A stretch of DNA of 64,000 bases, from contig NZ_AUZM01000003.1 in assembly GCF_000478195.2 (NCBI RefSeq), positions 1 through 64,000 on the forward strand, given 5' to 3'. The position numbers and the translations under genes were made by a program. This DNA comes from Lyngbya aestuarii BL J. Lineage in GTDB: Bacteria > Cyanobacteriota > Cyanobacteriia > Cyanobacteriales > Microcoleaceae. The first letter of the stretch is position 1. Each line of letters opens with the position of its first letter. Below the pieces are notes generated by a model, which ran no database searches, was not told where the DNA came from, and worked only from the letters and a program-made list of their open reading frames with translations. Shown here one piece after another: positions 1-64,000 of the stretch.

Positions 1-290
1 TGGATTACAAGCTCCGACAAAAAAGCGCAAAACTCATAGAAGTTGATCGCTTCTTCCCCAGTTCCAAAACTTGTTCTTGTTGTGGTCATATTGTGGATTC
101 GCTGCTTCTAAATATCAGAGAATGGGATTGTCTTAACTGTAAAACTCACCACGATTGTGACAGTAACGCCGCACTCAACATAAGAAATGAAGGCATCAGA
201 ATAATACATTTTGGCGGAGGGAACCCCGTCTCTGCTGAGGGAGCCTGTTTAAGACCAGATAACCGCGACGGTGAAAGGGCATCGGGCTGA
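1..290 (+). CDS. tnpB: TnpB/OrfB-type RNA-guided nuclease, C-terminal fragment (IS200/IS605)
   Basis: The 5' part lies outside the window; the reading frame is already open at base 3 and ends at TGA 288-290. The visible 95 residues hold the zinc ribbon typical of TnpB, with CxxC (CSCC) followed about 24 residues later by a second CxxC (CLNC), and then DSNAALNI, which carries the third RuvC Asp. TnpB is a transposon-encoded, omega-RNA-guided DNA nuclease. Whether the gene is intact cannot be judged because the RuvC-I and RuvC-II parts are outside. The C-terminal tail after NIRNEG is the usual poorly conserved extension. Confidence 0.85.
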   Translation, partial: DYKLRQKSAKLIEVDRFFPSSKTCSCCGHIVDSLLLNIREWDCLNCKTHHDCDSNAALNIRNEGIRIIHFGGGNPVSAEGACLRPDNRDGERASG

Positions 291-345
291 GAAATCAGAA
301 GCTCACATTGTACCGCGGCGGTCAGTGTGAGTAGTTCACTAGCTA
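200..345 (+). ncRNA. Probable omega-RNA scaffold overlapping the tnpB 3' end
   Basis: In characterised TnpB systems the omega-RNA comes from the 3' end of tnpB and the element's right end, and the guide is the flanking DNA just beyond the element. Here the segment after the RuvC-III codons is GC-rich and can fold in several places, ending in the 302-331 hairpin. Assignment is by position and family knowledge; the RNA boundaries are not visible. Confidence 0.4.
302..331 (+). repeat. Imperfect hairpin at the IS605-type right end
   Basis: CTCACA at 302-307 pairs with TGTGAG at 326-331. The stem continues inwards imperfectly to ACCGC/GCGGT. It probably serves as the subterminal hairpin recognised by the Y1 transposase and as the 3' hairpin of the omega-RNA scaffold. 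Confidence 0.6.
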
Positions 346-347
346 AT

Positions 348-881
348 ATGACTTCTTTTAATATTCATTTTAATCTTATACTAGAGAATCTAATTTTTTT
401 TGTACTGGCAACCTCCTTTCTTGGAATTGTCGGTTGGGCGTGGAGAAATGCCAAGCCTTATAGTTTACCGACACCCTTACCGGGATGGTTTAAATTTTGG
501 TTTGGGACGGTGCAGATTTTAGGACTATTACCTCCTTTAGTTGTGATGCTAATTTGGGGAGTTTGGGGAGACTATCCCCTTGTCTTCAGTGTGTTTGCGT
601 CCTATTTTCTGATGCTGGCTTTACAAGTTATCACTGAGTATTTGACCTTGAGAAAATTCCCCTCGGTGGTCTGGGTAATGGTGCCTTATTTATATTTACC
701 TGCTCGAATTTATCAATTATACGAAGGTTTCACTCTATTGGGTTCTGAATCTGAATTGCTTTGGGTACGAACAGTATTAATTCTTGAAATCATCCTCTGG
801 ATTGGAAATTACGCTTTAGATTTAGCACAACTTCCTCGGCTATTTCGTTGGGAAATCTCAGAAAATCAACAAACATCTTGA
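348..881 (+). CDS. Conserved multi-pass membrane protein, function unknown
   Basis: 177 residues from ATG 348; an upstream GTG at 327 lies inside the IS right-end hairpin and is less likely. About five hydrophobic segments are visible: near residues 10-30 (LIFFVLATSFLGIVGWAW), 50-72, 77-100, 104-122 and 140-160. The rest is short loops with aromatic residues such as PTPLPGWFKFWFG. I recognise no catalytic motif. It reads like an integral membrane protein of a family limited to cyanobacteria. It lies immediately downstream of a mobile-element end, so its native promoter may have been altered by the insertion. Confidence 0.7.
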   Translation: MTSFNIHFNLILENLIFFVLATSFLGIVGWAWRNAKPYSLPTPLPGWFKFWFGTVQILGLLPPLVVMLIWGVWGDYPLVFSVFASYFLMLALQVITEYLTLRKFPSVVWVMVPYLYLPARIYQLYEGFTLLGSESELLWVRTVLILEIILWIGNYALDLAQLPRLFRWEISENQQTS

Positions 882-900
882 GTTAAAAATCTTATGAGGA

Positions 901-1806
901 TCAGTTTGAAGTCTTCTGACAACGAGGACAAAAATGAGCCGATCTCCCCGCTAATTTCAAGCGTTCGATAGGCGTTTGACAGACTCGACAGGGTTGACCC
1001 GCACGATTATAAACCCAAGCCTGTCCTGCATAATTGCCGTTAACTCCTGCAACATTAAGGAAGTTACGAACCGTTGTTCCACCCGCATCAATAGCCGTTT
1101 TTAGAACTTGAACCAGTTGGGCGTGTAGGGTTTCAATTTGTGTGGGTGTTAGTTCTGCACAACGAGTCATTGGTGGTATTCCACTGAGGAATAGAGTTTC
1201 ATCAGCGTAGATATTCCCGACCCCCGCAACCAGTTTTTGATCGAGCAAAGCCGTTTTAATCGAGCGCTGACGGTGCTGAAATTGAGTGGTTAGGTATTTT
1301 ATCGAAAATTCTTCTGAAAAGGGTTCTGGCCCTAATTTTTGCAAGCCTGTGACAATCTTTGAGATTTCGACATTTGGAGGAATTCCCCACATTTGACCAA
1401 AGGTGCGTTGATCAACAAAACGGAGTTCTTGTCTATTCGGAAAAAACAATCGGACTCGTGTATGTTTGCTCAGAGGTTCATCTTGACTCACCCACAACAG
1501 TTGACCTGTCATTCGTAAGTGAACCGCTAAACCGCCATCAGAGAAGGTTTGTAAATCAGAAAATTCTGGGTTTTGGGAATTGTCAGAATTGGGGTTAAGC
1601 GGTGTCGAGAATTCCGCTAATAGATATTTACCCCGTCGATACCACCCGGCGATCGCTTTTCCAGAAAATCCGGTAATAAAATCATCAATAGAAACAGGGT
1701 GAGCAAGAGTACGTTTAAGTAACACTTCCCCCCCCTGAATCGTTTGGTTACGGGACACTTGATTCAAGCCCCGTTTAACCGTTTCAACCTCGGGCAATTC
1801 TGGCAC
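901..1806 (-). CDS. mutM: Formamidopyrimidine-DNA glycosylase (MutM/Fpg)
   Basis: 301 residues from a GTG start at 1806. The enzyme excises 8-oxoguanine and formamidopyrimidines and cleaves the AP site (base excision repair). The N-terminus PELPEVETVKRGL supplies the catalytic Pro and Glu. The Lys of GWYRRGKYLLAEF is the conserved basic residue. The H2TH region contains LDQKLVAGVGNIYADE. A C-terminal zinc finger (CRVC then CPRC) is complete. The start is only 3 nt after the psaE stop, so the two genes are probably co-transcribed. A repair enzyme for oxidised guanine fits a photosynthetic cell. Confidence 0.96.
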   Translation of the reverse strand: MPELPEVETVKRGLNQVSRNQTIQGGEVLLKRTLAHPVSIDDFITGFSGKAIAGWYRRGKYLLAEFSTPLNPNSDNSQNPEFSDLQTFSDGGLAVHLRMTGQLLWVSQDEPLSKHTRVRLFFPNRQELRFVDQRTFGQMWGIPPNVEISKIVTGLQKLGPEPFSEEFSIKYLTTQFQHRQRSIKTALLDQKLVAGVGNIYADETLFLSGIPPMTRCAELTPTQIETLHAQLVQVLKTAIDAGGTTVRNFLNVAGVNGNYAGQAWVYNRAGQPCRVCQTPIERLKLAGRSAHFCPRCQKTSN

Positions 1807-1809
1807 AGA

Positions 1810-2115
1810 CTAATTTTCTGTTCCTTGGTTGGGATCACCTGCGGCACCCGGTTGACCCGCACCTTCACCCGTACGTCGGGTAGTCGGAGCAACTGGAGTT
1901 TGTTTACCGCGAGGGGCGGCTTTACCCGTACCCACTTCAACCACTTCACTTTCGGCGAAGTTATTGGTGTTGATGCCGGAGTAGTTTACTTTGTCAAAAC
2001 GGACAATCACGGGATATTTAATACCGCTTTTATCCACGGAAGCGACAGTACCTACTTCTTGAAACCAGTAGGACTCTTTCCGCAAAATACGAACCTTAGA
2101 ACCACGTTGAACCAT
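1810..2115 (-). CDS. psaE: Photosystem I reaction-centre subunit IV (PsaE) with an extended C-terminal tail
   Basis: 101 residues. The first 61 are the SH3-like PsaE core ([18 protein letters not shown], then the [14 protein letters not shown] stretch and ending ESEVVEV). PsaE sits on the stromal side of photosystem I and helps ferredoxin docking and cyclic electron flow. Cyanobacterial PsaE is usually about 70-75 residues. This one adds about 40 residues rich in Gly, Ala, Pro, Thr and basic residues (for example [15 protein letters not shown]), probably disordered. mutM follows after 3 nt. Confidence 0.96.
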
Positions 2116-2229
2116 TAGCTTATCTTCCTCGTTTCTAAATTGATGAATAAAGCCTTGTATTGTTCAGGGTACTACTGGATCTGCTGTCTCAGTGCAATTG
2201 AGTCTTTAAGTTTTATTGCTGATGTACTT

Positions 2230-2847
2230 TTACTCTACCCAATGCACTCGCACAAAATGGGCTGAACGTCCCCACAAATCCTGCTCAATCGAGGTTTCAT
2301 CCACTTGTAAGTTGAAGGGAATAGCAGTGGTCAGATATCGCTGCGCCCAACTCCCCAGTTCAGGGGCAAGGTGAGTGGCAACCCCGGCCGCAACCCCTAA
2401 TCCTAAAAGTTGTTCAATTGGCCCTTTAGGTAAAGCGAGGTTGATTCCCATCGCTAACCCTCCCGTCAGCATCATGCCCACAGACAGATTAGTGCCACAT
2501 CGGGGATGAACAGCCAGATGCCATTCTCCGGCTGTCAGACGTTGCTGTGCTGTCTGTACCGCTTGTCTGAGTCGGCTGGTCTGAACTCGTCCGTAGAGAT
2601 AAAATCCTGCGGCTGTTGACATTCCGCCCAAGCGATCTTCTTCTCCTGAAATGCCGCCATTTGCCCATTCACTCAATACCCAAACGGTGGCGTGTTCAAG
2701 TGCATGAACTTGTCGAGTGATCAAGATCTCTTTCACACCCGGAACAAAGTTGAGTTGATGCAGAAGATCTCGATCTTGGGTTGCACTCGGCGCAAACTCA
2801 AAAGGAAATGAGTCGGTTGAGGTTGAATGGGTCGTCGCAGTTGTCAT
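2230..2847 (-). CDS. DUF6391-type conserved cyanobacterial protein
   Basis: 205 residues from ATG 2847. The core has HALEHATVWVLSE near residues 48-60, then a Gly-rich GGMSTAAGFYLYGRV and a conserved HPRCGTNLSVG. A hydrophobic Gly/Ala-rich stretch (MMLTGGLAMGINLALPKG and LGLGVAAGVATHL) suggests membrane contact. The His-rich HALEHA and HPRCGTN motifs could bind a metal, but this is inference. The family is known in cyanobacteria without an assigned function. It stands alone between psaE and the MORN gene, both on the same strand. Confidence 0.7.
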   Translation of the reverse strand: MTTATTHSTSTDSFPFEFAPSATQDRDLLHQLNFVPGVKEILITRQVHALEHATVWVLSEWANGGISGEEDRLGGMSTAAGFYLYGRVQTSRLRQAVQTAQQRLTAGEWHLAVHPRCGTNLSVGMMLTGGLAMGINLALPKGPIEQLLGLGVAAGVATHLAPELGSWAQRYLTTAIPFNLQVDETSIEQDLWGRSAHFVRVHWVE

Positions 2848-2894
2848 CGTTTAAAGTTCTCCATCCATCATGTCAATTGACAAGCCCAAGTCCC

Positions 2895-3632
2895 TTAAGA
2901 AGGATTCTCGACTCGCTTACCATCTCTAAAAGTTCCGGGTAGTCGTTTACCGGCCGTATCAATTAGAGTTCCAGGGCCGTGAGGAATACCGCCGCGAAAT
3001 TCACCTTCATAACGGAGTCCATTCGGGAAAGTGCAAGTGCCTTTACCGTCGAGGGCTTCATTAAAAAATTGTCCTTGACAACGGCTACCATCTTGGCGGG
3101 TAAAACTTCCCTGACCAAAGGGCTGTCCGGCGAAGAATTCTCCTTGGAAGCGATCGCCATTGGTGTAGATAAATTCTCCCCGACCATCGGGTTGACTGCT
3201 GACTTGTCCGCTACCCACCTCTCGAACAATTTGGAACTCTCCAACATAGCGATCGCCATTCGAGAAAATCACGGTTCCATTGGTAATATTGCCATCTTTA
3301 AAGACACCGACAATGCGGGCATCATCGGAAAAAATGAAGACTCCTTGACCGTTGGGCAAGCCGTTGCGAAATTCACCTTCATAGCGATCGCCATTGCCAT
3401 AGACATAAATGCCTCGTCCATCGGGTCTACCATTGACAAAACTACCTTGGTAGTTGTCACCGCCTTCATAATTACACTTGACTGAACCGGTCGGCAGTTG
3501 TCCTTCACAGACGGGAGGACGTGCGCCTTGTTCTTGGGCGGTGGCGGGAATAGAAGTGAAGATCTCAACTCCCATTCCGAGACTCGCGGCGGTTAAAGTC
3601 AAAAATCCTAGCTTTTGAACTAAGCTAAACAT
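2895..3632 (-). CDS. Secreted MORN-repeat protein
   Basis: 245 residues from ATG 3632; an in-frame TTG at 3677 has no Shine-Dalgarno, while AGGAG lies just before the ATG with short spacing. A signal peptide is clear (hydrophobic TLTAASLGMGVEIF, then PATAQEQG, cleavage likely after AQA-like ATA). The mature part is about seven MORN repeats of the form GDRYEGEFRNGxPxGxG. MORN repeats form beta-hairpin arrays, and in cyanobacteria they are often found in exported proteins. Two extra Cys residues near the N-terminus (CEGQ, KCNYEGG) and two near SRCQGQ/GTCTFPNG may form disulfides in the periplasm. Several HIP1 sites fall within the repeats. Confidence 0.8.
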   Translation of the reverse strand: MFSLVQKLGFLTLTAASLGMGVEIFTSIPATAQEQGARPPVCEGQLPTGSVKCNYEGGDNYQGSFVNGRPDGRGIYVYGNGDRYEGEFRNGLPNGQGVFIFSDDARIVGVFKDGNITNGTVIFSNGDRYVGEFQIVREVGSGQVSSQPDGRGEFIYTNGDRFQGEFFAGQPFGQGSFTRQDGSRCQGQFFNEALDGKGTCTFPNGLRYEGEFRGGIPHGPGTLIDTAGKRLPGTFRDGKRVENPS

Positions 3633-3834
3633 AACTCCTAGTGCGGTTGAATTTTTTTTATAGTTTTCGACAGACAATCAAAGGGAAGTTTGACTTGAGC
3701 GGATGTTGGGGAACAGCCCTGATCAACTCACCCCAGATCCCTATATCCCCGGTGTAAAGATTGACTCTAATTTGAGTTTAAATGATTTCTACTGTAGTCA
3801 CTTTTAGAAGGGATGATCAGGAGTTAAGACAGGC

Positions 3835-5028
3835 TTAGGAAGGCTGCATAAAATTTAACTGCTCGTCTGTTTGTTCAAATGTACCCACTTCGACAGCAAC
3901 TTCGACGCCATTTTGCTCAAAAATCACAATGGGATCACTACCGACATTAAATTTCACTCGTTTAACTAATACCTGTCCATTGGCGATCCGTTGTCCGACA
4001 CTCACATAACGACTGGTGGGTTCAGTGGGGGCTTTTAAAATAATTCGGGTTTCGTCACCCACTTGCATCACACCTGTGACTGAAATGGCTTTGGCAATCT
4101 CAATTGAAGGCGGAGGAGGAAGGACAGGGGCAGGTGTTGTCGGGGCAGGTGTTGTCGGTGCAGGTGTTGTCGGTGCAAGTGCTGTCGGTGGAGGTGTGGG
4201 AGGAGCATTCGGATCACGCCATCGGGGTAGGGGTTCAGTTACAGGCAACTCGGGTAAGGTCGGCACTTGAGCCACAGTCAAATTCGGAATTTGGGGAGGT
4301 TTTGGAGGGGATGGAGCTTGAGGAGGCGAGGGTTGAGCTTGTCTGCCTGGTGGTTGTCGGGGCCCTATGGGTGTTGTGCCTGGGGTCGCTTGCTGAGTTC
4401 CGGCTTGAGGTGGACGTTGAGCGACTGGGAGTTCGGGAAGGGAAGGCACTTGTCGGGGAGAAAGGTTAGGAGAAGCAGTTCCTTGACCTTGATTTCCATT
4501 TGTCGTTTGTGCTTGGGCGGCAGCAACCGTCCACTGAGGAGGGACTGCGGCAACCGGAACATCTGGAATCGTCGGGACTTCTCGGGCAGTAAGATTTAGA
4601 GACTCTGCGGCTTCTTCTGGATCTGGAGTTCGCTGAACAATCTGAGGGGTGAGTACACCAAACGGATCGCTCACAGATTGATTCGGTACTCCTGCGGGTG
4701 CTACGGCAGTAGCGTTTCCATTGGTACTCCCTTTAAGCTGAAGCAATCGTTCTTCGGGTTTGGTAGACTGAATCAAACCTGCTCTGGCAGCAGTTTCTTC
4801 TTTTTGCTGTTCGACTAAAGGTTCTTCAAATGCTCCTTTTTGGGGGTCTTCGGCGGTTTCTTGTTCGTCTGTTTGTTCGGTTCCTTCTGTTGCTGTTTCG
4901 GTTTCGGCGGGTGAGCTTTCTGCTGAGGGAGTTTCTGTTGTCGGTTCACTCCCTTGTTCTTGAGAACCACATCCACCCGTCCAAATTGTCAACAATCCTA
5001 ATGCGACCACTAACCATATTTTACGCAT
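3835..5028 (-). CDS. Proline-rich lipoprotein with a C-terminal PilP-like domain
   Basis: 397 residues from ATG 5028, chosen because AGGGA lies 8 nt upstream; a GTG at 5094 is in frame but has no such site. The N-terminus MRKIWLVVALGLLTIWTGGC is a lipoprotein signal with the lipobox ending in Cys. A long acidic then Pro/Gln/Thr-rich linker follows, with APTTPAPTTPAP repeats near residues 295-315. The last about 85 residues (from IEIAKAISVTGVM through VGDETRIILKAP to VAVEVG) form a compact beta-rich domain resembling PilP-type pilus proteins, but this match is by eye only. It is likely anchored in a membrane and spans the periplasm. Confidence 0.65.
   Translation of the reverse strand: MRKIWLVVALGLLTIWTGGCGSQEQGSEPTTETPSAESSPAETETATEGTEQTDEQETAEDPQKGAFEEPLVEQQKEETAARAGLIQSTKPEERLLQLKGSTNGNATAVAPAGVPNQSVSDPFGVLTPQIVQRTPDPEEAAESLNLTAREVPTIPDVPVAAVPPQWTVAAAQAQTTNGNQGQGTASPNLSPRQVPSLPELPVAQRPPQAGTQQATPGTTPIGPRQPPGRQAQPSPPQAPSPPKPPQIPNLTVAQVPTLPELPVTEPLPRWRDPNAPPTPPPTALAPTTPAPTTPAPTTPAPVLPPPPSIEIAKAISVTGVMQVGDETRIILKAPTEPTSRYVSVGQRIANGQVLVKRVKFNVGSDPIVIFEQNGVEVAVEVGTFEQTDEQLNFMQPS
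4118..4195 (-). repeat. Tandem repeat encoding TPAPT units
   Basis: A 15-bp unit reading approximately GTTGTCGGTGCAGGT on the plus strand repeats about four times with point changes. On the coding strand it gives the PAPTT repeats of the lipoprotein linker. Confidence 0.7.
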
Positions 5029-5094
5029 TGCCCGTCCCTGAAACACGTTCGATAATAATTTTAAGGATAGCCAAAGTCTAACCGATTCAGCCAC

Positions 5095-5420
5095 TTAGTC
5101 ACAGTTCTCCGGGAGCTTGCATCCCGAAGCTGCTGTAACCGTTGGTCAATTTATAGCAATTTACCGAAACTTTTCTCAGATTAAATCACCAAGGGGGGGA
5201 TCGGGAGTCTCGGACTGGAGAGATGCCCACAACTCAATCGGTTTGATTGGCAATGGAATTAGATTGGCATAGCTGAAAGCTCAATATTCAAGCATTGAGT
5301 CTTGAGTAGAGTTCTATTTCTCCTAACTGAAAACCATCCATGACTGCTATCCTAGCTAACGGGTAACTGATATCTGTGATCTCTTTTGTGATCAATGAGT
5401 CAGCACAAGTCTAGACGCCG
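5095..5420. other. Intergenic region between the lipoprotein gene and the HTH-like remnant
   Basis: I see no gene, tRNA or strong terminator here. It should contain the promoter of the leftward lipoprotein gene. A G-run (AAGGGGGGGATCGGG near 5190) is the only striking local feature. Confidence 0.4.
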
Positions 5421-5537
5421 ATGAGTGTTGATGCAAAAACAATCGCTAAGGTTTTAGACGGTCAAATCGCGATTGATAAACGAACGCTACAACGCTACTT
5501 TTCTTGCTTGAATTTAGGAAAAACTGGCAGGGGCTAA
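5421..5537 (+). pseudogene. Short helical fragment resembling an N-terminal HTH-like domain (possible gene remnant)
   Basis: A 38-codon frame from ATG 5421 reads MSVDAKTIAKVLDGQIAIDK then RTLQRYFSCLNLGK and stops at 5535-5537, inside the 3' end of aroH on the other strand. The pattern of a short helix, then IDKRTLQRYF, resembles the N-terminal domain in many large cyanobacterial proteins, where it is followed by ATPase or WD40 parts. Here nothing follows. It may be the remains of a deleted gene or chance. Confidence 0.3.
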
Positions 5538-5903
5538 ACTCCAATCTGGCCGTAAATCTTTCGCACCCCGGAGATAAGGATGATGAACCTTCGTTTGACC
5601 GGCGGGTAAATTGACATGAACCAAAAACCGAATACACCGTTCTAAACTTCCCGGAACGTGCATCTGTTGAACATCCAGTAAGGGAACATTATCCCACTGG
5701 GGACGTTGACGAGCAATAGCAGCCGGAAACGTAGCATCAAGATCGCGAGTTGCTGTAAAGGTTGTACTGATGATCTGTTCAGGTTTAAGATGATTTCGGG
5801 TTTCGAGTTCATCTAGTAGTTCTGTCACCGCTTCCGCGATCGCTTCGATAGAATTTTCCGAAACGGTTGTTGCTCCACGTATTGCTCGTACACGCCACTC
5901 CAC
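5514..5903 (-). CDS. aroH: Chorismate mutase, AroH class
   Basis: 129 residues from GTG 5903. GGAGGA lies 7 nt upstream of this GTG, and the first residues VEWRVRAIRGATT match the family N-terminus, so the longer frame back to 6059 is rejected. The enzyme converts chorismate to prephenate for Phe and Tyr synthesis. Visible family features are RAIRGATTVSENS (active-site Arg), the helix AIAEAVTELLDEL, TATRDLDATFPA, and HVPGSLERCIRFLVHVN with the second active-site Arg. The C-terminus has HPYLRGAKDLRPD. The length equals that of the B. subtilis AroH type. It follows sppA by 109 nt on the same strand. Confidence 0.93.
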   Translation of the reverse strand: MEWRVRAIRGATTVSENSIEAIAEAVTELLDELETRNHLKPEQIISTTFTATRDLDATFPAAIARQRPQWDNVPLLDVQQMHVPGSLERCIRFLVHVNLPAGQTKVHHPYLRGAKDLRPDWSLAPASFS

Positions 5904-6012
5904 GAAAAGTCCTCCAGTTTTCCTCAATTGTGCATTGTTGGTTGAAATGTTCAATGAGAACGTTTCATCTGAATCAATAGCATTTGCTATTTGACTCCAG
6001 TTTACTGCAATT

Positions 6013-6834
6013 TTAGGGTCGATATAACCATAACGGTAGACCACTGGTAGACAGCTCAAATTCTAGCCAATTTTTAGCCGACACTAATCGGGAAGTCTCT
6101 AAATTATTATTACTTAAGACTCGACTCACCAAAGATTTTGGTTTTTCTAAAGTATCGCATTCTGTTTTATCGGGGTCAAGGTTGACCAATTCAGCCGCCC
6201 AACACCGGGCTTCTTCTTCCGTCCCTAAACGATCAATTACGCCCAAATCTAAAGCCTGTTCTCCGGTAAAGATGCGACCATCTGCAAAGCTTCTGACTGC
6301 GGTTTCTTCTAAGTTGCGAGACTCAGCAACGGTGATCACAAATTGATGATAACTGGTATCGATCAATTCTTGCAAAATTTGTTTTTCAGGATCTGTGAGT
6401 TGTCGATCAAACGCCAAAATATCTTTATAAGGGCCAGACTTGATCACCTTAAACGATACCCCAACTTTATCTAATAAACGTTCAATGTTGTTTCCGCGTA
6501 TAATCACCCCAATACTTCCGGTAATGGTGCCTGGGTTCGCCATGATGTGTTGGGCGCCCATGCCAATATAAACTCCTCCAGATGCGGAAATATTACCAAA
6601 ACTGGCGACAATTTTAAGTTTATCTTGTAACTTTTTCAGAGCGCTATAGATTTCTTGGGAATCTGCAACCGTTCCACCGGGACTATCTATCCGCAACAAC
6701 AAAGCTGGATATTTACGGTCTTCGATGGTTTTTAGGGCTTCAAGAACCCGTTTTCGAGTGTCACTAGCGATTACACCCGTAATTTCAATGCGAGCAATTT
6801 GTTTGCGATATCGCGGTTTGAATGGCCAGATCAT
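6013..6834 (-). CDS. sppA: Signal peptide peptidase SppA (short form)
   Basis: 273 residues from ATG 6834. SppA is a membrane-associated serine protease that degrades cleaved signal peptides; the family uses a Ser/Lys dyad. The sequence shows LLLRIDSPGGTVADSQEIY, then SASGGVYIGMGA with the nucleophile Ser, then NPGTITGSIGVI, and SGPYKDI with the candidate Lys. The length fits the single-domain form. The N-terminus MIWPFKPRYRKQIARIEI lacks an obvious membrane segment, which is unusual for bacterial SppA but common in cyanobacterial short forms. aroH follows downstream. Confidence 0.92.
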   Translation of the reverse strand: MIWPFKPRYRKQIARIEITGVIASDTRKRVLEALKTIEDRKYPALLLRIDSPGGTVADSQEIYSALKKLQDKLKIVASFGNISASGGVYIGMGAQHIMANPGTITGSIGVIIRGNNIERLLDKVGVSFKVIKSGPYKDILAFDRQLTDPEKQILQELIDTSYHQFVITVAESRNLEETAVRSFADGRIFTGEQALDLGVIDRLGTEEEARCWAAELVNLDPDKTECDTLEKPKSLVSRVLSNNNLETSRLVSAKNWLEFELSTSGLPLWLYRP

Positions 6835-7108
6835 GTGTCATCTAGAAGGGGCTTTATCTATATAAATAGAATCTATTATCTTATCACATTTTAGTAGGAT
6901 AGACAAATAAAAAGTTAGGCAGTCGGGGGAGAAACTGTTTCCTGTATAGGCAATCTGTAAAACTGTTCACTGGTCAGTGCCAACACTGTTCCCCGTTACC
7001 TAGACATCATCTCCCGAACTCGTTATGATTGTAAAGATAATTTAACCAAACAAAAACCAACTAATCTTTGTTGTTGAAAATTTAGCAAAATCTTTGGGAG
7101 AAAGCTGA

Positions 7109-8182
7109 ATGCAGCTTAAACAGACCGATATTAAATTACCTTTTCAATCTCTATTTTTAATCGCCCCGTTTTTTCTTTGGGGAACCGCAATGGTTGCCAT
7201 GAAGGGCGTTCTGCCTCAGACTACTCCTTTGTTTGTAGCAGGTGTGCGTTTAGTTCCAGCCGGTTTACTCATACTACTATTTACGACCCTACAAGGTAGA
7301 CCTCAACCCAAAAGTTGGAAAGCCTGGTTGTGGATCAGTATATTCGCTTTAGTGGATGGGGCATTATTTCAAGGATTTCTCGCCGAAGGACTAGAGAGAA
7401 CCGGGGCGGGGTTAGGTTCAGTGATGATCGACTCTCAACCTCTGGCTGTAGCTATTTTATCCCTGTGGCTGTTTCAAGATAAAATCGGGTTTTGGGGTTG
7501 GTTGGGTCTTGTGATTGGTGTCGGTGGAATTAGTTTAATTGGCTTACCTGATGAACTGATTTTAAACGGATTTAACCTCGAAACCGCAGGCATGGCATGG
7601 GGAGTGGATCATTTATTCCAAAGCGGTGAATGGTTAATGCTACTCGCCTCTCTGTCCATGGCTGTTGGTACCGTGTTAGTGCGTTGGGTGTGTCGCCATT
7701 GTGATCCTGTTGTCGCCACAGGTTGGCACATGATCATCGGCGGTTTACCCCTATTTGCCCTTTCTGGCGGTCTAGAGTCCGAACAATGGATACATTTAGG
7801 GGGGGCTGACTGGCTGGCTTTAGCTTACTCTACTGTATTTGGGAGTGCGATCGCCTATGCTTTGTTCTTCTATTTTGCCTCTAGCGGTTCATTAACGAGT
7901 TTAAGTTCCTTAACCTTTTTGACACCTGTGTTTGCATTGTTGTTTGGAAATCTGTTTTTAGGAGAAGTCCTTAGTCCGTTACAATCATTAGGGGTTGGTT
8001 TAACGTTGGTCAGTATTTACCTGGTCAATCAGCGCGACACCTTAGCAGAAAAGCTCAAATTCAAGCGTTCTGACGCTCAAGGGTTAAATTCCCCGAGCGA
8101 GCAACAGCTAAACTCATCGGAAGAAAAGCCGTTTGAGATCCCTGTAAAGGTGCGTCTGAGCGAACCCGAACCCAAGCTTTAA
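7109..8182 (+). CDS. EamA/DMT-family transporter
   Basis: 357 residues from ATG 7109, with GGGAGAAAG just upstream. Two EamA halves of about five membrane helices each are visible: the first from FLIAPFFLWGTAMVAMKGVL to WLGLVIGVGGISLIG, the second from WLMLLASLSMAVGTVLVRW to LGVGLTLVSIYLVNQ. A hydrophilic tail of about 45 residues follows. The family exports small metabolites; the substrate cannot be told. It is 20 nt upstream of treZ on the same strand and is probably in the same operon, so a link to sugar or osmolyte export is possible but unproven. Confidence 0.88.
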   Translation: MQLKQTDIKLPFQSLFLIAPFFLWGTAMVAMKGVLPQTTPLFVAGVRLVPAGLLILLFTTLQGRPQPKSWKAWLWISIFALVDGALFQGFLAEGLERTGAGLGSVMIDSQPLAVAILSLWLFQDKIGFWGWLGLVIGVGGISLIGLPDELILNGFNLETAGMAWGVDHLFQSGEWLMLLASLSMAVGTVLVRWVCRHCDPVVATGWHMIIGGLPLFALSGGLESEQWIHLGGADWLALAYSTVFGSAIAYALFFYFASSGSLTSLSSLTFLTPVFALLFGNLFLGEVLSPLQSLGVGLTLVSIYLVNQRDTLAEKLKFKRSDAQGLNSPSEQQLNSSEEKPFEIPVKVRLSEPEPKL

Positions 8183-8202
8183 TCAGGAGAAGCAACAAAC
8201 CT

Positions 8203-10026
8203 ATGAAAGTTGGTGCAAATTATCTGGGTGATGGTCGCTGTGAATTTATTGTTTGGGCGCCGTTACGACAACAAGTTTCTGTTGAGATTTTAACTCCCCA
8301 AAAACGACTTCTGTCGATGGAAAAAGATGACCAAGGCTATTGGCGTCTCACCGCTACAGAGGTTTCCCCTGGAAGTCGTTATCAGTTTCAACTCGATGGG
8401 GAGATTACAAGGCCAGATCCCGCTTCTCACTATCAACCGGATGATGTTCATAAACCTTCGGCGGTTGTTGATCATGGGGCGTTTACTTGGACAGATAGCA
8501 ACTGGCAAACGATCCCGTTAGAAGATTTAATTATCTATGAACTTCATGTGGGAACATTCACCTCTGAAGGCACGTTTGAAGCCATTATTGATCGGATTCC
8601 AGACCTGTTGGAAATGGGCATCAACACCATTGAAATTATGCCTGTGGCGCAATTTCCGGGCAATCGTAACTGGGGTTACGATGGCGTTTATCCCTACGGT
8701 GTACAGGCATCCTACGGCGGCCCGGAGGGGTTAAAACGGTTGGTGGATGCTTGCCATCAACGGGGAATGATGGTGGTTCTGGATGTGGTTTACAACCACT
8801 TAGGGCCGGAAGGGAATTATACGTCGGATTTTGGCCCCTACTTTACCGGAAAATATAACACGCCTTGGGGACGGGCGATTAATTTTGATGATGCTTATAG
8901 TCCGGGTGTGCGGAATTTCTTTATTGAAAATGTACTCTATTGGCTTGGTGATTATCACATTGATGGGTTGCGTTTGGATGCGGTTCATGCGATTTATGAC
9001 TTTGGTGCCAAGCATATTTTAGAGGAAATGGCCGATGAAACAAAGGCGTTATCCGAACAGCTAGGACGTCCGTTTTATTTGATCGCTGAAAGTGACCTGA
9101 ATGATGTCAGAATTATTAAACCCAAAGAAGTGGGTGGATATGGGTTAGAGGGTCAATGGAGTGATGATTTTCACCACTGTGTTCATACCTTATTAACCGG
9201 AGAAAAAGCAGGATATTATTTAGATTTTGGGAAGTGTGAACTGTTAGAAAGAACGCTGAAAGAAGGGTTTGCTTATTCCTGGCATTATTCGGCAAATCGT
9301 CAGCGCTATCATGGTAACTTTGCAGGCGATCGCCCCGCGTCTCAGTTTGTGGTTTGTATTCAAAATCACGACCAAGTGGGAAACCGGATGTTAGGGGAAA
9401 GAATCAGTCAACTTTCTTCGTTTGAAGCCCTAAAATTGGGTGCTGCAACGCTGCTTTTATCACCGTTTGTTCCGATGTTATTTATGGGAGAAGAATACGG
9501 AGAAGAATCACCTTTTGCTTACTTTATTAGTCATTCTGATCCGGGCTTAGTTGAAGCGGTCAGAAAAGGACGAAAAGAGGAATTTGCAGCTTTTCATATA
9601 GAGGGAGAAACCCCCGATCCTCAAAGTCCAGAAATTTTCAAAGATTGTGTCTTAAAATGGCATTTACGAACCGAAGGAAAACATAAAGTTTTGCTTGATT
9701 TTTATCGAGAATTGATTCAACTTCGACGACAAATTCCGGCTTTGAAAAACCTGAGTTTCCAGGATCAAGAAGTCCAGAGTTGGGAAACGGAAAAAATCCT
9801 CTCTATCCGCAGATGGAGTCAAGATAGTCAAGTTCTTTGTATACTGAATTTTAACTCTGAAGCGGTGACTTCTGAGGCCATCAGTATAGAAGGAAATTGG
9901 CAGAAACGGTTAGATTCTGCGGATCAGCAATGGATGGGAAGTGGATCGAGTTTACCAGAGACTCTGAGTGCATCCCAACCGTTAACACTGGCTCCTGAAA
10001 GTTGTGTGCTTTACGAAAGAAAGTAA
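8203..10026 (+). CDS. treZ: Malto-oligosyltrehalose trehalohydrolase (TreZ)
   Basis: 607 residues from ATG 8203, with AGGAGA 12 nt upstream. It releases trehalose from maltooligosyl-trehalose made by TreY. An N-terminal E-set domain (FIVWAPLRQQVSVEIL) precedes a GH13 barrel. Catalytic residues are visible: Asp259 in GLRLDAVHA, Glu296 in IAESDLND and Asp390 in IQNHDQVGNR. The C-terminal beta domain ends at LAPESCVLYERK. The length matches the family (about 600). It lies between the transporter (20 nt) and treY (55 nt), all on one strand. Confidence 0.96.
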   Translation: MKVGANYLGDGRCEFIVWAPLRQQVSVEILTPQKRLLSMEKDDQGYWRLTATEVSPGSRYQFQLDGEITRPDPASHYQPDDVHKPSAVVDHGAFTWTDSNWQTIPLEDLIIYELHVGTFTSEGTFEAIIDRIPDLLEMGINTIEIMPVAQFPGNRNWGYDGVYPYGVQASYGGPEGLKRLVDACHQRGMMVVLDVVYNHLGPEGNYTSDFGPYFTGKYNTPWGRAINFDDAYSPGVRNFFIENVLYWLGDYHIDGLRLDAVHAIYDFGAKHILEEMADETKALSEQLGRPFYLIAESDLNDVRIIKPKEVGGYGLEGQWSDDFHHCVHTLLTGEKAGYYLDFGKCELLERTLKEGFAYSWHYSANRQRYHGNFAGDRPASQFVVCIQNHDQVGNRMLGERISQLSSFEALKLGAATLLLSPFVPMLFMGEEYGEESPFAYFISHSDPGLVEAVRKGRKEEFAAFHIEGETPDPQSPEIFKDCVLKWHLRTEGKHKVLLDFYRELIQLRRQIPALKNLSFQDQEVQSWETEKILSIRRWSQDSQVLCILNFNSEAVTSEAISIEGNWQKRLDSADQQWMGSGSSLPETLSASQPLTLAPESCVLYERK

Positions 10027-10081
10027 AGTGAATAACTTATAATTGGATAACTTTACACTCCTCTAGACTTGAAAGAAAAAT

Positions 10082-12895
10082 ATGCGGATTCCAGTTGCAA
10101 CATATCGAATTCAGTTTACCCCAACTTTTGGGTTTGAGTCAGCCCTAAAAGTTGTTTCCTATATCCATGAACTCGGGATATCTGATTTATATGCGTCTCC
10201 GATTTTTGAAGCCAGAGAAGGAAGTACCCACGGCTATGATGTGGTTGATCCTAATCAATTAAATCCTCAGTTGGGAACTCCAGAAACCTTTGATCAGTTA
10301 ATTGAAGAATTACAAGATCGAGGGATGGGTTGGGTGCAAGATATTGTCCCGAATCACATGGCTTATGATAGTCAAAATAAGCTGTTGATGGATATTCTCG
10401 AATATGGCCCAGATTCAGAATATTTTGAATTTTTTGAGATTGACTGGCAACATCCTTATAAAGACATCCGGGGTCGAGTTTTAACGCCTTTATTGGGAGA
10501 TTTTTATGGAAAGTGTTTGGAAAATGGAGAACTCAAACTTTCTTATGATGAAGAAGGGTTAAGTATTAATTATTATAACTTAAAAGTTCCACTGAATATT
10601 GAATCCTACGCTCAGTTTATTAGTCACGAATTAGGAGAACTCTCGAAAAAACTTGGCAGCCGTAACCCAGACGTGGTGAAATTGTTGGGGGTTTTGTATA
10701 TGCTCAAAAATATTCCCACAGAAACCTCCAATCAACAGCGTCGAGATCAAGCGTTGTTTGTCAAGGGTTTATTGTGGGAACTGTATCGAGATAATCCTGA
10801 AATCACCGTATTTATTGATCAAAACGTTGAATATTTCAATGGAAAAGTAGGTGATCCTGAAAGTTTTAATTTACTGGATAATTTATTATTAAATCAGTTT
10901 TATCGGCTTTCTTTTTGGAAGGTGGGCGCGGAAGAACTAAACTATCGTCGCTTTTTTACGATTAATGAGTTAATTTGTGTGCGGGTCGAAGACGCTAAAG
11001 TGTTCCAGAAAACCCATGATATGATTGAAAAACGGGTAGAATCTGGTCAATTTACGGGACTCCGAATTGATCATATTGATGGACTTTATAACCCCGTTCA
11101 ATATCTGCGATGGCTGCGAGATAAAGTTGGAGATATTTATATTACCGTTGAAAAAATCTTAGAACTGGATGAAAAATTACCTTCAAAATGGTTAGTTCAA
11201 GGAACATCGGGTTATGAATATTTGAACTATGTCAATGGACTATTTTGTGATACGTCTAAAGAGTCACGTTTTAGTCAGATTTACCGAGATGTTACGGGGT
11301 CAACGACACCTTACAACCAGCTTATTGTTGATAATAAACGGTTAATTGCTGATAAAAACTTAGCGGGAGATGCAGATAACCTCGCTCATTTACTCAAGCG
11401 AATTTCAGGAGAATATCGTTATGGTCGTGATTTTACCTTGCTCGGTTTAAAAACGGCAATTATGGAAGTTTTGGTTCGTTTTCCCGTTTACCGAACTTAT
11501 ATTACCGAAGAAGGGGTCAGTGAAGAAGATCGTAAATATGTAAAAAAAGCGATTCAAGAAGCGAAAGGAAAAATTCCCGAACTGTTGAATGAGTTGAATT
11601 TAATTGAGAAGTTCTTATTGCTCGATTATGATGACTTTCTCAGTGAAGATAACAAACAGTTATGGTTACGGTTTGTGATGAAATTTCAACAATTCTCTAG
11701 TCCGTTAACCGCGAAGGGAATTGAAGATACACTGTTTTATGTCTATTTCCGTTTCTTATCTTTAAATGAGGTGGGAGGTTCACCGCAACATTTTGGAATT
11801 CAACCTGCTACATTTCATGAGTTTAATAAACAACGACTGCAAAATTGGCCTCATGCCATGAGTGCATCTTCAACTCACGATACTAAACGCAGCGAAGATA
11901 TCCGAGCAAGATTGAATGTTATTTCAGAAATTCCCGATGAGTGGGAAACTCAAGTCCGAAATTGGATGGAACTCAACCGTTCTAAGAAGACAGAAAGTGA
12001 CGGAATATTGATTCCTGATAATAACGATGAATACTTCCTCTATCAAACGATCATTGGGGCTTTTCCCTGGTATGAAGAAGAATATCCGCAGTTTGTTGAA
12101 CGGGTAAAAGATTATGTGGTGAAAGCCGTACGGGAAGCCAAAGTTCACACCGCTTGGTTACGTCCCGATACGGTTTATGAAGAAGGATTTATTTCCTTTG
12201 TTGAACAAGTGCTAGACCCCTCCGACGATAACAGTTTTTTATTTGAATTTCGAGCTTTTCAAGAAAAGATTGCTTTCTATGGAATGTTTAATTCTTTGTC
12301 TCAAACCTTTTTAAAAATGTCAACTCCAGGGATACCTGATTTTTATCAAGGTACAGAACTTTGGGATTTAAGTTTAGTTGATCCCGATAATCGTCGTCCG
12401 GTTGATTTTGAACAACGGCTGTCTTTTTTACAAGAAATTAAACGTCGTTGCAAAACGGGGATGATGAGTTTACTCGAAGACTTGATCGCGACTTGTGAAG
12501 ATGGACGCTTGAAGTTATTTTGTATCGCCCGAGTTTTGGAAGTTCGTCAGCAATTTGTGGAATTGTTTCAGTATGGAAATTATGTTCCTCTGAAAGTGAT
12601 GGGTAAACATCAAGATCGAATTATTGCATTTGCTCGGATTTACGAACAAGAGACAGCAATTATTGTCATTCCTCGCTTTCTAACAGGCGTTGTTCAAGCG
12701 GGAGTGTTTCCGACTGGGGAGGATGTTTGGGGAGATACGATGATTGAAATTCCCAACGGTTCTGAATCAGATTGGCATGAAGCAATTACTGATTTTCAAA
12801 TTCCTGCTGCGAATATGATCCGAATTGGTACGATTTTACAACATTTTCCTCTGGGTTTGTTGGTGAAGTTTGATCCCGAATTAACAAGCGAATAA
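10082..12895 (+). CDS. treY: Malto-oligosyltrehalose synthase (TreY)
   Basis: 937 residues from ATG 10082. It turns the reducing end of maltodextrin into an alpha,alpha-1,1 linkage, the first step of the TreY/TreZ route. GH13 motifs are PVATYRIQFTPTFGF, the DIVPNHMAY stretch, Asp330 in GLRIDHIDGL, and Glu357 in ITVEKILELDE. Other family signatures are ASSTHDTKRSEDIRARL and PGIPDFYQGTELWDLSLVDP. The length fits family members (700-950). It is the last gene of the trio and converges on the trailer end of the CRISPR array. Trehalose from glycogen protects mat cyanobacteria during drying. Confidence 0.96.
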   Translation: MRIPVATYRIQFTPTFGFESALKVVSYIHELGISDLYASPIFEAREGSTHGYDVVDPNQLNPQLGTPETFDQLIEELQDRGMGWVQDIVPNHMAYDSQNKLLMDILEYGPDSEYFEFFEIDWQHPYKDIRGRVLTPLLGDFYGKCLENGELKLSYDEEGLSINYYNLKVPLNIESYAQFISHELGELSKKLGSRNPDVVKLLGVLYMLKNIPTETSNQQRRDQALFVKGLLWELYRDNPEITVFIDQNVEYFNGKVGDPESFNLLDNLLLNQFYRLSFWKVGAEELNYRRFFTINELICVRVEDAKVFQKTHDMIEKRVESGQFTGLRIDHIDGLYNPVQYLRWLRDKVGDIYITVEKILELDEKLPSKWLVQGTSGYEYLNYVNGLFCDTSKESRFSQIYRDVTGSTTPYNQLIVDNKRLIADKNLAGDADNLAHLLKRISGEYRYGRDFTLLGLKTAIMEVLVRFPVYRTYITEEGVSEEDRKYVKKAIQEAKGKIPELLNELNLIEKFLLLDYDDFLSEDNKQLWLRFVMKFQQFSSPLTAKGIEDTLFYVYFRFLSLNEVGGSPQHFGIQPATFHEFNKQRLQNWPHAMSASSTHDTKRSEDIRARLNVISEIPDEWETQVRNWMELNRSKKTESDGILIPDNNDEYFLYQTIIGAFPWYEEEYPQFVERVKDYVVKAVREAKVHTAWLRPDTVYEEGFISFVEQVLDPSDDNSFLFEFRAFQEKIAFYGMFNSLSQTFLKMSTPGIPDFYQGTELWDLSLVDPDNRRPVDFEQRLSFLQEIKRRCKTGMMSLLEDLIATCEDGRLKLFCIARVLEVRQQFVELFQYGNYVPLKVMGKHQDRIIAFARIYEQETAIIVIPRFLTGVVQAGVFPTGEDVWGDTMIEIPNGSESDWHEAITDFQIPAANMIRIGTILQHFPLGLLVKFDPELTSE

Positions 12896-12925
12896 ATCTT
12901 TGAATCGGGAATTACAAACAGTTGG

Positions 12926-12978
12926 GGCGGGTTCTACATCAATGTATATTTTTCACAAATAACATTTACAAACCCGTC
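12926..12978. repeat. Inverted repeat between treY and the CRISPR array
   Basis: GGCGGGTT at 12926-12933 pairs with AACCCGTC at 12971-12978 (one G-T pair) around a 37-nt AT-rich loop. It has no T-run, so a terminator is uncertain. It may be a small dispersed repeat. Confidence 0.4.
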
Positions 12979-13019
12979 TTAATCAAATATCAAGAAATAA
13001 TAGAAAATAGTTTTTGTTG

Positions 13020-16000
13020 GTTTCAATCCCTCATAGGGATTCTTGTTAATTGCAATCTGTGTAAATTTCAAGTTCGTTTTCGTAATTGGTTTCAATCCCT
13101 CATAGGGATTATTGTTAATTGCAACCGGACATTCACCAATATAAGAATCTTTGGTAATTCGTTTCAATCCCTCATAGGGATTTTTGTTAATTGCAATAAT
13201 TTTAAGATTTCAGCTTCAGAGTATCCATAGTGGTTTCAATCCCTCATAGGGATTTTTGTTAATTGCAATGACTGAAACAGATGTTTCCGAAGTTGGTGCA
13301 AAAATGGCGTTTCAATCCCTCATAGGGATTTTTGTTAATTGCAATTATTTAGATGATAAAGGTGGCTATGGTTATTTGGGTTTCAATCCCTCATAGGGAT
13401 TTTTGTTAATTGCAATTTGAGTTTTTAGAAGATTTAATGGCTTGCCTGCTGTTTCAATCCCTCATAGGGATTTTTGTTAATTGCAATCAATATCGTAAGT
13501 TGTTTTCTGTTGATAGTCCCGTTTCAATCCCTCATAGGGATTTTTGTTAATTGCAATTCAGAAACACCTTCCTCTATTTCTTCGGGGTATTCGTTTCAAT
13601 CCCTCATAGGGATTTTTGTTAATTGCAATGTTCAGAGGAGATGGTTGAATACCTGAAGAAAGTGTTTCAATCCCTCATAGGGATTTTTGTTAATTGCAAT
13701 TTGTTGTACTCTCTATCCCCTTTTGCCTGTGCTTCCGTTTCAATCCCTCATAGGGATTTTTGTTAATTGCAATCAGGTGCCACCGGGGCAAAAGGAGATA
13801 AAGGCGCGTTTCAATCCCTCATAGGGATTTTTGTTAATTGCAATACTTACTTGCCTTGGAGTTTCAAACTCATTTATTTTGTTTCAATCCCTCATAGGGA
13901 TTATTGTTAATTGCAACCGGATTAGTTTATCCATACGAACAATATTCGGACGTTTCAATCCCTCATAGGGATTATTGTTAATTGCAACAGCTCAACAATT
14001 GGGGTTGCAACTCAGCGATTCTCGTTTCAATCCCTCATAGGGATTCTTGTTAATTGCAACTAGCTGTGGCGTTGTGTGTGGTTAATATTCAACTCGTTTC
14101 AATCCCTCATAGGGATTCTTGTTAATTGCAACTTTAAAAAGAGGGGGAATGTTCCCCCAGTATGATGAGTTTCAATCCCTCATAGGGATTCTTGTTAAAC
14201 TTTACTATCTTGATCCCCGCTTAAACTTATTGTACTAGTTTCAATCCCTCATAGGGATTCTTGTTAATTGCAACAAGAATTCGCGGAACAGGAAAAAAGG
14301 GAGGAATCTAGTTTCAATCCCTCATAGGGATTCTTGTTAATTGCAACAAGACCTTCGAGGAAGACTGGCTTGAATATTGTAGTTTCAATCCCTCATAGGG
14401 ATTCTTGTTAATTGCAACTTGCAACTTGCGATCGCAATTATCAGTTACTTTCCCCTAGGTTTCAATCCCTCATAGGGATTCTTGTTAATTGCAACTGCAA
14501 TTTCTTGAAGTGGAATAAATCTACTCAAGGTTTCAATCCCTCATAGGGATTCTTGTTAATTGCAACCATGTCGTTCCCGGTGGCTGGCGACTGTTCAGCC
14601 TCTAAAGTTTCAATCCCTCATAGGGATTCTTGTTAATTGCAACGGATGCAGGCGAAGATGTTCTTGCGATCACTTCGGCGTTTCAATCCCTCATAGGGAT
14701 TCTTGTTAATTGCAACCGGCGTGTGTCACCAAAAGATAAATCCTCAGCGTTCCGGTTGTTTCAATCCCTCGTAGGGATTCTTGTTAATTGCAATTAAGCA
14801 AGGCTAGACGATAATCAAGCTCATCAACGTTTCAATCCCTCGTAGGGATTCTTGTTAATTGCAATGGGTAGCCGTCAACTGCAAGAGCATTGATGCCAAG
14901 TTTCAATCCCTCGTAGGGATTCTTGTTAATTGCAATTCATTTATGGCAAACCGCCCAACTGCTATTAATCACTACAGCAGGTTTCAATCCCTCGTAGGGA
15001 TTCTTGTTAATTGCAATATTTTGTATGGTTCTGGAATCCCATTTAAAGAGTCGTTTCAATCCCTCGTAGGGATTCTTGTTAATTGCAATTTGAGGGGGGT
15101 TGCGGACAACGTTGTTTATGAGGGTTTCAATCCCTCATAGGGATTATTGTTAATTGCAATATTCGAGATCGCGGTGAGGCAATAAGTCAAATCGCCAAGT
15201 TTCAATCCCTCATAGGGATTATTGTTAATTGCAATGTTTATTCCAGAACTCTGGAATTTAGTCATCAAATCTGTTTCAATCCCTCATAGGGATTATTGTT
15301 AATTGCAATCGTCCGCCTATTACTCAGAGAGGGTTGAATGCAGCGTTTCAATCCCTCATAGGGATTATTGTTAATTGCAATTATCCAGCCTCGATTAGCT
15401 GATTAACCGCTTCAATTTTATCTGGAGAGTTTCAATCCCTCATAGGGATTATTGTTAATTGCAATTTGTGTTTCCTCTTTGGCATAGTCACTCATGCTAG
15501 TTTCAATCCCTCATAGGGATTATTGTTAATTGCAATAGGCGGATGGGTCATCCCTAAACCTCTAAAATGGGATGTTTCAATCCCTCATAGGGATTATTGT
15601 TAATTGCAATCAGAAAATTTTTATCCAAGCATAGAACTTTACAAGTTTCAATCCCTCATAGGGATTATTGTTAATTGCAACTGGAAAGTATTCAATAATT
15701 CTTAGTGAAAACTTAGTTTTTGCTTTGTTTCAATCCCTCATAGGGATTCTTGTTAATTGCAACAGGCTTTTTCTATCTGATTAAAGAAGTTTGCGGTTTC
15801 AATCCCTCATAGGGATTCTTGTTAATTGCAACTACGGCTTTACAGTTTGAAAACCCAGGTGATTCTTGGGGGTTTCAATCCCTCATAGGGATTCTTGTTA
15901 ATTGCAACTTTAACAAACTCATCATTGGATTTGGAGAGCAGTCAACGGTTTCAATCCCTCATAGGGATTCTTGTTAATTGCAACTATTTCGGAGTTCCAA

Positions 16001-17081
16001 AGGATGTGGGCCTGTAAAACCTTGTTTCAATCCCTCATAGGGATTCTTGTTAATTGCAACGAAACCATAATATCGGGCGTTGGTATAGTTCCAGTTTCAA
16101 TCCCTCATAGGGATTCTTGTTAATTGCAACAATGGAGGACAGGGGGACAGTTTATAAGTATCCCACGTTTCAATCCCTCATAGGGATTCTTGTTAATTGC
16201 AACAGTTTGCACTCCAGCAACCGCAGAGTCAACTCCAGTTTCAATCCCTCATAGGGATTCTTGTTAATTGCAACGATTCGGATTGGGAACAACCATTTAC
16301 GCCAAAGCAAATGTTTCAATCCCTCATAGGGATTCTTGTTAATTGCAACTTTTACTCTAGTAGTAGAGTAATTTTCCTTGAAATAATGTTTCAATCCCTC
16401 ATAGGGATTCTTGTTAATTGCAACGATATTTTAATTAATGGAAGGTAAGGATTAAAAGTCTGTGTTTCAATCCCTCATAGGGATTCTTGTTAATTGCAAC
16501 CGATAGCCATTTTAATTTCAGGTAGATTAGCCATGTTTCAATCCCTCATAGGGATTCTTGTTAATTGCAACAATAGAATCATAAAGATTAATCAAAGTAT
16601 TTGCAAAGTTTCAATCCCTCATAGGGATTCTTGTTAATTGCAACACGCACAAGGAAGTTCATACGGCTCCCTCCTACTCTGGTTTCAATCCCTCATAGGG
16701 ATTCTTGTTAATTGCAACTGGTATCACTAGGAATCTTTTGTAATGGATTCTTTGTTTCAATCCCTCATAGGGATTCTTGTTAATTGCAACAATCGCTTCG
16801 CAGTGTACTGAATCTGAATCAATCGGTTTCAATCCCTCATAGGGATTCTTGTTAATTGCAACAAAGCATTTGTTTCCGAATGGTGTCCCCCTGCAAGTTT
16901 CAATCCCTCATAGGGATTCTTGTTAATTGCAACCATCAGTTGCAGAAACGCTGTTACAGATGGATGCGTTTCAATCCCTCATAGGGATTCTTGTTAATTG
17001 CAACTACCATGTCGCAATTTGCACCGCCTAAAATTTCTAGAGCCGTTTCAATCCCTCATAGGGATTCTTGTTAATTGCAAC
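13020..17081 (-). CRISPR. CRISPR array, 56 repeats and 55 spacers, no cas genes in the window
   Basis: The 37-nt repeat on the plus strand begins GTTTCAATCCCT and ends GTTAATTGCAAC. Its core AATCCCT-CAT-AGGGATT is a 7-bp stem with a 3-nt loop. Spacers are 32-47 nt, mostly 34-39. On the minus strand the repeat ends in ATTGAAAC, the usual 8-nt crRNA 5' tag, and a strong promoter lies at 17150-17178 facing left; transcription is therefore inferred to be leftward, with the leader on the right. Position 23 of the plus-strand repeat varies C/T/A, the last base varies C/T, and five repeats have CGT in the loop. These alleles come in blocks. The tag and repeat type resemble cyanobacterial type III or I-D arrays, but the subtype cannot be set without cas genes. 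Confidence 0.97.
14169..14200 (-). repeat. Variant CRISPR repeat with a 5-nt deletion
   Basis: The 17th repeat from the left is 32 nt. It matches the consensus up to GTTAA and then reads AC, so TTGCA is missing. All other repeats are 37 nt. Confidence 0.85.
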
Positions 17082-17322
17082 TGCGGCATCTTGAAACTCT
17101 TACTATATTCAGTTTTCGAGGTACAGTTGCGCCGGGTGCGACTAAAACTATAATACCGGATTTCCTCAGATCTGTCAAAAACGCTGAAACCCTTACACAG
17201 TGGGATGCGCCTACCTCTACACCAAAGCAACGACTGCAAACCCAGACAGCATAACTCCTCCAGCCATTGACAGCGATCGCGAAATTTTGAGACCCACCCT
17301 CGGGCGCAAAAAGAGGATGAAA
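17082..17322 (-). other. CRISPR leader region
   Basis: This 241-nt gap lies between the first transcribed repeat (ending at 17081) and the haloperoxidase stop codon. It is the expected leader position given the repeat orientation. It contains the promoter described separately, a GC-rich block (GCGCCGGGTGCG on the plus strand) between promoter and array, and a HIP1 site (GCGATCGC) near 17274. No credible gene is present. Confidence 0.75.
17150..17178 (-). promoter_or_regulatory. Consensus sigma-70-type promoter driving the CRISPR array
   Basis: On the minus strand TTGACA (17178-17173) is separated by 17 nt from TATTAT (17155-17150). Transcription would start near 17143, about 60 nt before the first repeat. 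Confidence 0.75.
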
Positions 17323-19095
17323 TCATTTATTTTCCCCATTAATATACATCTGGGCTTGATTCCAGACAGCTTCCCCCACTTTTCGCCCCAATATTCGTCC
17401 GTTTAAGTCAGCATCGCGAAAATGAATTCCCCCATACAACCGAGAGATTCCGGCTTCATCAGCAGCATCGGAAAAAGTTAGCCAGGATAGAGTGATCTCT
17501 TGAGAGGGGGTAATACCGGGTTCAAAATGGGAACTCCCGACGGGGGCGGTATAAGAAGCCCCAAAGTCATCGCTTCCGGTATAGCGTTTCAAGACTTCGG
17601 CGGCGGCGGCGCTGTAACTGCTGTGTCCTGAAACATATTCAGGAAAAGGGGGTGTCGGATCGTCAAGGCGTTGGTAGGGATGCCACTGGCTACCGTCGAG
17701 GGTTTGTGTGCCTTTGCCGGGGCCTGCCCAAGCTTGAATTTGTTGACCGTTAAACAGGCTACGAATAGCCGATACTGGGCGAATATAATCATAATACCGT
17801 TTGGATTCCCAGGCGGCAATTCCGGCATCAAAAACGGCATTTCCCAGCATAAAAAACAGTTTTACATCTTCATCGAGACTGTGATCATCCCGTTGAGAAA
17901 TATATTGTCCAAATGCCATCCATTTACCGGGTGGAAAAGAGGTTCCTGGCCCATCTTCCCAATATTCGGCGATGATTTTATGTTTGTCGGAGAGGTTGGC
18001 GTTGTAGTCTAAAACTTCTTTGACTCGTTGATGATAAGTCGGTGTGGCAAACTCAGGTGGGGCGGGGGGTCGAAATTGGGAACCCGAGGTTAAACCGAAG
18101 GGGATAATGTTTCCCCAGTGAGGTGTTAGGAACCTTTGGAGGCGACTTTGGGGAGTGTCGAGGGGAACTCGTAGGGGTTGCCAACGGTTGGGGTTGTTGA
18201 GGATATCAGGCGAGTTAACGGGTTGATAGTTTGTGGGGTCTGTGTAGTTGTTGAGTTGGTTTGATCCGTCGTTATGACGAAAACGGAGTAAGGCTTTGGC
18301 TGCTGCTTGTCCAATTCCACTCGGGGTTTGGGGGTTAGCGATTGACGCAGTAGCGTCAGTGGCGAAGCCAATCGCGATTTTGGGATCATAACCGAGTTGC
18401 TGCATCACCTCCTCAAAAATTTGAGTTTGAGTTGGAAATAAGTCGATCAGGGTATGATAAGCGGCGTAACTAATTGCTTCACTTTTGTTGGAGAGGGTGT
18501 TTTCATCTACGGGACGCTGTAGACGGTCTTCGAGTTGGGTACCGATAGCAACTGGATCATAACTCGCCCAAGCATCAAAGATGGCGGTATGTACCATTGC
18601 ATAGGCGCGTGAGGCGATAGTTGGGCCTGGGGAGGTGTTGCGGATGGCTTGTTGGGCGGCTTCATCCCAGAGAATGACGGTTTGAGTCGTGCGATCGCGG
18701 TGATCGGGTTTTTTTTGATTAATTAAGGGTTGGAGTCTACTAACTATTTTTTCGGAATTGAAAGAATTTAGGGAATATCTCTCGGAGTGATTGTAGCGAA
18801 CAAAACGTTCATTTTCTTTTGCTAGTCTTGGGTTTCCGATGATTTGACTGGAGTTGCAGGTCAGATCAAGTTTGGGGGGAAATTTACTCACCTCTATGGG
18901 TTCGCTAACCTCTGGAGATCGACTCTGATCGACTCGTTTACTCGGATAGAAACGAGGGTGACAGCCGACAAACTGACTCCAAGATTGGTTGTGATCGAGT
19001 CTGCCGTTAGATGAATCCTTTTCTACTGCAATGATCACTTCTGAGTATTGGTTCAGGAAGAAACTCTCATCAAACAGGTTTAGGAGTTCCAACAT
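17323..19095 (-). CDS. Vanadium-dependent haloperoxidase (PAP2 superfamily)
   Basis: 590 residues from ATG 19095; an in-frame TTG three codons earlier is possible. The family oxidises halides with hydrogen peroxide using vanadate. Expected vanadate-site parts are visible: AAWESKRYYDYIRPVSAIR (Lys and Arg), PPFPEYVSGHSSYSAAAAEV (Ser, Gly, acid-base His), and LYGGIHFRDADLNGR (Arg and His). The first about 140 residues are unrelated to the core, rich in Ser/Asn, and have no clear signal peptide. Cyanobacterial homologues are often bromoperoxidases. The gene lies just upstream of the CRISPR leader on the same strand, so read-through into the array is possible. Confidence 0.9.
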   Translation of the reverse strand: MLELLNLFDESFFLNQYSEVIIAVEKDSSNGRLDHNQSWSQFVGCHPRFYPSKRVDQSRSPEVSEPIEVSKFPPKLDLTCNSSQIIGNPRLAKENERFVRYNHSERYSLNSFNSEKIVSRLQPLINQKKPDHRDRTTQTVILWDEAAQQAIRNTSPGPTIASRAYAMVHTAIFDAWASYDPVAIGTQLEDRLQRPVDENTLSNKSEAISYAAYHTLIDLFPTQTQIFEEVMQQLGYDPKIAIGFATDATASIANPQTPSGIGQAAAKALLRFRHNDGSNQLNNYTDPTNYQPVNSPDILNNPNRWQPLRVPLDTPQSRLQRFLTPHWGNIIPFGLTSGSQFRPPAPPEFATPTYHQRVKEVLDYNANLSDKHKIIAEYWEDGPGTSFPPGKWMAFGQYISQRDDHSLDEDVKLFFMLGNAVFDAGIAAWESKRYYDYIRPVSAIRSLFNGQQIQAWAGPGKGTQTLDGSQWHPYQRLDDPTPPFPEYVSGHSSYSAAAAEVLKRYTGSDDFGASYTAPVGSSHFEPGITPSQEITLSWLTFSDAADEAGISRLYGGIHFRDADLNGRILGRKVGEAVWNQAQMYINGENK

Positions 19096-19168
19096 AAAAT
19101 TCAAGCCTGAGTTAGATCTCTAGACTCCATAGTTTGCCTATTATTAAACATTTGTCAAGTCTCTGGGT

Positions 19169-19606
19169 TTATTCTCCCATGATTTGTATCGATAAGTTAC
19201 GGGTTCGTGGCCCATCTAACTCTAAAAATAATACCGATTGCCAAGTGCCTAAACTAAGTTTTCCTTCTACCACTGGAATCACTTCACTGGTACTTAGCAT
19301 CATCGCCATTAAATGGGAGTGAGCGTTGATCGGTTCATCCGGAGGAACGTCTCTTAAGTGTAGATCGTTATGCAGGTATTTGGCATCGGTCGGGGCTAGG
19401 GTTTTTAGATGAACTTTCACATCTTCTAGTAACCGTTCTTCATCTTCGTTAATGGCGAGGGCGGTGGTGGTGTGGCGAGAGAAAATCAGGACTTGACCGT
19501 TGCTGATCTGACTCGACTCTAGGCGGCTAACAATCTCCGGTGTAATGTTGTAAATCCCTATGCCTAACTGGGTTTGGACGGAGATCAAGTGATGAATGAT
19601 CGCCAT
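19169..19606 (-). CDS. YjbQ-family protein (UPF0047)
   Basis: 145 residues from ATG 19606. The family includes E. coli YjbQ, for which a minor thiamine-phosphate synthase activity is reported. Motifs are FSRHTTTALAINEDEERLL, then DLHLRDVPPDEPINAHSHLMAMML with the clustered His residues, and LGTWQSVLFLELDGPR. The length is the usual one (about 140). It is convergent with nothing; the haloperoxidase gene lies upstream on the same strand beyond cyAbrB order, so it may be its own unit. Physiological role in cyanobacteria is unclear. Confidence 0.9.
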   Translation of the reverse strand: MAIIHHLISVQTQLGIGIYNITPEIVSRLESSQISNGQVLIFSRHTTTALAINEDEERLLEDVKVHLKTLAPTDAKYLHNDLHLRDVPPDEPINAHSHLMAMMLSTSEVIPVVEGKLSLGTWQSVLFLELDGPRTRNLSIQIMGE

Positions 19607-19652
19607 GCTTTGGATCTCAAGATTAGTCTCAAATGATACAGATATTAATTGA

Positions 19653-19691
19653 GTAGCCCAGACCTCTGAACTTTTGAGGCATTTGGGCTAC
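19653..19691. terminator. Long hairpin between cyAbrB and yjbQ
   Basis: GTAGCCCA (19653-19660) pairs with TGGGCTAC (19684-19691), and an inner stem CCTC/GAGG supports it. No T-run follows. It sits after the cyAbrB stop (19737) and before the yjbQ start, so it may end or attenuate cyAbrB transcription. Confidence 0.5.
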
Positions 19692-19736
19692 AGATTTAAC
19701 TGTTTATTTCGATGAGAGAGAAATAAATCAGTCAAA

Positions 19737-20153
19737 TTATTCTTCTTCGTCTTCGCTTAACTCTTGACCGGATTTGGCATCTACCTGAATGAGATGAATA
19801 TGTTTATGACCTAAGCGAATTTCAAACTGATCGCCGGGTTTTAAGCCCATTGCTACGGTATAGTTTGCGCCAATAACCAAAGAACCATTCTTGTGTACGC
19901 ACGCCCGATAACTGGCTTCTCTACCCCGACCATCTGTACGACCTGGATCTAAGGAAATTCCCTTTGCGGCTAACAGCGCATCGTAAAATTCCGTCATGTT
20001 TGCCCGCATTTGCTCGTCTTTTGTGGTGGTGTAATATCCACAAAGTTTGGCTGTCTCTCGCCTGGGCATATTACCGAGCGACTTAACTTTCTGAAGTAAT
20101 GCTTTTCCGGTCAATGGAGATGCTGAAATTTTCTCTGTTGCTGATTTAGCCAT
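19737..20153 (-). CDS. cyAbrB-family transcriptional regulator
   Basis: 138 residues from ATG 20153. cyAbrB proteins are cyanobacterium-specific DNA-binding regulators of carbon/nitrogen balance and other processes. The N-terminal half has PLTGKALLQKVKSLGNMPRRETAKLCGY and NMTEFYDALLAAKG. The C-terminal half has the AbrB-like beta domain YRACVHKNGSLVIGANY then MGLKPGDQFEIRLG. The acidic tail is QELSEDEEE. Every cyanobacterium has two paralogues (cyAbrB1 and cyAbrB2); I cannot tell which this is by eye. Confidence 0.9.
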   Translation of the reverse strand: MAKSATEKISASPLTGKALLQKVKSLGNMPRRETAKLCGYYTTTKDEQMRANMTEFYDALLAAKGISLDPGRTDGRGREASYRACVHKNGSLVIGANYTVAMGLKPGDQFEIRLGHKHIHLIQVDAKSGQELSEDEEE

Positions 20154-20541
20154 TAGTCTACTCCGAATCTTAGTTGATCAATCCTAACACGTAAGATTGC
20201 TATTCTTTATATCATATAACTAGAAAAGCATTTTTGTGTAAGATCTTTAGATAATTTCTGATATCTTGATGACTCAACTCTCTTTCTAATCTGTAAAAAC
20301 TCAGATTACTGTTCCTACTGTTAAAAGTGTACAGCCTTTTGAACCCCAAATCGGTATCTGTTTAATTGGTGACACCGCTATAATCTCAAAATATTGGGTT
20401 GGGATCACAGCAGTTTTTTATTTTGTTACATCTGTCTTTATAATCTTTTTTAAATTGACTTAAAAATCAATTTCTGTTAAACTCCTAAATAGTAGTGGGT
20501 CTGAAGTGAATTTAATTAGAGAGTGCAACGGGTGAATTTCC
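20154..20541. other. Intergenic region between divergent cyAbrB and a hypothetical gene
   Basis: This AT-rich 388-bp stretch must hold both promoters. I see no RNA gene. A poly-pyrimidine/T-rich run (TTTTTTATTTTGTTACA near 20415) is present, but no clear regulator site. Confidence 0.4.
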
Positions 20542-20955
20542 ATGAAACTAACAAAAATTGATTTAAGCAAAATCGTGGCGGTGGGTCACAATAATGGTCA
20601 ATTGGGACTGTTGATTGATCGAGGCGAGGAAATTGACTATATCGAGATTCCAGCGCCGGGAGTGGCTTATGATGGACTGCAATCGGTATCTAATTTTGCA
20701 AACAATAGAGCATTTTTAGGCGGGGATCAAGACCCAACCCCACTCAGGGGTTCTCTACCCTTCGATAGATGCGGAGAGGGTGTTTTTTTAGACGAACAAG
20801 ACCAAGACGAAGAAGAAGAACTCTTGATAGAATTAGAATGTCATGATCCAAACGATGATGAATATTATCCGGTTGAGAGAGTCGATCAGGAACTTTCACC
20901 AGAGACTCCCAATAGTAATCAATTGCTGAATGTTCAAGTTCCGGGTTATTGTTGA
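20542..20955 (+). CDS. Hypothetical protein with an acidic C-terminal half
   Basis: 137 residues from ATG 20542. I do not recognise the family. The N-terminal about 60 residues (LSKIVAVGHNNGQLGLLIDR then GEEIDYIEIPAPGVAYDGLQ) look like a small beta-rich module. The rest is strongly acidic (DEQDQDEEEELLIELE, DPNDDEYYP). Between them the DNA at about 20726-20790 is of a different style, with short inverted pieces (ACCCCACTCAGGGGT), and could be an inserted repeat that kept the frame. It is divergent from cyAbrB. Confidence 0.55.
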   Translation: MKLTKIDLSKIVAVGHNNGQLGLLIDRGEEIDYIEIPAPGVAYDGLQSVSNFANNRAFLGGDQDPTPLRGSLPFDRCGEGVFLDEQDQDEEEELLIELECHDPNDDEYYPVERVDQELSPETPNSNQLLNVQVPGYC

Positions 20956-20995
20956 TCACAGTCAGTTCAAACACCAGGAAAAAGCGATTGCTTTC

Positions 20996-21919
20996 TTAAC
21001 TGACTAATTCTTCAACCACTCGTTCTAATCCCGCCACCACTCGCGCCAAGTATTCATAATTGACTTGTTCGGGTGTATCGTTCCAAGCGTGATAATAAGG
21101 ATAGCGAAACATCGCTGTATCTGTCACCATCACCGCGGGATATCCTTGTTCCCAAAATGACCAATGATCTGAATAACTAATTCCCGTCACCAAACCGGGA
21201 ACTGCGGCGCCTTCACTGGGAAACTGAGTGTGACGACGAAATGATCCGACAATTTGACGCACCAAGGCAGCCGATTTTAAATGGGTGACAAAGGCGATAT
21301 AATTCCCTGTGGAGGGGTAAAAATTCCCTAACGGAAAGGGAAAGCGCTGACTTCCGAGTTCCTCAGAATAATAGCCCATCGTCTCTAGAGAGAGCATCCC
21401 GACAATATTATCTTGAGACTGTTTACAATAGCGCGCATAAACCAAACTTCCCATATTCTCAGTCATCGCAAACGGGGGTTCTTCGTTGACAAATTCAACA
21501 AATCGTAGGGTACGCGCCGGTTTTTTGGGGGCAAATAATCGGGCTAATTCTAAAACCGCAGCCGCTCCTGAACCGTTATCATTTGCGCCTGGACATCCTC
21601 CTACCGAGTCATAATGACCTCCAATCACAATGATTTCATCGGGGTGATCACTTCCTTTGATTTCAACGGCGAGATTTTCAAAGGTTTGATCATTGACTTG
21701 ATAGGCTTGACGTTGAACTTGATAGCCACACCCTAAAAACTCTGTCTCTAAAAAATCTGCTGATGCTTTAAGATTAGCAGGGTTGAGATAGTTCCGTTCA
21801 CCGATCTCTTGTGCCAAAATTTTGACATCTCGTTCAAGAGCCATTTGAAGTTGTACTTCTTGAGGTGTTAAAGAAGGCAATGGCCCTCGATAACTTTCAC
21901 CAGGCATAGAGGGAATCAT
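20996..21919 (-). CDS. M28-family zinc aminopeptidase
   Basis: 307 residues from ATG 21919; a TTG at 21946 is in frame but lacks a ribosome-binding site. Zinc-binding motifs are complete: GGHYDSV (His, Asp), GANDNGSGAAAVLE (bridging Asp), EFVNEEPPF (catalytic Glu-Glu), ETMGYY (Asp/Glu position) and SYSDHWSFW with the last His. No signal peptide is visible, so a cytoplasmic place is likely. The family removes N-terminal amino acids from peptides; the true substrate is unknown. It is single, convergent with the hypothetical gene to the left. Confidence 0.9.
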   Translation of the reverse strand: MIPSMPGESYRGPLPSLTPQEVQLQMALERDVKILAQEIGERNYLNPANLKASADFLETEFLGCGYQVQRQAYQVNDQTFENLAVEIKGSDHPDEIIVIGGHYDSVGGCPGANDNGSGAAAVLELARLFAPKKPARTLRFVEFVNEEPPFAMTENMGSLVYARYCKQSQDNIVGMLSLETMGYYSEELGSQRFPFPLGNFYPSTGNYIAFVTHLKSAALVRQIVGSFRRHTQFPSEGAAVPGLVTGISYSDHWSFWEQGYPAVMVTDTAMFRYPYYHAWNDTPEQVNYEYLARVVAGLERVVEELVS

Positions 21920-22036
21920 AAAATTTGCTGTTCTTTTTCTGCTCAATTCCAGCAGAGAGTAACTTAAAACAAAACATTTTCATCATATCATTTAAGCTCA
22001 AGGTTTGTTCTTTTATTCTCTGAGAGCTGCTTAATT

Positions 22037-23494
22037 TTAAGTTGTCCTTTTGGTTTCAGCCTCCTGCTTTGTTCCTTGTTTAACTTGTTGTAACAGGGTA
22101 TAAAAAGGCTCCCAGTTATCTTCTACAATAATCGGCTCCCAGATGGCTTCTATTTCTGCTCGGAGGGGAACAAAGCTCGGATTGTGTTGTTGTAATCGGG
22201 CTTTCATTTCCTGCATTTCAGTCGGGGAGAGCGTTTGTAGATAATGGTGATAAAGTTGTTGCCAACTTTCTAGGTATGATTTCCGCCATCCTTCAAACTC
22301 AGGTAATCCTTCAGCTTGACAAATCAAAGTTGAATCCTCTTGCCATTGTTGACAAAAGCCTTGAGTTAACAGACTAAAAAAGTTATGATACCCTAAGTCG
22401 TTATTTTTGAGTAAATTTACAGTTAACTTTAAAAATTCTTCAGATTCGGGTCGGGGCAACTGTTCAAAACCCAGTTTATTCACCATTAACTGTCGATAGG
22501 TTTCTTGAAACTGGCTATCAAATAAATCGAGTCCTGTCTCTAGATCTTTAGGATCAATCACCATTGATAAAGGTTGTTGTAGCCGTTCTAAGTTTCCCTT
22601 ACAAACCCACGGTTGATTGGCGTAGCAATACAGACCACTGTGGTCAAAATAAGCAGCAGTAAACCGGGGATTGTAGCTGGGTATAAACGCATAGGGGCCG
22701 TAATCAAAACTTTCTCCGGTAATGGACATATTATCTGTATTCAAGACACCATGACAAAACCCGGCGGCCATCCATTGGGCAACTAATGTAGCGACTCGTT
22801 GCACTAATTCGGCATAAAATAAAGCATAGCAATCGCGATCATTTTGAAAATGAGGATAATAGTATTTAATCACATGATTTAAAAGGTTTTCGACCAAATC
22901 TGCTCGCCCAAAATAGTGTAATCGTTCAAAAGTTCCAAACCGAATATGAGAGCGACTAAAACGTACCATCACCGCTGAACGAGTCGGAGAGGGTTCATCA
23001 CTGCGATAGAGTTTTTCGCCCGTTTCGATTAGACTGAGAGTGCGAGAGGTTTTCACTCCCATCCGATGTAAAGTTTCCGCTGCGATCACTTCACGGATAC
23101 CCCCTTTGAGGGTCAATCGGCCATCGGCGTTGCGAGAGTAGGGGGTTTGACCGCTTCCTTTTGTCCCAAAGTCGTAGAGTTCACCATTAGTTCCGCGAAC
23201 TTGTCCATAGAGAAAACCCCGTCCATCCCCGAGTTGGGGGTTATATTCTCCAAATTGATAGCCGTGATAACACATTGCCAAAGCCGGGCGTACACTTTCA
23301 AATTTGCCAAAGGCTTCGATAAAATGATCGTCGGTTACGCTTTGGGGGTCAACACCTAACTGAGTGAGTATCTCATCATTGCGGAAACGCAGAATATGGA
23401 AGGGAAATTCTGCGGCGCTGACTTGATCGTAGTAATCACTGCCTAATGTTTCAAATGCAGGTTCGTATTCGAGGAAAAGGAAGGGATTCGCCAT
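22037..23494 (-). CDS. selO: SelO-family protein adenylyltransferase (YdiU/UPF0061)
   Basis: 485 residues from ATG 23494. SelO is a pseudokinase-fold enzyme that transfers AMP to Ser, Thr or Tyr of proteins and is linked to redox stress. Signatures are AMCYHGYQFGEYNPQLGDGR, LYDFGTKGSGQTPYSRNADG, KGGIREVIAAETLHRMGV and the ATP-site stretch HGVLNTDNMSITGESFDYGP. E. coli and eukaryotic SelO end in a C-terminal Cys or Sec; here the C-terminus is rich in charged residues (KQGTKQEAETKRTT) without that Cys. The length fits the family. Confidence 0.93.
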   Translation of the reverse strand: MANPFLFLEYEPAFETLGSDYYDQVSAAEFPFHILRFRNDEILTQLGVDPQSVTDDHFIEAFGKFESVRPALAMCYHGYQFGEYNPQLGDGRGFLYGQVRGTNGELYDFGTKGSGQTPYSRNADGRLTLKGGIREVIAAETLHRMGVKTSRTLSLIETGEKLYRSDEPSPTRSAVMVRFSRSHIRFGTFERLHYFGRADLVENLLNHVIKYYYPHFQNDRDCYALFYAELVQRVATLVAQWMAAGFCHGVLNTDNMSITGESFDYGPYAFIPSYNPRFTAAYFDHSGLYCYANQPWVCKGNLERLQQPLSMVIDPKDLETGLDLFDSQFQETYRQLMVNKLGFEQLPRPESEEFLKLTVNLLKNNDLGYHNFFSLLTQGFCQQWQEDSTLICQAEGLPEFEGWRKSYLESWQQLYHHYLQTLSPTEMQEMKARLQQHNPSFVPLRAEIEAIWEPIIVEDNWEPFYTLLQQVKQGTKQEAETKRTT

Positions 23495-23621
23495 GAGAAA
23501 CTCATACTACCTATTTCAATTGTTATATTCTATAAGTGGAAGATTGTATTGTGATCAAGACTACCAAAGAATTTAAGAATTTCTGGCGATCGCAGAGTCG
23601 GTGTAGGGACTAGATGAGGGT

Positions 23622-24644
23622 TTAATGGGCTGATTTCCTGCGATTTAAAATCACAATATTTGATCCAATTACAGCACTGCGAGCAAGGGGTTTTCCGCTA
23701 GTCTCGATCAGTTCGATCCGGGTAAAATCAAAGTTCTGGGCTTGATCAAACAGAACTTGTGCGATTTGATTTTGTTTGTTTTCTGAGAGTTCGTACCAAC
23801 TTTCATTGAGTTCAACTCGGAGTAAATTAGCAGAAAAATTGGCTCGAACTGAAATCATGATTTCAGGGCTAATTTTTGTGATTGATTTTTTCATTTTAGC
23901 TTGAATCGTAGTAATCAAATACGATTTGGATGTCAATGCTAAACCGGGAGGGGAAATCAAGTTCACGGGCATCTGTGAAGCGGTGGCGACGAGAAACATT
24001 GGGATTTGATTAGAATTTTTAGGTAAGCTTTCGGATTCTAAAATGGATTCATTTTGATCTTCAGACAACGATTCAAGATTTTCTACAAGGGGAAGGGTTT
24101 CATTTTGCTGAAGTTGAGATGTTGATTGAGGGAGTTCTGGGAGTGTTTCTTCTAATTGAGGGATTGATTGGGGTAATTGTGGCGGTGTTTCTTCTAATTG
24201 AGGGGCTTCTGAAGGGGTTTCATCTTCAGATTGATCGATAATAATTTCTGATGGGGTGGGTTGTGAAGTCTTAGTCTCTACGATTTCTAGAGAGGGTTCA
24301 TGACTCGAAAATTGTTGAATAATTTGACTTGATAGAATCATCACAATAACTCCGATCGCGATCGCCAAAATTGGATCGGGTAAGATTCGATTGACAGAAT
24401 CGGGAAGAATCCGCCGAATCGGTGATAAAATTCGAGAGAGTTGATATCTTAGAGATGGCTTTTTTTGTTGTCGGTTGCGGGAATTTTCAGGGGAAGATGG
24501 ATTTTCTAATTGAGAGACAATTTCTTCGAGTTGGTCAATTAAGCCTCGTAAAACTCGCAAGGTTAGATTGATCAAAAAATTACGCTGAGAGGGACGAGAG
24601 GGCGGTTTTTTAGGGTGAGGAGAGGTGAATCGATCTTCAGACAT
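23622..24644 (-). CDS. Single-pass membrane protein with a conserved cyanobacterial C-terminal domain
   Basis: 340 residues from ATG 24644. Order: a basic N-terminal region, a short coil (VLRGLIDQLEEIVSQLEN), a Pro-rich linker, one membrane segment near residues 92-112 (ILAIAIGVIVMILSS), then a Pro/Glu/Gln-rich linker with repeats of the type LPQSIPQLEETLPEL. The last about 120 residues (from LISPPGLALTSKSYLITTIQ to SNIVILNRRKSAH) form a compact alpha/beta domain that probably faces the periplasm. I know this arrangement in cyanobacteria but not its function. Confidence 0.6.
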   Translation of the reverse strand: MSEDRFTSPHPKKPPSRPSQRNFLINLTLRVLRGLIDQLEEIVSQLENPSSPENSRNRQQKKPSLRYQLSRILSPIRRILPDSVNRILPDPILAIAIGVIVMILSSQIIQQFSSHEPSLEIVETKTSQPTPSEIIIDQSEDETPSEAPQLEETPPQLPQSIPQLEETLPELPQSTSQLQQNETLPLVENLESLSEDQNESILESESLPKNSNQIPMFLVATASQMPVNLISPPGLALTSKSYLITTIQAKMKKSITKISPEIMISVRANFSANLLRVELNESWYELSENKQNQIAQVLFDQAQNFDFTRIELIETSGKPLARSAVIGSNIVILNRRKSAH

Positions 24645-24757
24645 TGTTTATACCCGGCTAACCGTTGAGCGAAATCAAATGCGCTAGACTAAAGTCTGGG
24701 ATTTGTCATCCTAATGTATCATTTTGTTGTCAGTTTTGAGAACCTCAGTTTTTTTAG

Positions 24758-25663
24758 ATGAAACGTCGTTATTTTATTCTCTCTAGTTTTGTTTGCGGAA
24801 GTGTAGTGGGTTTGAGTTGGAAGTTGGGGAATACTAAAACCTTGATTGAGGGGACTCCGACTGCGGTTAATCCGACTCAAATTGTCTCAGTTCCCTCCAC
24901 AGAACCCTTGTTAAGTTTTATTTCTGTAGCGGATACTGGAACTGGTGAAGCAGAACAATATGCGGTGGCGAAAGCGATGACTCGTTATCACGAAAAACAT
25001 CCTTTTGATTTAGCTCTTTTAGCCGGAGATAATATTTATCCGAATGGTGAAATAGAGCGAATTGAAGCTGTTTTCGAGAAACCTTATCAAAGATTACTAG
25101 AACAGGGTGTTAAATTTCAAGCCTGTTTAGGAAATCACGATATTCGCACCCAAAACGGTGATTTACAAGTGCGTTATCCGGGTTTTAATATGCAGGGACG
25201 TTATTATACATTTCGTCGAGGTCCGGTACAGTTTTTTGCCTTAGATACCAATAAAAGTGCAGATTGGTCAACTCAACTGGCTTGGCTAGAGGAAAAATTG
25301 CAGCGTAGTGATGCAACTTGGAAGGTTGTTTTTGGTCATAATCCGATTTATTCATCGGGAGTTTATGGGGTGAATGAAACATTAATTAAAACGTTGACTC
25401 CGTTCTTTAAAACCTATGGTGTTCAACTGTACATTAATGGTCATGATCACAACTATGAACGCACTCAGGCAATTGAAGGAACCACTTATTTAGTGTGTGG
25501 TGCGGGTGCAAAAAGTCGTCCCGTTAAAAGTTCAGAATGGACAGAATATTCAACGCGAGAATTTAGTTTTGCCGCTTTGGATGTGTATGCTGATCAGATC
25601 ATTGTGCGAGGAATTAATACTCAAAATCAAGTCTTTGATCAGGGTGCAATTTTTCAATCTTAG
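24758..25663 (+). CDS. Exported metallophosphoesterase
   Basis: 301 residues from ATG 24758. The start MKRRYFILSSFVCGSVVGLS is a signal sequence with twin Arg, so Tat export is possible. Calcineurin-like metal motifs are present: SVADTGTG (D-x-G variant), ALLAGDNIYPNG (GDN), LGNHDIR (GNHD), VFGHNPIYS (GH) and INGHDHNYER (GHDH). It resembles purple acid phosphatase-like enzymes (ACP5 type) that hydrolyse phosphate esters in the periplasm. It stands alone; regulation by phosphate is plausible, but I do not see a clear Pho box. Confidence 0.85.
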   Translation: MKRRYFILSSFVCGSVVGLSWKLGNTKTLIEGTPTAVNPTQIVSVPSTEPLLSFISVADTGTGEAEQYAVAKAMTRYHEKHPFDLALLAGDNIYPNGEIERIEAVFEKPYQRLLEQGVKFQACLGNHDIRTQNGDLQVRYPGFNMQGRYYTFRRGPVQFFALDTNKSADWSTQLAWLEEKLQRSDATWKVVFGHNPIYSSGVYGVNETLIKTLTPFFKTYGVQLYINGHDHNYERTQAIEGTTYLVCGAGAKSRPVKSSEWTEYSTREFSFAALDVYADQIIVRGINTQNQVFDQGAIFQS

Positions 25664-25940
25664 ATCACTCGATCACAGAGATCTTTTGATTTAAAGGCCC
25701 CTCGCCCTGACCCCAGTCTGTTCAGTAAAATTGGCCCTTTTCCAGTCCAACTTCACAAAAAACTATCTTTCACCACTGAACAATTTTCCCAAAAAACTCT
25801 ACACTAGAAAGAGAAGCAAACCTTAACCCCTCTGGCCCTCGATCATCCCCAAGGTTTCTCCTGTTGCAGGAAGCCAAAGGTCAGGCGGGTGAAGTAAGCT
25901 GAAAATCATCTACAATTTAAGGGAGGTGGAACCCGAATCA
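25664..25940 (+). other. 5' region of speD with a stable hairpin
   Basis: The stretch has no gene. Near 25851-25873 GGTTTC-TCCTG and CAGGA-AGCC form a hairpin about 70 nt before the speD start. A GGGAGGTGG block at 25921-25929 gives the ribosome-binding site. Confidence 0.4.
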
Positions 25941-26369
25941 ATGAAAAAATTAGGTACTCATTTAATTCTCGATGCCTGGGAATGTCCTACTGATCTTCTC
26001 AATGATCCTGAACGGATTCGGAACTCAATTCTAGAAGCGATCACCGCAGGAAATGCGACTTTAATTGACTTCTGTGTACACCAGTTTAGTCCTCATGGGG
26101 TTACGGCAACCGCCACACTCGCCGAGTCACACATTGCCATTCATACCTGGCCAGAATACGGTTATTTTGCCGCAGATTTTTTCTTTTGTGGTCAAGGCGA
26201 ACCTCGCAAGGCAGTAGAAGTATTGAAAACCGCTTTACAAGCCAAAAAAGTTGTGCTGAGGGAATTTCAACGAGGGTTTGAAACCGAAACAACGATAGAC
26301 GGGGAAAACCTCAACCCCACGGTTATTTCTCAATCTCTAACTTCAGAAAAAGAAATCTGTTCAGTTTAA
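25941..26369 (+). CDS. speD: S-adenosylmethionine decarboxylase proenzyme
   Basis: 142 residues from ATG 25941; an in-frame GTG at 25926 lies inside the ribosome-binding sequence. The enzyme makes decarboxylated SAM, the aminopropyl donor for spermidine. The self-cleavage site is visible in LAESHIAIHTWPEYGYFAAD: cleavage before Ser gives the pyruvoyl group. The Cys in DFFFCG is also conserved in prokaryotic short forms. The length matches the class 1B type, with an extra C-terminal tail. Confidence 0.95.
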   Translation: MKKLGTHLILDAWECPTDLLNDPERIRNSILEAITAGNATLIDFCVHQFSPHGVTATATLAESHIAIHTWPEYGYFAADFFFCGQGEPRKAVEVLKTALQAKKVVLREFQRGFETETTIDGENLNPTVISQSLTSEKEICSV

Positions 26370-26397
26370 TCCAGTTCAATCCAAAGGGTCAAAACCA

Positions 26398-26442
26398 GAG
26401 GGGTAAGGCATTTACTATCGCTCTTCCCCTCAATAGTTTTTT
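26398..26442 (+). terminator. Rho-independent terminator after speD
   Basis: GAGGGG (26398-26403) pairs with CCCCTC (26426-26431) and is followed by AATAGTTTTTT. Confidence 0.65.
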
Positions 26443-26497
26443 CTAAAATCACAGTCTAGATTAGTAAGTCTAAGAGACTGTTTGTTAATTTACAAGT

Positions 26498-28975
26498 TCA
26501 GGTTTGGGAAAACTGGGGCTGAAAATTACTTTGATGTAAGGTTAACAGAGTCAAGTTTTTGAATAACCAATAATTGCGGTAATCAAACAACACAATATCC
26601 AATGCTTCGACAAGATTCACCTCTAAATCTTTATTTTGGATATCGACAATCATCTGATAGATGAGTTCAAAGATGATTCGTTGTTCTTTATCCATAAACA
26701 CAAAATTACCATTCTCGGCATTGCGAAATTGTTCAAGAAATTCAGCACTTTTTTTCGCCGTAATCAAACTTTCACGGGATTCTCGACAGAGATTAAATTG
26801 AATTTCAGGATGATTAATGACTAATTCATTCCAGTTGCGAATGCGGTGATAAAATCGAGTTCCGCCTTGATGTAAAAAACCCACAGCAAATTGATGAGTT
26901 GCCGTTTGAATGACTAAATGTTCAGGAAGAACCCGTCGCCCTAAGCGTAAGACATCAAATTCAAGCGGAGAAATGACTGATCGCAAAGACTCCAAAATCG
27001 TCGTTAATTTTCCAAGATCATCACTTTCAGTAATAATTTGAGGTTTGCTGTAGTTTTCTTCTAAACTCAGACGTTGCTGGCTTAAATAGTCTTGAACTTG
27101 TAGCTTGATGGGGGAATTTTGGGGAACATGAGGTGTAATAACCGAGGGCGGATCAGATAAGATTCCATTCCCATTTTCAGTGATATTTAAGGTTTGGGTA
27201 ATTTTGAGAATCACCTGTTTCATTTGGGCGACTTCTGCGGTTAGCTGTTGAATTTGTTGTTCAACTTCGGGTTCAACAGTAGAAGTATTGGAGATTGAAG
27301 ATAAACGTTTGGGTAGGGAAATTCCTTCTATTTTGTAGCGGTAATAATCTGCTGCTGTATTGAGTGTAGCCCGAATTGAAACTTGTTCTAAAATCGTTTG
27401 AATTTCATCGGGTTCAAAAAGTTCAGAGATAGAAACTTCTGCGGTTTGTAGTTTTAAATTCAGCAGTTGTATCATTTGTTGATTGGCGGGTTTTGAGAGG
27501 AAAATCTGAGATTGAGAAACCCGATCTACAATGGAACCATCAAAGACGTGTTGAAATTGTTGCCAACGATCCGGAAAGAGATTTAAAATAATTAAGCTAT
27601 TGGGAACATGGGTAAATATTTCTTTAATGGATTCTCCAAAACTTTGTAAAAGAGGTTCGTTGGCTTTTAAACCTAGTCCTTCTAACTGATCAAAGATAAT
27701 AATCAAAGGTTCATCGAGTAAAGACAATTTACTCAAGACTTCTAACGCAGCCAGTGAAATTTCTTCCCGACTCCAATCTTCTCCCCAACTTTCGAGTCCA
27801 ACTTTATTGAGTTCTTCGGAAGATAAGTCATTTAAAGCTAACCATTGGGTAATAATTTGACGACGGTTGAAGTCAGTATAGCCACAAAAACGAATAATTC
27901 CTTTGAGAATTTGGGGGGCGTATCCGGCAGAAGAAAAGTTTCGCAACCACCAATCAGAAGCCCGTTTTTCAATATGTTGCCAATATTCTCGTTTGGTTTT
28001 CGTTTCTTCTTGTCCTAACTCGGTGAATAAGTTGAGATTTCCATCTTCAATAACTTGTAAGATTTTTTCATCTTTTTGGATTTTTGCGGTGGAATAGTAA
28101 TCTTCAGTTTTAATAATTTTGGCAAAACTATTGGCTAGCAGATGTTCAAGTTGGGTGCGATCACTTCCGGGAACATTTTGGATTAAAGATTCTAATATTC
28201 GGCTATAGGTATGAAATAAAACTGTATCTTTATTATTAGGTTGACGAATAAATAATAATCGGTTTGTTTGAAGTAAATCCTTCGCCAGACGCATCATTAA
28301 ATGAGTTTTGCCTGCTCCTGGTTCTCCAATGACAACCGCCCCTTTACTTTGATGATTGGGATCTTGTTTGATATCAATAATAATAGATTTTAAACGTTCA
28401 AACTCATTTTGAAAAATTGAGCGAAAGTCTACATGATCTTGAAACGGAGTATCAACACGACTAGAACCAAAAGGATTAGGTCTTTTTTTGAGTCTAACCT
28501 TTAAAAATTCATTCACCATCCGTCGATAAAGTTGATAGGTAAACAACGCATCATATTTAGCACGATGGGCGGAATCATGATTAAATATTTTACCGTCTAA
28601 CTTCAGATTTAGATGCTGACTTAACGCTTCTAAAGAATGGCTACCCAGTTCGGGTAAATGCTGTTGGGCGAGTTCAAAACTACACTCAAAAACTAAATGA
28701 GGCGTGGGAATTCCTACCGCCCGAAAGCTATTACGCAGCACGTCAATATCATGTCTTGCATAATGACAGATAATAGTTTTAGAATGAGCGAAGTTCAAAA
28801 AATCAGTAATAATGGTTTTGAGGGGTTTAGTTTTCGGACTAATTTTAGGATTATTAGGGTGATTGTCTGCCCAAGCTTCATAGATTAGTTTTCCCTGATG
28901 ATCAACAATCGCTATTTCCCGCAGAATTGGCTGTCCTTCGGTATCAATTACAATAAAGTCGGGATGAAATTTCAT
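26498..28975 (-). CDS. DEDDh 3'-5' exonuclease fused to a P-loop ATPase and an unknown C-terminal domain
   Basis: 825 residues from ATG 28975. Residues 1-155 form an RNase T/DnaQ-like exonuclease with all five key residues: Asp11 and Glu13 (FIVIDTEG), Asp76 (HYARHDIDVL), His137 and Asp142 (HRAKYDAL). Residues 190-500 form a P-loop ATPase with Walker A GEPGAGKT (217-224) and Walker B LIIIFDQ (Asp429), resembling AAA/STAND-type modules. A short coiled coil (570-595) precedes an unknown 180-residue C-terminal domain. The sequence is not broken. It could act in DNA or RNA repair or in phage defence; neither is shown by the context, where the neighbours are speD and a small exported protein. Confidence 0.85.
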   Translation of the reverse strand: MKFHPDFIVIDTEGQPILREIAIVDHQGKLIYEAWADNHPNNPKISPKTKPLKTIITDFLNFAHSKTIICHYARHDIDVLRNSFRAVGIPTPHLVFECSFELAQQHLPELGSHSLEALSQHLNLKLDGKIFNHDSAHRAKYDALFTYQLYRRMVNEFLKVRLKKRPNPFGSSRVDTPFQDHVDFRSIFQNEFERLKSIIIDIKQDPNHQSKGAVVIGEPGAGKTHLMMRLAKDLLQTNRLLFIRQPNNKDTVLFHTYSRILESLIQNVPGSDRTQLEHLLANSFAKIIKTEDYYSTAKIQKDEKILQVIEDGNLNLFTELGQEETKTKREYWQHIEKRASDWWLRNFSSAGYAPQILKGIIRFCGYTDFNRRQIITQWLALNDLSSEELNKVGLESWGEDWSREEISLAALEVLSKLSLLDEPLIIIFDQLEGLGLKANEPLLQSFGESIKEIFTHVPNSLIILNLFPDRWQQFQHVFDGSIVDRVSQSQIFLSKPANQQMIQLLNLKLQTAEVSISELFEPDEIQTILEQVSIRATLNTAADYYRYKIEGISLPKRLSSISNTSTVEPEVEQQIQQLTAEVAQMKQVILKITQTLNITENGNGILSDPPSVITPHVPQNSPIKLQVQDYLSQQRLSLEENYSKPQIITESDDLGKLTTILESLRSVISPLEFDVLRLGRRVLPEHLVIQTATHQFAVGFLHQGGTRFYHRIRNWNELVINHPEIQFNLCRESRESLITAKKSAEFLEQFRNAENGNFVFMDKEQRIIFELIYQMIVDIQNKDLEVNLVEALDIVLFDYRNYWLFKNLTLLTLHQSNFQPQFSQT

Positions 28976-29228
28976 AATCGTTTTAAGTACAAATACGACT
29001 CATTTAGACTGATGCGGTGTATGATTCGCTGAATCCGGATTGTGACACCAGCAGGGAAATCGTAAACTGCAACCTACTGTTATTGTGCCACAAATCGTAA
29101 CTCTGGCCACAGGCTGTTTACAGATTGCAATAAATAAAGAATAAACAACCGTAGTAATGAAGATAAAATCAACTTTAATTCTCTAATAAAAGGGAATTTT
29201 ATCTCATTAAGTTCTAAAAAACTAAATA
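28976..29228. other. Intergenic region upstream of the exonuclease-ATPase gene
   Basis: It should hold the promoter for the leftward fusion gene. No small ORF or RNA gene is convincing. It is AT-rich with a TGTGCCACAA stretch near 29086. Confidence 0.35.
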
Positions 29229-29249
29229 GCACCGCCATGATAACGGTGC
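29215..29249 (-). terminator. Rho-independent terminator of the small exported protein gene
   Basis: On the minus strand GCACCG...CGGTGC (29249-29244 and 29234-29229) forms a 6-bp stem and is followed by TATTTAGTTTTTT. Confidence 0.7.
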
Positions 29250-29299
29250 AATTTAAAATATGAAGGACTATTTTATTCTACATTTAAGAAAGGCGATAT

Positions 29300-29638
29300 T
29301 TATCGTCCAAAAGCTTTCTTCAAGCCTTCATCGATCTGTTCTTCAACAGAAGTCGAAGTAGAATTTTCAGGTCGTTTCATTTGTTCTTTATCCGCATCTC
29401 CCTGAACTAAGTTCAAGCCGGAAGGGGCATCAGCCTTAGATTGATCTAAAGAACGAGGAGGCGTTCTGAGAACATCTTCTGATTTCTTCTGAACATCTTT
29501 AAGGGCGTCTTCTCCTTGATTATTGGCACTATTAGCAGCCATCGCCGGAAAGCCCTGGGAAATAACCAACACTGCACAAACACAAGCTACAAAGAAAATT
29601 CGAGTTAAACGCAATAGAATATTTTTCATTATTTTCAT
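29300..29638 (-). CDS. Small exported protein, possibly low-temperature-induced-protein-like
   Basis: 112 residues from ATG 29638 (ATG three codons later is also possible). A signal peptide is clear (IFFVACVCAVLVISQG, then PAMAAN, cleavage after AMA). The mature part is hydrophilic and probably helical or disordered, with DALKDVQKKSEDVLRTPPRS and a C-terminal EEQIDEGLKKAFGR. It resembles small secreted cyanobacterial proteins annotated as low-temperature-induced, by eye only. A good terminator follows. Confidence 0.6.
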   Translation of the reverse strand: MKIMKNILLRLTRIFFVACVCAVLVISQGFPAMAANSANNQGEDALKDVQKKSEDVLRTPPRSLDQSKADAPSGLNLVQGDADKEQMKRPENSTSTSVEEQIDEGLKKAFGR

Positions 29639-29780
29639 CTCTCAAACTGAAATCACAAAACATTTATAGCAGAAAAAACCGAGCTTCTCACTCTATCAAA
29701 GGAAAGAGATTTTTTAAAGAGAAATAAATCAGGTTTTCTGCAAAAAAAACCTCAAAAAAAATTTAATCCTTTCCCTCCTC

Positions 29781-31262
29781 TCAAAACAGACTATCGCCAG
29801 GATCAGGGACATCTGGATCTGGTTCTTCCCGCTCTTGACGAAGTTGTTCTGCTTCTGCCAATGTCTGTTCTGGGTCATCTTTACTAGAGCGTTGAATATA
29901 GTTTAACTTCAATTCCTCTAAGAGATCAAATAGCCAAACTTGTAATTCCGATTGGGTTACTTCATCCTGAAGTTCTTGACGTAAAACTGATTTAAAATTT
30001 ACACTCAGTTTGTTAAAAAGTTCTCGACCTTCCGCATCCGAATAAGATGTAGATAAAACATCATAACTCGCATTGGCTAAATAATCGGCAAGTTGATCAA
30101 TAACACTTGAAGGAAGGCCTTTCAATCCCGGAACTTGTTTTAATCCTTGATAAAAGTCTGATTGTGTTAATGTACCCTTTAAGCTATGACGTAATAAATC
30201 TTCTATATCCGGCTGAACTTGCGGTAAGACACGATAAATAGAGAGTTGTAAAATCCGATCTATAATCGCATCCATTTTGTCAATTTCGCTGACTTGAATA
30301 TAGGGATCGGGTTCAAAGATTGAACGAGCCATTTCTCCGGTTTGAACGGAATCTTTGGCTTGATTGACGACTTGTACCATCAAGAAAGTTGAAATCCGAT
30401 CAGCAAGATAAGCAGAGGGTTCATGAGTGATTTGGGCTAAGATTCGTTCGAGATTAAATAAACCTGATTTATGAACTCGAACAGAGACAGGAATAATTCG
30501 CAGCCAACGCCAAGTTGGAAGTAAAAATAGCCAATCATACCAGCGTCGCAGCATCCCATCAAACCAACTCACTCCCGGTTGTCGTCTGGAAATAATTAGG
30601 GTTCGTACGAGAAAATCTCCCCCTAAAAAGATGATAAAATAGATATCTATTTTCCAAAAATTATCAATATATTGACCATTTTCATCAACGGATCTGAAGT
30701 AGTTTACTTCTAAAAGTGGACTAATTTTCTCGTCAAAAAAACTCAAAGCATTCGTAATGCCAACTTCTGTTAAATAGTTTTGACTCCAAAATTGAGTAAA
30801 AGCTTGTTGAGCGTAGGGAATCTCAATATGATATTCCATACGACGCTTGAGTTTAGCAAATGTCCCAAATTTGTTGGAAACATCAAAGGGATTTTCTGCA
30901 ATAATACTTTGACTTTGTTGACGCAGATCTGCTAAAATATCAGCAGTTTGTTTAGATTTTAATCCCGATTGAGTTAGTTCAGATTTGAAAACTTCAACAG
31001 TCTCAATGTAGTGGGTTGTATCTGGATGAGGTTCAATCCCTTTCACCGGGTCATAGAGTTTGATTATAATCGGAAAATGTCTAAGATAAACATCTCGTAG
31101 AGGAACATAACTAATATTTAAAAAGACTAAACAGAGATTAAGCAGAGCAATCAGAGCAACAAACTTACTCCACCATTTCCATTGAAATTTTAGCTGAGAA
31201 TCTTCGTCGGGTGAGTTAGACGAAAAAGGCTGTTGAGTTTTGGGTTTATTTAAAGAGGTCAT
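29781..31262 (-). CDS. Conserved cyanobacterial membrane protein, function unknown
   Basis: 493 residues from ATG 31262. One membrane segment near residues 35-55 (FVALIALLNLCLVFLNISYV), a soluble part of about 160 residues, a second segment near 205-225 (IYFIIFLGGDFLVRTLIIS), an amphipathic stretch LFLLPTWRWLRIIPV, and a long helical C-terminal half with an acidic tail. The LLPTWRWLRIIPVSVRV part resembles a transporter or channel S4-like turn, but no pore motif is seen. The ATG follows the deaminase stop with no gap (TAAATG), so it is translationally coupled to that gene. Confidence 0.65.
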   Translation of the reverse strand: MTSLNKPKTQQPFSSNSPDEDSQLKFQWKWWSKFVALIALLNLCLVFLNISYVPLRDVYLRHFPIIIKLYDPVKGIEPHPDTTHYIETVEVFKSELTQSGLKSKQTADILADLRQQSQSIIAENPFDVSNKFGTFAKLKRRMEYHIEIPYAQQAFTQFWSQNYLTEVGITNALSFFDEKISPLLEVNYFRSVDENGQYIDNFWKIDIYFIIFLGGDFLVRTLIISRRQPGVSWFDGMLRRWYDWLFLLPTWRWLRIIPVSVRVHKSGLFNLERILAQITHEPSAYLADRISTFLMVQVVNQAKDSVQTGEMARSIFEPDPYIQVSEIDKMDAIIDRILQLSIYRVLPQVQPDIEDLLRHSLKGTLTQSDFYQGLKQVPGLKGLPSSVIDQLADYLANASYDVLSTSYSDAEGRELFNKLSVNFKSVLRQELQDEVTQSELQVWLFDLLEELKLNYIQRSSKDDPEQTLAEAEQLRQEREEPDPDVPDPGDSLF

Positions 31263-31697
31263 TTACTTGAACAATGCCAGACAATCTTCAGCGAGAATAC
31301 CTTGAGTAATTTTAATATCTTGAAATCCTTTTTTGACCACAGCTTCACAAGATAAATCAATTTGCGGTGAACCGAGTTGAATAAGTTGTTGAGTCGAAGC
31401 TCCAAACACAATTTCAGATAAACCAGCCCAAACACAAGCTGCTGCACACATCGGACAAGGTTCACAAGTTGTATACAGGGTATACCCCTTTAAAACATCG
31501 AGAGAATAAGATTTGTTTTCTAAAGTAAATTGACGTAAAACATTAATCTCAGCATGAGCCGTAACATCATTATCCCTTTGAGCCGTATTATATCCCTGCA
31601 CCACAATTTTATTTTCTTTAACTAAAACTGCCCCATAAGGCATATCTCCTTTTTTAGCTTCTTCTAGAGCAATTTTCATGTAATCTTCGGCTGTCAT
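31263..31697 (-). CDS. Nucleoside/guanine deaminase family protein
   Basis: 144 residues from ATG 31697. Zinc-dependent cytidine/deoxycytidylate deaminase fold: HAEINVL supplies the zinc His and catalytic Glu, and CEPCPMCAA supplies the two zinc Cys. Other features are PYGAVLV near the N-terminus and EIVFGAS. It may act on guanine, or be a TadA-like tRNA adenosine deaminase; the sequence VTAHAEINVLRQF and overall length suit the guanine deaminase (GuaD) branch better. The stop is directly joined to the ATG of the next gene. Confidence 0.85.
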   Translation of the reverse strand: MTAEDYMKIALEEAKKGDMPYGAVLVKENKIVVQGYNTAQRDNDVTAHAEINVLRQFTLENKSYSLDVLKGYTLYTTCEPCPMCAAACVWAGLSEIVFGASTQQLIQLGSPQIDLSCEAVVKKGFQDIKITQGILAEDCLALFK

Positions 31698-31822
31698 ACT
31701 CTTACTTTTAAATATTTACTGATTCACCGCTCAAATTGAGTAGATAACCCTAGAAGATATTCTTGTTTTTTAGATTAACAAATTACGACTAGGGTTAATG
31801 ATGAATTAATCCTTAATAACCT

Positions 31823-32287
31823 TTAAGCTTTCTGCCAAATTTCTTTGACTTTTCCGGGCATAAATTCAGAAATCTCTTGAATTCGGCTTTGAGAAAGTTC
31901 ATTTTTTGTGGCTGCAAAAACAGCTTCAATAATGGTTTCACCCGACATTCCTTTGGGCGATCCTCCTTCTTGTTCAATCCGAAAAATAAATGTGTTATCA
32001 TCGAATTTCAGAGGCGGACGAACTCGACTCAGCCAAGCAACAATAGGATTTGTATCTTTCCAAAGGGCAGAAATTTCGGATTTCAGAGTTTTATCGTCTG
32101 TCGGTTGAGCTTCTTCGTGAAGTTCAGATGCAACGCGATCTGATGATTCTGTCGGCATTAAGTCACGCATTGTCCGAAACACGATCTCACTGAGATCTCT
32201 AGCCTCATACAAATCGTTGAGTCCAGCTTGATTTTTAACTTTCTCCAAGAAAGCTGCGTTGGTTTGAGAGATTTGAGGGGTTTCCAT
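31823..32287 (-). CDS. DUF2267 domain protein
   Basis: 154 residues from ATG 32287. It is all-helical: AAFLEKVKNQAGLNDLYEA then AREVFRTM-like DLSEIVFRTMRDLMP, SSDRVASELHEE, and a C-terminal helix pair with FMPGKVKEIW. DUF2267 proteins are small, soluble and of unknown role, often near stress genes. It is upstream of the deaminase on the same strand with about 125 nt between them. Confidence 0.8.
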   Translation of the reverse strand: METPQISQTNAAFLEKVKNQAGLNDLYEARDLSEIVFRTMRDLMPTESSDRVASELHEEAQPTDDKTLKSEISALWKDTNPIVAWLSRVRPPLKFDDNTFIFRIEQEGGSPKGMSGETIIEAVFAATKNELSQSRIQEISEFMPGKVKEIWQKA

Positions 32288-32491
32288 TTTATTTAGATCT
32301 AAATCCTAATTTTATCAGGTAATACAACGCTATAGTCTATCACGGTTCTGTGCATCCTACCCAGGATGAGTTTTTAAAATGAAAATTATATCGATATAAG
32401 CATTAATCTCTTTCTTCGGGTAGAGGATAAAAACTTTTTAAAATGGAATAATTAGTTAGGATATATTATAATTTTTCAAGGAGTAGCTTTT

Positions 32492-32746
32492 ATGGCCCCG
32501 ACTCAACCCCTAACCGGAACAGAACTGATTGATTGTGCCAAAGCAAGTGCTAATCTGGGTTTGAAAGAAGCGGCTCAAAACTCGGGCTATGGTGAAGATA
32601 TTGAGAGCTTTCAAAAAAATCTTAAACAAGCTTGTGACCACATTGGGGTCAGCATTGATGGTTTGAGTGATCTAGTCACTCCGCAGCAACAAGTTAAACA
32701 AGGACAAGGTATAGAAATTGCACCTGATAGTAAAAATTCTCTCTAG
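32492..32746 (+). CDS. Small conserved cyanobacterial protein
   Basis: 84 residues from ATG 32492, with AAGGAG 8 nt upstream. No signal peptide or membrane segment. The core TGTELIDCAKASANLGLKEA and SFQKNLKQACDHIGV looks helical, with two Cys. It resembles small cyanobacterial hypothetical proteins. A terminator hairpin follows. Confidence 0.65.
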   Translation: MAPTQPLTGTELIDCAKASANLGLKEAAQNSGYGEDIESFQKNLKQACDHIGVSIDGLSDLVTPQQQVKQGQGIEIAPDSKNSL

Positions 32747-32788
32747 AAAGTTGAGTTAATAAAATAGATTGATTTCTATTGTCAGTTA

Positions 32789-32816
32789 GGGTGAGTTGAG
32801 AGAATGCTGCTCACCC
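32789..32816. terminator. Bidirectional hairpin between convergent genes
   Basis: GGGTGAG (32789-32795) pairs with CTCACCC (32810-32816). CATTTT follows on the plus strand. It lies between the small protein gene and mscS, which converge. Confidence 0.55.
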
Positions 32817-32833
32817 CATTTTAGGAGTTTTGA

Positions 32834-33739
32834 TTAGAGACGCAACGCATCTTCAGAACGCCCATCAGAATTCGGTGTCGGCATATAATCATTATACTGA
32901 TCCTGATTGTAGAAGTAAAGCGTCCGAATCGGATAAGGAATATTGATATCTGCTTGATCAAAGGCTTCTTTAATCGCGACAATTGCTCGAGTTTGAACGT
33001 GACGAACTAGCTTTTGTCGAGGTTTAGTCCAGTAGCGAACGATAAAGTCTATTGAACTATCCCCAAAACTGACTAAATCAATTTCTATTTCCGGATTTTC
33101 TAAGACCCCTTCGACTTGAGAAATTGTTTCTTTTAGAAGTTGAGATGCTTGGCGTAAAGACGTATTATAATCAACACCAACTCCTAAATCTGTTCGTCGG
33201 TAAGCAAAAGCTGTCCTCACTTGAACTGCACTGGTAAATACTGTGGCATTCGGAATTAAGATCCGTTCTCCCTGGTAAGTCAGCATTTGTGTGGTGCGAA
33301 TATCGATTTGTTCAACGGTTCCTTCGTACTCCCCGATAACCACCTGATCATTAATCTGAAAAGGTTCTTGAAGAAGTAATAAAATCCCCGCCAAAAAGTT
33401 TTTAAATATATCTTGAAAGGCAAATCCAATCGCAACAGAACTCAGTCCTAAAGTCGCAATAACATCTCCTAACCGTAAACCCGGAAAGGTAATAACACAA
33501 GCTAAAACTACCCCAACAACCCAAACTCCAATATGACTCAGTTTAGCGATTAGGAGCTGTAAAGACTGACTCCGAACCGTTTTAGTCGTAAGTTTCTTAA
33601 CAAGTTGCTCTAAAAACTGAGCAGCATAACGAGTTAAAAAAAGGATAATTATAGCCGTTATAATAGCAGGGATAAGTTTAACTCCACTGCCAACCATCTC
33701 TCGTATACTGTCTTTTACGGTGTTAAACAACTGATCCAT
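32834..33739 (-). CDS. MscS-family mechanosensitive channel
   Basis: 301 residues from ATG 33739. Three membrane segments are visible: near residues 20-40 (LIPAIITAIIILFLTRYAA), 65-85 (LSHIGVWVVGVVLACVITF) and 92-120 (the pore-lining LGLSSVAIGFAFQDIFKNFLAGI). The beta domain follows with PFQINDQVVIGEYEGTVEQI and LIPNATVF. The length matches E. coli MscS (286). It releases osmolytes upon hypo-osmotic shock, which would fit a cell that makes trehalose. Confidence 0.93.
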   Translation of the reverse strand: MDQLFNTVKDSIREMVGSGVKLIPAIITAIIILFLTRYAAQFLEQLVKKLTTKTVRSQSLQLLIAKLSHIGVWVVGVVLACVITFPGLRLGDVIATLGLSSVAIGFAFQDIFKNFLAGILLLLQEPFQINDQVVIGEYEGTVEQIDIRTTQMLTYQGERILIPNATVFTSAVQVRTAFAYRRTDLGVGVDYNTSLRQASQLLKETISQVEGVLENPEIEIDLVSFGDSSIDFIVRYWTKPRQKLVRHVQTRAIVAIKEAFDQADINIPYPIRTLYFYNQDQYNDYMPTPNSDGRSEDALRL

Positions 33740-34170
33740 GATGATAGAATAATTAGTCCTTAGATTTTAACTTTTTGGGTTATTCAAAATTCAGTAGATG
33801 TCCCGGATATTACCTCGTCTTCATTAAATTCTTCCGGATTAACTCAAAATTCCAGCTCAATATTGAGAGAGGCGCGAGAATTTGCTACTATACTATACCA
33901 TAACCAAAAATTTCAAGAGTCTATCTTAGGGTATAAATTCTCAAATTAGAGTTGTGTTTATCCTTTCCGGGTTAAAAAAACGCTTCAAACTCCCTCGATA
34001 AAACCCCTGAAAAATTCACCTTTGTCTGTGATTGCTTTCCAAAGATAAAATCGTACTTCGATCAGTTTACCTCCTCAGATAGAAGCCTTTCCAGAATTAA
34101 ATTTGATAAGCTTTAGAAAATAAGAAATATAAATTTTAACTTTTTATTTAAAAAACAAAGAAATTTAACC
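33740..34170. other. AT-rich intergenic region between divergent mscS and a small exported protein
   Basis: 431 bp with no gene seen. It holds both promoters. No strong hairpin or tandem repeat is apparent. Confidence 0.35.
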
Positions 34171-34488
34171 ATGAAAAAACATCTTTTTTACCAAACTCTG
34201 GCAACCAGTTTTATTGCAGTCAGTTTACTTCTTTCCCCGTTTCATCGAGCCGCTTTTGCTCAAAATAATAATAACACTCCTAACAATGCCGAAGAAAACT
34301 TAGATCAAGCCGGAGAAAATCTCCAAAACGCTGGAGAAAATCTTATAGAAGCCACTGACGAAGCCACAACAGAAGCTCAACAACAGATTGCAGAAACAGC
34401 GAATGTAGTCGAACAAAAAGCCAACTGGGGATGGTTAGGGTTATTCGGTTTATTGGGTTTATTCGGACTCGCAGGTAAAGGAAAATAA
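34171..34488 (+). CDS. Small exported protein with a WGWLGLFGLLGLFG C-terminal segment
   Basis: 105 residues from ATG 34171. N-terminal signal peptide (FIAVSLLLSPFHRAAFAQ, cleavage after FAQ or AFA). The middle is a Gln/Asn/Ala-rich helix (NLDQAGENLQNAGENLIEA with an 11-residue-like spacing). The end is WGWLGLFGLLGLFGLAGKGK, a hydrophobic Gly/Leu repeat followed by basic residues. This is the layout of WGxxGxxG-type membrane-anchored proteins. Confidence 0.7.
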   Translation: MKKHLFYQTLATSFIAVSLLLSPFHRAAFAQNNNNTPNNAEENLDQAGENLQNAGENLIEATDEATTEAQQQIAETANVVEQKANWGWLGLFGLLGLFGLAGKGK

Positions 34489-34553
34489 AAAGTCGTTCAT
34501 CACTATGAAACCGATCCGAATCTCGTTAGAACTCCCTCAAGAGATGATCGACA

Positions 34554-35684
34554 TTAAGGAAAGAGTGATAACTGTTCTTCTGGCGGTGAATACCCTAAAT
34601 GTTTCCACGCTGAAGCTGTTGCTAATCGTCCACGATGCGTGCGTTGTAAAAAACCAATTTGCATTAAATAAGGTTCATAAACCTCCTCAATGGTTTGAGC
34701 ATCTTCGCCCGTTGTCGCTGCCATTGTTTCTAACCCAACTGGCCCGCCATTAAAGTTTTCAATCATCATTTGTAACAGGTGTCGATCCGTCCAATCTAAT
34801 CCCATCGGATCAACATTAAACAGTTGTAAAGCAGTGGCGGCAATCTCTCCTGTAATCGGCCCTGAAGCCTTAACTTCTACATAATCTCGCACTCGTTTTA
34901 ACAGACGATTAGCAATTCTAGGAGTCCCTCGTGAACGACGGGCAATTTCTTCAGCACCATCGGAATTAATTGGGGTATTTAAAAGTTTAGCGGTACGTTC
35001 TACAATTAAACTCAATTCATCCACTTCATAAAACCGTAACCGTTGAATTAATCCAAAGCGATCGCGTAAAGGAGACGTTAACGCCCCGATGCGAGTCGTC
35101 GCCCCCACAATAGTAAATGGAGTCAGTGGAATACTGCGAGTTTTTGCAGATCGACCTTGACCAATCGTAATATCCAGACGGCAATCTTCCATCGCCGGAT
35201 AAAGTATTTCTTCCGCCATTTTTGATAAGCGGTGAATTTCATCAATAAACAGAATTTCGCCCGGTTTAAGATTCACCAATAATCCGGCAATATCACGCGG
35301 TTTTTCAATAGCCGGAGCCGTGGTAATCTTACAAGTAACTCCCATTTCTGACGCTAAAATTAACGCCATTGTTGTTTTTCCTAACCCCGGTGGCCCGTAA
35401 AGCAACAAGTGATCGAGGGTTTCATTACGAGATTTCGCCGCCGCGATCGCAATTGCCAGAACTTCTTTTAAATCCTTTTGACCGATATAATCACAAATAC
35501 GCTGCGGTCGAATCGATTCATCTTGTTTGGGGTTAACTTGTTCATCAGTTGTTTCTTGAGGTTCAAGAAGATGGTCGTCAGTCGGTCGAGATTGAGATTT
35601 TTCGGTTTTTTCCGAACCTACAGACGCCCGCTTTTTGCGGGAATTGGGGTCAGTTGGTTGTGATTTTGATGAAATAATTGCCAT
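34554..35684 (-). CDS. ruvB: Holliday junction ATP-dependent helicase RuvB
   Basis: 376 residues from ATG 35684. RuvB drives branch migration with RuvA. Walker [10 protein letters not shown], Walker B FIDEIHRL, sensor [18 protein letters not shown] with the arginine finger, and the C-terminal winged helix [13 protein letters not shown] are visible. A 50-residue N-terminal extension rich in Ser, Lys and charged residues ([15 protein letters not shown]) precedes the core, a feature of many cyanobacterial RuvB. Its promoter shares a short region with the divergent gene at 35775. Confidence 0.97.
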
Positions 35685-35774
35685 GACGGGCGAATTTTAC
35701 CTTCCGTCGGATTTCTTCATTGTGCCACAATGCTGATAATCTCAAAAATGGTATCAAATTATTCACCTTTTTTT

Positions 35775-36308
35775 ATGACTTCTCCCTCTACCGAGTCCAA
35801 TTCCGAAGATCTCACCTTTGAACAAGCGATCGCCCAAACTCAAACCTTACTGGAGGACATGGCTGCAAACGCCTTATCCGAGTCGGAAACCCAAGCCGCG
35901 ATCGCGAATTTAGTTAAAACTCACAATGGCGCCAGAGGGTTTTTTGTCACCTATCTCACCGATCCTCGTGATTTTGTAGATCGTCCCTCAGAAGCGGTTA
36001 TACGGGGTTTAGAAGCCTCTGATCAAGTCCCTGATCTACTGATCAAAAATGTGGCGATGTCTGCGGCTATGGGGGTTCATCATCGTCGTCACCAACGCGA
36101 AGAAATGGCCGTCGGTTCAGATCGGGTGCGATCGCGATCGGTTCATCTGATTCAATCTTTAAACATTCCCGTTTTGGATACAATGGTTAAGCAACTTTTA
36201 GAAAGTGCAAAAACGGGAGGGGGTGAATACCAAAGTTTTATCGAACGTTGGGGTTATGACACCGAACAAAAAGAAGCGATCGTACAGGCAATACATCCTT
36301 TGATCTAA
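35775..36308 (+). CDS. Conserved cyanobacterial protein, function unknown
   Basis: 177 residues from ATG 35775; upstream in-frame ATGs at 35730 and 35748 are possible. It is soluble and helical. Notable parts are LVKTHNGARGFFVTYLTD, LIKNVAMSAAMGVHHRRHQ and HLIQSLNIPVLDTMVKQLL. The HHRRHQREEM cluster is unusual. I know similar proteins in cyanobacteria only, without a function. It is divergent from ruvB. The DNA carries several HIP1-like sites. Confidence 0.6.
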   Translation: MTSPSTESNSEDLTFEQAIAQTQTLLEDMAANALSESETQAAIANLVKTHNGARGFFVTYLTDPRDFVDRPSEAVIRGLEASDQVPDLLIKNVAMSAAMGVHHRRHQREEMAVGSDRVRSRSVHLIQSLNIPVLDTMVKQLLESAKTGGGEYQSFIERWGYDTEQKEAIVQAIHPLI

Positions 36309-36421
36309 GTTAAATCTAGATGAACATTCCGCTGCGATCGCGCTTAAAATTATGTCTTTAAAATTCCGATCTAACCCTGTTTTTTCAGAACCATCATGGT
36401 TTGATTAATCTCAGTTTTCGC

Positions 36422-37915
36422 TTACACGACAGGTTTGGCGTAGAAAGAGACACCTTCGAGTCGAAAATTCGGCAGTGAATCTGCAAAAGCCGCTTGATTG
36501 GGATCAATCGTATAAAAGTGACCATCTGAGGTCAAATTGTAAGCTCGGAATACCGGCAGCGTACCCGGTTGCTGAGTTGAATAGACTTGAATGGGTACAC
36601 CAGAAGGATCGGCAGTCCACTCTTGCAGAGTTTGTACAAAAGCAATTTCACCCGGATTACTGCTGTAGAAATAGCCACCTTTTGAATTGACAAAACGTTC
36701 AAGTACATTGCTTCCTTCAGAAACAAATTCAAACCCTTCGTTATTGAATTGAGGATCGAGATTCGTCGCTTGTTGCTCTCCAGGATCAGCCGTAAAGAAA
36801 TGTGAAAGTGCTTCGGTATCCCAGTAACGAGCCGTCCGCTCACCCGTTGGTGTCTCAGATGAAGCATCCAGAATGCTCAGAGTTGCACTACCTTGAGAAC
36901 TCACCGTATAACCCGTTGCAGCCTGTAAACCAATTTCAATGGTTTCATTCAAGTCCGCAATACCATCATTAACGGGGTTAACCGTAATATTGGTACTATT
37001 TTGTCCAGCCGGAATCGTCGCCGTTCCGTTTGTACCGTTGAATGTGCTACCAACCTGGTTATAGTCCGTTCCAAAAGTGGCTGTTCCTCCCACAGAAAAG
37101 TTAACGTTTAGGGGAGTTGTGGTATCTCCCGTGCGCGAGATTTGAAATGTACCGGGAGTTGGGCCGACTTCCGAAGGATTTCCCAATGCACTCACCGAGA
37201 CAGATGTTTCTCCACCTGTTCCTGGAGTAATCTCTAAATTATAGGGAGTCGATGTCGCACCCGCATCACTCAAGTTTGATCCACTGGGAAGGTTAGAAAT
37301 TTGAACAAAATAAGTTCGGTTCGCTTCGAGAGGAACTTGGACTTGCTCCGCTGTGACCCCTGTATTCGTGCCTTGATTCAGCAGAGAACCATCATCTCGA
37401 AGTATTCTTAAATCTGCATTATCGACTAAATTTGAGAGTCTGAACGTAAAATTTCCAGCGGTGGGAGGTGCCACAAATTGATACCAATCCTCAGTATCAC
37501 TTCGACCCACAAATCCATTTAGGTTTCGAGGCGTGTTGATAATGCCTTGGGGTTCAGCAACAGGTGCAGCGTTGTTCAAAGTTTCTGCACTCACTTCAAA
37601 CAAAAAAGGCCCCGTATTGGCAACGGAACTGACTCGGACAACAGCACCTTCTCCGGTGGGAAATCCGTTGGGAAATGACAAGATTTCTGGACTTCCATTT
37701 CCGGTAAAGTTAATATTTGTACCCGAGGGAAAACCAGGTACATTTGCCTCTGCATTAAACTGAATATTCAGATCGGGGATAAGACCTGGAGCTGCACCAA
37801 TCGGATAAGCTGTAAATTGAATCGGTACATTCGGTTTGATCTCTGATGAAGCTACGTTGATTTGAACGTTTGCTCCGAGATTATTAATTGCATTTGTATA
37901 TCGTTGACCTGCCAT
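36422..37915 (-). CDS. Large protein with PPC, Calx-beta and DUF5648-like domains
   Basis: 497 residues from ATG 37915, chosen because GAGGAG lies 6 nt upstream. No signal peptide at the N-terminus. Order: a beta-rich N-terminal part (residues 1-115), a PPC (pre-peptidase C-terminal) domain (about 120-235, DTEDWYQFVAPPTAGNFTFR), a Calx-beta domain (about 245-350, NETIEIGLQAATGYTVSSQG), and a C-terminal DUF5648-type repeat (about 365-497) with repeats like ALSHFFTADPGE, GYFYSSNPGEI and GHFYTIDPNQA. Such proteins are usually exported by a type I system; the C-terminus does not show RTX repeats, so the route is unclear. Confidence 0.8.
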   Translation of the reverse strand: MAGQRYTNAINNLGANVQINVASSEIKPNVPIQFTAYPIGAAPGLIPDLNIQFNAEANVPGFPSGTNINFTGNGSPEILSFPNGFPTGEGAVVRVSSVANTGPFLFEVSAETLNNAAPVAEPQGIINTPRNLNGFVGRSDTEDWYQFVAPPTAGNFTFRLSNLVDNADLRILRDDGSLLNQGTNTGVTAEQVQVPLEANRTYFVQISNLPSGSNLSDAGATSTPYNLEITPGTGGETSVSVSALGNPSEVGPTPGTFQISRTGDTTTPLNVNFSVGGTATFGTDYNQVGSTFNGTNGTATIPAGQNSTNITVNPVNDGIADLNETIEIGLQAATGYTVSSQGSATLSILDASSETPTGERTARYWDTEALSHFFTADPGEQQATNLDPQFNNEGFEFVSEGSNVLERFVNSKGGYFYSSNPGEIAFVQTLQEWTADPSGVPIQVYSTQQPGTLPVFRAYNLTSDGHFYTIDPNQAAFADSLPNFRLEGVSFYAKPVV

Positions 37916-38354
37916 CTTTTTCTCCTCTATCACAAATTCTGACAAGCATAAATCACCCGATAGTCTCGACTCGGGTTATCTACACCGTTTATGCTTTATA
38001 GTTTAAATTATAATTTTTAGTTTAGAGAGATAAAGAGTTGATGATAATATTTTTAACATAAAAGTTAATCAAAGGTTTTAAATTAGCGAGATGAATTTGG
38101 GGGAATTCAACCCTTTTATTAAATTCCAGTCATGCCTATAATATGAAATCCTTAAATATTTGCTACAAATGATCGATGGGGAGGTGGGGAGGTGGGGAGG
38201 TAGGGAGAAAGATGTGTAGCATTATTGTTTGTATTTCCTATAAATATTTTGTTTGCAATCTTTCTATACAGGGATTTTTGCCGTAGGAATTCGGGATTTT
38301 ATCGCTTAAAACTATTAAAATAATTTAATAATTTAGCGAAAGTTTCTTAATTTT
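37916..38354. other. Intergenic region with a GGGGAGGT tandem repeat
   Basis: 439 bp without a gene. Three perfect 8-bp units GGGGAGGT lie at 38178-38201. The rest is AT-rich. Confidence 0.5.
38178..38201. repeat. Three tandem GGGGAGGT units
   Basis: Three exact copies of an 8-bp unit in an otherwise AT-rich intergenic region. Short G-rich tandem repeats are common between genes in Oscillatoriales. Confidence 0.8.
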
Positions 38355-39032
38355 TTATAATAAACCTTTAAATAACTTCATCCCATCAGTCTGTCCTAAA
38401 CTCGGATCAGAAGCCCTTTCCGGGTGCGGCATCATCCCTAAAACATTCCCCTGACGATTACAAATTCCCGCAATATTATTCAACGAACCGTTAATATTTT
38501 CAGCCCCAACGTTGGGAGTCGGAACCGAACCGTAGCGAAAAACAACTTGATTATTAGTCTCTAATTCTGCTAAAATATTGTCATCGCAATAGTAGCATCC
38601 CTCTCCATGTGCGATCGGCAGGTTAATCACTTCGTTGGCTAAATAACCCGTTGTCCAGGGCGTTTGAGGATTGACAACCGTTAACGGCACGCGATCGCAA
38701 ATAAAGTGTAAATCCCGATTTCTGACTAACGCTCCCGGTAATAATCCCAATTCCGTTAACACCTGAAAGCCATTACAAATACCAATCACATACTTTCCTT
38801 GCTTGGCGTGTTCGAGAGTGGCTTGCATCACCGGAGAAAACCGCGCTATCGCCCCACATCGTAAATAATCACCATAGCTAAACCCACCCGGAATCACCAT
38901 CACATCAATATCAGAAATATCAGTCTCTTGATGCCAAATCATCCGAGTCGGTTGGTTCAAAAGCCCTTGAGTCACCCAAACCACATCGCGATCGCAATTA
39001 GAACCGGGAAAAACAACAACACCAAATTTCAT
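38355..39032 (-). CDS. purQ: Phosphoribosylformylglycinamidine synthase, glutaminase subunit (PurQ)
   Basis: 225 residues from ATG 39032. PurQ provides ammonia from glutamine to PurL in purine synthesis. Class I amidotransferase motifs are [27 protein letters not shown] with the nucleophile Cys, HGEGCYY and [11 protein letters not shown] with the His/Glu of the triad. The length fits the family. It follows purS by 27 nt; purL is not in the window. Confidence 0.96.
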
Positions 39033-39059
39033 GGAATAATGGTTAAATAAAATCTAAGT

Positions 39060-39338
39060 TTAACTGGTTTGAACTTCCGAAGAAACGGTCGTTAAATCAA
39101 ATCGATAGGTTTCAATGACGGGGTTCGCCAGCAGTAAATCACAAATGCGATCAAGTTGAGTTTTCGCTTCATCTTCGCTATTGGCATTCAGGGTCACTTC
39201 GATATATTTGCCAATTCGGACTTGTTCTACATTGTCATAGCCCATCTGTTGAACTCCGGATCGAACCGCTACACCTGCCGGATCTAAAACAGAAGGACGA
39301 AGGGTGACATAAATTTGAGCGTAATACTTTTGGGTCAC
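39060..39338 (-). CDS. purS: Phosphoribosylformylglycinamidine synthase subunit PurS
   Basis: 93 residues from GTG 39338, which gives the family N-terminus TQKYYAQIYVTLRPSVLDPA; a TTG at 39359 would add seven residues. PurS bridges PurQ and PurL. Other signatures are GVQQMGYDNVEQVRIGKYIE and LLANPVIETYRF. The start codon is not certain because no clear Shine-Dalgarno is seen. It begins the purSQ pair. Confidence 0.93.
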   Translation of the reverse strand: MTQKYYAQIYVTLRPSVLDPAGVAVRSGVQQMGYDNVEQVRIGKYIEVTLNANSEDEAKTQLDRICDLLLANPVIETYRFDLTTVSSEVQTS

Positions 39339-39441
39339 AATCAAGCCAAGTTTAACCAAACATTCCTATTATCCATCAAACGGAGACATTTAAAACCTGT
39401 TGATTGATCTTCATTTAACCCCCTGAAAACACGATAACAGG

Positions 39442-39462
39442 CGTAGGGCATACGCCCCTACG
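39442..39462. repeat. Short palindrome CGTAGGG/CCCTACG
   Basis: A 7-bp stem with a 7-nt loop between purS and the next gene. Sequences of this kind are dispersed in cyanobacterial genomes. No T-run is present. Confidence 0.5.
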
Positions 39463-39481
39463 GACTGATAATCAATGACGA

Positions 39482-39694
39482 TTATTGACTCGGTTTATCT
39501 TTGTCAGCATTGACTTTGGGAACCCAACCGGGAGCATCTGCATCTTCCCAACCTGCCGGACGCTTAGAATTATACCAGCCGATCGAACCGATAATCGTTG
39601 CTGCTAGAAATCCAGCCGCGAGAATTCCCAGTAACGCCCATTGTACATAATCTTGATAAGTTAGGTTTGTAGCCACTTCCATTAAAATTTTCAT
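39482..39694 (-). CDS. Small single-pass membrane protein, Psb35-like
   Basis: 70 residues from ATG 39694; another ATG at 39682 and an upstream TTG/GTG-type start at 39763 are possible. One membrane segment (WALLGILAAGFLAATIIGSIG) is followed by WYNSKRPAGWEDADAPGWVP and a charged tail. This resembles the small photosystem II assembly protein Psb35 (Ssl2148 in Synechocystis), but I match it from memory only. It is likely in the thylakoid membrane. Confidence 0.6.
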   Translation of the reverse strand: MKILMEVATNLTYQDYVQWALLGILAAGFLAATIIGSIGWYNSKRPAGWEDADAPGWVPKVNADKDKPSQ

Positions 39695-39901
39695 GTCGAG
39701 TATCAATGTTTGATCAAAAACGCTAGCAAACCCTAGAGTACCACCTTCGGCTAGCGGACTCAAATCCGGGGTAGGGGCATATACTCGCCGCCATCACAGG
39801 GTATGACTTCTAATCGTTTTTTTAACGGATTTGTATTGTTGAAACGACGTCCCCCGTGCTACCACTAAAAGATAAGAGAACTTAATTAATCCAACCCACC
39901 C

Positions 39902-40105
39902 ATGAAAGACTTTTTAGACAACCTTTCACGTTACCCCCGCTACTTTATCACCTTTACCTTGGGGATATTTTTCTTTTTGTTTGATAAGTTGAAGCCATAC
40001 ATGGAGAGACCCCTCACGGCGATCGCCCTCGTTGGTTTGATGGGTGGTACTTTCGCCTTTACGTTTTTTACTCTACGAGCTATGTTGGGATTAAGTCCAG
40101 TATAG
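39902..40105 (+). CDS. DUF751 (Ycf33) family protein
   Basis: 67 residues from ATG 39902. Two membrane segments (residues 14-31, YFITFTLGIFFFLFDKLKP, and 38-58, AIALVGLMGGTFAFTFFTL). The pattern NLSRYPRYF at the N-terminus is typical of Ycf33, found in cyanobacteria and plastids; its role is unknown, with a reported link to cyclic electron flow. It is divergent from the Psb35-like gene, about 200 bp away. Confidence 0.85.
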   Translation: MKDFLDNLSRYPRYFITFTLGIFFFLFDKLKPYMERPLTAIALVGLMGGTFAFTFFTLRAMLGLSPV

Positions 40106-40445
40106 TTGGTGGCAACTGGCAACTTTTAGATATTGGGAGTCGCAATCATGGTCAAAATAAATGCTGACTCCTGATTTACTTATTTTCAGCTATCGTCTCA
40201 ATACAATAGCCATAATACCGATAAAACCCGAGCTTTTTAATCATTTTACACCCTGATTCACACAAAAGCTGACGTTTTCGACTGATGAGAACGGAGAACA
40301 GTTAATCCATCTCACCCTCACTATAAACTCTACACCCTGACTATCTTCACTGAACCAACAAAAAGAAAACCACCATTATCTATACTTTGGTATAGAAATT
40401 TTAAAACGTTGTTGTATTCTTGTCGAGACTCTAAATTAACAAAGA
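40106..40445. other. Intergenic region, convergent ends of the Ycf33 and HDAC-like genes
   Basis: 340 bp. I see no RNA gene or strong terminator. Composition is AT-rich. Confidence 0.35.
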
Positions 40446-41363
40446 TTAAAGTCGATATTGCCGATAGACTTGGGTGGCAGCTCGATGTAAAATCGAATGA
40501 CGATACACTAAAGCACTCATGTCATCACAGTAGCCTCCGCCAATAATTCCCGCTACCGGATAACCCAAACGAACACAAGTGCTAAGAACTTGCATCTCTC
40601 GTCGCCAGAGTCCAGTATCACTTAAAGCCAGCTTCCCCAAACGATCATCAATGTGAGTATCCACCCCTGCATCATAAAAAACCAAATCAGGTTTAACCTC
40701 TGATAAGAGATCTTCTAAATACTTCCCCAACGTGTATAAATAAGCCTCATCTTCCATCCCCACCGGAAGCCCAACATCCAAATCACTTTTCTGTTTCCGC
40801 GCGGGAAAATTCGCCTCACAGTGCATTGAAAAGGTAAAAACACTGGGATCATCTTGAAAAATAACCGCCGTCGCATCCCCTTGATGTACATCTAAATCAA
40901 GAATTAAGATTTTTTGCGCGAGTCCTAAATTTTGAATAGTGCGAGACGCGATCGCGATATCATTAAAAATACAGAATCCAGTTCCTAAGTTGGGGAAAGC
41001 GTGATGAGTTCCTCCTGCGGTATTACAAGCGAGTCCGTGACTGAGAGCAAGTTGAGCCGTTAAAACTGCCCCACCGACTGCAATACAAGTCCGGTTTGCT
41101 AAAGCGGGACTCCAGGGTAAACCGATACGACGTTGGGCTTTGGGGTCAAGTGTTCCCTGACAGTAGGCTTGCACATAATCACGATCATGGACTAATTCTA
41201 TCCATTCTGTGGGCGGCAGGTCGGGCGTATGAACTTGGGAGGGTTCGATCACTTCATCAGCGAGTAACATTTGATAGAGTAGCCTAAACTTTGACATCGG
41301 GAAACGATGACCCGGGAGTAAAGGGGCGACATAATCGGAATGATAGACAATCGGTAAATTCAT
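40446..41363 (-). CDS. Histone deacetylase/AcuC/AphA-family zinc hydrolase
   Basis: 305 residues from ATG 41363. Active-site parts are complete: TAGGTHHAFPNLGTGFC (the two His), ILDLDVHQGDA (zinc Asp and His), FYDAGVDTHIDDRLG (zinc Asp) and IIGGGYCDD. In bacteria the family includes polyamine deacetylases and acetoin-utilisation enzymes. The substrate cannot be told. It is divergent from the next gene. Confidence 0.93.
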   Translation of the reverse strand: MNLPIVYHSDYVAPLLPGHRFPMSKFRLLYQMLLADEVIEPSQVHTPDLPPTEWIELVHDRDYVQAYCQGTLDPKAQRRIGLPWSPALANRTCIAVGGAVLTAQLALSHGLACNTAGGTHHAFPNLGTGFCIFNDIAIASRTIQNLGLAQKILILDLDVHQGDATAVIFQDDPSVFTFSMHCEANFPARKQKSDLDVGLPVGMEDEAYLYTLGKYLEDLLSEVKPDLVFYDAGVDTHIDDRLGKLALSDTGLWRREMQVLSTCVRLGYPVAGIIGGGYCDDMSALVYRHSILHRAATQVYRQYRL

Positions 41364-41434
41364 AATTATGCTGAAAGGCTAGAGTAGAAAGTCGGTTACT
41401 CAACAATTTGATCACATTGGTTTGGGAAGGTATT

Positions 41435-41941
41435 ATGACATCAACAATTACTTGGCAGTATGGCAGCAGCAACCCCGAGAATGCAACTGCCTTAGAAACC
41501 ATTCGTCAGTGGTGGGCTGAGATTGAAGGACAGGAGATTTCTTGGCAACAGCGTTTAATTCCGGAAACTGGAGATTTAAGCGAGATTAATTGGGAGTCTC
41601 AAAAGTTCGATGAAGTGTTTATGATCGTGAATCCTGAGTTGCGAGGAATTACGCTATATTGGTCTAAGCCTAAAAGTGATCAAGAACGCAGTATTACCCC
41701 GAGTAAGTTAGAGTTAGATCCGCTACGTCAGCAGTTGTATGTTTTTTCTCAATCTCAAACAAATATTGTAATTCGGGTGGAATTTCCCCAAATCAAGTAT
41801 CAAACGATAGAGATAAAAAATCCCGAGATTGCGGTGGGGAAAAGTGGAACAATCCTCGTGCGAGATTCTCAGCAACTATTAGAAGTTAAAATTAGTCTTA
41901 CCCCGGAAAAGTTAGAACAGTTGAAAGCAAAGTTAACGTAA
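41435..41941 (+). CDS. Hypothetical cyanobacterial protein
   Basis: 168 residues from ATG 41435, chosen because GGGAAGG lies just upstream. It is soluble, with ETIRQWWAEIEGQEISWQQR and an LEVKISLTPEKLEQLKAKL C-terminal part. The middle is beta-rich. I do not recognise the family. Divergent from the HDAC-like gene. Confidence 0.55.
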   Translation: MTSTITWQYGSSNPENATALETIRQWWAEIEGQEISWQQRLIPETGDLSEINWESQKFDEVFMIVNPELRGITLYWSKPKSDQERSITPSKLELDPLRQQLYVFSQSQTNIVIRVEFPQIKYQTIEIKNPEIAVGKSGTILVRDSQQLLEVKISLTPEKLEQLKAKLT

Positions 41942-41957
41942 TATTACCCAAAAAAAA

Positions 41958-42437
41958 TTACAAAAATTCCCAAGTTTCATAAGTGGCAGCTTGACCGCAA
42001 TATTGACCGTTTTCATCGATTACATTCCAAACGGTTACATCGGAAATCAAAAACTGTTTTCCGGTTCTAGATTGACGAAATCCCCGAAGATTTTTAGTAT
42101 AGCCTTGAGTTTTCACTCGGTCAAGCGTTTGCTGGCGTTGGATGACTTCTTCGGGGTGTACGGAGTGAGAAGATGGGGTTTGAATAAATTGTTCCCAACT
42201 CATTTCCCACAAATCTAAAGCGGTACGATTACCATAATTAAAAATGGGATTGTCTTCTTCTGTGCCAGCAGAAACCAACACAAAATCAGCGTTAAATAAA
42301 GCTTGGGCGATGTCTTCGGGGCTTTGATTTGCATCAATTAAAGTTTCGCCCGTCCAATGTTTAAAGCTGTCGAATAAACGTTGGCTGTGAACAATAATAG
42401 CGTCTTTTTTCCAGAGATCGGTGTTTAAATTTGTCAT
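41958..42437 (-). CDS. MEKHLA-domain protein
   Basis: 159 residues from ATG 42437; a start seven codons upstream is in frame. The MEKHLA domain is PAS-related and occurs in plant HD-ZIP factors and in bacteria. Here ILVSAGTEEDNPIFNYGNRT corresponds (read as FVLVSAGTEEDNPIFNYGN), then TALDLWEMSWEQFIQTPS, and C-terminal VWNVIDENGQYCGQAATYE. It is likely a cytosolic single-domain protein that senses a ligand. Ends 16 nt from the convergent hypothetical gene. Confidence 0.85.
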   Translation of the reverse strand: MTNLNTDLWKKDAIIVHSQRLFDSFKHWTGETLIDANQSPEDIAQALFNADFVLVSAGTEEDNPIFNYGNRTALDLWEMSWEQFIQTPSSHSVHPEEVIQRQQTLDRVKTQGYTKNLRGFRQSRTGKQFLISDVTVWNVIDENGQYCGQAATYETWEFL

Positions 42438-42619
42438 AACTATTGAATTTGAAACCAAATCTTCATTCTCAAAACAGCAGAATTAATTCCGGCACTTTTT
42501 GAGCGTACAAGATTATCCATATCTTTTCAAATTGAGAAGATTCCCCCAATAGATACAATTTTAACTTACATTGGGTTATAACAGAATTGATAATCAGTCA
42601 GTTATTTATAATTTTTGAG

Positions 42620-43147
42620 ATGACAAACGAGGACAAAAATCCGACCAACACCGCCAAGAGTGCCAAGGAACTGATCGAGCGTTATGCAGCCGGAAAACGA
42701 GGTTTTATGGGGGTAGAACTTCCGGGTGCAGAATTGCAAAATGCTGTTTTACCCAGTATATTACTATGGCAGGCAAATTTGCAAGGTGCAAACCTCAGTC
42801 GAGCTAATCTCAAAGATGCTCACTTATTTGCTAACTTGAGTAGTGCTAACTTATCTCATATTGATCTCACCAGCGCCAAACTGATTTATGCTGACTTAAA
42901 AGCGGCTAACTTAACCCAAGCTAAACTATTTAAAGCTAACCTCAAAGGGGCTGATCTACGCGGTGCTAACTTAAATGAAGCCAAATTGATTTATACAGAT
43001 TTGAGTGAAGCAGACTTACGTGGTGCTAGCTTAAAAGGGACAATGTTTTATAAAGTCAACCTATTGAAAACAAACTTACAAGACACTGATTTAAGTGAAG
43101 CGTTATTACTCGGAACAGAACTTTGGCCAGCCATTACTTCTTCTTGA
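42620..43147 (+). CDS. Pentapeptide-repeat protein
   Basis: 175 residues from ATG 42620. About 22 pentapeptides of the A(D/N)LxX type run from residue 30 to 165, for example ANLQGANLSRANLKDAHLFA and LKGADLRGANLNEAKL. They fold into a right-handed beta-helix. Function of most cyanobacterial members is unknown. No signal peptide is visible, so a cytosolic place is likely. Confidence 0.88.
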   Translation: MTNEDKNPTNTAKSAKELIERYAAGKRGFMGVELPGAELQNAVLPSILLWQANLQGANLSRANLKDAHLFANLSSANLSHIDLTSAKLIYADLKAANLTQAKLFKANLKGADLRGANLNEAKLIYTDLSEADLRGASLKGTMFYKVNLLKTNLQDTDLSEALLLGTELWPAITSS

Positions 43148-43258
43148 GTTTCCCCTATCGGCTTTCCTCTATTCTCTCTAGAAAATTGGCATCAAAAAGT
43201 TTGACAATTGGGGAGATTTTGTTATACTAGAAGGTGAAGCTTATCAGGGCTAACACGT

Positions 43259-43513
43259 CTACACACTTGATTTTTTATTCAACATATGCTCACTTAAAAA
43301 CCGTTGAAAATAACCCACACCCATCGTCAGCGATCGCAATTCTACAATCAAATCTTGCATCTCTGACATTGCCAAATAAGCGGTAATTTTATCCCAACCT
43401 TTCCAACCCGCGATCACAAACAACCACGGCTCACAGAACGTCGTCGGAAAGATTAAAAAATTAAGGATTTTTTTCGGGTTAAACTCAAGCTGAATTTTCC
43501 AAGAAAACAGCAT
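43259..43513 (-). CDS. Small hypothetical protein
   Basis: 84 residues from ATG 43513. A hydrophobic N-terminal part (KKILNFLIFPTTFCEPWLF) is followed by an amphipathic helix (ITAYLAMSEMQDLIVELRSL). I do not recognise it. It may be a true small protein or a remnant; the region around it has no other gene. Confidence 0.35.
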   Translation of the reverse strand: MLFSWKIQLEFNPKKILNFLIFPTTFCEPWLFVIAGWKGWDKITAYLAMSEMQDLIVELRSLTMGVGYFQRFLSEHMLNKKSSV

Positions 43514-43783
43514 TGTGACGGTTGGATAAATGTTGAGTTCAATTCCTTCTTCTTTGGGTTGATCTCGAACTTACAGATTCAGAATCGAGCTATCGGCTAT
43601 CCAATCGAAGATGCTAGGCGTTTTTAGCGATCGCTTCTCTCTCTGAAATGTTCTCTCCTCAATGCGTCTGAGATCGAGGGTCGCTACTTCTATAATTTAT
43701 AATCTTTTGGTTGCTAATTACCAATGCTTAACTAAAAAATACAATATTTATTTTAAAAAAGTTTTGTAACTGAATATTGCAGA

Positions 43784-45880
43784 CTACGACGAGACAATAT
43801 ATCGATTGCGTCCTTGTTGTTTGGCGATGTATAATGCTTTGTCTGCTTGAGCGATTAATTGAGCGGGTGAGGTTTTAGAATCAGGAATAATGCTGGTCAT
43901 TCCCATACTCAGGGTAATAATATTACTCACCTGAGACTTTTGATGAACAATTCCCAGAGTACGAATCGTTTGCTGAATATTTTGAGCAATATTAATCACT
44001 CCTTTTTGGTTTGTATTGGGAAGAATAACTACAAATTCTTCTCCACCATAACGGGCGACTAAATCGGCGGGACGCTTTAAAGTATGCTTGATGGCTTGAG
44101 TAATTGCAATCAAACATTGATCTCCAGCTTGATGTCCATAGAAATCATTATAGAATTTAAAATAATCAATGTCTAATAAAATTAGCGATAAATATTTTTT
44201 TTCTCGTCCTAGACGCTGCCACTCTTTCGATAAATAATTATCAAAATAGCGACGGTTAGCAATTTGAGTTAAACCATCGGTATGCGCCAGTTGTTCTAAA
44301 GTATTATTAGCTTGTTTCAACTTAATTTCAGCCTGTTTGCGATCGCTAATATCCCGAATCATCATCAAAACTTCATGATCATTGAGTTTGACCACACGAG
44401 CTTCTTCATAATGTAGTTCTCCATCTACTTCGAGAGAATATTCATAGATTTGTCGTTCATTTGTTGCAAAAGCTTGACGCACATAATACATTTGTTGTTT
44501 AGCTAACTTAGGCGGTAAGGTTTGATAAATTGATTGCTGTAGCGAATAGGGAATACGACTAAACTCTCGGAGATTTTTACCTAAGCCAATACTTTTACAA
44601 ATTCCGTTGCGATCAAGACGAATCATCAGATCGGGAATAGCTTTTAAAATTGCACGTTGAGTGGTTATATTTCTACAGAGTGCTGCTTCTATTCGTTTGC
44701 GATGGCTAATGTCAACAATATGAACAATTAGGTAATGAGGTGAATTTTTATTGTCATAGATCAGTGAAATATTCATCAGCCCCCAAATGATTTTATTAGA
44801 TTGGGTTAAAAATCGCTTTTCAGTTTGATAACCGGGAATTTTACCCCTAAACATTTGTTGAGCTAATTGATCATCAAGGGTTTGATCATCGACAAAGATT
44901 AAATCACTCAGTTGAAGGGAGAGAAGTTCAGCCGAATCATACTCAAACATCTGACAAAGAGCAGCGTTAACATCGATGATTTTTCCCAATATAGACACTA
45001 AACACATTCCGGCTGTAATGGTATCAAATGCCCCTCTAAATTTTGCTTCACTGCGACGCAAATCATCAGTAATTTGTTGACGAATTAGTTCATCCTGTTT
45101 GCGAGCGCTGATATCTTGATGAAAGCCAATCATCCGCAGAGGAGTATTATCTTCAGCCCAAACTGCTTGTCCTCTTGCTAAAATCCATTTATAACTGCTA
45201 TCTTTGCACCGTAAACGATATTCAATTTGATATTCATAAATTTGGCGTTTTAGATAACTATAAAGAGTTGTTAAAACCCGATCGCGATCGTCGGGATGAA
45301 GAAGGTTTTTCCAGGCTTCAAAACAATTTTCTATCTCTCCATCTGTATAACCGAGCATTCCTTTAAGTAGGGTTGAAATGAAAGCATCGCCTGTTTGCAC
45401 ATTCCAGTCAAAAATCCCGTCACCTGTTCCTTTCAGTAATAATTGCCAACGTTCTTCTTGCTGGAGTAATTGTCGGTTTTGGGTTTCGAGTTGTTGGAGG
45501 AGTTTTTGATGGGCTAAATGAAACTTAATTCGGGCTAAGACTTCCTCAGATTCATAGGGTTTAGTGAGATAATCAGCGCCGCCAACTTCAAAAGCTTTGA
45601 CTTTATTGAATACTCCATCAAGCGCACTCAAAAAAATAATCGGAATGTGAAAGGTTTTCTCATCTAATTTAAGCTGCTGACAGACAGAATATCCATCAAT
45701 ATCAGGGAGTTTGATATCCAACATAATCAAGTCAGGTGGAGACACTTTAGCGGATTCTATAGCGAGTTTACCTGTCGGTGCAATGCGAGTATGATATCCA
45801 CAACTTGAGAGAATCTTGATTAATAAGTTTAAGTCTGCCGGAGTATCATCAACAATCAGAATATGATTAAGGGTAGACAT
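43784..45880 (-). CDS. Response regulator with three PAS domains and an active GGDEF domain
   Basis: 698 residues from ATG 45880. Order: receiver (residues 1-125, with ILIVDDTPAD, phospho-acceptor Asp in LIMLDIKLPD and Lys in DYLTKPYE), PAS with PAC (about 140-265), two more PAS domains (about 275-400 and 405-520), and a GGDEF domain (about 530-698). The A-site reads GGEEF, so diguanylate cyclase activity is expected. RPAD five residues before it is an intact I-site for product inhibition. The gene starts 14 nt after the hybrid kinase stop, so both form one operon that probably turns a signal into c-di-GMP. Confidence 0.93.
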   Translation of the reverse strand: MSTLNHILIVDDTPADLNLLIKILSSCGYHTRIAPTGKLAIESAKVSPPDLIMLDIKLPDIDGYSVCQQLKLDEKTFHIPIIFLSALDGVFNKVKAFEVGGADYLTKPYESEEVLARIKFHLAHQKLLQQLETQNRQLLQQEERWQLLLKGTGDGIFDWNVQTGDAFISTLLKGMLGYTDGEIENCFEAWKNLLHPDDRDRVLTTLYSYLKRQIYEYQIEYRLRCKDSSYKWILARGQAVWAEDNTPLRMIGFHQDISARKQDELIRQQITDDLRRSEAKFRGAFDTITAGMCLVSILGKIIDVNAALCQMFEYDSAELLSLQLSDLIFVDDQTLDDQLAQQMFRGKIPGYQTEKRFLTQSNKIIWGLMNISLIYDNKNSPHYLIVHIVDISHRKRIEAALCRNITTQRAILKAIPDLMIRLDRNGICKSIGLGKNLREFSRIPYSLQQSIYQTLPPKLAKQQMYYVRQAFATNERQIYEYSLEVDGELHYEEARVVKLNDHEVLMMIRDISDRKQAEIKLKQANNTLEQLAHTDGLTQIANRRYFDNYLSKEWQRLGREKKYLSLILLDIDYFKFYNDFYGHQAGDQCLIAITQAIKHTLKRPADLVARYGGEEFVVILPNTNQKGVINIAQNIQQTIRTLGIVHQKSQVSNIITLSMGMTSIIPDSKTSPAQLIAQADKALYIAKQQGRNRYIVSS

Positions 45881-45894
45881 AATATTTTTATTTT

Positions 45895-48800
45895 TTAACG
45901 AACTAAATGAATTAAATCGAGTATCCGAGTGTACTCAAACTGATCAGCCCAGACGCTAAGAGTTTCAGCTAGGTGAGGATTGTGCTGACGGAGTAACTCA
46001 ATGATTTGCCGAATTCGGCTAGGATCACCAAATATTAGGGCTTCTTCTAGTTCCTGAAGTACATCATCAGATAAATTAGCGAAGGCTTCCATCCACTGTT
46101 CAAGATTCATCGGTTTTTTATCTTCTTCGGGAACTTCTTTACCATAGCTATATTCTACTTCTAAATGTTGTTGTAAGACTGTAAATATTTCTAACTCTTT
46201 AAAAGGTTTATAAATAAAGTTATTGAAGCCCAGAGTTTGGTAATCGTCTCCTAATTTATTAGCAGAAACGGCAATAATCACCACTGGGTTGTTTAGATTT
46301 TGTGATTTTTCTTGATCGCGAATTTGTCTTGTTGCTTGATAACCATCTAATTCGGGCATTCGTAAATCCATCCAGATTAAATCAGGATGCCATTGTTGCC
46401 AAAGGGTAATCGCTTCCGCTCCATTTTCCGCTTCTTGTACGGCAAATCCTAGAGGGCTGAGGAGTTGAACTAATAATTGTCGATTCGCAGAACTATCATC
46501 AACAATAAGCAAACGATAAAGGGGAGTTGTCGGTGCTAAACTGATAATTTTATCTTCTTTTAAAAACAATTTTTTGGGAATTTTATCAACGATTTTGGCG
46601 ACAATATAAAACTGAAATTTACTCCCGATATTCACTTGACTTTCTACAGAAATTTCACCCCCCATTAAGTTTACAAATTCTTGACTAATTGCTAAACCGA
46701 GTCCAGTTCCTTCTTTAACTTTTTTTCCAGATTGGCTTTGATTAAAGGCTTGAAAAATATCCATTCGTTCTTCCGGTGCAATACCAACTCCTGTATCTTC
46801 AACTTCAAAATTGAGCTTCACATTCTGGTCTGAATTATTGAAGGTGGCAAAAATACGCAGATTAATAGATCCTCGTTTCGTGAATTTTAAAGCATTACTC
46901 AAGAGATTAATTAAAACTTGACGGAGTTTGATTTCATCGGTACAAATAGAACTGGGAACATCAGATGTTCTCTGTACATTGAAATTCAATCCTTGATCTT
47001 GAGCTTTGAGATAAAACATATTATAAATATCGTCAATTAGCTGATCAAGATTAAAGTCAGTTGGCTCAAGTATTATTCTATTTGCTTCAATTTTAGCTAA
47101 ATCCAAAACTTGATTAATCAGGTTTAATAAATGCTCACCACTACGATAGATAATCTCAGCATTCTTACGATCATCTAGTGAGATCTGAGAATCGTTTTTT
47201 AAGAGACGAGAAAATCCTAAAATTGCATTCAACGGAGAACGTAATTCATGGCTCATATTAGCAATAAATGTACCTTTTGCTTCGCTAGCGGCTTCAGCAA
47301 CTTCTTTGGCTTTTTGTAGTTCTAGTTCAATCTGTTTGCGATCACTAATATCTGTCACCCGAACTAAATGAAACATTTGATCCCCAATATAAATTGGCTT
47401 AACGGCAAGATTCCCCCAAAAATAATTCCCTTTTTTTGTAAGATATTCAACCTCTAAACTCCAAAAACCTTTTTGATTCACTTCATTTCGACTGTATTCA
47501 ATTTCCTGGGGAGTAAAGGGCTGTTTTTGTAATGTATAACCTGCAATACCAATTAATTCTTCTCGATTTTCAGCTTCAAATAGTTCAACAGCTTTACGGT
47601 TACAATCAACAATTAAAATGCTATCCACATCAACCAAGAAAATTGCATCGGCAGATTCATGGAAAATTGCATCTCGTAAATCTCGACTTTTACGCAGTTC
47701 CAATTCTGCTTTTTTTCGCTCACTAACATCGATAACAATCGACCCAAACCTTGTAAATTTACCGTCTTCCTTCATCAGAGTAAAGAGAATGGATTCAAAG
47801 ATTTTAGATTGGTTATTAATAACAAGTTCATCTTCGATTATCAAGGGTTTACCACCATCAACAAGTGTCTTGACTCGGGTTTTAAAACGGTTAACAACTT
47901 CTTCAGGAAAAAAATCACCAAAGGTTCGTCCAAGAATTTGTTCTTCGGGAAGATTAAACAGCTTCGTAAAGGCTCTATTTACCCGGAGATAAACCATCTC
48001 AGCATCAAATATATGGATAATTGCAGGTGAATAATCCAAAAAGGCTTGTAGTTGTTGATTAGCTATTTTTAGAGCGATTTCGGCTTGTTTACGATCATTA
48101 ATATCGCGACCAACAGACTGCAATTCGACTAAATTTCCCTGAGAGTCATAAATGGCTTGGTTGGTCCATTGTGTCCAACGCACTTCACCATTAACAATCA
48201 CTCGATTTTCAATCGTAAAGACAGGCTGTTCCGGAGAAAGCGCAGCAAGACAGCGATCAATTGCAGGTTGATCTTCTGGATAAATAATCGGTTGATAACA
48301 CTGTCCAATAAAATCTTCCTTATAAATACCAAAATAGTGGCAATAAGCATCATTAACATAATTTAACGTCCCATCGAGTTTAAATCGGGTGATGAATTCC
48401 GTTTGATACTCCAAAATCGATAAATAACGGGCTTCTGATTGATGCAGTAATTCTTCTACTTGTTTGCGATCGCTAATATCAGCAAATGAACCGACCATGC
48501 GATAGGGTTGACCGTTTGGATATCTTAAAGCTTGTCCTTTGATTAAAAACCAACGATAGCGACCATCGGGTTGTTGGACTCGCAACTCGATAATATAGGG
48601 ATGATTATTTTCTAAATGATCGGTTAGAGCTTGCTGAAGGTGATCGCGATCGTCGGGATGAAGGAGGTTAGAGAATTGAGGGACTGGATCGTCTTCAATT
48701 TCTGAAACTGACAAGCCGAGAAGTTTATAAAGTTGTGGAGACCACCAAGCAGTATTATTAATAATATCCCAATCCCAAACTCCTTCTCCCATCGCCTCAA

Positions 48801-50604
48801 TCACTAACTTTAATCGTTCTTTACTTTTTTGTAAAGCTTGGGTTCGTTCTAGAATTTCTTGTTCAAGTTGGTGTTGATAATTATTTTTAAGTTGTTCGAT
48901 CTGGCGGCGTTCTGTGACATCTTGAAACGCGATTATAGAGTAATGTACTGTTCCCCATTCATCGACAACTGGAATTGATGTTACCTCTAGAGGAATACGA
49001 CAACCGTTAACCTCAACCTCCATATCGTCAACTTGTACTTTTTCTCCTTTTAAAGCTCGAATTCCAGGTAATTTTTCGGTAGGATAGAGTTGATCGGTTC
49101 CAGCAATATAAACCTGATAAACTTCTGATAGCTGTTCGGGTGAAATGGCATTAGTTCCTTGACCTAAAATTTGTTCACCCACTTTGTTGATTAGAATATG
49201 TTGTCCGTTTTGATCAAATACACTCACTCCAATGGGAATATTATCAAGCAAGATCGAAAAACGCTGTTCACTTAGTTTTAAGTCTTGAAATGATCGGCTC
49301 AGTTTTTCAGCCATCTGACTAAAAGAATCAGCGAGTTGATTAACTTCTTTAATACTGGTGTTTTCTCTATAAAAATTGAGATAATTTTGACCAAATTCTT
49401 GTACGGCTCTATTTAATTTTCTGATGGGCTTCGCAATTTGTTTTGCGGTCAATATGGCAGCTAAAATAGTCATTAAAAATGCAATAAAACACAATAATGT
49501 TGTTCGATAAGTATTAGTATAGATTCTTTCCATAAAGTCAGATTTTGGAATCGCCACCACAATAAACCAGTTATAATTTTGATCTAATGAATAGGAGATA
49601 ACGTGAAGACAATAATATTGGTTTCTTCCTTTTATTTTCAATTGTACAGCGTGATCATTAATTAATTTTAAATTATCGAAATTATTTATTACATATTTTC
49701 CCACCGTTTGAGTTACGGGGTTGCGGCTATCTTCGACAGTAAGTCGCAATTTTTCCGGGTCAATTGTTTCGGGTTCAAGAGTAAAATCTATTGTATTAAA
49801 AGGCAATTCATCGGTGGAGGTTGCAATTAAATATCCTTCGCGATCAATAATAAAAGCTTGTCCGGTTTTTCCCATTTTTAATTGACCCATAAACTCACCT
49901 AATTTATCTAAAAAAACTGTTGCACCCACAACTCCTTGAAAATTATCTTGGGAATCATAAAAGGGTAAAGAACGAACCAGGACTAAGATTAAATTTGATT
50001 GTTTTACGCCGGAAGTTACTGTTTGCCAAGTTCCGTTTTTTGCGGCTTTTGCTCTGGGATACCACGGCTTACTGGGAGGATCATTATGAGGATCGTAATC
50101 GGAAAGATTATTTCTTAAATAAAGGCGGTTTCCTTGCAGATCAGCAACGTAGTTTTCTAGATCTCTCGTGCGGGGATTCCACTCTCGTATCACTAAAGAA
50201 TCCGGTTCGGGTTTCGCAACGATGAAAAGGTCTTTTTGTTCGGTTGCAATATAGATTGAACCCACCTCAGAAAAGGTGTTAATTTGTTCGATAAAGTAAC
50301 TTTCTAGCTTAGATTTATTCTGCCAGTCTAACCAACCTAAATTAATTGACTTGGCGTTGATATGGGCAATATTATCCGGTGTCTGTAAATAATAGTCGAG
50401 ATTTTGAGTAATGCGATCGCCGATTTCTGTCATTAGTTGGTTTGTGAGTTCTTCTACGGCTTGCTGTTCACTGCGATAGGATAAATAACTCACAATTCCG
50501 ACTGCACCAATGATTTGAAGGACAAAAGGCACAATCAACAGGGTGCGAAGCGGAACCTCATTAAACGTCTTTTTTCTCCATCGATGCAAGGGTTTGATTA
50601 TCAT
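45895..50604 (-). CDS. Large Cache/HAMP/5xPAS hybrid histidine kinase
   Basis: 1569 residues from ATG 50604; an upstream in-frame TTG is less likely. Order: membrane segment (about 20-40, LLIVPFVLQIIGAVGIVSYL), a large periplasmic Cache domain (about 45-355), second membrane segment (about 365-385), HAMP, five PAS domains, HisKA with the phospho-His near residue 1118 (FIANMSHELRSPLNAILG), HATPase (GTGLGLAISQEF), receiver (LIVDDSSANR, Asp in WMDLRMPELDGY, Lys in YKPFKE) and a helical tail that is not a recognisable HPt. It senses an outside ligand and passes phosphate to its own receiver and perhaps to the next gene's receiver. Confidence 0.94.
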   Translation of the reverse strand: MIIKPLHRWRKKTFNEVPLRTLLIVPFVLQIIGAVGIVSYLSYRSEQQAVEELTNQLMTEIGDRITQNLDYYLQTPDNIAHINAKSINLGWLDWQNKSKLESYFIEQINTFSEVGSIYIATEQKDLFIVAKPEPDSLVIREWNPRTRDLENYVADLQGNRLYLRNNLSDYDPHNDPPSKPWYPRAKAAKNGTWQTVTSGVKQSNLILVLVRSLPFYDSQDNFQGVVGATVFLDKLGEFMGQLKMGKTGQAFIIDREGYLIATSTDELPFNTIDFTLEPETIDPEKLRLTVEDSRNPVTQTVGKYVINNFDNLKLINDHAVQLKIKGRNQYYCLHVISYSLDQNYNWFIVVAIPKSDFMERIYTNTYRTTLLCFIAFLMTILAAILTAKQIAKPIRKLNRAVQEFGQNYLNFYRENTSIKEVNQLADSFSQMAEKLSRSFQDLKLSEQRFSILLDNIPIGVSVFDQNGQHILINKVGEQILGQGTNAISPEQLSEVYQVYIAGTDQLYPTEKLPGIRALKGEKVQVDDMEVEVNGCRIPLEVTSIPVVDEWGTVHYSIIAFQDVTERRQIEQLKNNYQHQLEQEILERTQALQKSKERLKLVIEAMGEGVWDWDIINNTAWWSPQLYKLLGLSVSEIEDDPVPQFSNLLHPDDRDHLQQALTDHLENNHPYIIELRVQQPDGRYRWFLIKGQALRYPNGQPYRMVGSFADISDRKQVEELLHQSEARYLSILEYQTEFITRFKLDGTLNYVNDAYCHYFGIYKEDFIGQCYQPIIYPEDQPAIDRCLAALSPEQPVFTIENRVIVNGEVRWTQWTNQAIYDSQGNLVELQSVGRDINDRKQAEIALKIANQQLQAFLDYSPAIIHIFDAEMVYLRVNRAFTKLFNLPEEQILGRTFGDFFPEEVVNRFKTRVKTLVDGGKPLIIEDELVINNQSKIFESILFTLMKEDGKFTRFGSIVIDVSERKKAELELRKSRDLRDAIFHESADAIFLVDVDSILIVDCNRKAVELFEAENREELIGIAGYTLQKQPFTPQEIEYSRNEVNQKGFWSLEVEYLTKKGNYFWGNLAVKPIYIGDQMFHLVRVTDISDRKQIELELQKAKEVAEAASEAKGTFIANMSHELRSPLNAILGFSRLLKNDSQISLDDRKNAEIIYRSGEHLLNLINQVLDLAKIEANRIILEPTDFNLDQLIDDIYNMFYLKAQDQGLNFNVQRTSDVPSSICTDEIKLRQVLINLLSNALKFTKRGSINLRIFATFNNSDQNVKLNFEVEDTGVGIAPEERMDIFQAFNQSQSGKKVKEGTGLGLAISQEFVNLMGGEISVESQVNIGSKFQFYIVAKIVDKIPKKLFLKEDKIISLAPTTPLYRLLIVDDSSANRQLLVQLLSPLGFAVQEAENGAEAITLWQQWHPDLIWMDLRMPELDGYQATRQIRDQEKSQNLNNPVVIIAVSANKLGDDYQTLGFNNFIYKPFKELEIFTVLQQHLEVEYSYGKEVPEEDKKPMNLEQWMEAFANLSDDVLQELEEALIFGDPSRIRQIIELLRQHNPHLAETLSVWADQFEYTRILDLIHLVR

Positions 50605-50727
50605 AAATCTAAATTTATTTTCAATAAACACCAAGATTGTTCAAAACGGACTAAAGTATTGAAATTAATCAAGCTTATGAACAAGTTCCAAGATTATAAA
50701 ATAAAATAACTGTCGATAAAAAGTAGA

Positions 50728-51141
50728 TTAATCCAACTTTTCATAGCGAATATTAACATTTGTGAGTTCACCTAAATCAACCCCCTGCACAACCACAGCT
50801 AATCCATTTTCTACCCCTTCAAAGACGAGGTTAAAAGTCGTCTCTGTAATCGCAGTATTTATTTCTCGTTCTTTTAATCCCTGTTCAGTCAGACTTTGAC
50901 GATAAAAATCTATCGCTTCAGTTAAACTTAAATCCGTTTGAAAGTTAACAGAATTTGTTCCACTTACCCCCGGTTGCTTCGTTAAATTATAAACAGTTTC
51001 AGGAAGGGTAAATTCTGATTCCGTCTCAGTTTGAACTAATAAAATAGGCGTTAGGGATTGCGCCTCAGTCAACCCATTCCCCAACCCCAACACCATGATT
51101 GATGCAAAAACAACAATTCTCAACAAGACTAATATCATCAC
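50728..51141 (-). CDS. Exported hypothetical protein
   Basis: 137 residues from ATG 51141. The N-terminus is a signal sequence (ILVLLRIVVFASIMVLGLG, then TEAQSL). The mature part has FQTDLSLTEAIDFYRQSLTE followed by LKEREINTAITETTFNLVFEG, a pattern of small cyanobacterial periplasmic proteins in which a helix is followed by a beta sheet. Function is unknown. Confidence 0.55.
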   Translation of the reverse strand: MMILVLLRIVVFASIMVLGLGNGLTEAQSLTPILLVQTETESEFTLPETVYNLTKQPGVSGTNSVNFQTDLSLTEAIDFYRQSLTEQGLKEREINTAITETTFNLVFEGVENGLAVVVQGVDLGELTNVNIRYEKLD

Positions 51142-51217
51142 TAACGACCTTGCACGAATAGCAACAGTTCTAGCATAGTTTATCTTTATCTCGCTTCTTG
51201 AATCTCTTAATGCTTGA

Positions 51218-51559
51218 TTAAAGCGCTTCTAAGTCCGTTTCACCTGTACGAGTACGAATGATATGTTCAATTGACCGAATAAATATTTTACCATCACCAA
51301 TTTGACCCGTTTGCGCGGCTTCTACCAATTTTTCGACAACAAACTCACAAGCTTCATCTTCAACGACGATTTCTAGCTTTATTTTGGGATGAAACTCAAT
51401 AACGTGTTTGACTCCTCGATAAGATTCGGTTTGACCTTTCTGACGACCATAACCCCGAACATTCGTGACATTCATACCCACAACTCCAACTTCCACTAAA
51501 GCTGTCACCACCGAGTCAAACTGGACGGGACGAATTAGGGCTTCTATCTTTTTCATCAT
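51218..51559 (-). CDS. PII-family signalling protein lacking Ser49 and Tyr51
   Basis: 112 residues if started at the second ATG (canonical numbering). PII proteins sense 2-oxoglutarate and ATP/ADP and bind targets such as NAGK and PipX. Conserved parts are KKIEALIRP, GRQKGQTE (Gln39, Lys40), IGDGKIF and RTGE. The T-loop reads ESYRGVKHVIEF: position 49 is Val instead of Ser (phosphorylation site in cyanobacterial GlnB), 51 is His instead of Tyr (uridylylation site in others) and 45 is Ser instead of Arg. Lys58 is kept. It is therefore probably a paralogue of GlnB, not the main one. Confidence 0.85.
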   Translation of the reverse strand: MMKKIEALIRPVQFDSVVTALVEVGVVGMNVTNVRGYGRQKGQTESYRGVKHVIEFHPKIKLEIVVEDEACEFVVEKLVEAAQTGQIGDGKIFIRSIEHIIRTRTGETDLEAL

Positions 51560-51626
51560 TGCAACTCCTGAGATTTTCTAAGTCTAATTTCTGTATCTTT
51601 CATAACAGATTTTTTGCTCTAGTTTT

Positions 51627-51739
51627 TATAGCGCTACGCGCTAGGGAACAGGGAACAGGGAACAGGGAACAGGGAACAGTAGACTGGGAAGGGGTTTTAG
51701 GATTTAGAAATGACAATCATGTATTCGCGTAGTGCTATA
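51627..51739. repeat. 113-bp element with imperfect terminal inverted repeats (MITE-like)
   Basis: TATAGCGCTACGCG (51627-51640) is repeated inverted as CGCGTAGTGCTATA (51726-51739) with one mismatch. The inside holds the palindrome TAGCGC-TAC-GCGCTA and five tandem GGGAACA units. It has no coding capacity. It lies between divergent PII and tetR genes. Confidence 0.6.
51644..51678. repeat. Five tandem GGGAACA units
   Basis: Five exact 7-bp copies at 51644-51678, just after a 15-bp palindrome. Heptanucleotide tandem repeats of this sort are common in filamentous cyanobacteria. Confidence 0.9.
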
Positions 51740-51756
51740 ACTTAAATATTTTACCG

Positions 51757-51773
51757 ATCATTCCAGAAATGAT
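51757..51773. promoter_or_regulatory. Inverted repeat before tetR, candidate operator A
   Basis: ATCATTCCAGAAATGAT at 51757-51773, with arms ATCATT and AATGAT, 33 bp upstream of the tetR start. It shares the TTCCA context with sites B and C. Confidence 0.5.
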
Positions 51774-51805
51774 AAACTGATTATGTCTCATCCCAAATAC
51801 AAGTC

Positions 51806-52387
51806 ATGGCAAGGCACAAGGAGTTTAATCGCGGAGAAGTTTTGGCAAAAGCAATGGAGACGTTTTGGCGTTATGGCTACGAAGGAACCTCTGTCCAGGA
51901 TTTGACTCAAAGTATGGGAATCAATCGAGGTAGTCTGTATGATACCTTTGGGGATAAACGATCTTTATTTCTCGAAGCGATCGCCCACTATGATCAGACC
52001 ATTGTACGCTCTGCGATTGCCCGTTTAGAAGCCCCAGATGCCTCAAAACAAGCCATTATTGATCATTTTAAGAGTTTAGTCGATCGCATCGTTGCAGACA
52101 CCGAACGTCGGGGATGCTTTGTCACCAATACCGCCGTTGAACTTTGTCCCCATGACCCGGATACAGCCCAGCGAGTTGCCAATAACCTCCAACGCATTGA
52201 ACAGGCTTTCTATAAGGCTTTATTACGGGCGCAGGAAAAAGGCGAAATTTCAGCCGAGAAGAATCTACCCGCCTTAGCGCGTTATTTTACGTGTAATTTA
52301 CAAGGCTTGCGAGTGATCTCCAAAGTGAATTCCGATCCCCAAGCCTTAGAAGAAATCGTCCAAATCCTTCTCTCTGTCTTGGATTGA
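51806..52387 (+). CDS. TetR-family transcriptional regulator
   Basis: 193 residues from ATG 51806. The N-terminal HTH is visible: AMETFWRYGYEGTSVQDLTQ then SMGINRGSLYDTFGDKRSLF. The C-terminal ligand domain has RRGCFVTNTAVELCPHD, which resembles the YxaF/LmrA or NemR-like branch; the Cys near residue 105 could be redox-active, but this is inference. The peroxiredoxin, thioredoxin and Old Yellow Enzyme genes follow on the same strand, so it probably controls them as a repressor. Confidence 0.92.
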   Translation: MARHKEFNRGEVLAKAMETFWRYGYEGTSVQDLTQSMGINRGSLYDTFGDKRSLFLEAIAHYDQTIVRSAIARLEAPDASKQAIIDHFKSLVDRIVADTERRGCFVTNTAVELCPHDPDTAQRVANNLQRIEQAFYKALLRAQEKGEISAEKNLPALARYFTCNLQGLRVISKVNSDPQALEEIVQILLSVLD

Positions 52388-52412
52388 GGAAACTTGATCC
52401 AAATACTTGACT

Positions 52413-52434
52413 ATTCGTTCCAGAATTGTTATTC
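52413..52434. promoter_or_regulatory. TTCCA-containing motif, candidate operator B
   Basis: ATTCGTTCCAGAATTGTT at 52413-52430, 25 bp after tetR and 122 bp before the peroxiredoxin gene. It matches site A in the core TTCCAGAA. Confidence 0.4.
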
Positions 52435-52522
52435 TAAAAATATGAAAAAACAAGTTCACTGGTTTTCTAAGTTGCTCTCTCCAGGAAAGTAACTGCCGAG
52501 AACTCTATTTTTTTTAAATAAC

Positions 52523-52538
52523 TGGAACAATCATTCCA
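52523..52538. promoter_or_regulatory. Inverted repeat before the peroxiredoxin gene, candidate operator C
   Basis: TGGAACAATCATTCCA at 52523-52538 has perfect 5-bp arms TGGAA/TTCCA. It shares ATCATTCCA with site A. The ribosome-binding site AAGGAGGT follows at 52543-52550. Confidence 0.5.
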
Positions 52539-52555
52539 AAAAAAGGAGGTCAACG

Positions 52556-53212
52556 ATGAATTTGACTCAAGAACTGCAAAATCTACAAAACAAACTGCGA
52601 GCGAATCATCCCGAAGATATCAAAGCAGTCATGGATCAAGCAACAGAAGATTTAGTCAAATCGGGTCTTGTGGAAAAAGCGTTAAAAGTCGGTGATCAAG
52701 CCCCAAATTTTCAACTTCCAAATGCAGTGGGCGAAACAGTCGAATTTAAAAAATTGTTCAAATCCGGGCCAGTTGTAATTGCTTTTTATCGAGGTGAATG
52801 GTGTCCCTATTGTAATTTAGAACTGCGAACCCTACAGAAATATTTGCCTGAAATCGAACAATTTCATGCCAAGTTAGTAGCGATTTCTCCCCAAATCCCT
52901 GACCATTCTCTATCAACACTAGAAAAGAACGAACTCACCTTTGAAGTCTTAAGTGATGTCGGAAATCAAGTCGCCAGAAAATTTGGATTAGTGTTTACCC
53001 TTCCGGAAGAATTACGCCCCATTTACCAAAAATTTGGGATTGATATACCCGCTCATAATGGGAATAAAACCTTTGAATTACCCATTGCTGCAACCTATGT
53101 AATAGATCAAAACGGAATCATTGTTCAAGGGTTTGTCAAAGCGGATTATACCCAGCGTTTAGATCCAGAAGAAATTCTCGCTACATTGAAAAATTTTCCT
53201 GTAGCCGTATAA
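52556..53212 (+). CDS. Peroxiredoxin-like (AhpC/TSA family) protein
   Basis: 218 residues from ATG 52556 with a strong AAGGAGGT. The thioredoxin-fold part begins near residue 48 (APNFQLPNAVGETVEFKKLF). The motif FYRGEWCPYCNLELRTL has two Cys three apart. This is the peroxiredoxin-like type that reduces peroxides with thioredoxin, which is encoded next. The N-terminal 45 residues are helical and not part of the core. The thioredoxin gene is 62 nt away. Confidence 0.9.
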   Translation: MNLTQELQNLQNKLRANHPEDIKAVMDQATEDLVKSGLVEKALKVGDQAPNFQLPNAVGETVEFKKLFKSGPVVIAFYRGEWCPYCNLELRTLQKYLPEIEQFHAKLVAISPQIPDHSLSTLEKNELTFEVLSDVGNQVARKFGLVFTLPEELRPIYQKFGIDIPAHNGNKTFELPIAATYVIDQNGIIVQGFVKADYTQRLDPEEILATLKNFPVAV

Positions 53213-53274
53213 TCACCCTCAGATGGGGAAAGGTATCGCCATACCCCAAACACAACTTGAGGAGGAATCCAATC

Positions 53275-53637
53275 ATGTCAGACCCAACAAAATACATCAC
53301 ATTAACCAATGAAAACTTTGAAGAAGAAGTTCTCAAAAGCACAATACCCGTTGTCGTTGACTTTTGGGCGCCGTGGTGTGGCCCTTGTCGGGTAATGAAT
53401 CCGATTATCGAAGGATTAGCCGCAGAATTTGATGGGGTTGTGAAATTCAGTAAATTAAACGTTGACAATTACGAAGAACTCCCCACTGACTATCGGATTG
53501 AAGCCATTCCCACCCTATTATTTTTCAGTCAAGGCGAAGAAGTTTATCGAGTGTCTGGTGTTGTCGATCAGTCTGTCTTATCAAATCAACTGAAGGAATT
53601 ACTCGAACAAGTGTCAACTTCTAATTCTGTGAGTTAA
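53275..53637 (+). CDS. trxA: Thioredoxin
   Basis: 120 residues from ATG 53275, with GAGGAGG 8-14 nt upstream; an earlier in-frame start is rejected for that reason. The active site is FWAPWCGPCRVM, the standard WCGPC. Other marks are LNVDNYEELPTDYRIEAIPT (cis-Pro) and VYRVSGVVD. It likely reduces the adjacent peroxiredoxin. It is longer than TrxA by about 12 residues at the C-terminus. Confidence 0.95.
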   Translation: MSDPTKYITLTNENFEEEVLKSTIPVVVDFWAPWCGPCRVMNPIIEGLAAEFDGVVKFSKLNVDNYEELPTDYRIEAIPTLLFFSQGEEVYRVSGVVDQSVLSNQLKELLEQVSTSNSVS

Positions 53638-53646
53638 TTCATTTAA

Positions 53647-53670
53647 AGGAAGGCTGATTGTAGCCTTCCT
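53647..53670. terminator. Strong hairpin after the thioredoxin gene
   Basis: AGGAAGGCT (53647-53655) pairs fully with AGCCTTCCT (53662-53670) around a 6-nt loop. No long T-run follows, so it may be a processing site or weak terminator. Confidence 0.6.
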
Positions 53671-53721
53671 CACTTCCTCAAAAATTCCAAAAATTGTAAT
53701 CAACCTATCCAAAAATTAGCC

Positions 53722-54840
53722 ATGAATACTGATCTTAATTTGTTAAAACCGTTTAAACTCGGCGCTTATGAACTCCCTAACCGGATGGTGATGGCACCCT
53801 TAACTCGGATGCGGGCAAAAGCAGGCAATATTCCTCAAGAAATGAATGAGGTTTATTATACTCAACGAGCATCTGCGGGGTTAATTATTAGTGAAGCTAC
53901 TCAAATTTTACCCCAAGGATTAGGTTATCCTAATACACCTGGAATTCATTCACCCGAACAAATTCAAGGATGGAAAAAAATCACTCAAGCAGTACATAAA
54001 AATAATGGCAGAATATTCTTACAACTCTGGCACGTCGGTCGCATTTCTCATCCCTCTTTACAACCCAATGGAGAGTTACCTGTAGCGCCGAGTGCAATTG
54101 CACCAGAAGGAAAGGCAAATACCTTTTCAGGAGAGCAACCTTTTGTCACACCGAGAGCGTTAGAAACCGAAGAAATTCCGGCAATTGTTGAACAGTATCG
54201 TCAGGGTGCAAAAAATGCTCTAGAAGCAGGATTTAACGGGGTAGAAATTCACAGTGCGAATGGTTATTTACTAGATCAGTTTCTTCATGATGGTTCCAAC
54301 CAACGTACAGATCAATATGGCGGTTCGATCAAAAATAGAGCGCGCTTTTTGATGGAAGTTGTAGAAGCCATCACCAGTATTTGGGATGCAGATAAAGTTG
54401 GGGTGAGGTGATCACCTAGTAGTACATTTGGGACAGTATTTGATTCTGATTATGAGGCTTTGTTTAATTATGTTGTCTCAGAATTAAATCGGTTTAACTT
54501 GGCTTATCTGCATATTGTCGAACCTAGAATTCAAGGAAATGTTACTGTTGAAGACGACGGAAATGGATTAGGTGCGCGTCATTTTCGGTCGATTTATCAA
54601 GGTACAATTATCACAGCCGGAGGGTACACTCGAGAAAGCGGAGAAGCCGTTTTAGAACAAGGTGATGCAGATTTAGTGGCTTATGGTCGCTTGTTTATTG
54701 CTAATCCTGATTTACCGAAAAGATTTGCCTTAAATGCACCGTTAAATGAGTATGATCGCTCGACATTTTATGGAGGTGATCACCGGGGTTATACAGACTA
54801 TCCTTTCCTCGATGAGTTAAAAGTATTGACGACTGTCTAA
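53722..54840 (+). pseudogene. Old Yellow Enzyme-type alkene reductase with an in-frame TGA
   Basis: Together 373 codons (including stops) from ATG 53722 to TAA 54840 in one frame. FMN-dependent NADPH dehydrogenases of this family reduce activated C=C bonds. N-terminal NRMVMAPLTRMRA, QLWHVGRISHP and EIHSANGYLLDQFLHDG are normal, and the C-terminal part has TAGGYTRESGEAVLEQG and YGRLFIANPDLP. Codon 230 (54409-54411) is TGA where the family has Leu (GVR-L-SPS). A single base change from TTA would explain it. The frame continues correctly after it, so it is either a recent nonsense mutation or a sequencing error. Confidence 0.9.
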
Positions 54841-54856
54841 TCAGTTAATAACTCTA

Positions 54857-54885
54857 TTATAGGGTGGGCATTGCTCATCCTATAA
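54857..54885. terminator. Hairpin after the Old Yellow Enzyme gene
   Basis: TTATAGGGTG pairs with CATCCTATAA (one G-T pair) around a 9-nt loop. It lies between the convergent reductase genes. Similar GTGGGCATTGCTCA cores are dispersed in cyanobacterial genomes. Confidence 0.5.
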
Positions 54886-55001
54886 ATCTAAAATTTTTGA
54901 TATAAAAAACTTCCGAAAATTGTCGGTCAATAAACAGGAATTATCGGGTTTTAATCCGGTGTAATTTTGATGGATTGAGCGGATCAAAAAATCAACTTAA
55001 A

Positions 55002-55760
55002 TTATGCTTTATTACTTCGGTCAACTTGATAATGTAGAAAAATTTCTTGTTCTACCTGTTTAACTTCTAATAACTGTAAACGAGGAGACACATTAGCCAA
55101 AAATCCTTTTCCTTCCACTGGAGTAGGCGCATCAACACCACCAATAATCAGAGGACAAACCGTTAACCAAAATTCATCGATTAAATCCATTTGAATTAAT
55201 GAACCCACCAATTGACCTCCCCCTAAAACTGCTAACCGTTTGAGTCCCATGTGCATCAATTGTTGAAAAGCATCGTTCCAGTCAATGGAGTGAGAATGTT
55301 CAGAAAGTGTTTTAGCGATTAAAATTTGTTGAAAATGAGCAGATGGATCTGACAAATTAGTTAAATTAAAATTCTCTTTTTTAATCGATTCGACTCCGGG
55401 TAAAGTTGTTAGTAACCATCGAGGTACAGACTGTTGAAAAAATCGTAAGTTGGGATTGATTTTTCCCGAACTTGAACAGACAATTTGAATCGGTTGAGGA
55501 GATTTTCCTTGCTGTTGACGTCGCTGTAATAATTCTTCTGAAGAAACACTTAACGTTGTACCATAGGTATCCAAAGTTCCTCGCCCGAATAACACCCCAT
55601 CCGCATCAGCAATTTGAGTTTCCAGGTGAGTTGTATCTGTAGATGAACCAAATCGAGCGGGTGAGCGATTTTTATCCGCTATTTTACCATCTGCACTCAT
55701 CGCGAGAATAACGGTTGTATGAGGTCGGTTCAGCAAGTTTTGAGAATTTATATTATTCAT
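55002..55760 (-). CDS. RibD C-terminal/dihydrofolate reductase-like reductase
   Basis: 252 residues from ATG 55760. The fold is that of the RibD reductase domain: [14 protein letters not shown] at the N-terminus, then [35 protein letters not shown] and [16 protein letters not shown]. It would reduce a pyrimidine or similar using NADPH. Without a deaminase domain it may be a stand-alone riboflavin pathway reductase (archaeal RibD-like) or a detoxifying enzyme. Convergent with the reductase pseudogene. Confidence 0.88.
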
Positions 55761-55797
55761 TAACTCTAATCTATTTTCGTTCTTCTGTACTTTTTAT

Positions 55798-56139
55798 TTG
55801 GGTGAACCCGCAGGGGAAAATCACCGCCAGACTTTACGATATTATCCCTACTACGGACGAGGCTATGTACAGCTAACGTGGGATTACAATTATCGGAAAT
55901 ATTCTGATATACTAGGGCTAGATTTGGTGAATAATCCTGATCTTGTTATGCGTCCAGATCTTGCACTTTTTATTCTAATTCATGGCATGAAATGGGGTGC
56001 TTTTACGACTCTAAAACTGGATGACTATATTTCAAATAACCATGTAGATTTTTGGAGTGCGCGTCAGATTATTAATGGTACTGACCAAGCAGAACAGATT
56101 CAAACTTATGCAATGAATTGGCAAACCCAATTAGGGTAA
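55798..56139 (+). pseudogene. Truncated GH19 chitinase/lysozyme-like fragment
   Basis: About 113 codons without a convincing start; it opens with TTG and no ribosome-binding site. [20 protein letters not shown] is the typical GH19 substrate-binding signature, followed by [20 protein letters not shown] and [15 protein letters not shown]. The catalytic Glu residues, which lie N-terminal in the family, are missing. It is therefore the 3' half of a gene whose 5' part has been lost. Confidence 0.65.
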
Positions 56140-56268
56140 AATTTTAGACGATTGTTTTTTTCAAAAATTATGCCTATTTCTCGGTAAGGAGATAGGGAGA
56201 TCTTGCCTTCTAACTTCTGACTTCTGCCTTGTGAGAAAGTAGGATAGTTGAAAACTTGAGATCGAAAA

Positions 56269-56892
56269 ATGAGTTTTTCACCCGAACTAATTGCCTTAGC
56301 CCGTTATCTCGCAGGTGAGTTTGACAATCAAGCACAAGCCACTGCTGAACCCGTTTGGTATGTTTCTCTCCGCCTTTGGCATCGTCCCTTACCAACCCCT
56401 ATTTTTAACCATAGTATTACCCTGTTTGTGGAACAAGCCAACGCTTCAACTCTCGATCAGCCTTATCGTCAACGAATTATGCAACTCTACTCGTCTCCTG
56501 AGAGTCCAGAACGTCTACACGTCCAGTATCATATGCTCAAAGACATGAAGGCGGTTCAAGGCGGAGGTCGTCATGTAGAGAAACTCAGACAGCTTACACC
56601 CGAACAGCTTGAATTTCTTCCGGGTTGTCGGTTAGATGTGACTTATCAACAACTCTCGGCAAATACTTATCACTTTAAAGCCAATCTGCCCGAAAATACT
56701 CGCTGTTGCTTCACCTCTCAAAATCAAACCATTCAGATCGATTTAGGCTTTGAAGCAATGCCCAATGATTTCTTCAGCTACGATAAAGGAATCAACCCCC
56801 AAACAGGTCAAGCGACTTGGGGAGCATTATTAGGCCCATTTCGATTTGTCAAACTTCAAGACTTTGCCTCTGAACTCTCAATTCAACCCTAA
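56269..56892 (+). CDS. cpcT: CpcT/CpeT family phycobiliprotein chromophore lyase
   Basis: 207 residues from ATG 56269. The family attaches phycocyanobilin (CpcT) or phycoerythrobilin (CpeT) to Cys-153 of phycobiliprotein beta subunits. Signatures are LARYLAGEFDNQAQA, WYVSLRLWHRPLP, FVEQANASTLDQPYRQRIMQLY and CRLDVTYQQ. The length is the family length. It is possible that it acts as a CpeT-type chaperone; the name is given by family only. Confidence 0.9.
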   Translation: MSFSPELIALARYLAGEFDNQAQATAEPVWYVSLRLWHRPLPTPIFNHSITLFVEQANASTLDQPYRQRIMQLYSSPESPERLHVQYHMLKDMKAVQGGGRHVEKLRQLTPEQLEFLPGCRLDVTYQQLSANTYHFKANLPENTRCCFTSQNQTIQIDLGFEAMPNDFFSYDKGINPQTGQATWGALLGPFRFVKLQDFASELSIQP

Positions 56893-56982
56893 AGTTAGGC
56901 AGTGGGGAGTCGGGAATGGGGAAGTAAAGTTATTAACAAACTGTATTCAGCAGTTGTTCTCCCTAGTCCCTAATCCCTAATC

Positions 56983-57345
56983 CTAACTAGCTCGTACACC
57001 TTCCTCAAGTGCCTCTTCTTCGGTTTCAAAGATTTCAAACACAGAATCCATCATGGTGACTTCAAACACCAATTTAGCTTCTGGATGAACATTGCAAATG
57101 CGGAAACTGCCTTTAACTTTATCCGCATCGCGCATCCCTGCCACCAATGACGTCAAGCCAGAGCTATCAATAAAGTTAACTTGACCAAGATTGACGACAA
57201 CATGACGACTGAGTTTCGAGATGCACTCTTGCAACTTGAGGCGGAATTGCCAAGCCGTAGTGATATCTAAGCGTCCACTGGGAGCCAAGACAATCACTTT
57301 TGTTCCATTTTGGGTCGTATGTTCCTTTTGATCGATATGAATCAC
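56983..57345 (-). CDS. STAS-domain protein (anti-sigma factor antagonist type)
   Basis: 120 residues from GTG 57345, with GAGGGGA 8 nt upstream. The single STAS domain shows VIVLAPSGRLDITTA, VVVNLGQVNFIDSSGLTSLV with the phospho-acceptor Ser of DSSG, and RICNVHPEAKLVFEVTMMDS. Such proteins switch partners by phosphorylation with a kinase of the RsbW type. Partner genes are not in the window. Confidence 0.93.
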   Translation of the reverse strand: MIHIDQKEHTTQNGTKVIVLAPSGRLDITTAWQFRLKLQECISKLSRHVVVNLGQVNFIDSSGLTSLVAGMRDADKVKGSFRICNVHPEAKLVFEVTMMDSVFEIFETEEEALEEGVRAS

Positions 57346-57417
57346 TGACCGTCCCCTCGGATGTTCGATAGAGCAATGATTGATTGCTGCTTCTGACAGT
57401 AGTTTAACTCAGACCTG

Positions 57418-58452
57418 TTAGTTGGGAGCAGTCCAGTTAGCCCAATCTTGGGGTTTCAAGAACGTTTCATACAGTTCGGCTTCTGGGGTTCCAGGTTGAG
57501 GTTGATAACCATATTCCCATCTTACCAAAGGTGGCAAAGACATAAGAATCGACTCCGTGCGTCCGTTGGTCTGTAACCCGAATATCGTACCGCGATCGTA
57601 GACAAGATTAAATTCTACATATCGGCCCCGTCGATACAGTTGAAAATTGCGTTCGTGATCGCCATATTCTGTCCCTCGATGACGCTCAACAATCGGCTGA
57701 TAGCTCGGTAAAAAGGCGCGTCCACAGTCCTGTACAAAAGCAAATAACGCTTCCCAATCTCGGGTTTCCAGGGAGCCTATTTGTCCGGAGTATTTTGCCG
57801 CCTCACTGTCGCTATGGGGGCCGCGATAGAGTTCTCCTTGACCATCTTGGTAGTCAAAGAAAATCCCGCCAATTCCTCGGGCTTCTTGACGGTGCTTGAT
57901 GTAAAAATATTCATCACACCAATGTTTAAACACCGGATAATACTGATCATGATGGCGATCGCAAGCCGCTTTAAAGGTTTTGTGAAAATGAGCCGCATCT
58001 TCAGCAAAGGGATAATAAGGCGTCAGATCTACACCGCCTCCAAACCACCAAACCGGCCCGGCTTCAAAATAGCGATAATTCAAATGCACAGTGGGAATGT
58101 AGGGATTACGCGGATGCAACACCATAGAAGTGCCTGTAGCGTAAAATCCATGACCTTCAGCTTCCGGACGTTGAGCCAAAATCGAAGGCGGTAAATTTTT
58201 ACCCCAAACCTCCGAAAAATTCACCCCCCCTTGCTCAAATACATCACCATCGCGAAGTACACGAGATCGGCCTCCGCCCCCTTCAGGACGTTCCCAGGAG
58301 TCCTCTTGAAACTTGCTTTTACCATCAAGCTGTTCCAAACCCTGACAAATTTCATCTTGAATCTGCTTCATAAATTGGCTGACTCTAGCTTGGGAGTCTG
58401 CCCCTGGCGGATTCGGCATTTTAGTTTTTTCAGATACTCTCGAAGCTGTCAT
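57418..58452 (-). CDS. hemF: Coproporphyrinogen III oxidase, aerobic (HemF)
   Basis: 344 residues from ATG 58452. HemF decarboxylates coproporphyrinogen III using oxygen in heme and chlorophyll synthesis. Signatures are [44 protein letters not shown] and [19 protein letters not shown]. The N-terminus differs from others by about 20 residues. It is divergent from mrp, with the 297-bp gap holding both promoters. Confidence 0.97.
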
Positions 58453-58749
58453 AACCGCTCCTAAACATTCGTGGTTGCTAAACCATTGCTCGTTGCCAAG
58501 CTATTTAATCATCCGAGCTTTAACCCAACTTGGTCAATAGGTTAATCTCACAAATTTTAATTTTAACCTGATCGCGTCAACTCTTTGATCTTTGAGTGAA
58601 TTGCGCTTCCAGAGATTGTCTCTTTTCGTTAAAATATCGTCATCAAAACTTAATTATTCCGGCTCTGCCCAAAAATAGAGTAGGGAGGAAATCGTACTCG
58701 ATGCGATCAGCAACCCCCATTGATCTGGCTTATTTAATCAAAAACCAAG
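58453..58749. other. Divergent promoter region of hemF and mrp with a short upstream ORF
   Basis: A 23-codon ORF starts at ATG 58701, has GGGAGG 12 nt upstream, and overlaps the mrp start, ending at 58772. It could couple translation to mrp or be chance. No other feature is seen. Confidence 0.35.
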
Positions 58750-59820
58750 ATGTCAAATTCCCTCGATGTTAACTCTGTGTTAGAAATCCTGCGACCCGTA
58801 CAAGATCCCGAACTTCAAAAAAGTTTGGTCGAACTGAATATGATTCGCAATATCGAAATCAATCAAGGTGATGTCAGCTTTACCCTGGTTCTCACCACTC
58901 CGGCTTGTCCGTTACGAGAGTTCATCGTTGAAGATTGTCAAAAAGCAGTCAAGCAACTTCCGGGAGTCGAACAAGTTACCGTTGATGTCACGGCTGAAAC
59001 TCCCCAACAGAAATCGATACCAGATCGCCAAGGCATAGAAGGGGTCAAGAATATTCTCGCCATTTCGAGTGGAAAAGGAGGAGTGGGAAAAAGTACCGTT
59101 GCAGTCAATGTTGCGGTTGCTCTTGCCCAAATGGGTGCCAAAGTTGGGTTAATTGATGCGGATATCTACGGCCCCAATGACCCCACCATGATGGGACTTT
59201 CAGATTACCAAGTCGTGGTTCATCAGGGCAAACAGGGTGAAGTCTTAGAACCGGCTTTTAACTATGGTGTTAAGTTGGTTTCTATGGCGTTTTTGATTGA
59301 TCGCGATCAACCCGTGATCTGGCGTGGCCCGATGTTGAATGGGATTATTCGTCAGTTTCTTTACCAAGTCGAATGGGGCGAACTCGATTATCTGATTGTG
59401 GATATGCCACCAGGAACTGGAGATGCTCAACTTACCTTGGTGCAAGCGGTTCCCATGTCGGGTGTTGTGATTGTGACGACACCGCAAACCGTTTCACTCC
59501 TGGACTCTCGCAAAGGTTTACGAATGTTCCAACAACTGGGAGTTTCTATCCTGGGAATTGTTGAAAATATGAGTTATTTTATCCCGCCCGATCTCCCAGA
59601 GAAAAAATATGACATCTTTGGTTCGGGGGGTGGCGAGAAAACGGCGAAAGAACTCGGTGTTTCCCTCTTAGGCGGAATTCCTCTAGAAATGCCTGTGCGA
59701 GAAGGCTGTGATAACGGAGTTCCCATCGTCATCGCTCATCCCGAGTCTGCTGCTGCGATAGAGTTAATGGCAATTGCTCAACGAATTGCGGCGAAAGTCT
59801 CTGTTGCGGCTCTTGCTTAA
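58750..59820 (+). CDS. Mrp/NBP35 (ApbC)-family iron-sulfur carrier ATPase
   Basis: 356 residues from ATG 58750. Domain 1 (residues 1-85) is MIP18-like: VLEILRPVQDPELQKSLVEL and TPACPLREF. Domain 2 is a deviant Walker A P-loop ATPase with SSGKGGVGKSTVAVNVAVAL and the Mrp signature VDMPPGTGDAQLTLVQ. It assembles or carries Fe-S clusters. The CxxC usual for cluster binding at the end of the family is not visible here; in GIVENMSYFIPPDLPEKKYD the expected Cys pair is absent, as in some cyanobacterial members. Confidence 0.93.
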   Translation: MSNSLDVNSVLEILRPVQDPELQKSLVELNMIRNIEINQGDVSFTLVLTTPACPLREFIVEDCQKAVKQLPGVEQVTVDVTAETPQQKSIPDRQGIEGVKNILAISSGKGGVGKSTVAVNVAVALAQMGAKVGLIDADIYGPNDPTMMGLSDYQVVVHQGKQGEVLEPAFNYGVKLVSMAFLIDRDQPVIWRGPMLNGIIRQFLYQVEWGELDYLIVDMPPGTGDAQLTLVQAVPMSGVVIVTTPQTVSLLDSRKGLRMFQQLGVSILGIVENMSYFIPPDLPEKKYDIFGSGGGEKTAKELGVSLLGGIPLEMPVREGCDNGVPIVIAHPESAAAIELMAIAQRIAAKVSVAALA

Positions 59821-59915
59821 CGATTGTTGCCAAAAATCTAATCACTTTAAAGCTGTTCCGAATTCTCGAATTTTCTGTAGACTGAGGAATGTAGAGATCA
59901 ATTTAGGATAAAGCA

Positions 59916-60116
59916 ATGATTCTCCCCGGTTCAGCAGTTCGTGTCATTAATGCAAGTGATACCTACTTCGGTTTTCAAGGACAGGTGCAACGGATTAGCG
60001 ATGGAAAAGTTGCGATTTTGTTTGAAGGGGGAAACTGGGATAAATTAGTCACGTTTCGACTTTCTGAGATCGAACCCGTTGATGCGACAGCCGGACGGAA
60101 AGCGAAGAAAAAATAA
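59916..60116 (+). CDS. ndhS: NDH-1 complex subunit NdhS
   Basis: 66 residues from ATG 59916. The SH3-like subunit S gives the ferredoxin-docking site of photosynthetic NDH-1. Signatures are [38 protein letters not shown] and [11 protein letters not shown], with a Lys/Arg tail. It is related in fold to PsaE, which is also in the window. It stands between mrp and the HAS-barrel gene. Confidence 0.92.
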
Positions 60117-60192
60117 TAAAATCGGGCAGGTTCAGGATCAATTCAACAGTCCTCTACCTGCCTGTCTGTAATGATTTGTCGGGTATTTGCTC

Positions 60193-60861
60193 ATGCGTCT
60201 TCCCTTTCCTCAATTTAGTACCACTCCTCGTCATCCCCGTCATATTGGAGAGGTGATTGAGACAACAACTTGTGAATTTTTAGCTCAGTGTCTTGAATCT
60301 GAAGATCTGACATTTCCGATTATGCCTCCGTTTGGCAGTTGGATCAAATCGAGTGATGAGGAGTCGGGTAATCAAATTTATGCGATCGTATATCATGTGA
60401 CCACCAGTCCGATTGATTCGGTACACCGAGCGCGAGCCTTGGGGTTATCCTTGCAAGAGTTACGGGAAGAACAACCGCAGATTTTTGCAATGCTGAAAAC
60501 TGAATTTAGAGCGGCGATTGTCGGGTTTGAAACTCCGGCTACGGGTAATAATGGGATTGAACCCCCCCGAGGTTTGGTTTATCAATACATTCCGCCTCGT
60601 CCTCCGCAAATTCATCAGGCGGTTTACCACTGTGAATCTACAGATATTATTTACTTTAGCGAGGAATTTGATTTTCTGCGAACCTTACTGCAAGTCAATC
60701 AAGCACCTGTTGAGTCTTTGGTTGCTGCGGCGATTCGTCATATTTATCAACTGCGAAATTGTGATCGTTCTTGGCTTGTGGAAGCGGGGCGCACTTTAAG
60801 TCTTGTGTTACGAGATGACTATGATCGTTTGCGGGTAATTCTTAAACAAATTCATCCTTGA
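60193..60861 (+). CDS. HAS-barrel domain protein, conserved in cyanobacteria
   Basis: 222 residues from ATG 60193; a TTG two codons earlier is in frame. The N-terminal barrel (IGEVIETTTCEFLAQCLE, then PPFGSWIKSSD and YAIVYHVTTSPIDSVHRARA) is the HAS-barrel found at the start of HerA-type ATPases. Here no ATPase follows. The C-terminal part is helical with YIPPRPPQIHQAVYHCE and LVEAGRTLSLVLRDDYDRL. In cyanobacteria this is a stand-alone gene; its role is unknown. Confidence 0.75.
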   Translation: MRLPFPQFSTTPRHPRHIGEVIETTTCEFLAQCLESEDLTFPIMPPFGSWIKSSDEESGNQIYAIVYHVTTSPIDSVHRARALGLSLQELREEQPQIFAMLKTEFRAAIVGFETPATGNNGIEPPRGLVYQYIPPRPPQIHQAVYHCESTDIIYFSEEFDFLRTLLQVNQAPVESLVAAAIRHIYQLRNCDRSWLVEAGRTLSLVLRDDYDRLRVILKQIHP

Positions 60862-60995
60862 GGAGAGTTAGGGAGATAGTCAACACTTATCACTTTTGAC
60901 TTATAACCTTTCTCAAATAAGAACAAAAACCTTTTTCAAGTGATGTAGATTGGATATCAACAACTGATCGCCTCCCTCAGAGACTCAAAAGACAA

Positions 60996-61026
60996 AAACC
61001 CAAACCCAAAATCCGGGTTCAGGTTT
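60996..61026 (-). terminator. Hairpin terminator of the hydrolase gene
   Basis: On the minus strand AACCTGAACCC and GGGTTTGGGTT pair with one internal mismatch, and TTTGTCTTTT follows. It lies between two convergent genes. Confidence 0.55.
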
Positions 61027-61057
61027 CAGCATGATCCTTAATATTATGGAAGAAAAC

Positions 61058-61981
61058 TTACTGGAGACTGGACATAAACTTAGCAACAAGATCAATAAAG
61101 TCCTCTGTTGATTCGTAAGGTAGGACATTTCGACCCGGAATAATCCGAGACTGACCATTCGGCCATCCCTTATGATAAGCTGCCGCGCGTTGTTCAGGCG
61201 TTTCTGAAAACCCTTTGCGGCTAATACTAGAAGCCAAGTCGCCGATCGCCACTAACGTCGGTTGTTGAATCTCCGCCATTGCAGACTCATAATCTTTTCG
61301 CCAAAACCCGGCTAAAAATGCAAATACCGCATATCGACTCTTGGGGTTAATCGCACCCGCTTCTAGCATATCAAGCCAATGTTGATCCACCGCTTCAGTT
61401 TCAGCAAACAATTGACGAATTGAAAAAGACTCGACAAATTGACGACGACGAGCATAAAGCCAGAATAAACTCCCAATTGGAGCATCAAAAAACAAATTCC
61501 ACAGGAGTCGATGTTGAGTCGGTGAACCCCCGTCCGTCATTACTCGCCAAGCCGGAGGGCCAGATAACACTAAACCTTTAATTAACTGGGTTTGTTTTTG
61601 TTGCTGTAACTCAACTAAAGCGATCGCCGTTGGGAGAAGCGCTCCCTGTACCACCAGTAATACAGGTTTTTTGATGACCGTTTGCAGAAATTCGTTCAAT
61701 TGTTCAGCCCAATCTTGAGGTTGGTAAGCCACATGAGGCATTTCACTGTCACCACACCCCAGTAAATCAGGATTATAAATCGGATTTTGATAACCTTGTT
61801 GTTGCCAGCGATCGCAAAACCGATACCAAAACCGACGGGATAATCCCACACCAATAGGATGGATCAACAGCAAAGGTAAATGTTGTGAAGACTCAGAATC
61901 GATTGTCGAATGAACTTCATAAGCACAACGATATCCTTTCCAGGTATAAAACTGCGGTGTTGGGGTTGCTGACGGTTCCAT
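61058..61981 (-). CDS. Alpha/beta hydrolase
   Basis: 307 residues from ATG 61981; a GTG at 62002 is in frame. The fold is seen in LLLIHPIGVGLSRRFWYRF (oxyanion loop), YNPDLLGCGDSEMP and LVVQGALLPTAIALVEL, where the nucleophile elbow G-x-S-x-G is replaced by VQGALLP, so the usual Ser is absent. This is common in cyanobacterial members of this subgroup. A catalytic function is therefore uncertain. Other parts are VLSGPPAWRVM and LVAIGDLASSIS. Confidence 0.8.
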   Translation of the reverse strand: MEPSATPTPQFYTWKGYRCAYEVHSTIDSESSQHLPLLLIHPIGVGLSRRFWYRFCDRWQQQGYQNPIYNPDLLGCGDSEMPHVAYQPQDWAEQLNEFLQTVIKKPVLLVVQGALLPTAIALVELQQQKQTQLIKGLVLSGPPAWRVMTDGGSPTQHRLLWNLFFDAPIGSLFWLYARRRQFVESFSIRQLFAETEAVDQHWLDMLEAGAINPKSRYAVFAFLAGFWRKDYESAMAEIQQPTLVAIGDLASSISRKGFSETPEQRAAAYHKGWPNGQSRIIPGRNVLPYESTEDFIDLVAKFMSSLQ

Positions 61982-62032
61982 AACCAATGGTGTTGAGATC
62001 ACAACTTATTTATTCCAAAATTTACTTCGATT

Positions 62033-62515
62033 CTATAGTGTTTGAACCCAGCGAACGAAATCTCCTGGTGCAAAACTCACCTCGGGATCGAGGGGAAATC
62101 GTTCTTGTTGGTTGGCTTGACAGTAGATAAACCGACATAAAACATTATTAAAGTTTGTTTGGCGATCAATTCTCCAGTCTAAAAGACAAGCACCTGTGAG
62201 AATTGCACCTTGAAAATTTGCACCAAAAGTTTGAGTTTGGGAAAGATCTGCTCCCCAAAGGTTAGCACCTCTCAAGTCTGCACCTGTGAGATCAGCACCT
62301 TTGAGGTTTGCTTCCCACAAATCAGCACCTTTGAGATCCGCTTGACGGAGATCCGCTTGAGTTAAATTGAGTCCTTTCAGGCTAGATAATCGTAGCATCG
62401 CCGATCTTAAATCAGCACTTTTAAAATCGGGTTGAATTTCGGGGTTCTGTTTTCTCCAGTGGTTCCAGACTGCAACCCCTTGTTTGAGTATGGCAAGATG
62501 TCGTGTATCAGTCAT
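62033..62515 (-). CDS. Pentapeptide-repeat protein
   Basis: 160 residues from ATG 62515. About 12-15 pentapeptides of the A(D/N)L type run from residue 33 to 112 (ADLKGADLWEANLKGADLTG). N-terminal HLAILKQGVAVWNHWRKQNP is the conserved lead-in of this group, and the C-terminal region (LLDWRIDRQTNFNNVLCRFI) caps the helix with a Cys. It is the second such protein in the window. No signal peptide. Confidence 0.88.
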   Translation of the reverse strand: MTDTRHLAILKQGVAVWNHWRKQNPEIQPDFKSADLRSAMLRLSSLKGLNLTQADLRQADLKGADLWEANLKGADLTGADLRGANLWGADLSQTQTFGANFQGAILTGACLLDWRIDRQTNFNNVLCRFIYCQANQQERFPLDPEVSFAPGDFVRWVQTL

Positions 62516-62635
62516 CTAAGATTAACTCCCTGAATAAAAATCTGGCTCAATCTCTGACAATTTGCCCAATAAAAAACGCAGCTTTTACAGAAAAAAGCCA
62601 CGTCTATCTAGGTTAGCTTAAACTTAACTGCCTTG

Positions 62636-64000
62636 TTAGGGGCTTAGGTTAGATTCTTTTGACTCAACTTCGGGTTCCACAAGTGAAGTTTCCTCAACAA
62701 TTTCAGGAAGGGGTTCGGGTGAGGCTTCTGGGGTAATTACTACGGGTTCTTCTAGTTCGGGTGAGGCTTCGACAACAGGTGTTTCCTCGACTATTTCAGG
62801 AACAGGTTCGGGTTCAACAACAGGCGTTTGCGACTCGACAACAGGTGTTTCCTCGACTATTTCAGGAACAGGTGAGGCTTCGACAACAGGTGTTTCCTCA
62901 ACTATTTCAGGAACAGGTTCGGGTTCAACAACAGGGGTTTCCTCTACTATTTCAGGAACAGGTTCGGGTTCAACAACAGGGGTTTCCTCTACTATTTCAT
63001 CAGTTGGCTGTGTGGGCGAAATTTCTGTCGATGGCTGTAACTCGTCGGGAACAAGTTCGGGAGAGTCTTCGGGTTCTATGGGTTGAGTGGGTTCGGGAAT
63101 AGGAGCCTGATCAACAATTTCGGGTAAGGTTTGGACGGGTTCAGGTGAGGGTTGGGAAGTATTTTGCTGAAATAGAGGAATTTGCTGAAAACGGCTCAAA
63201 ATGCGTTTGAATACATTATCAGTTTCCGAGGGTTCTTGGGTAGGCGTTGGAGTTATTGAGGGACTCGCTTCAGAATTGTTGTTCTCGAATACGGGGAGTT
63301 GACGAATTTGACCTTGAAGGCGGTTCAACCATCCACCTGTTTGGGGAATGGGAATGGGTGAGGGTGAGGGTTCTACGGGAACAGCAGTAATGGGTGAGGG
63401 TGAGGGTTCTTCTTCTGCGGGTGTAATTTCCTCGACTGCTGAAACAGATGCTTCTTCGACGGTTGAAGGAATATCTGTTTCAGGAATTACTTCGATGTCT
63501 TCGGTTTCTTCTAAGGGTTCTAATGTTTCAGGAATTTCTTCTGCTGAGGGAACCGTTTCAATTTCTGGGGAAATATCGGCTTCTGAAGTTTCAGGAATTT
63601 CTTCTTCTGAGGGAACCGTTTCAATTTCTGGGGAAATATCGGCTTCTGGAGTTTCAGGAATTTCTTCTTCTGAGGGAACCGTTTCAATTTCTGGGGAAAT
63701 ATCGACTTCTGGGGAAATATCGACTTCTGGAGTCAGTTCAACTGGCGGGATAGAAAGATCGGGTTCTGGCGTTTCTTCAACGACTGGAGTGACGGCTTTA
63801 ACATCATAGCGACGATCAACAATGGGACGGGCTTCGGCGATGCTCAGTTCACCGCGTACCAGTTTAGAGAGGGTGTCTTGACTGTTGGGATTATAGGTAA
63901 AAACGCGAGCTGTTTTATTGTAGACGTTGGTTAGGGGTTCACCGAGTTCGTCGAGATATTCGAGTTGTACCCAGTTTTTTCCTGGTTTTATACCTTTTAT
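62636..64000 (-). CDS. Pro/Glu-rich repeat protein, 3' part (runs off the window)
   Basis: The frame is open from 64000 down to the TAG/TGA-type stop at 62636, about 454 codons with the start outside. An N-terminal folded part (GKNWVQLEYLDELGEPLTNV) leads to long low-complexity stretches. One repeat is about 20 residues (SPEIETVPSEEEIPETPEAD), three copies; the other is about 15 residues (VEETPVVEPEPVPEI), about six copies. Two short identical-like segments (LNRLQGQIRQLPVFEN and FKRILSRFQQIPLFQQ) sit between. It could be a surface or cell-envelope protein; its function is unknown. Confidence 0.75.
   Translation of the reverse strand: MKGIKPGKNWVQLEYLDELGEPLTNVYNKTARVFTYNPNSQDTLSKLVRGELSIAEARPIVDRRYDVKAVTPVVEETPEPDLSIPPVELTPEVDISPEVDISPEIETVPSEEEIPETPEADISPEIETVPSEEEIPETSEADISPEIETVPSAEEIPETLEPLEETEDIEVIPETDIPSTVEEASVSAVEEITPAEEEPSPSPITAVPVEPSPSPIPIPQTGGWLNRLQGQIRQLPVFENNNSEASPSITPTPTQEPSETDNVFKRILSRFQQIPLFQQNTSQPSPEPVQTLPEIVDQAPIPEPTQPIEPEDSPELVPDELQPSTEISPTQPTDEIVEETPVVEPEPVPEIVEETPVVEPEPVPEIVEETPVVEASPVPEIVEETPVVESQTPVVEPEPVPEIVEETPVVEASPELEEPVVITPEASPEPLPEIVEETSLVEPEVESKESNLSP
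62760..63000 (-). repeat. Tandem repeats encoding EIVEETPVVEPEPVP
   Basis: A 45-bp unit, with some shorter copies, repeats about six times with A/C changes. It codes the VEETPVVE repeats. Confidence 0.75.
63530..63725 (-). repeat. Tandem repeats encoding SPEIETVPSEEEIPET
   Basis: A 60-bp unit repeats three times almost exactly, with a further partial copy near 63690-63725. It codes the second repeat of the same protein. Confidence 0.8.

Follow-up and report, generated by a model that had tools for sequence, protein, structure and literature searches.

The question raised by this locus is how one CRISPR array came to carry six repeat haplotypes arranged in nine uninterrupted blocks, with some haplotypes returning after they had been replaced. 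The array lies at positions 13020-17081 of the window (the whole stretch of DNA that was analysed, 64,000 nucleotides), on contig C3 of a draft genome of 6.86 Mb, 437 contigs and 3.26% contamination. It comprises 56 repeats (55 full and 1 truncated), all in the same orientation, and 55 spacers of 32-47 nt, none of which is duplicated. Rfam CRISPR-DR5 was found above threshold, on the minus strand, in all 55 full repeats, and zero chance matches are expected for the 36-mer repeat pattern.

The repeats vary at sites 14 (A/G, which gives loop CAT or CGT), 23 (C/T/A) and 37 (C/T), and the combinations define the blocks listed in Table 1. The repeat counts and the nine blocks of the original prediction match the repeat listing exactly and, as it also claimed, the loop change (A14 to G) preserves the stem, the 7-bp AATCCCT/AGGGATT being intact in all six haplotypes. 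Two nested patterns are observed along the array, as the T/T block is flanked by A/C blocks, and the C/T-CGT and A/T blocks are together flanked by C/C blocks. Unit 37 (A/C) has site 23 as in its left neighbours and site 37 as in its right neighbours.

Table 1. Repeat blocks and leader of the array, from left to right, in window coordinates; haplotypes are given as the base at site 23/the base at site 37.
Feature	Position	Strand	Basis
Unit 1, C/T, oldest	13020..13056	-	repeat listing + Rfam
Unit 2, A/C	13089..13125	-	repeat listing + Rfam
Units 3-12, T/T, 10 repeats	13161..13844	-	repeat listing + Rfam
Units 13-14, A/C, 2 repeats	13881..13988	-	repeat listing + Rfam
Units 15-24, C/C, 10 repeats (truncated unit 17 included)	14024..14716	-	repeat listing + Rfam
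Truncated unit 17, 30 nt	14169..14198	-	repeat listing; below Rfam threshold
Units 25-29, C/T, + strand loop CGT, 5 repeats	14758..15089	-	repeat listing + Rfam
Units 30-36, A/T, 7 repeats	15124..15610	-	repeat listing; matches G239 array repeat
Unit 37, A/C, putative A/T x C/C hybrid make-up	15645..15681	-	repeat listing
Units 38-56, C/C, 19 repeats, youngest	15727..17081	-	repeat listing + Rfam
Leader	17082..17270	-	leader similarity + promoter-like site

Direction of growth and supply of adaptation proteins

The blocks can be read as a history only if the growing end of the array is known. A leader motif is present beside the right end of the array and, at an equal offset from the last repeat, in arrays of other genomes with similar repeats, while none was found in the left flanks of any of them. 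Over about 200 bp, the leader is 84% identical to that of the array on contig C59; over 172 bp, its identity to the leader of the C8 type I-D array is about 70%. Additionally, a putative promoter (TTGACA-17-TATTAT, 11/12 matches) at 17178-17150 of the minus strand is directed into the array. The leader motif and the promoter-like site identify the right end as the growing one and, as the DR5 matches are on the minus strand, the transcript runs from right to left. With the leader on the right, the left blocks are the oldest and the C/C block of 19 repeats is the youngest; the polarised blocks of the original prediction, in which each change is kept as a boundary, are thus borne out.

There is no Cas1 on contig C3, and cas genes are absent both from the genes nearest to the array and from ten larger genes further off. 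By contrast, the type I-D array on contig C8 adjoins cas3d, cas10d, csc1, csc2, cas6, cas4 and cas1. The window array is a stand-alone array and a candidate for feeding in trans by the type I-D adaptation proteins of the genome, which probably serve it. The same genome has a third Cas1 gene at the end of contig C107 (L037, G000:C107), a 15-kb contig on which no array was found, and a uniform array of 33 repeats (L139, G000:C24:69001-84752) near a gene that matches Cas12u2 (E = 8e-152), which makes a type V-U locus in this genome probable as well.

The truncated unit 17 lacks the final 7 nt of the plus strand repeat, that is, those on the leader side, and the adjoining spacer (14199-14237, 39 nt) is of normal size. 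The two together (14169-14237) would fit a mis-sited integration, as a nick 7 nt inside the repeat is expected to leave the downstream copy short and the upstream copy intact, although a plain 7-nt deletion would have the same appearance.

Repeat variation in this and other arrays

The block structure is far from random: 9 runs are observed, while 20,000 shuffles averaged 38.6 and never gave fewer than 27. Along the array there are two changes at site 14, six at site 23 and five at site 37, and these 13 changes fall on only 8 boundaries, whereas about 12 distinct boundaries would be expected if the sites were independent (P = 1.9e-4). In fact, two sites change together at 5 of the 8 boundaries, and no private single-unit variants are observed inside the long blocks. 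One might suspect site 37 of being a base derived from the spacer; this was rejected, as the site is constant within blocks and a real spacer-derived pattern looks different. Such a pattern is seen in L066 (G022:C190, array 4767-8576), where base 37 stays C through the 27 older units and differs from unit to unit among the 26 newer units (P about 4e-5), and where the copied repeat seems to have been shortened from 37 to 36 nt midway through the life of the array.

The simplest explanation would be that an array growing slowly acquires ordinary background mutations, each change of the template being inherited. Template changes do turn into blocks, as in the array L112, where there is one such step in 112 units. 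However, the total exposure of the older repeats is on average about 28 times that of the template, so private variants should outnumber blocks under this regime, and their absence refutes its simple form. Accordingly, at least 9 runs with at most 3 single units were obtained in at most 0.3% of the trials in which background mutation was simulated, and tuning the process to the observed number of runs produced too many single-unit variants (P = 0.003). With simulation P values of at most 0.003, we regard this explanation as extremely improbable.

A second proposal confines mutation to the template, at hot spots (sites 14, 23 and 37) and perhaps during the filling of gaps after insertion, with short intermediate blocks being deleted later; with their deletion, several changes would come to meet at one border. 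Template-only errors match the observed numbers of runs and of single units well in simulation, every change is indeed at one of three sites, all of them outside the stem, and arrays commonly undergo deletions between repeats (PMC11472070). Nevertheless, simulated mutation at independent sites never gave five two-site boundaries with 8-10 runs, and adding the loss of intermediate units helps only if that loss is heavy, the best case (P = 0.025) requiring 448-1000 past acquisitions for the 56 that are kept. Other points against this proposal are that haplotypes come back, that A/T re-forms a haplotype known elsewhere, and that no such mutation is seen in those sister arrays of the same cell that have related leaders. 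We therefore find it unlikely, although it should be kept in mind. The suggestion of the original prediction that mutation alone would not account for the array is upheld to the extent that mutation alone accounts poorly for the pattern.

How unusual the array is was assessed in a survey of 80 Cas1 neighbourhoods of the taxonomic family and of other arrays, from which 71 arrays with 2446 repeats, including four of the same genome as the window array, were scored (the sums leave out the irregular-repeat arrays L041, L048 and L066). A single haplotype was found in 37 of the 71, and most of the others have a decayed end or one odd unit. Block switches, defined as changes between two blocks of at least 2 units each, occur at 6 of 2375 steps in the 71 arrays and at 4 of 55 in the window array (Fisher P = 4e-5, an optimistic value because the window array was picked for looking variable). 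Another array, L064 (G055:C221), has 43 repeats, two of which contain N and lie beside scrambled ends; these are probably assembly gaps inside the array.

The tabulation of the other arrays of the genome, proposed as a check in the original prediction, yielded four, which are almost uniform. C8 has 44 repeats with one variant block of 4 units, C19 has 28 repeats with one of 2 units, C59 has 19 repeats with one odd unit, and the 33 repeats of C24 have zero variants. As these arrays are nearly uniform, the mosaic cannot be put down to a high mutation rate of the strain or to its adaptation machinery; it is a property of the window array and not of the strain.

The blocks in C8 and C19 (L035 and L036, G000:C8 and C19) differ by one base and are placed between common repeats, which is a return pattern on a small scale. 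Their position would agree with spacers having been inserted within the array, or segments duplicated, in which case the order of the blocks would not be an order in time. For types I-A and II-A, such internal insertion has been described in arrays with a damaged leader (PMC12638026). In the window array, by contrast, the leader looks intact, and insertion within an array does not produce changes at two sites; the duplication of segments was rejected, as there are zero repeated spacers. This explanation seems very improbable to us.

Proposed recombination with sister arrays and the search for donors

The multi-site switches, the return of haplotypes, the lack of private variants and the rarity of such patterns elsewhere lead us to infer recombination as the cause. 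In our preferred reading, which we hold to be probable but by no means certain, this is a stand-alone array, probably fed by the type I-D system, whose template haplotypes have been swapped whole by recombination with sister arrays. The array would grow at its right-hand end, next to the leader, where the repeat on the leader side is copied, and each block would be a run of acquisitions from one template haplotype. Instead of drifting by point mutation, the template would have been replaced as a unit, several times, through homologous recombination with sister arrays of other haplotypes, the putative donors being this locus as carried by other strains or by other copies of the chromosome. The two nested patterns would fit such replacement. 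Crossovers may have occurred in the leader-side flank and within repeats, and unit 37 would be the expected product of one A/T x C/C crossover inside a repeat. The single steps from A/T to A/C to C/C that had been pointed out previously are indeed seen, and one intra-repeat crossover gives the same result at this unit. On the other hand, a hybrid-like repeat is observed at one boundary only, and exchange between arrays is reportedly rare (Kupczok et al., as cited in PMC11472070). We give little credence to a related process in which the template repeat is rewritten whole by an active mechanism linked to acquisition, for instance gap repair from other repeats in trans.

The fusion of arrays suggested in the original prediction did not gain similar support. 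A search of genomes, viral contigs, phages and plasmids revealed neither a sister strain nor a donor array; within the window array, no spacers are common to different blocks, including at block borders, and there is no second leader. The collection searched for related arrays contains one genome of the genus and yielded no array from the same species. No further copies of the window repeats within 3 mismatches exist elsewhere in the genome, and the C/C, T/T and C/T versions are absent from the viral contigs and from the other sampled genomes. A search for arrays in the viral contigs found none, and three spacers among the youngest have no exact matches there. The other arrays of the genome, in their present form, were rejected as exchange partners: their repeats differ from those of the window array at many sites, and none of that kind is found here.

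A/T, by contrast, is known from a genome of another family (G239), where an array of 19 units has it as its only full repeat, 18 of the units being exact while an older one carries a single change; it thus exists as a ready-made haplotype. This occurrence is suggestive and backs import, without amounting to proof, since it involves two variable sites with few states.

Were the contig an assembly chimera, in which arrays of several strains in one culture were joined at repeats, it would likewise show coherent blocks, switches at two sites and hybrid repeats; the contamination and the number of contigs in this draft are in keeping with this idea. However, all 55 full repeats sit together on a single contig, between one leader and one trailer flank, zero left-over repeats are present on other contigs, and little or no variation is seen in the four other arrays of the assembly. 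Moreover, joins at 37-nt repeats are unlikely given unique spacers and the usual word sizes. We consider a chimera improbable.

If the blocks are imports, as recombination with sister arrays would imply, repeat haplotypes would mark recombination breakpoints within a single array, without other strains being needed, and would offer a way to measure the frequency with which immune memory is exchanged between cells. The left-to-right order in such an array would then be no simple timeline of one lineage.

Comparison with known systems

Arrays carried by phages are a conceivable source of foreign blocks, and those of the Nostoc phages N1 and YongM have a repeat of a like general type, with 8 mismatches in 37. 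They were rejected as donors, as they are short, have other alleles and could have given zero blocks of the window array. With regard to satellite arrays of type I-D systems, the window array has its leader and the stem-handle of its repeat in common with the I-D array on contig C8, although the other half of the repeat differs and the window array has no adjacent cas genes.

In Sulfolobus, blocks of spacers and repeats in CRISPR loci are exchanged or deleted by recombination at repeats (PMC4390879). There, recombination was seen by comparing spacers across strains and loci, whereas for the window array it is deduced from repeat haplotypes in one genome. Mutations of CRISPR repeats have also been surveyed at large scale (Mitrofanov et al. 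2026, as cited in PMC13383573); there, as here, repeat variants record the history of arrays. Most of the arrays in our own survey have one haplotype and terminal decay, while the window array has nine blocks with returns. It is an unusually rich case of an event whose kind is already known, and not a new kind of system.

Follow-up and report, generated by a model that had tools for sequence, protein, structure and literature searches.

ATPases of the ORC/CDC6 type have been described by Rakesh, Aravind and Krishnan in 2024 (PMC10853773) in gene neighbourhoods that combine the ATPase, which carries an inactive restriction endonuclease (REase) domain, with an active REase, a HerA/FtsK protein and a DndG-like wHTH protein, and in which a 3'-5' exonuclease is sometimes fused to HerA/FtsK. 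The counter-invader role of these ORC/CDC6-HerA/FtsK capture systems is itself presented as a prediction. Here we describe a single gene, located in a 64,000-nucleotide stretch of DNA (henceforth referred to as the window), in which a DEDDh exonuclease is joined to a predicted AAA+ ATPase. No published fusion of a DEDDh exonuclease and this ATPase in one gene was found in the literature searched, and in the sections of PMC10853773 consulted none of the ATPases is described as carrying a fused DEDDh exonuclease. Among curated families, the protein has no full-length PADLOC or NCBIfam match (none of the best 25 NCBIfam models listed reaches its cut-off), partial PADLOC matches include those to DEDDh and to the exonuclease part of PDC-S48, and a phmmer search of the window protein against PDB returned chance matches only. 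The preliminary description of this DNA had named no described system with its domains in this order, and neither the Pfam, NCBIfam and PADLOC searches nor the literature searched turned one up.

Gene and domain architecture

The gene occupies positions 26498..28975 on the minus strand (stop codon at 26498-26500) and encodes 825 aa in a frame that, read along the complement from 28975 to 26498, opens with ATG and contains no internal stops. We ruled out a chance open reading frame because full-length homologues that are 64-67% identical occur in related genera and because dN/dS is low in close pairs (0.06-0.24 for the exonuclease and 0.03-0.19 for the ATPase); the frame initially described as single and intact is thus a stop-free one with conserved homologues. 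The gene is flanked on one side by an oppositely oriented SAM-decarboxylase-like gene and on the other by a 112-aa ORF ~325 bp away, and, in agreement with the initial view that it stands alone, no operon partner is evident in the window. A CRISPR array of ~56 repeats (GTTTCAATCCCTCATAGGGATT...), spaced mostly by 69-81 bp, lies at positions 13012-17081 of the window, 9.4 kb from the gene, and no cas genes were noticed alongside it when the whole window was inspected by eye.

The architecture of exonuclease, ATPase and C-terminal domain is strongly supported. Residues 1-160 (28496..28975, minus strand) form a DEDDh (RNase T/DnaQ-like) 3'-5' exonuclease according to Pfam, profile searches, Foldseek and the catalytic residues. 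Pfam RNase_T was matched at residues 39-150 with an E-value of 1.8e-5, above the family cut-off, a PDB profile search, which picked up mainly this half of the protein, matched it to the PolC and DnaQ exonucleases, and Foldseek matched it to the DnaQ domain 8h18/8h2f; the best NCBIfam match, exonuclease-type DinG, was below cut-off. The acidic DEDD residues and the motif III histidine are all present, which places the domain among the DEDDh 3'-5' exonucleases of the RNase T/DnaQ superfamily, and the five catalytic residues (D11, E13, D76, H137 and D142) sit exactly where they had first been placed. All five are kept in 45 of the 46 full-length homologues in an alignment drawn from plasmids as well as from across the phylum, the sole exception being a homologue with E13V and D142E (L031, on the same contig as L042).

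Residues 161-560 (27296..28495, minus strand) form a predicted AAA+ ATPase, ORC/CDC6- or STAND-like, which opens with a conserved NPF motif and is recognised by AAA_16 and by a profile-profile match to the A4 family discussed below. The Walker A motif (residues 217-224, GEPGAGKT; 28304..28327, minus strand) and the Walker B motif (residues 425-429, IIIFD, followed by QLE; 27689..27703, minus strand), with Asp429, were located as originally reported, and none of the 46 full-length homologues lacks the Walker A lysine or the Walker B aspartate. The AAA_16 match of the window protein (residues 206-380, E-value 1.9e-6) falls just below the Pfam family cut-off and that of the homologue L038 lies above it; an ORC-CDC6-like model was matched by the homologue L059 only (E-value 0.013), and the confidence of the ATPase-domain model is low. 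Of all the domains, the ATPase varies least in the alignment, and no helicase domain was found in the 825-aa protein using Pfam.

The ATPase is followed by a predicted coiled coil and variable linker (residues 561-621; 27113..27295, minus strand; model helix 569-598), which has a mean identity to the window protein of just 19% in the alignment. Since DnaQ domains dominated the structure search of the full model, the C-terminal part (residues 615-825) was modelled by itself with AlphaFold2 (pLDDT 83, pTM 0.81). The top Foldseek matches were XisH, Bax1 and EcoT38I, with BamHI, MspJI, Cap4 and Mus81 lower, all of which we take to share the restriction-endonuclease (PD-(D/E)XK) fold; the E-values (1e-3 to a few 1e-2) and probabilities (up to 1.00) make these matches weak but consistent. 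Judged from the model, residues 622-785 (26621..27112, minus strand) likely have a restriction-endonuclease-like fold. On the putative second strand a P-(E/D) pair (684-685) is retained, and the putative third strand has no conserved (D/E)xK in the homologue alignment, for which reason we read the domain as probably catalytically inactive; an inactive REase-like domain of this kind probably binds DNA or protein. The fusion of an exonuclease to a P-loop ATPase was therefore correctly recognised at the outset, whereas the C-terminal domain, then called unknown, can now be given a likely REase-like fold on the strength of Foldseek. The dN/dS of this domain in close pairs is 0.07-0.33 where computable, and purifying selection is seen in such pairs on every domain.

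The wider ATPase family and a proposed mechanism

Weak homologue matches led to a cyanobacterial family of ATPases of ~600-710 aa (the A4 family), with which residues 161-810 of the window protein are collinear in a profile-profile comparison (prob 99.8, E-value 1.7e-30); a smaller sample of the family gave a profile match too. The family is present in 43 of 194 cyanobacterial genomes (~22%), and its genes sit in repeated operons of two types. Type A operons contain a ~270-aa winged-helix protein, one or two ATPases and an exonuclease/PD-(D/E)XK/FtsK protein (domains DNA_pol_A_exo1 exonuclease, PD-(D/E)XK, FtsK-alpha and FtsK), for which SspH was the best PADLOC match in all three examined; these operons fit the description in PMC10853773. 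Type B operons contain a ~230-aa winged-helix-like protein, a ~620-aa ATPase and a DUF1802 protein with a weak Mrr-like match, and one complete example (wHTH-like, ATPase, DUF1802/Mrr-like) lies in the window's own genome, on contig C38 (L142:6112-10180). At another locus (L132:12008-15370) a single operon protein combines exonuclease, protein kinase and FtsK domains, the kinase replacing the PD-(D/E)XK of relatives in a module swap, and two further operons (L122:6872-15415 and L124:5418-10403) contain two or three ATPase copies each, which suggests a hetero-oligomer.

None of the operon partners (wHTH, FtsK, DUF1802) was found near the fused gene in the neighbourhoods searched. Alignment of the fused DEDDh exonuclease with that of the operons is weak (prob 27%), and the two belong to different subfamilies; a recent common origin was rejected on account of this weak alignment, which points instead to a fused nuclease that was probably recruited independently. 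This suggests that 3'-5' exonucleases have been recruited repeatedly to the same ATPase.

Our main argument for a joint nuclease-ATPase mechanism is that this ATPase family is recurrently coupled to nucleases, whether by fusion in cis, as here, or in trans, as in the operons. We give an even chance to the proposal that this one polypeptide is a 3'-5' exonuclease under ATP control, its most likely role being to limit DNA that invades the cell, in the manner of a scaled-down form of the predicted ORC/CDC6 'HerA/FtsK capture' systems. The AAA+ part would recognise or assemble on particular DNA, such as replicating or incoming plasmid or phage DNA, in an ATP-dependent manner; the inactive REase-like part would help to recognise DNA or a partner; and the ATPase would position or license the tethered exonuclease, which would digest 3' ends. 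More tentatively, with confidence somewhat short of even, we suggest that this one protein may act as an immune or anti-plasmid system whose ORC/CDC6-type ATPase would load the fused exonuclease onto invading DNA, and we are equally guarded about the idea that the single polypeptide replaces the separate wHTH, ATPase and exonuclease/FtsK subunits of the operons.

Distribution, neighbourhoods and decay

The gene is present in 32 of 386 cyanobacterial genomes, representing 22 of 143 genera, and absent from ~92% of genomes; an exact-peptide scan of contigs, which gave three loci, was too strict and was not used for distribution. Nine plasmids match, all of them cyanobacterial, which describes the range seen and not a proven limit. 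Phage records gave no matches to the gene, and a single short match to a viral contig (31% identity) was disregarded. On a Calothrix plasmid (L034:1-14793) the homologue has directly upstream a GmrSD_N gene and a set comprising a SNF2 helicase, a methyltransferase, a helicase, an MZB protein and PLD, which we call DISARM-like from gene content only. The Nostoc HK-01 plasmid copy adjoins a GmrSD protein, the Nostoc C057 plasmid copy GmrSD_N pieces and the Tolypothrix plasmid copy DUF87/NurA genes, a DUF87/HerA gene being near one plasmid copy only. The Synechococcus elongatus IITB3 plasmid copy adjoins an MmeI-type enzyme and a parA-type gene, and the S. elongatus PCC 11801 plasmid copy TIR and macro proteins and a parA-type and then a parB-type gene. 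A function belonging to plasmids or mobile elements (partition, or the exclusion of competing replicons) and taken over by chromosomes at a later stage would account for the partition genes on these two plasmids, but we consider it very improbable given that most copies are chromosomal, that phage matches are absent and that partition genes are not consistently adjacent.

Chromosomal copies have mostly housekeeping neighbours and in places a fixed locus within a genus. Inspection by eye of protein sequences revealed a RAMP-type gene and a CRISPR array near one copy (L098), Cas1/Cas2-like genes and an array near another (L114), and an HsdM-like gene (L096) and a TIR-like protein (L105) near two more. 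When the genes nearest to chromosomal copies (36 loci, 139 proteins) were compared by PADLOC with 116 genes of the same loci more than 5 kb away, no clear defence enrichment was seen in what is a coarse comparison, for which only the commonest families were reported and two long proteins left out. Matches such as those to Cas12f or BrxHI among the neighbours were rejected as candidates; from the family names we take them to be generic TnpB or helicase domains. As to an association of homologues with defence islands, proposed at the outset as a check, defence-type genes lie beside the plasmid copies, considered with no plasmid control set, and no PADLOC enrichment is visible for the chromosomal ones. 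The homologues are not always in core operons, an arrangement that had been named at the outset as one that would refute the initial view.

The main rival to a defence role is DNA repair or fork processing, in which DNA that is damaged or stalled would be recognised by the ATPase and trimmed at its 3' ends by the DEDDh exonuclease. A gene that is mostly chromosomal, stable within genera, surrounded by ordinary neighbours and under strong purifying selection would suit such an enzyme, as would exonuclease-type DinG being the best NCBIfam match of the exonuclease and the existence of a repair-type fusion, exonuclease-DinG (PMC12345164), and of a repair-type pair, MrfAB, with MrfB and its helicase (PMC10889028). 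We nevertheless regard repair as possible but on the unlikely side: ~92% of the sampled cyanobacterial genomes do without the gene, plasmids carry it amid restriction genes, its ATPase family is otherwise tied to operons with FtsK and nucleases, and the fused protein has no helicase domain that we could find.

In seven genomes from two genera, which form one clade, the protein is 667-682 aa long, begins at the NPF motif and lacks the exonuclease, of which no remnant was found in the loci; the ATPase of this clade is still under selection. It might therefore be the ATPase and REase-like part that forms the core of the function, as a sensor, regulator or scaffold bound to DNA, with the exonuclease an optional accessory, a reading with which the clean absence at the NPF boundary, the one homologue with both E13V and D142E and the high conservation of the ATPase agree. 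It is rendered improbable by the retention of the five catalytic residues in 45 of 46 full-length copies and by an exonuclease dN/dS of <0.25 in the pairs tested. Elsewhere copies have decayed or been disrupted: the copy in one genome (G009) is split by a stop, an insert of ~2 kb breaks up the Mojavia copy (L033:7474-11866) close to Walker A, and in G420 a stop-filled fragment is all that is left, bordered by the two gene families that also border the intact gene of G365 (L101 compared with L112). A group II intron was rejected for the Mojavia insert, whose ORFs appeared more transposase-like by eye, and we refer to it as an insertion only. Damage of this sort, found in place in several genomes, is typical of a dispensable gene.

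Overall, a defence role is plausible, with chances about evenly divided. Limitation of invading DNA is favoured by features read from sequence (conserved active sites, purifying selection, kinship with the A4 operons and the REase-like fold) and by the patchy distribution, the plasmid copies beside restriction/defence-type genes and the decay in situ. Against it stand the chromosomal copies, mostly alone among housekeeping genes with no visible PADLOC enrichment and in places at a fixed locus within a genus, the clade of seven genomes that dropped the exonuclease and kept the ATPase under selection, the lack of wHTH, FtsK or DUF1802 near the fused gene, the weak alignment of the fused to the operon exonuclease, and the predicted nature of the published defence assignment of the capture systems. 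If the proposal is true, the window gene would be the smallest testable representative of the predicted counter-invader class, and a single gene whose two active sites can be mutated separately is far simpler to test than an operon of several genes. Copies of it are carried by plasmids of S. elongatus, a species used in the laboratory. The operons of the A4 family, in turn, suggest that cyanobacteria have a broad nuclease machinery that has received little study.

Comparison with known systems

The Cas2-DEDDh trimmer-integrase (PMC10284694) resembles the window protein in having a DEDDh exonuclease within a DNA-handling complex, but the window protein has no Cas2 and cas genes are absent near most copies. 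In the MrfAB repair pair (PMC10889028) a DEDDh exonuclease likewise works with an ATPase partner, whereas the window protein has no helicase. Exonuclease-type DinG (PMC12345164) shares the order in which a 3'-5' exonuclease at the N-terminus precedes a domain that uses ATP; in the window protein, however, that domain is a predicted AAA+ ATPase and not an SF2 helicase, and the REase-like domain is extra. The effectors with a CDC6/ORC1 NTPase and C-terminal REase, a class mentioned in PMC10853773, have an NTPase followed by a C-terminal REase-like domain as the window protein does, but the latter adds an N-terminal exonuclease and its REase-like domain is probably inactive.

With the ORC/CDC6-HerA/FtsK capture systems of PMC10853773 the window protein shares full-length homology of its ATPase to the ATPases of cyanobacterial operons that fit the description, a probably inactive REase-like domain after the ATPase core (from weak but consistent Foldseek matches) and a 3'-5' exonuclease, which is present in some such systems. 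It differs in being one gene where those systems have three or more, in carrying an exonuclease of the DEDDh type on the ATPase where theirs is of the DNA_pol_A_exo1 type and on HerA/FtsK, and in having no HerA/FtsK, active REase or wHTH partner nearby. Specifically, no homologue of the operons' FtsK partner occurred in any neighbourhood searched, no DndG-like wHTH partner was found in the same neighbourhoods, and the C-terminal domain of the fused protein has no (D/E)xK of an active REase, the exonuclease being present instead. Because these three defining partners or features were not found, we do not class the window gene with the HerA/FtsK capture systems; it is probably a single-gene nuclease-ATPase module that may nevertheless work like them, and we read it as a one-gene variant of the predicted counter-invader kind with its exonuclease fused in cis.
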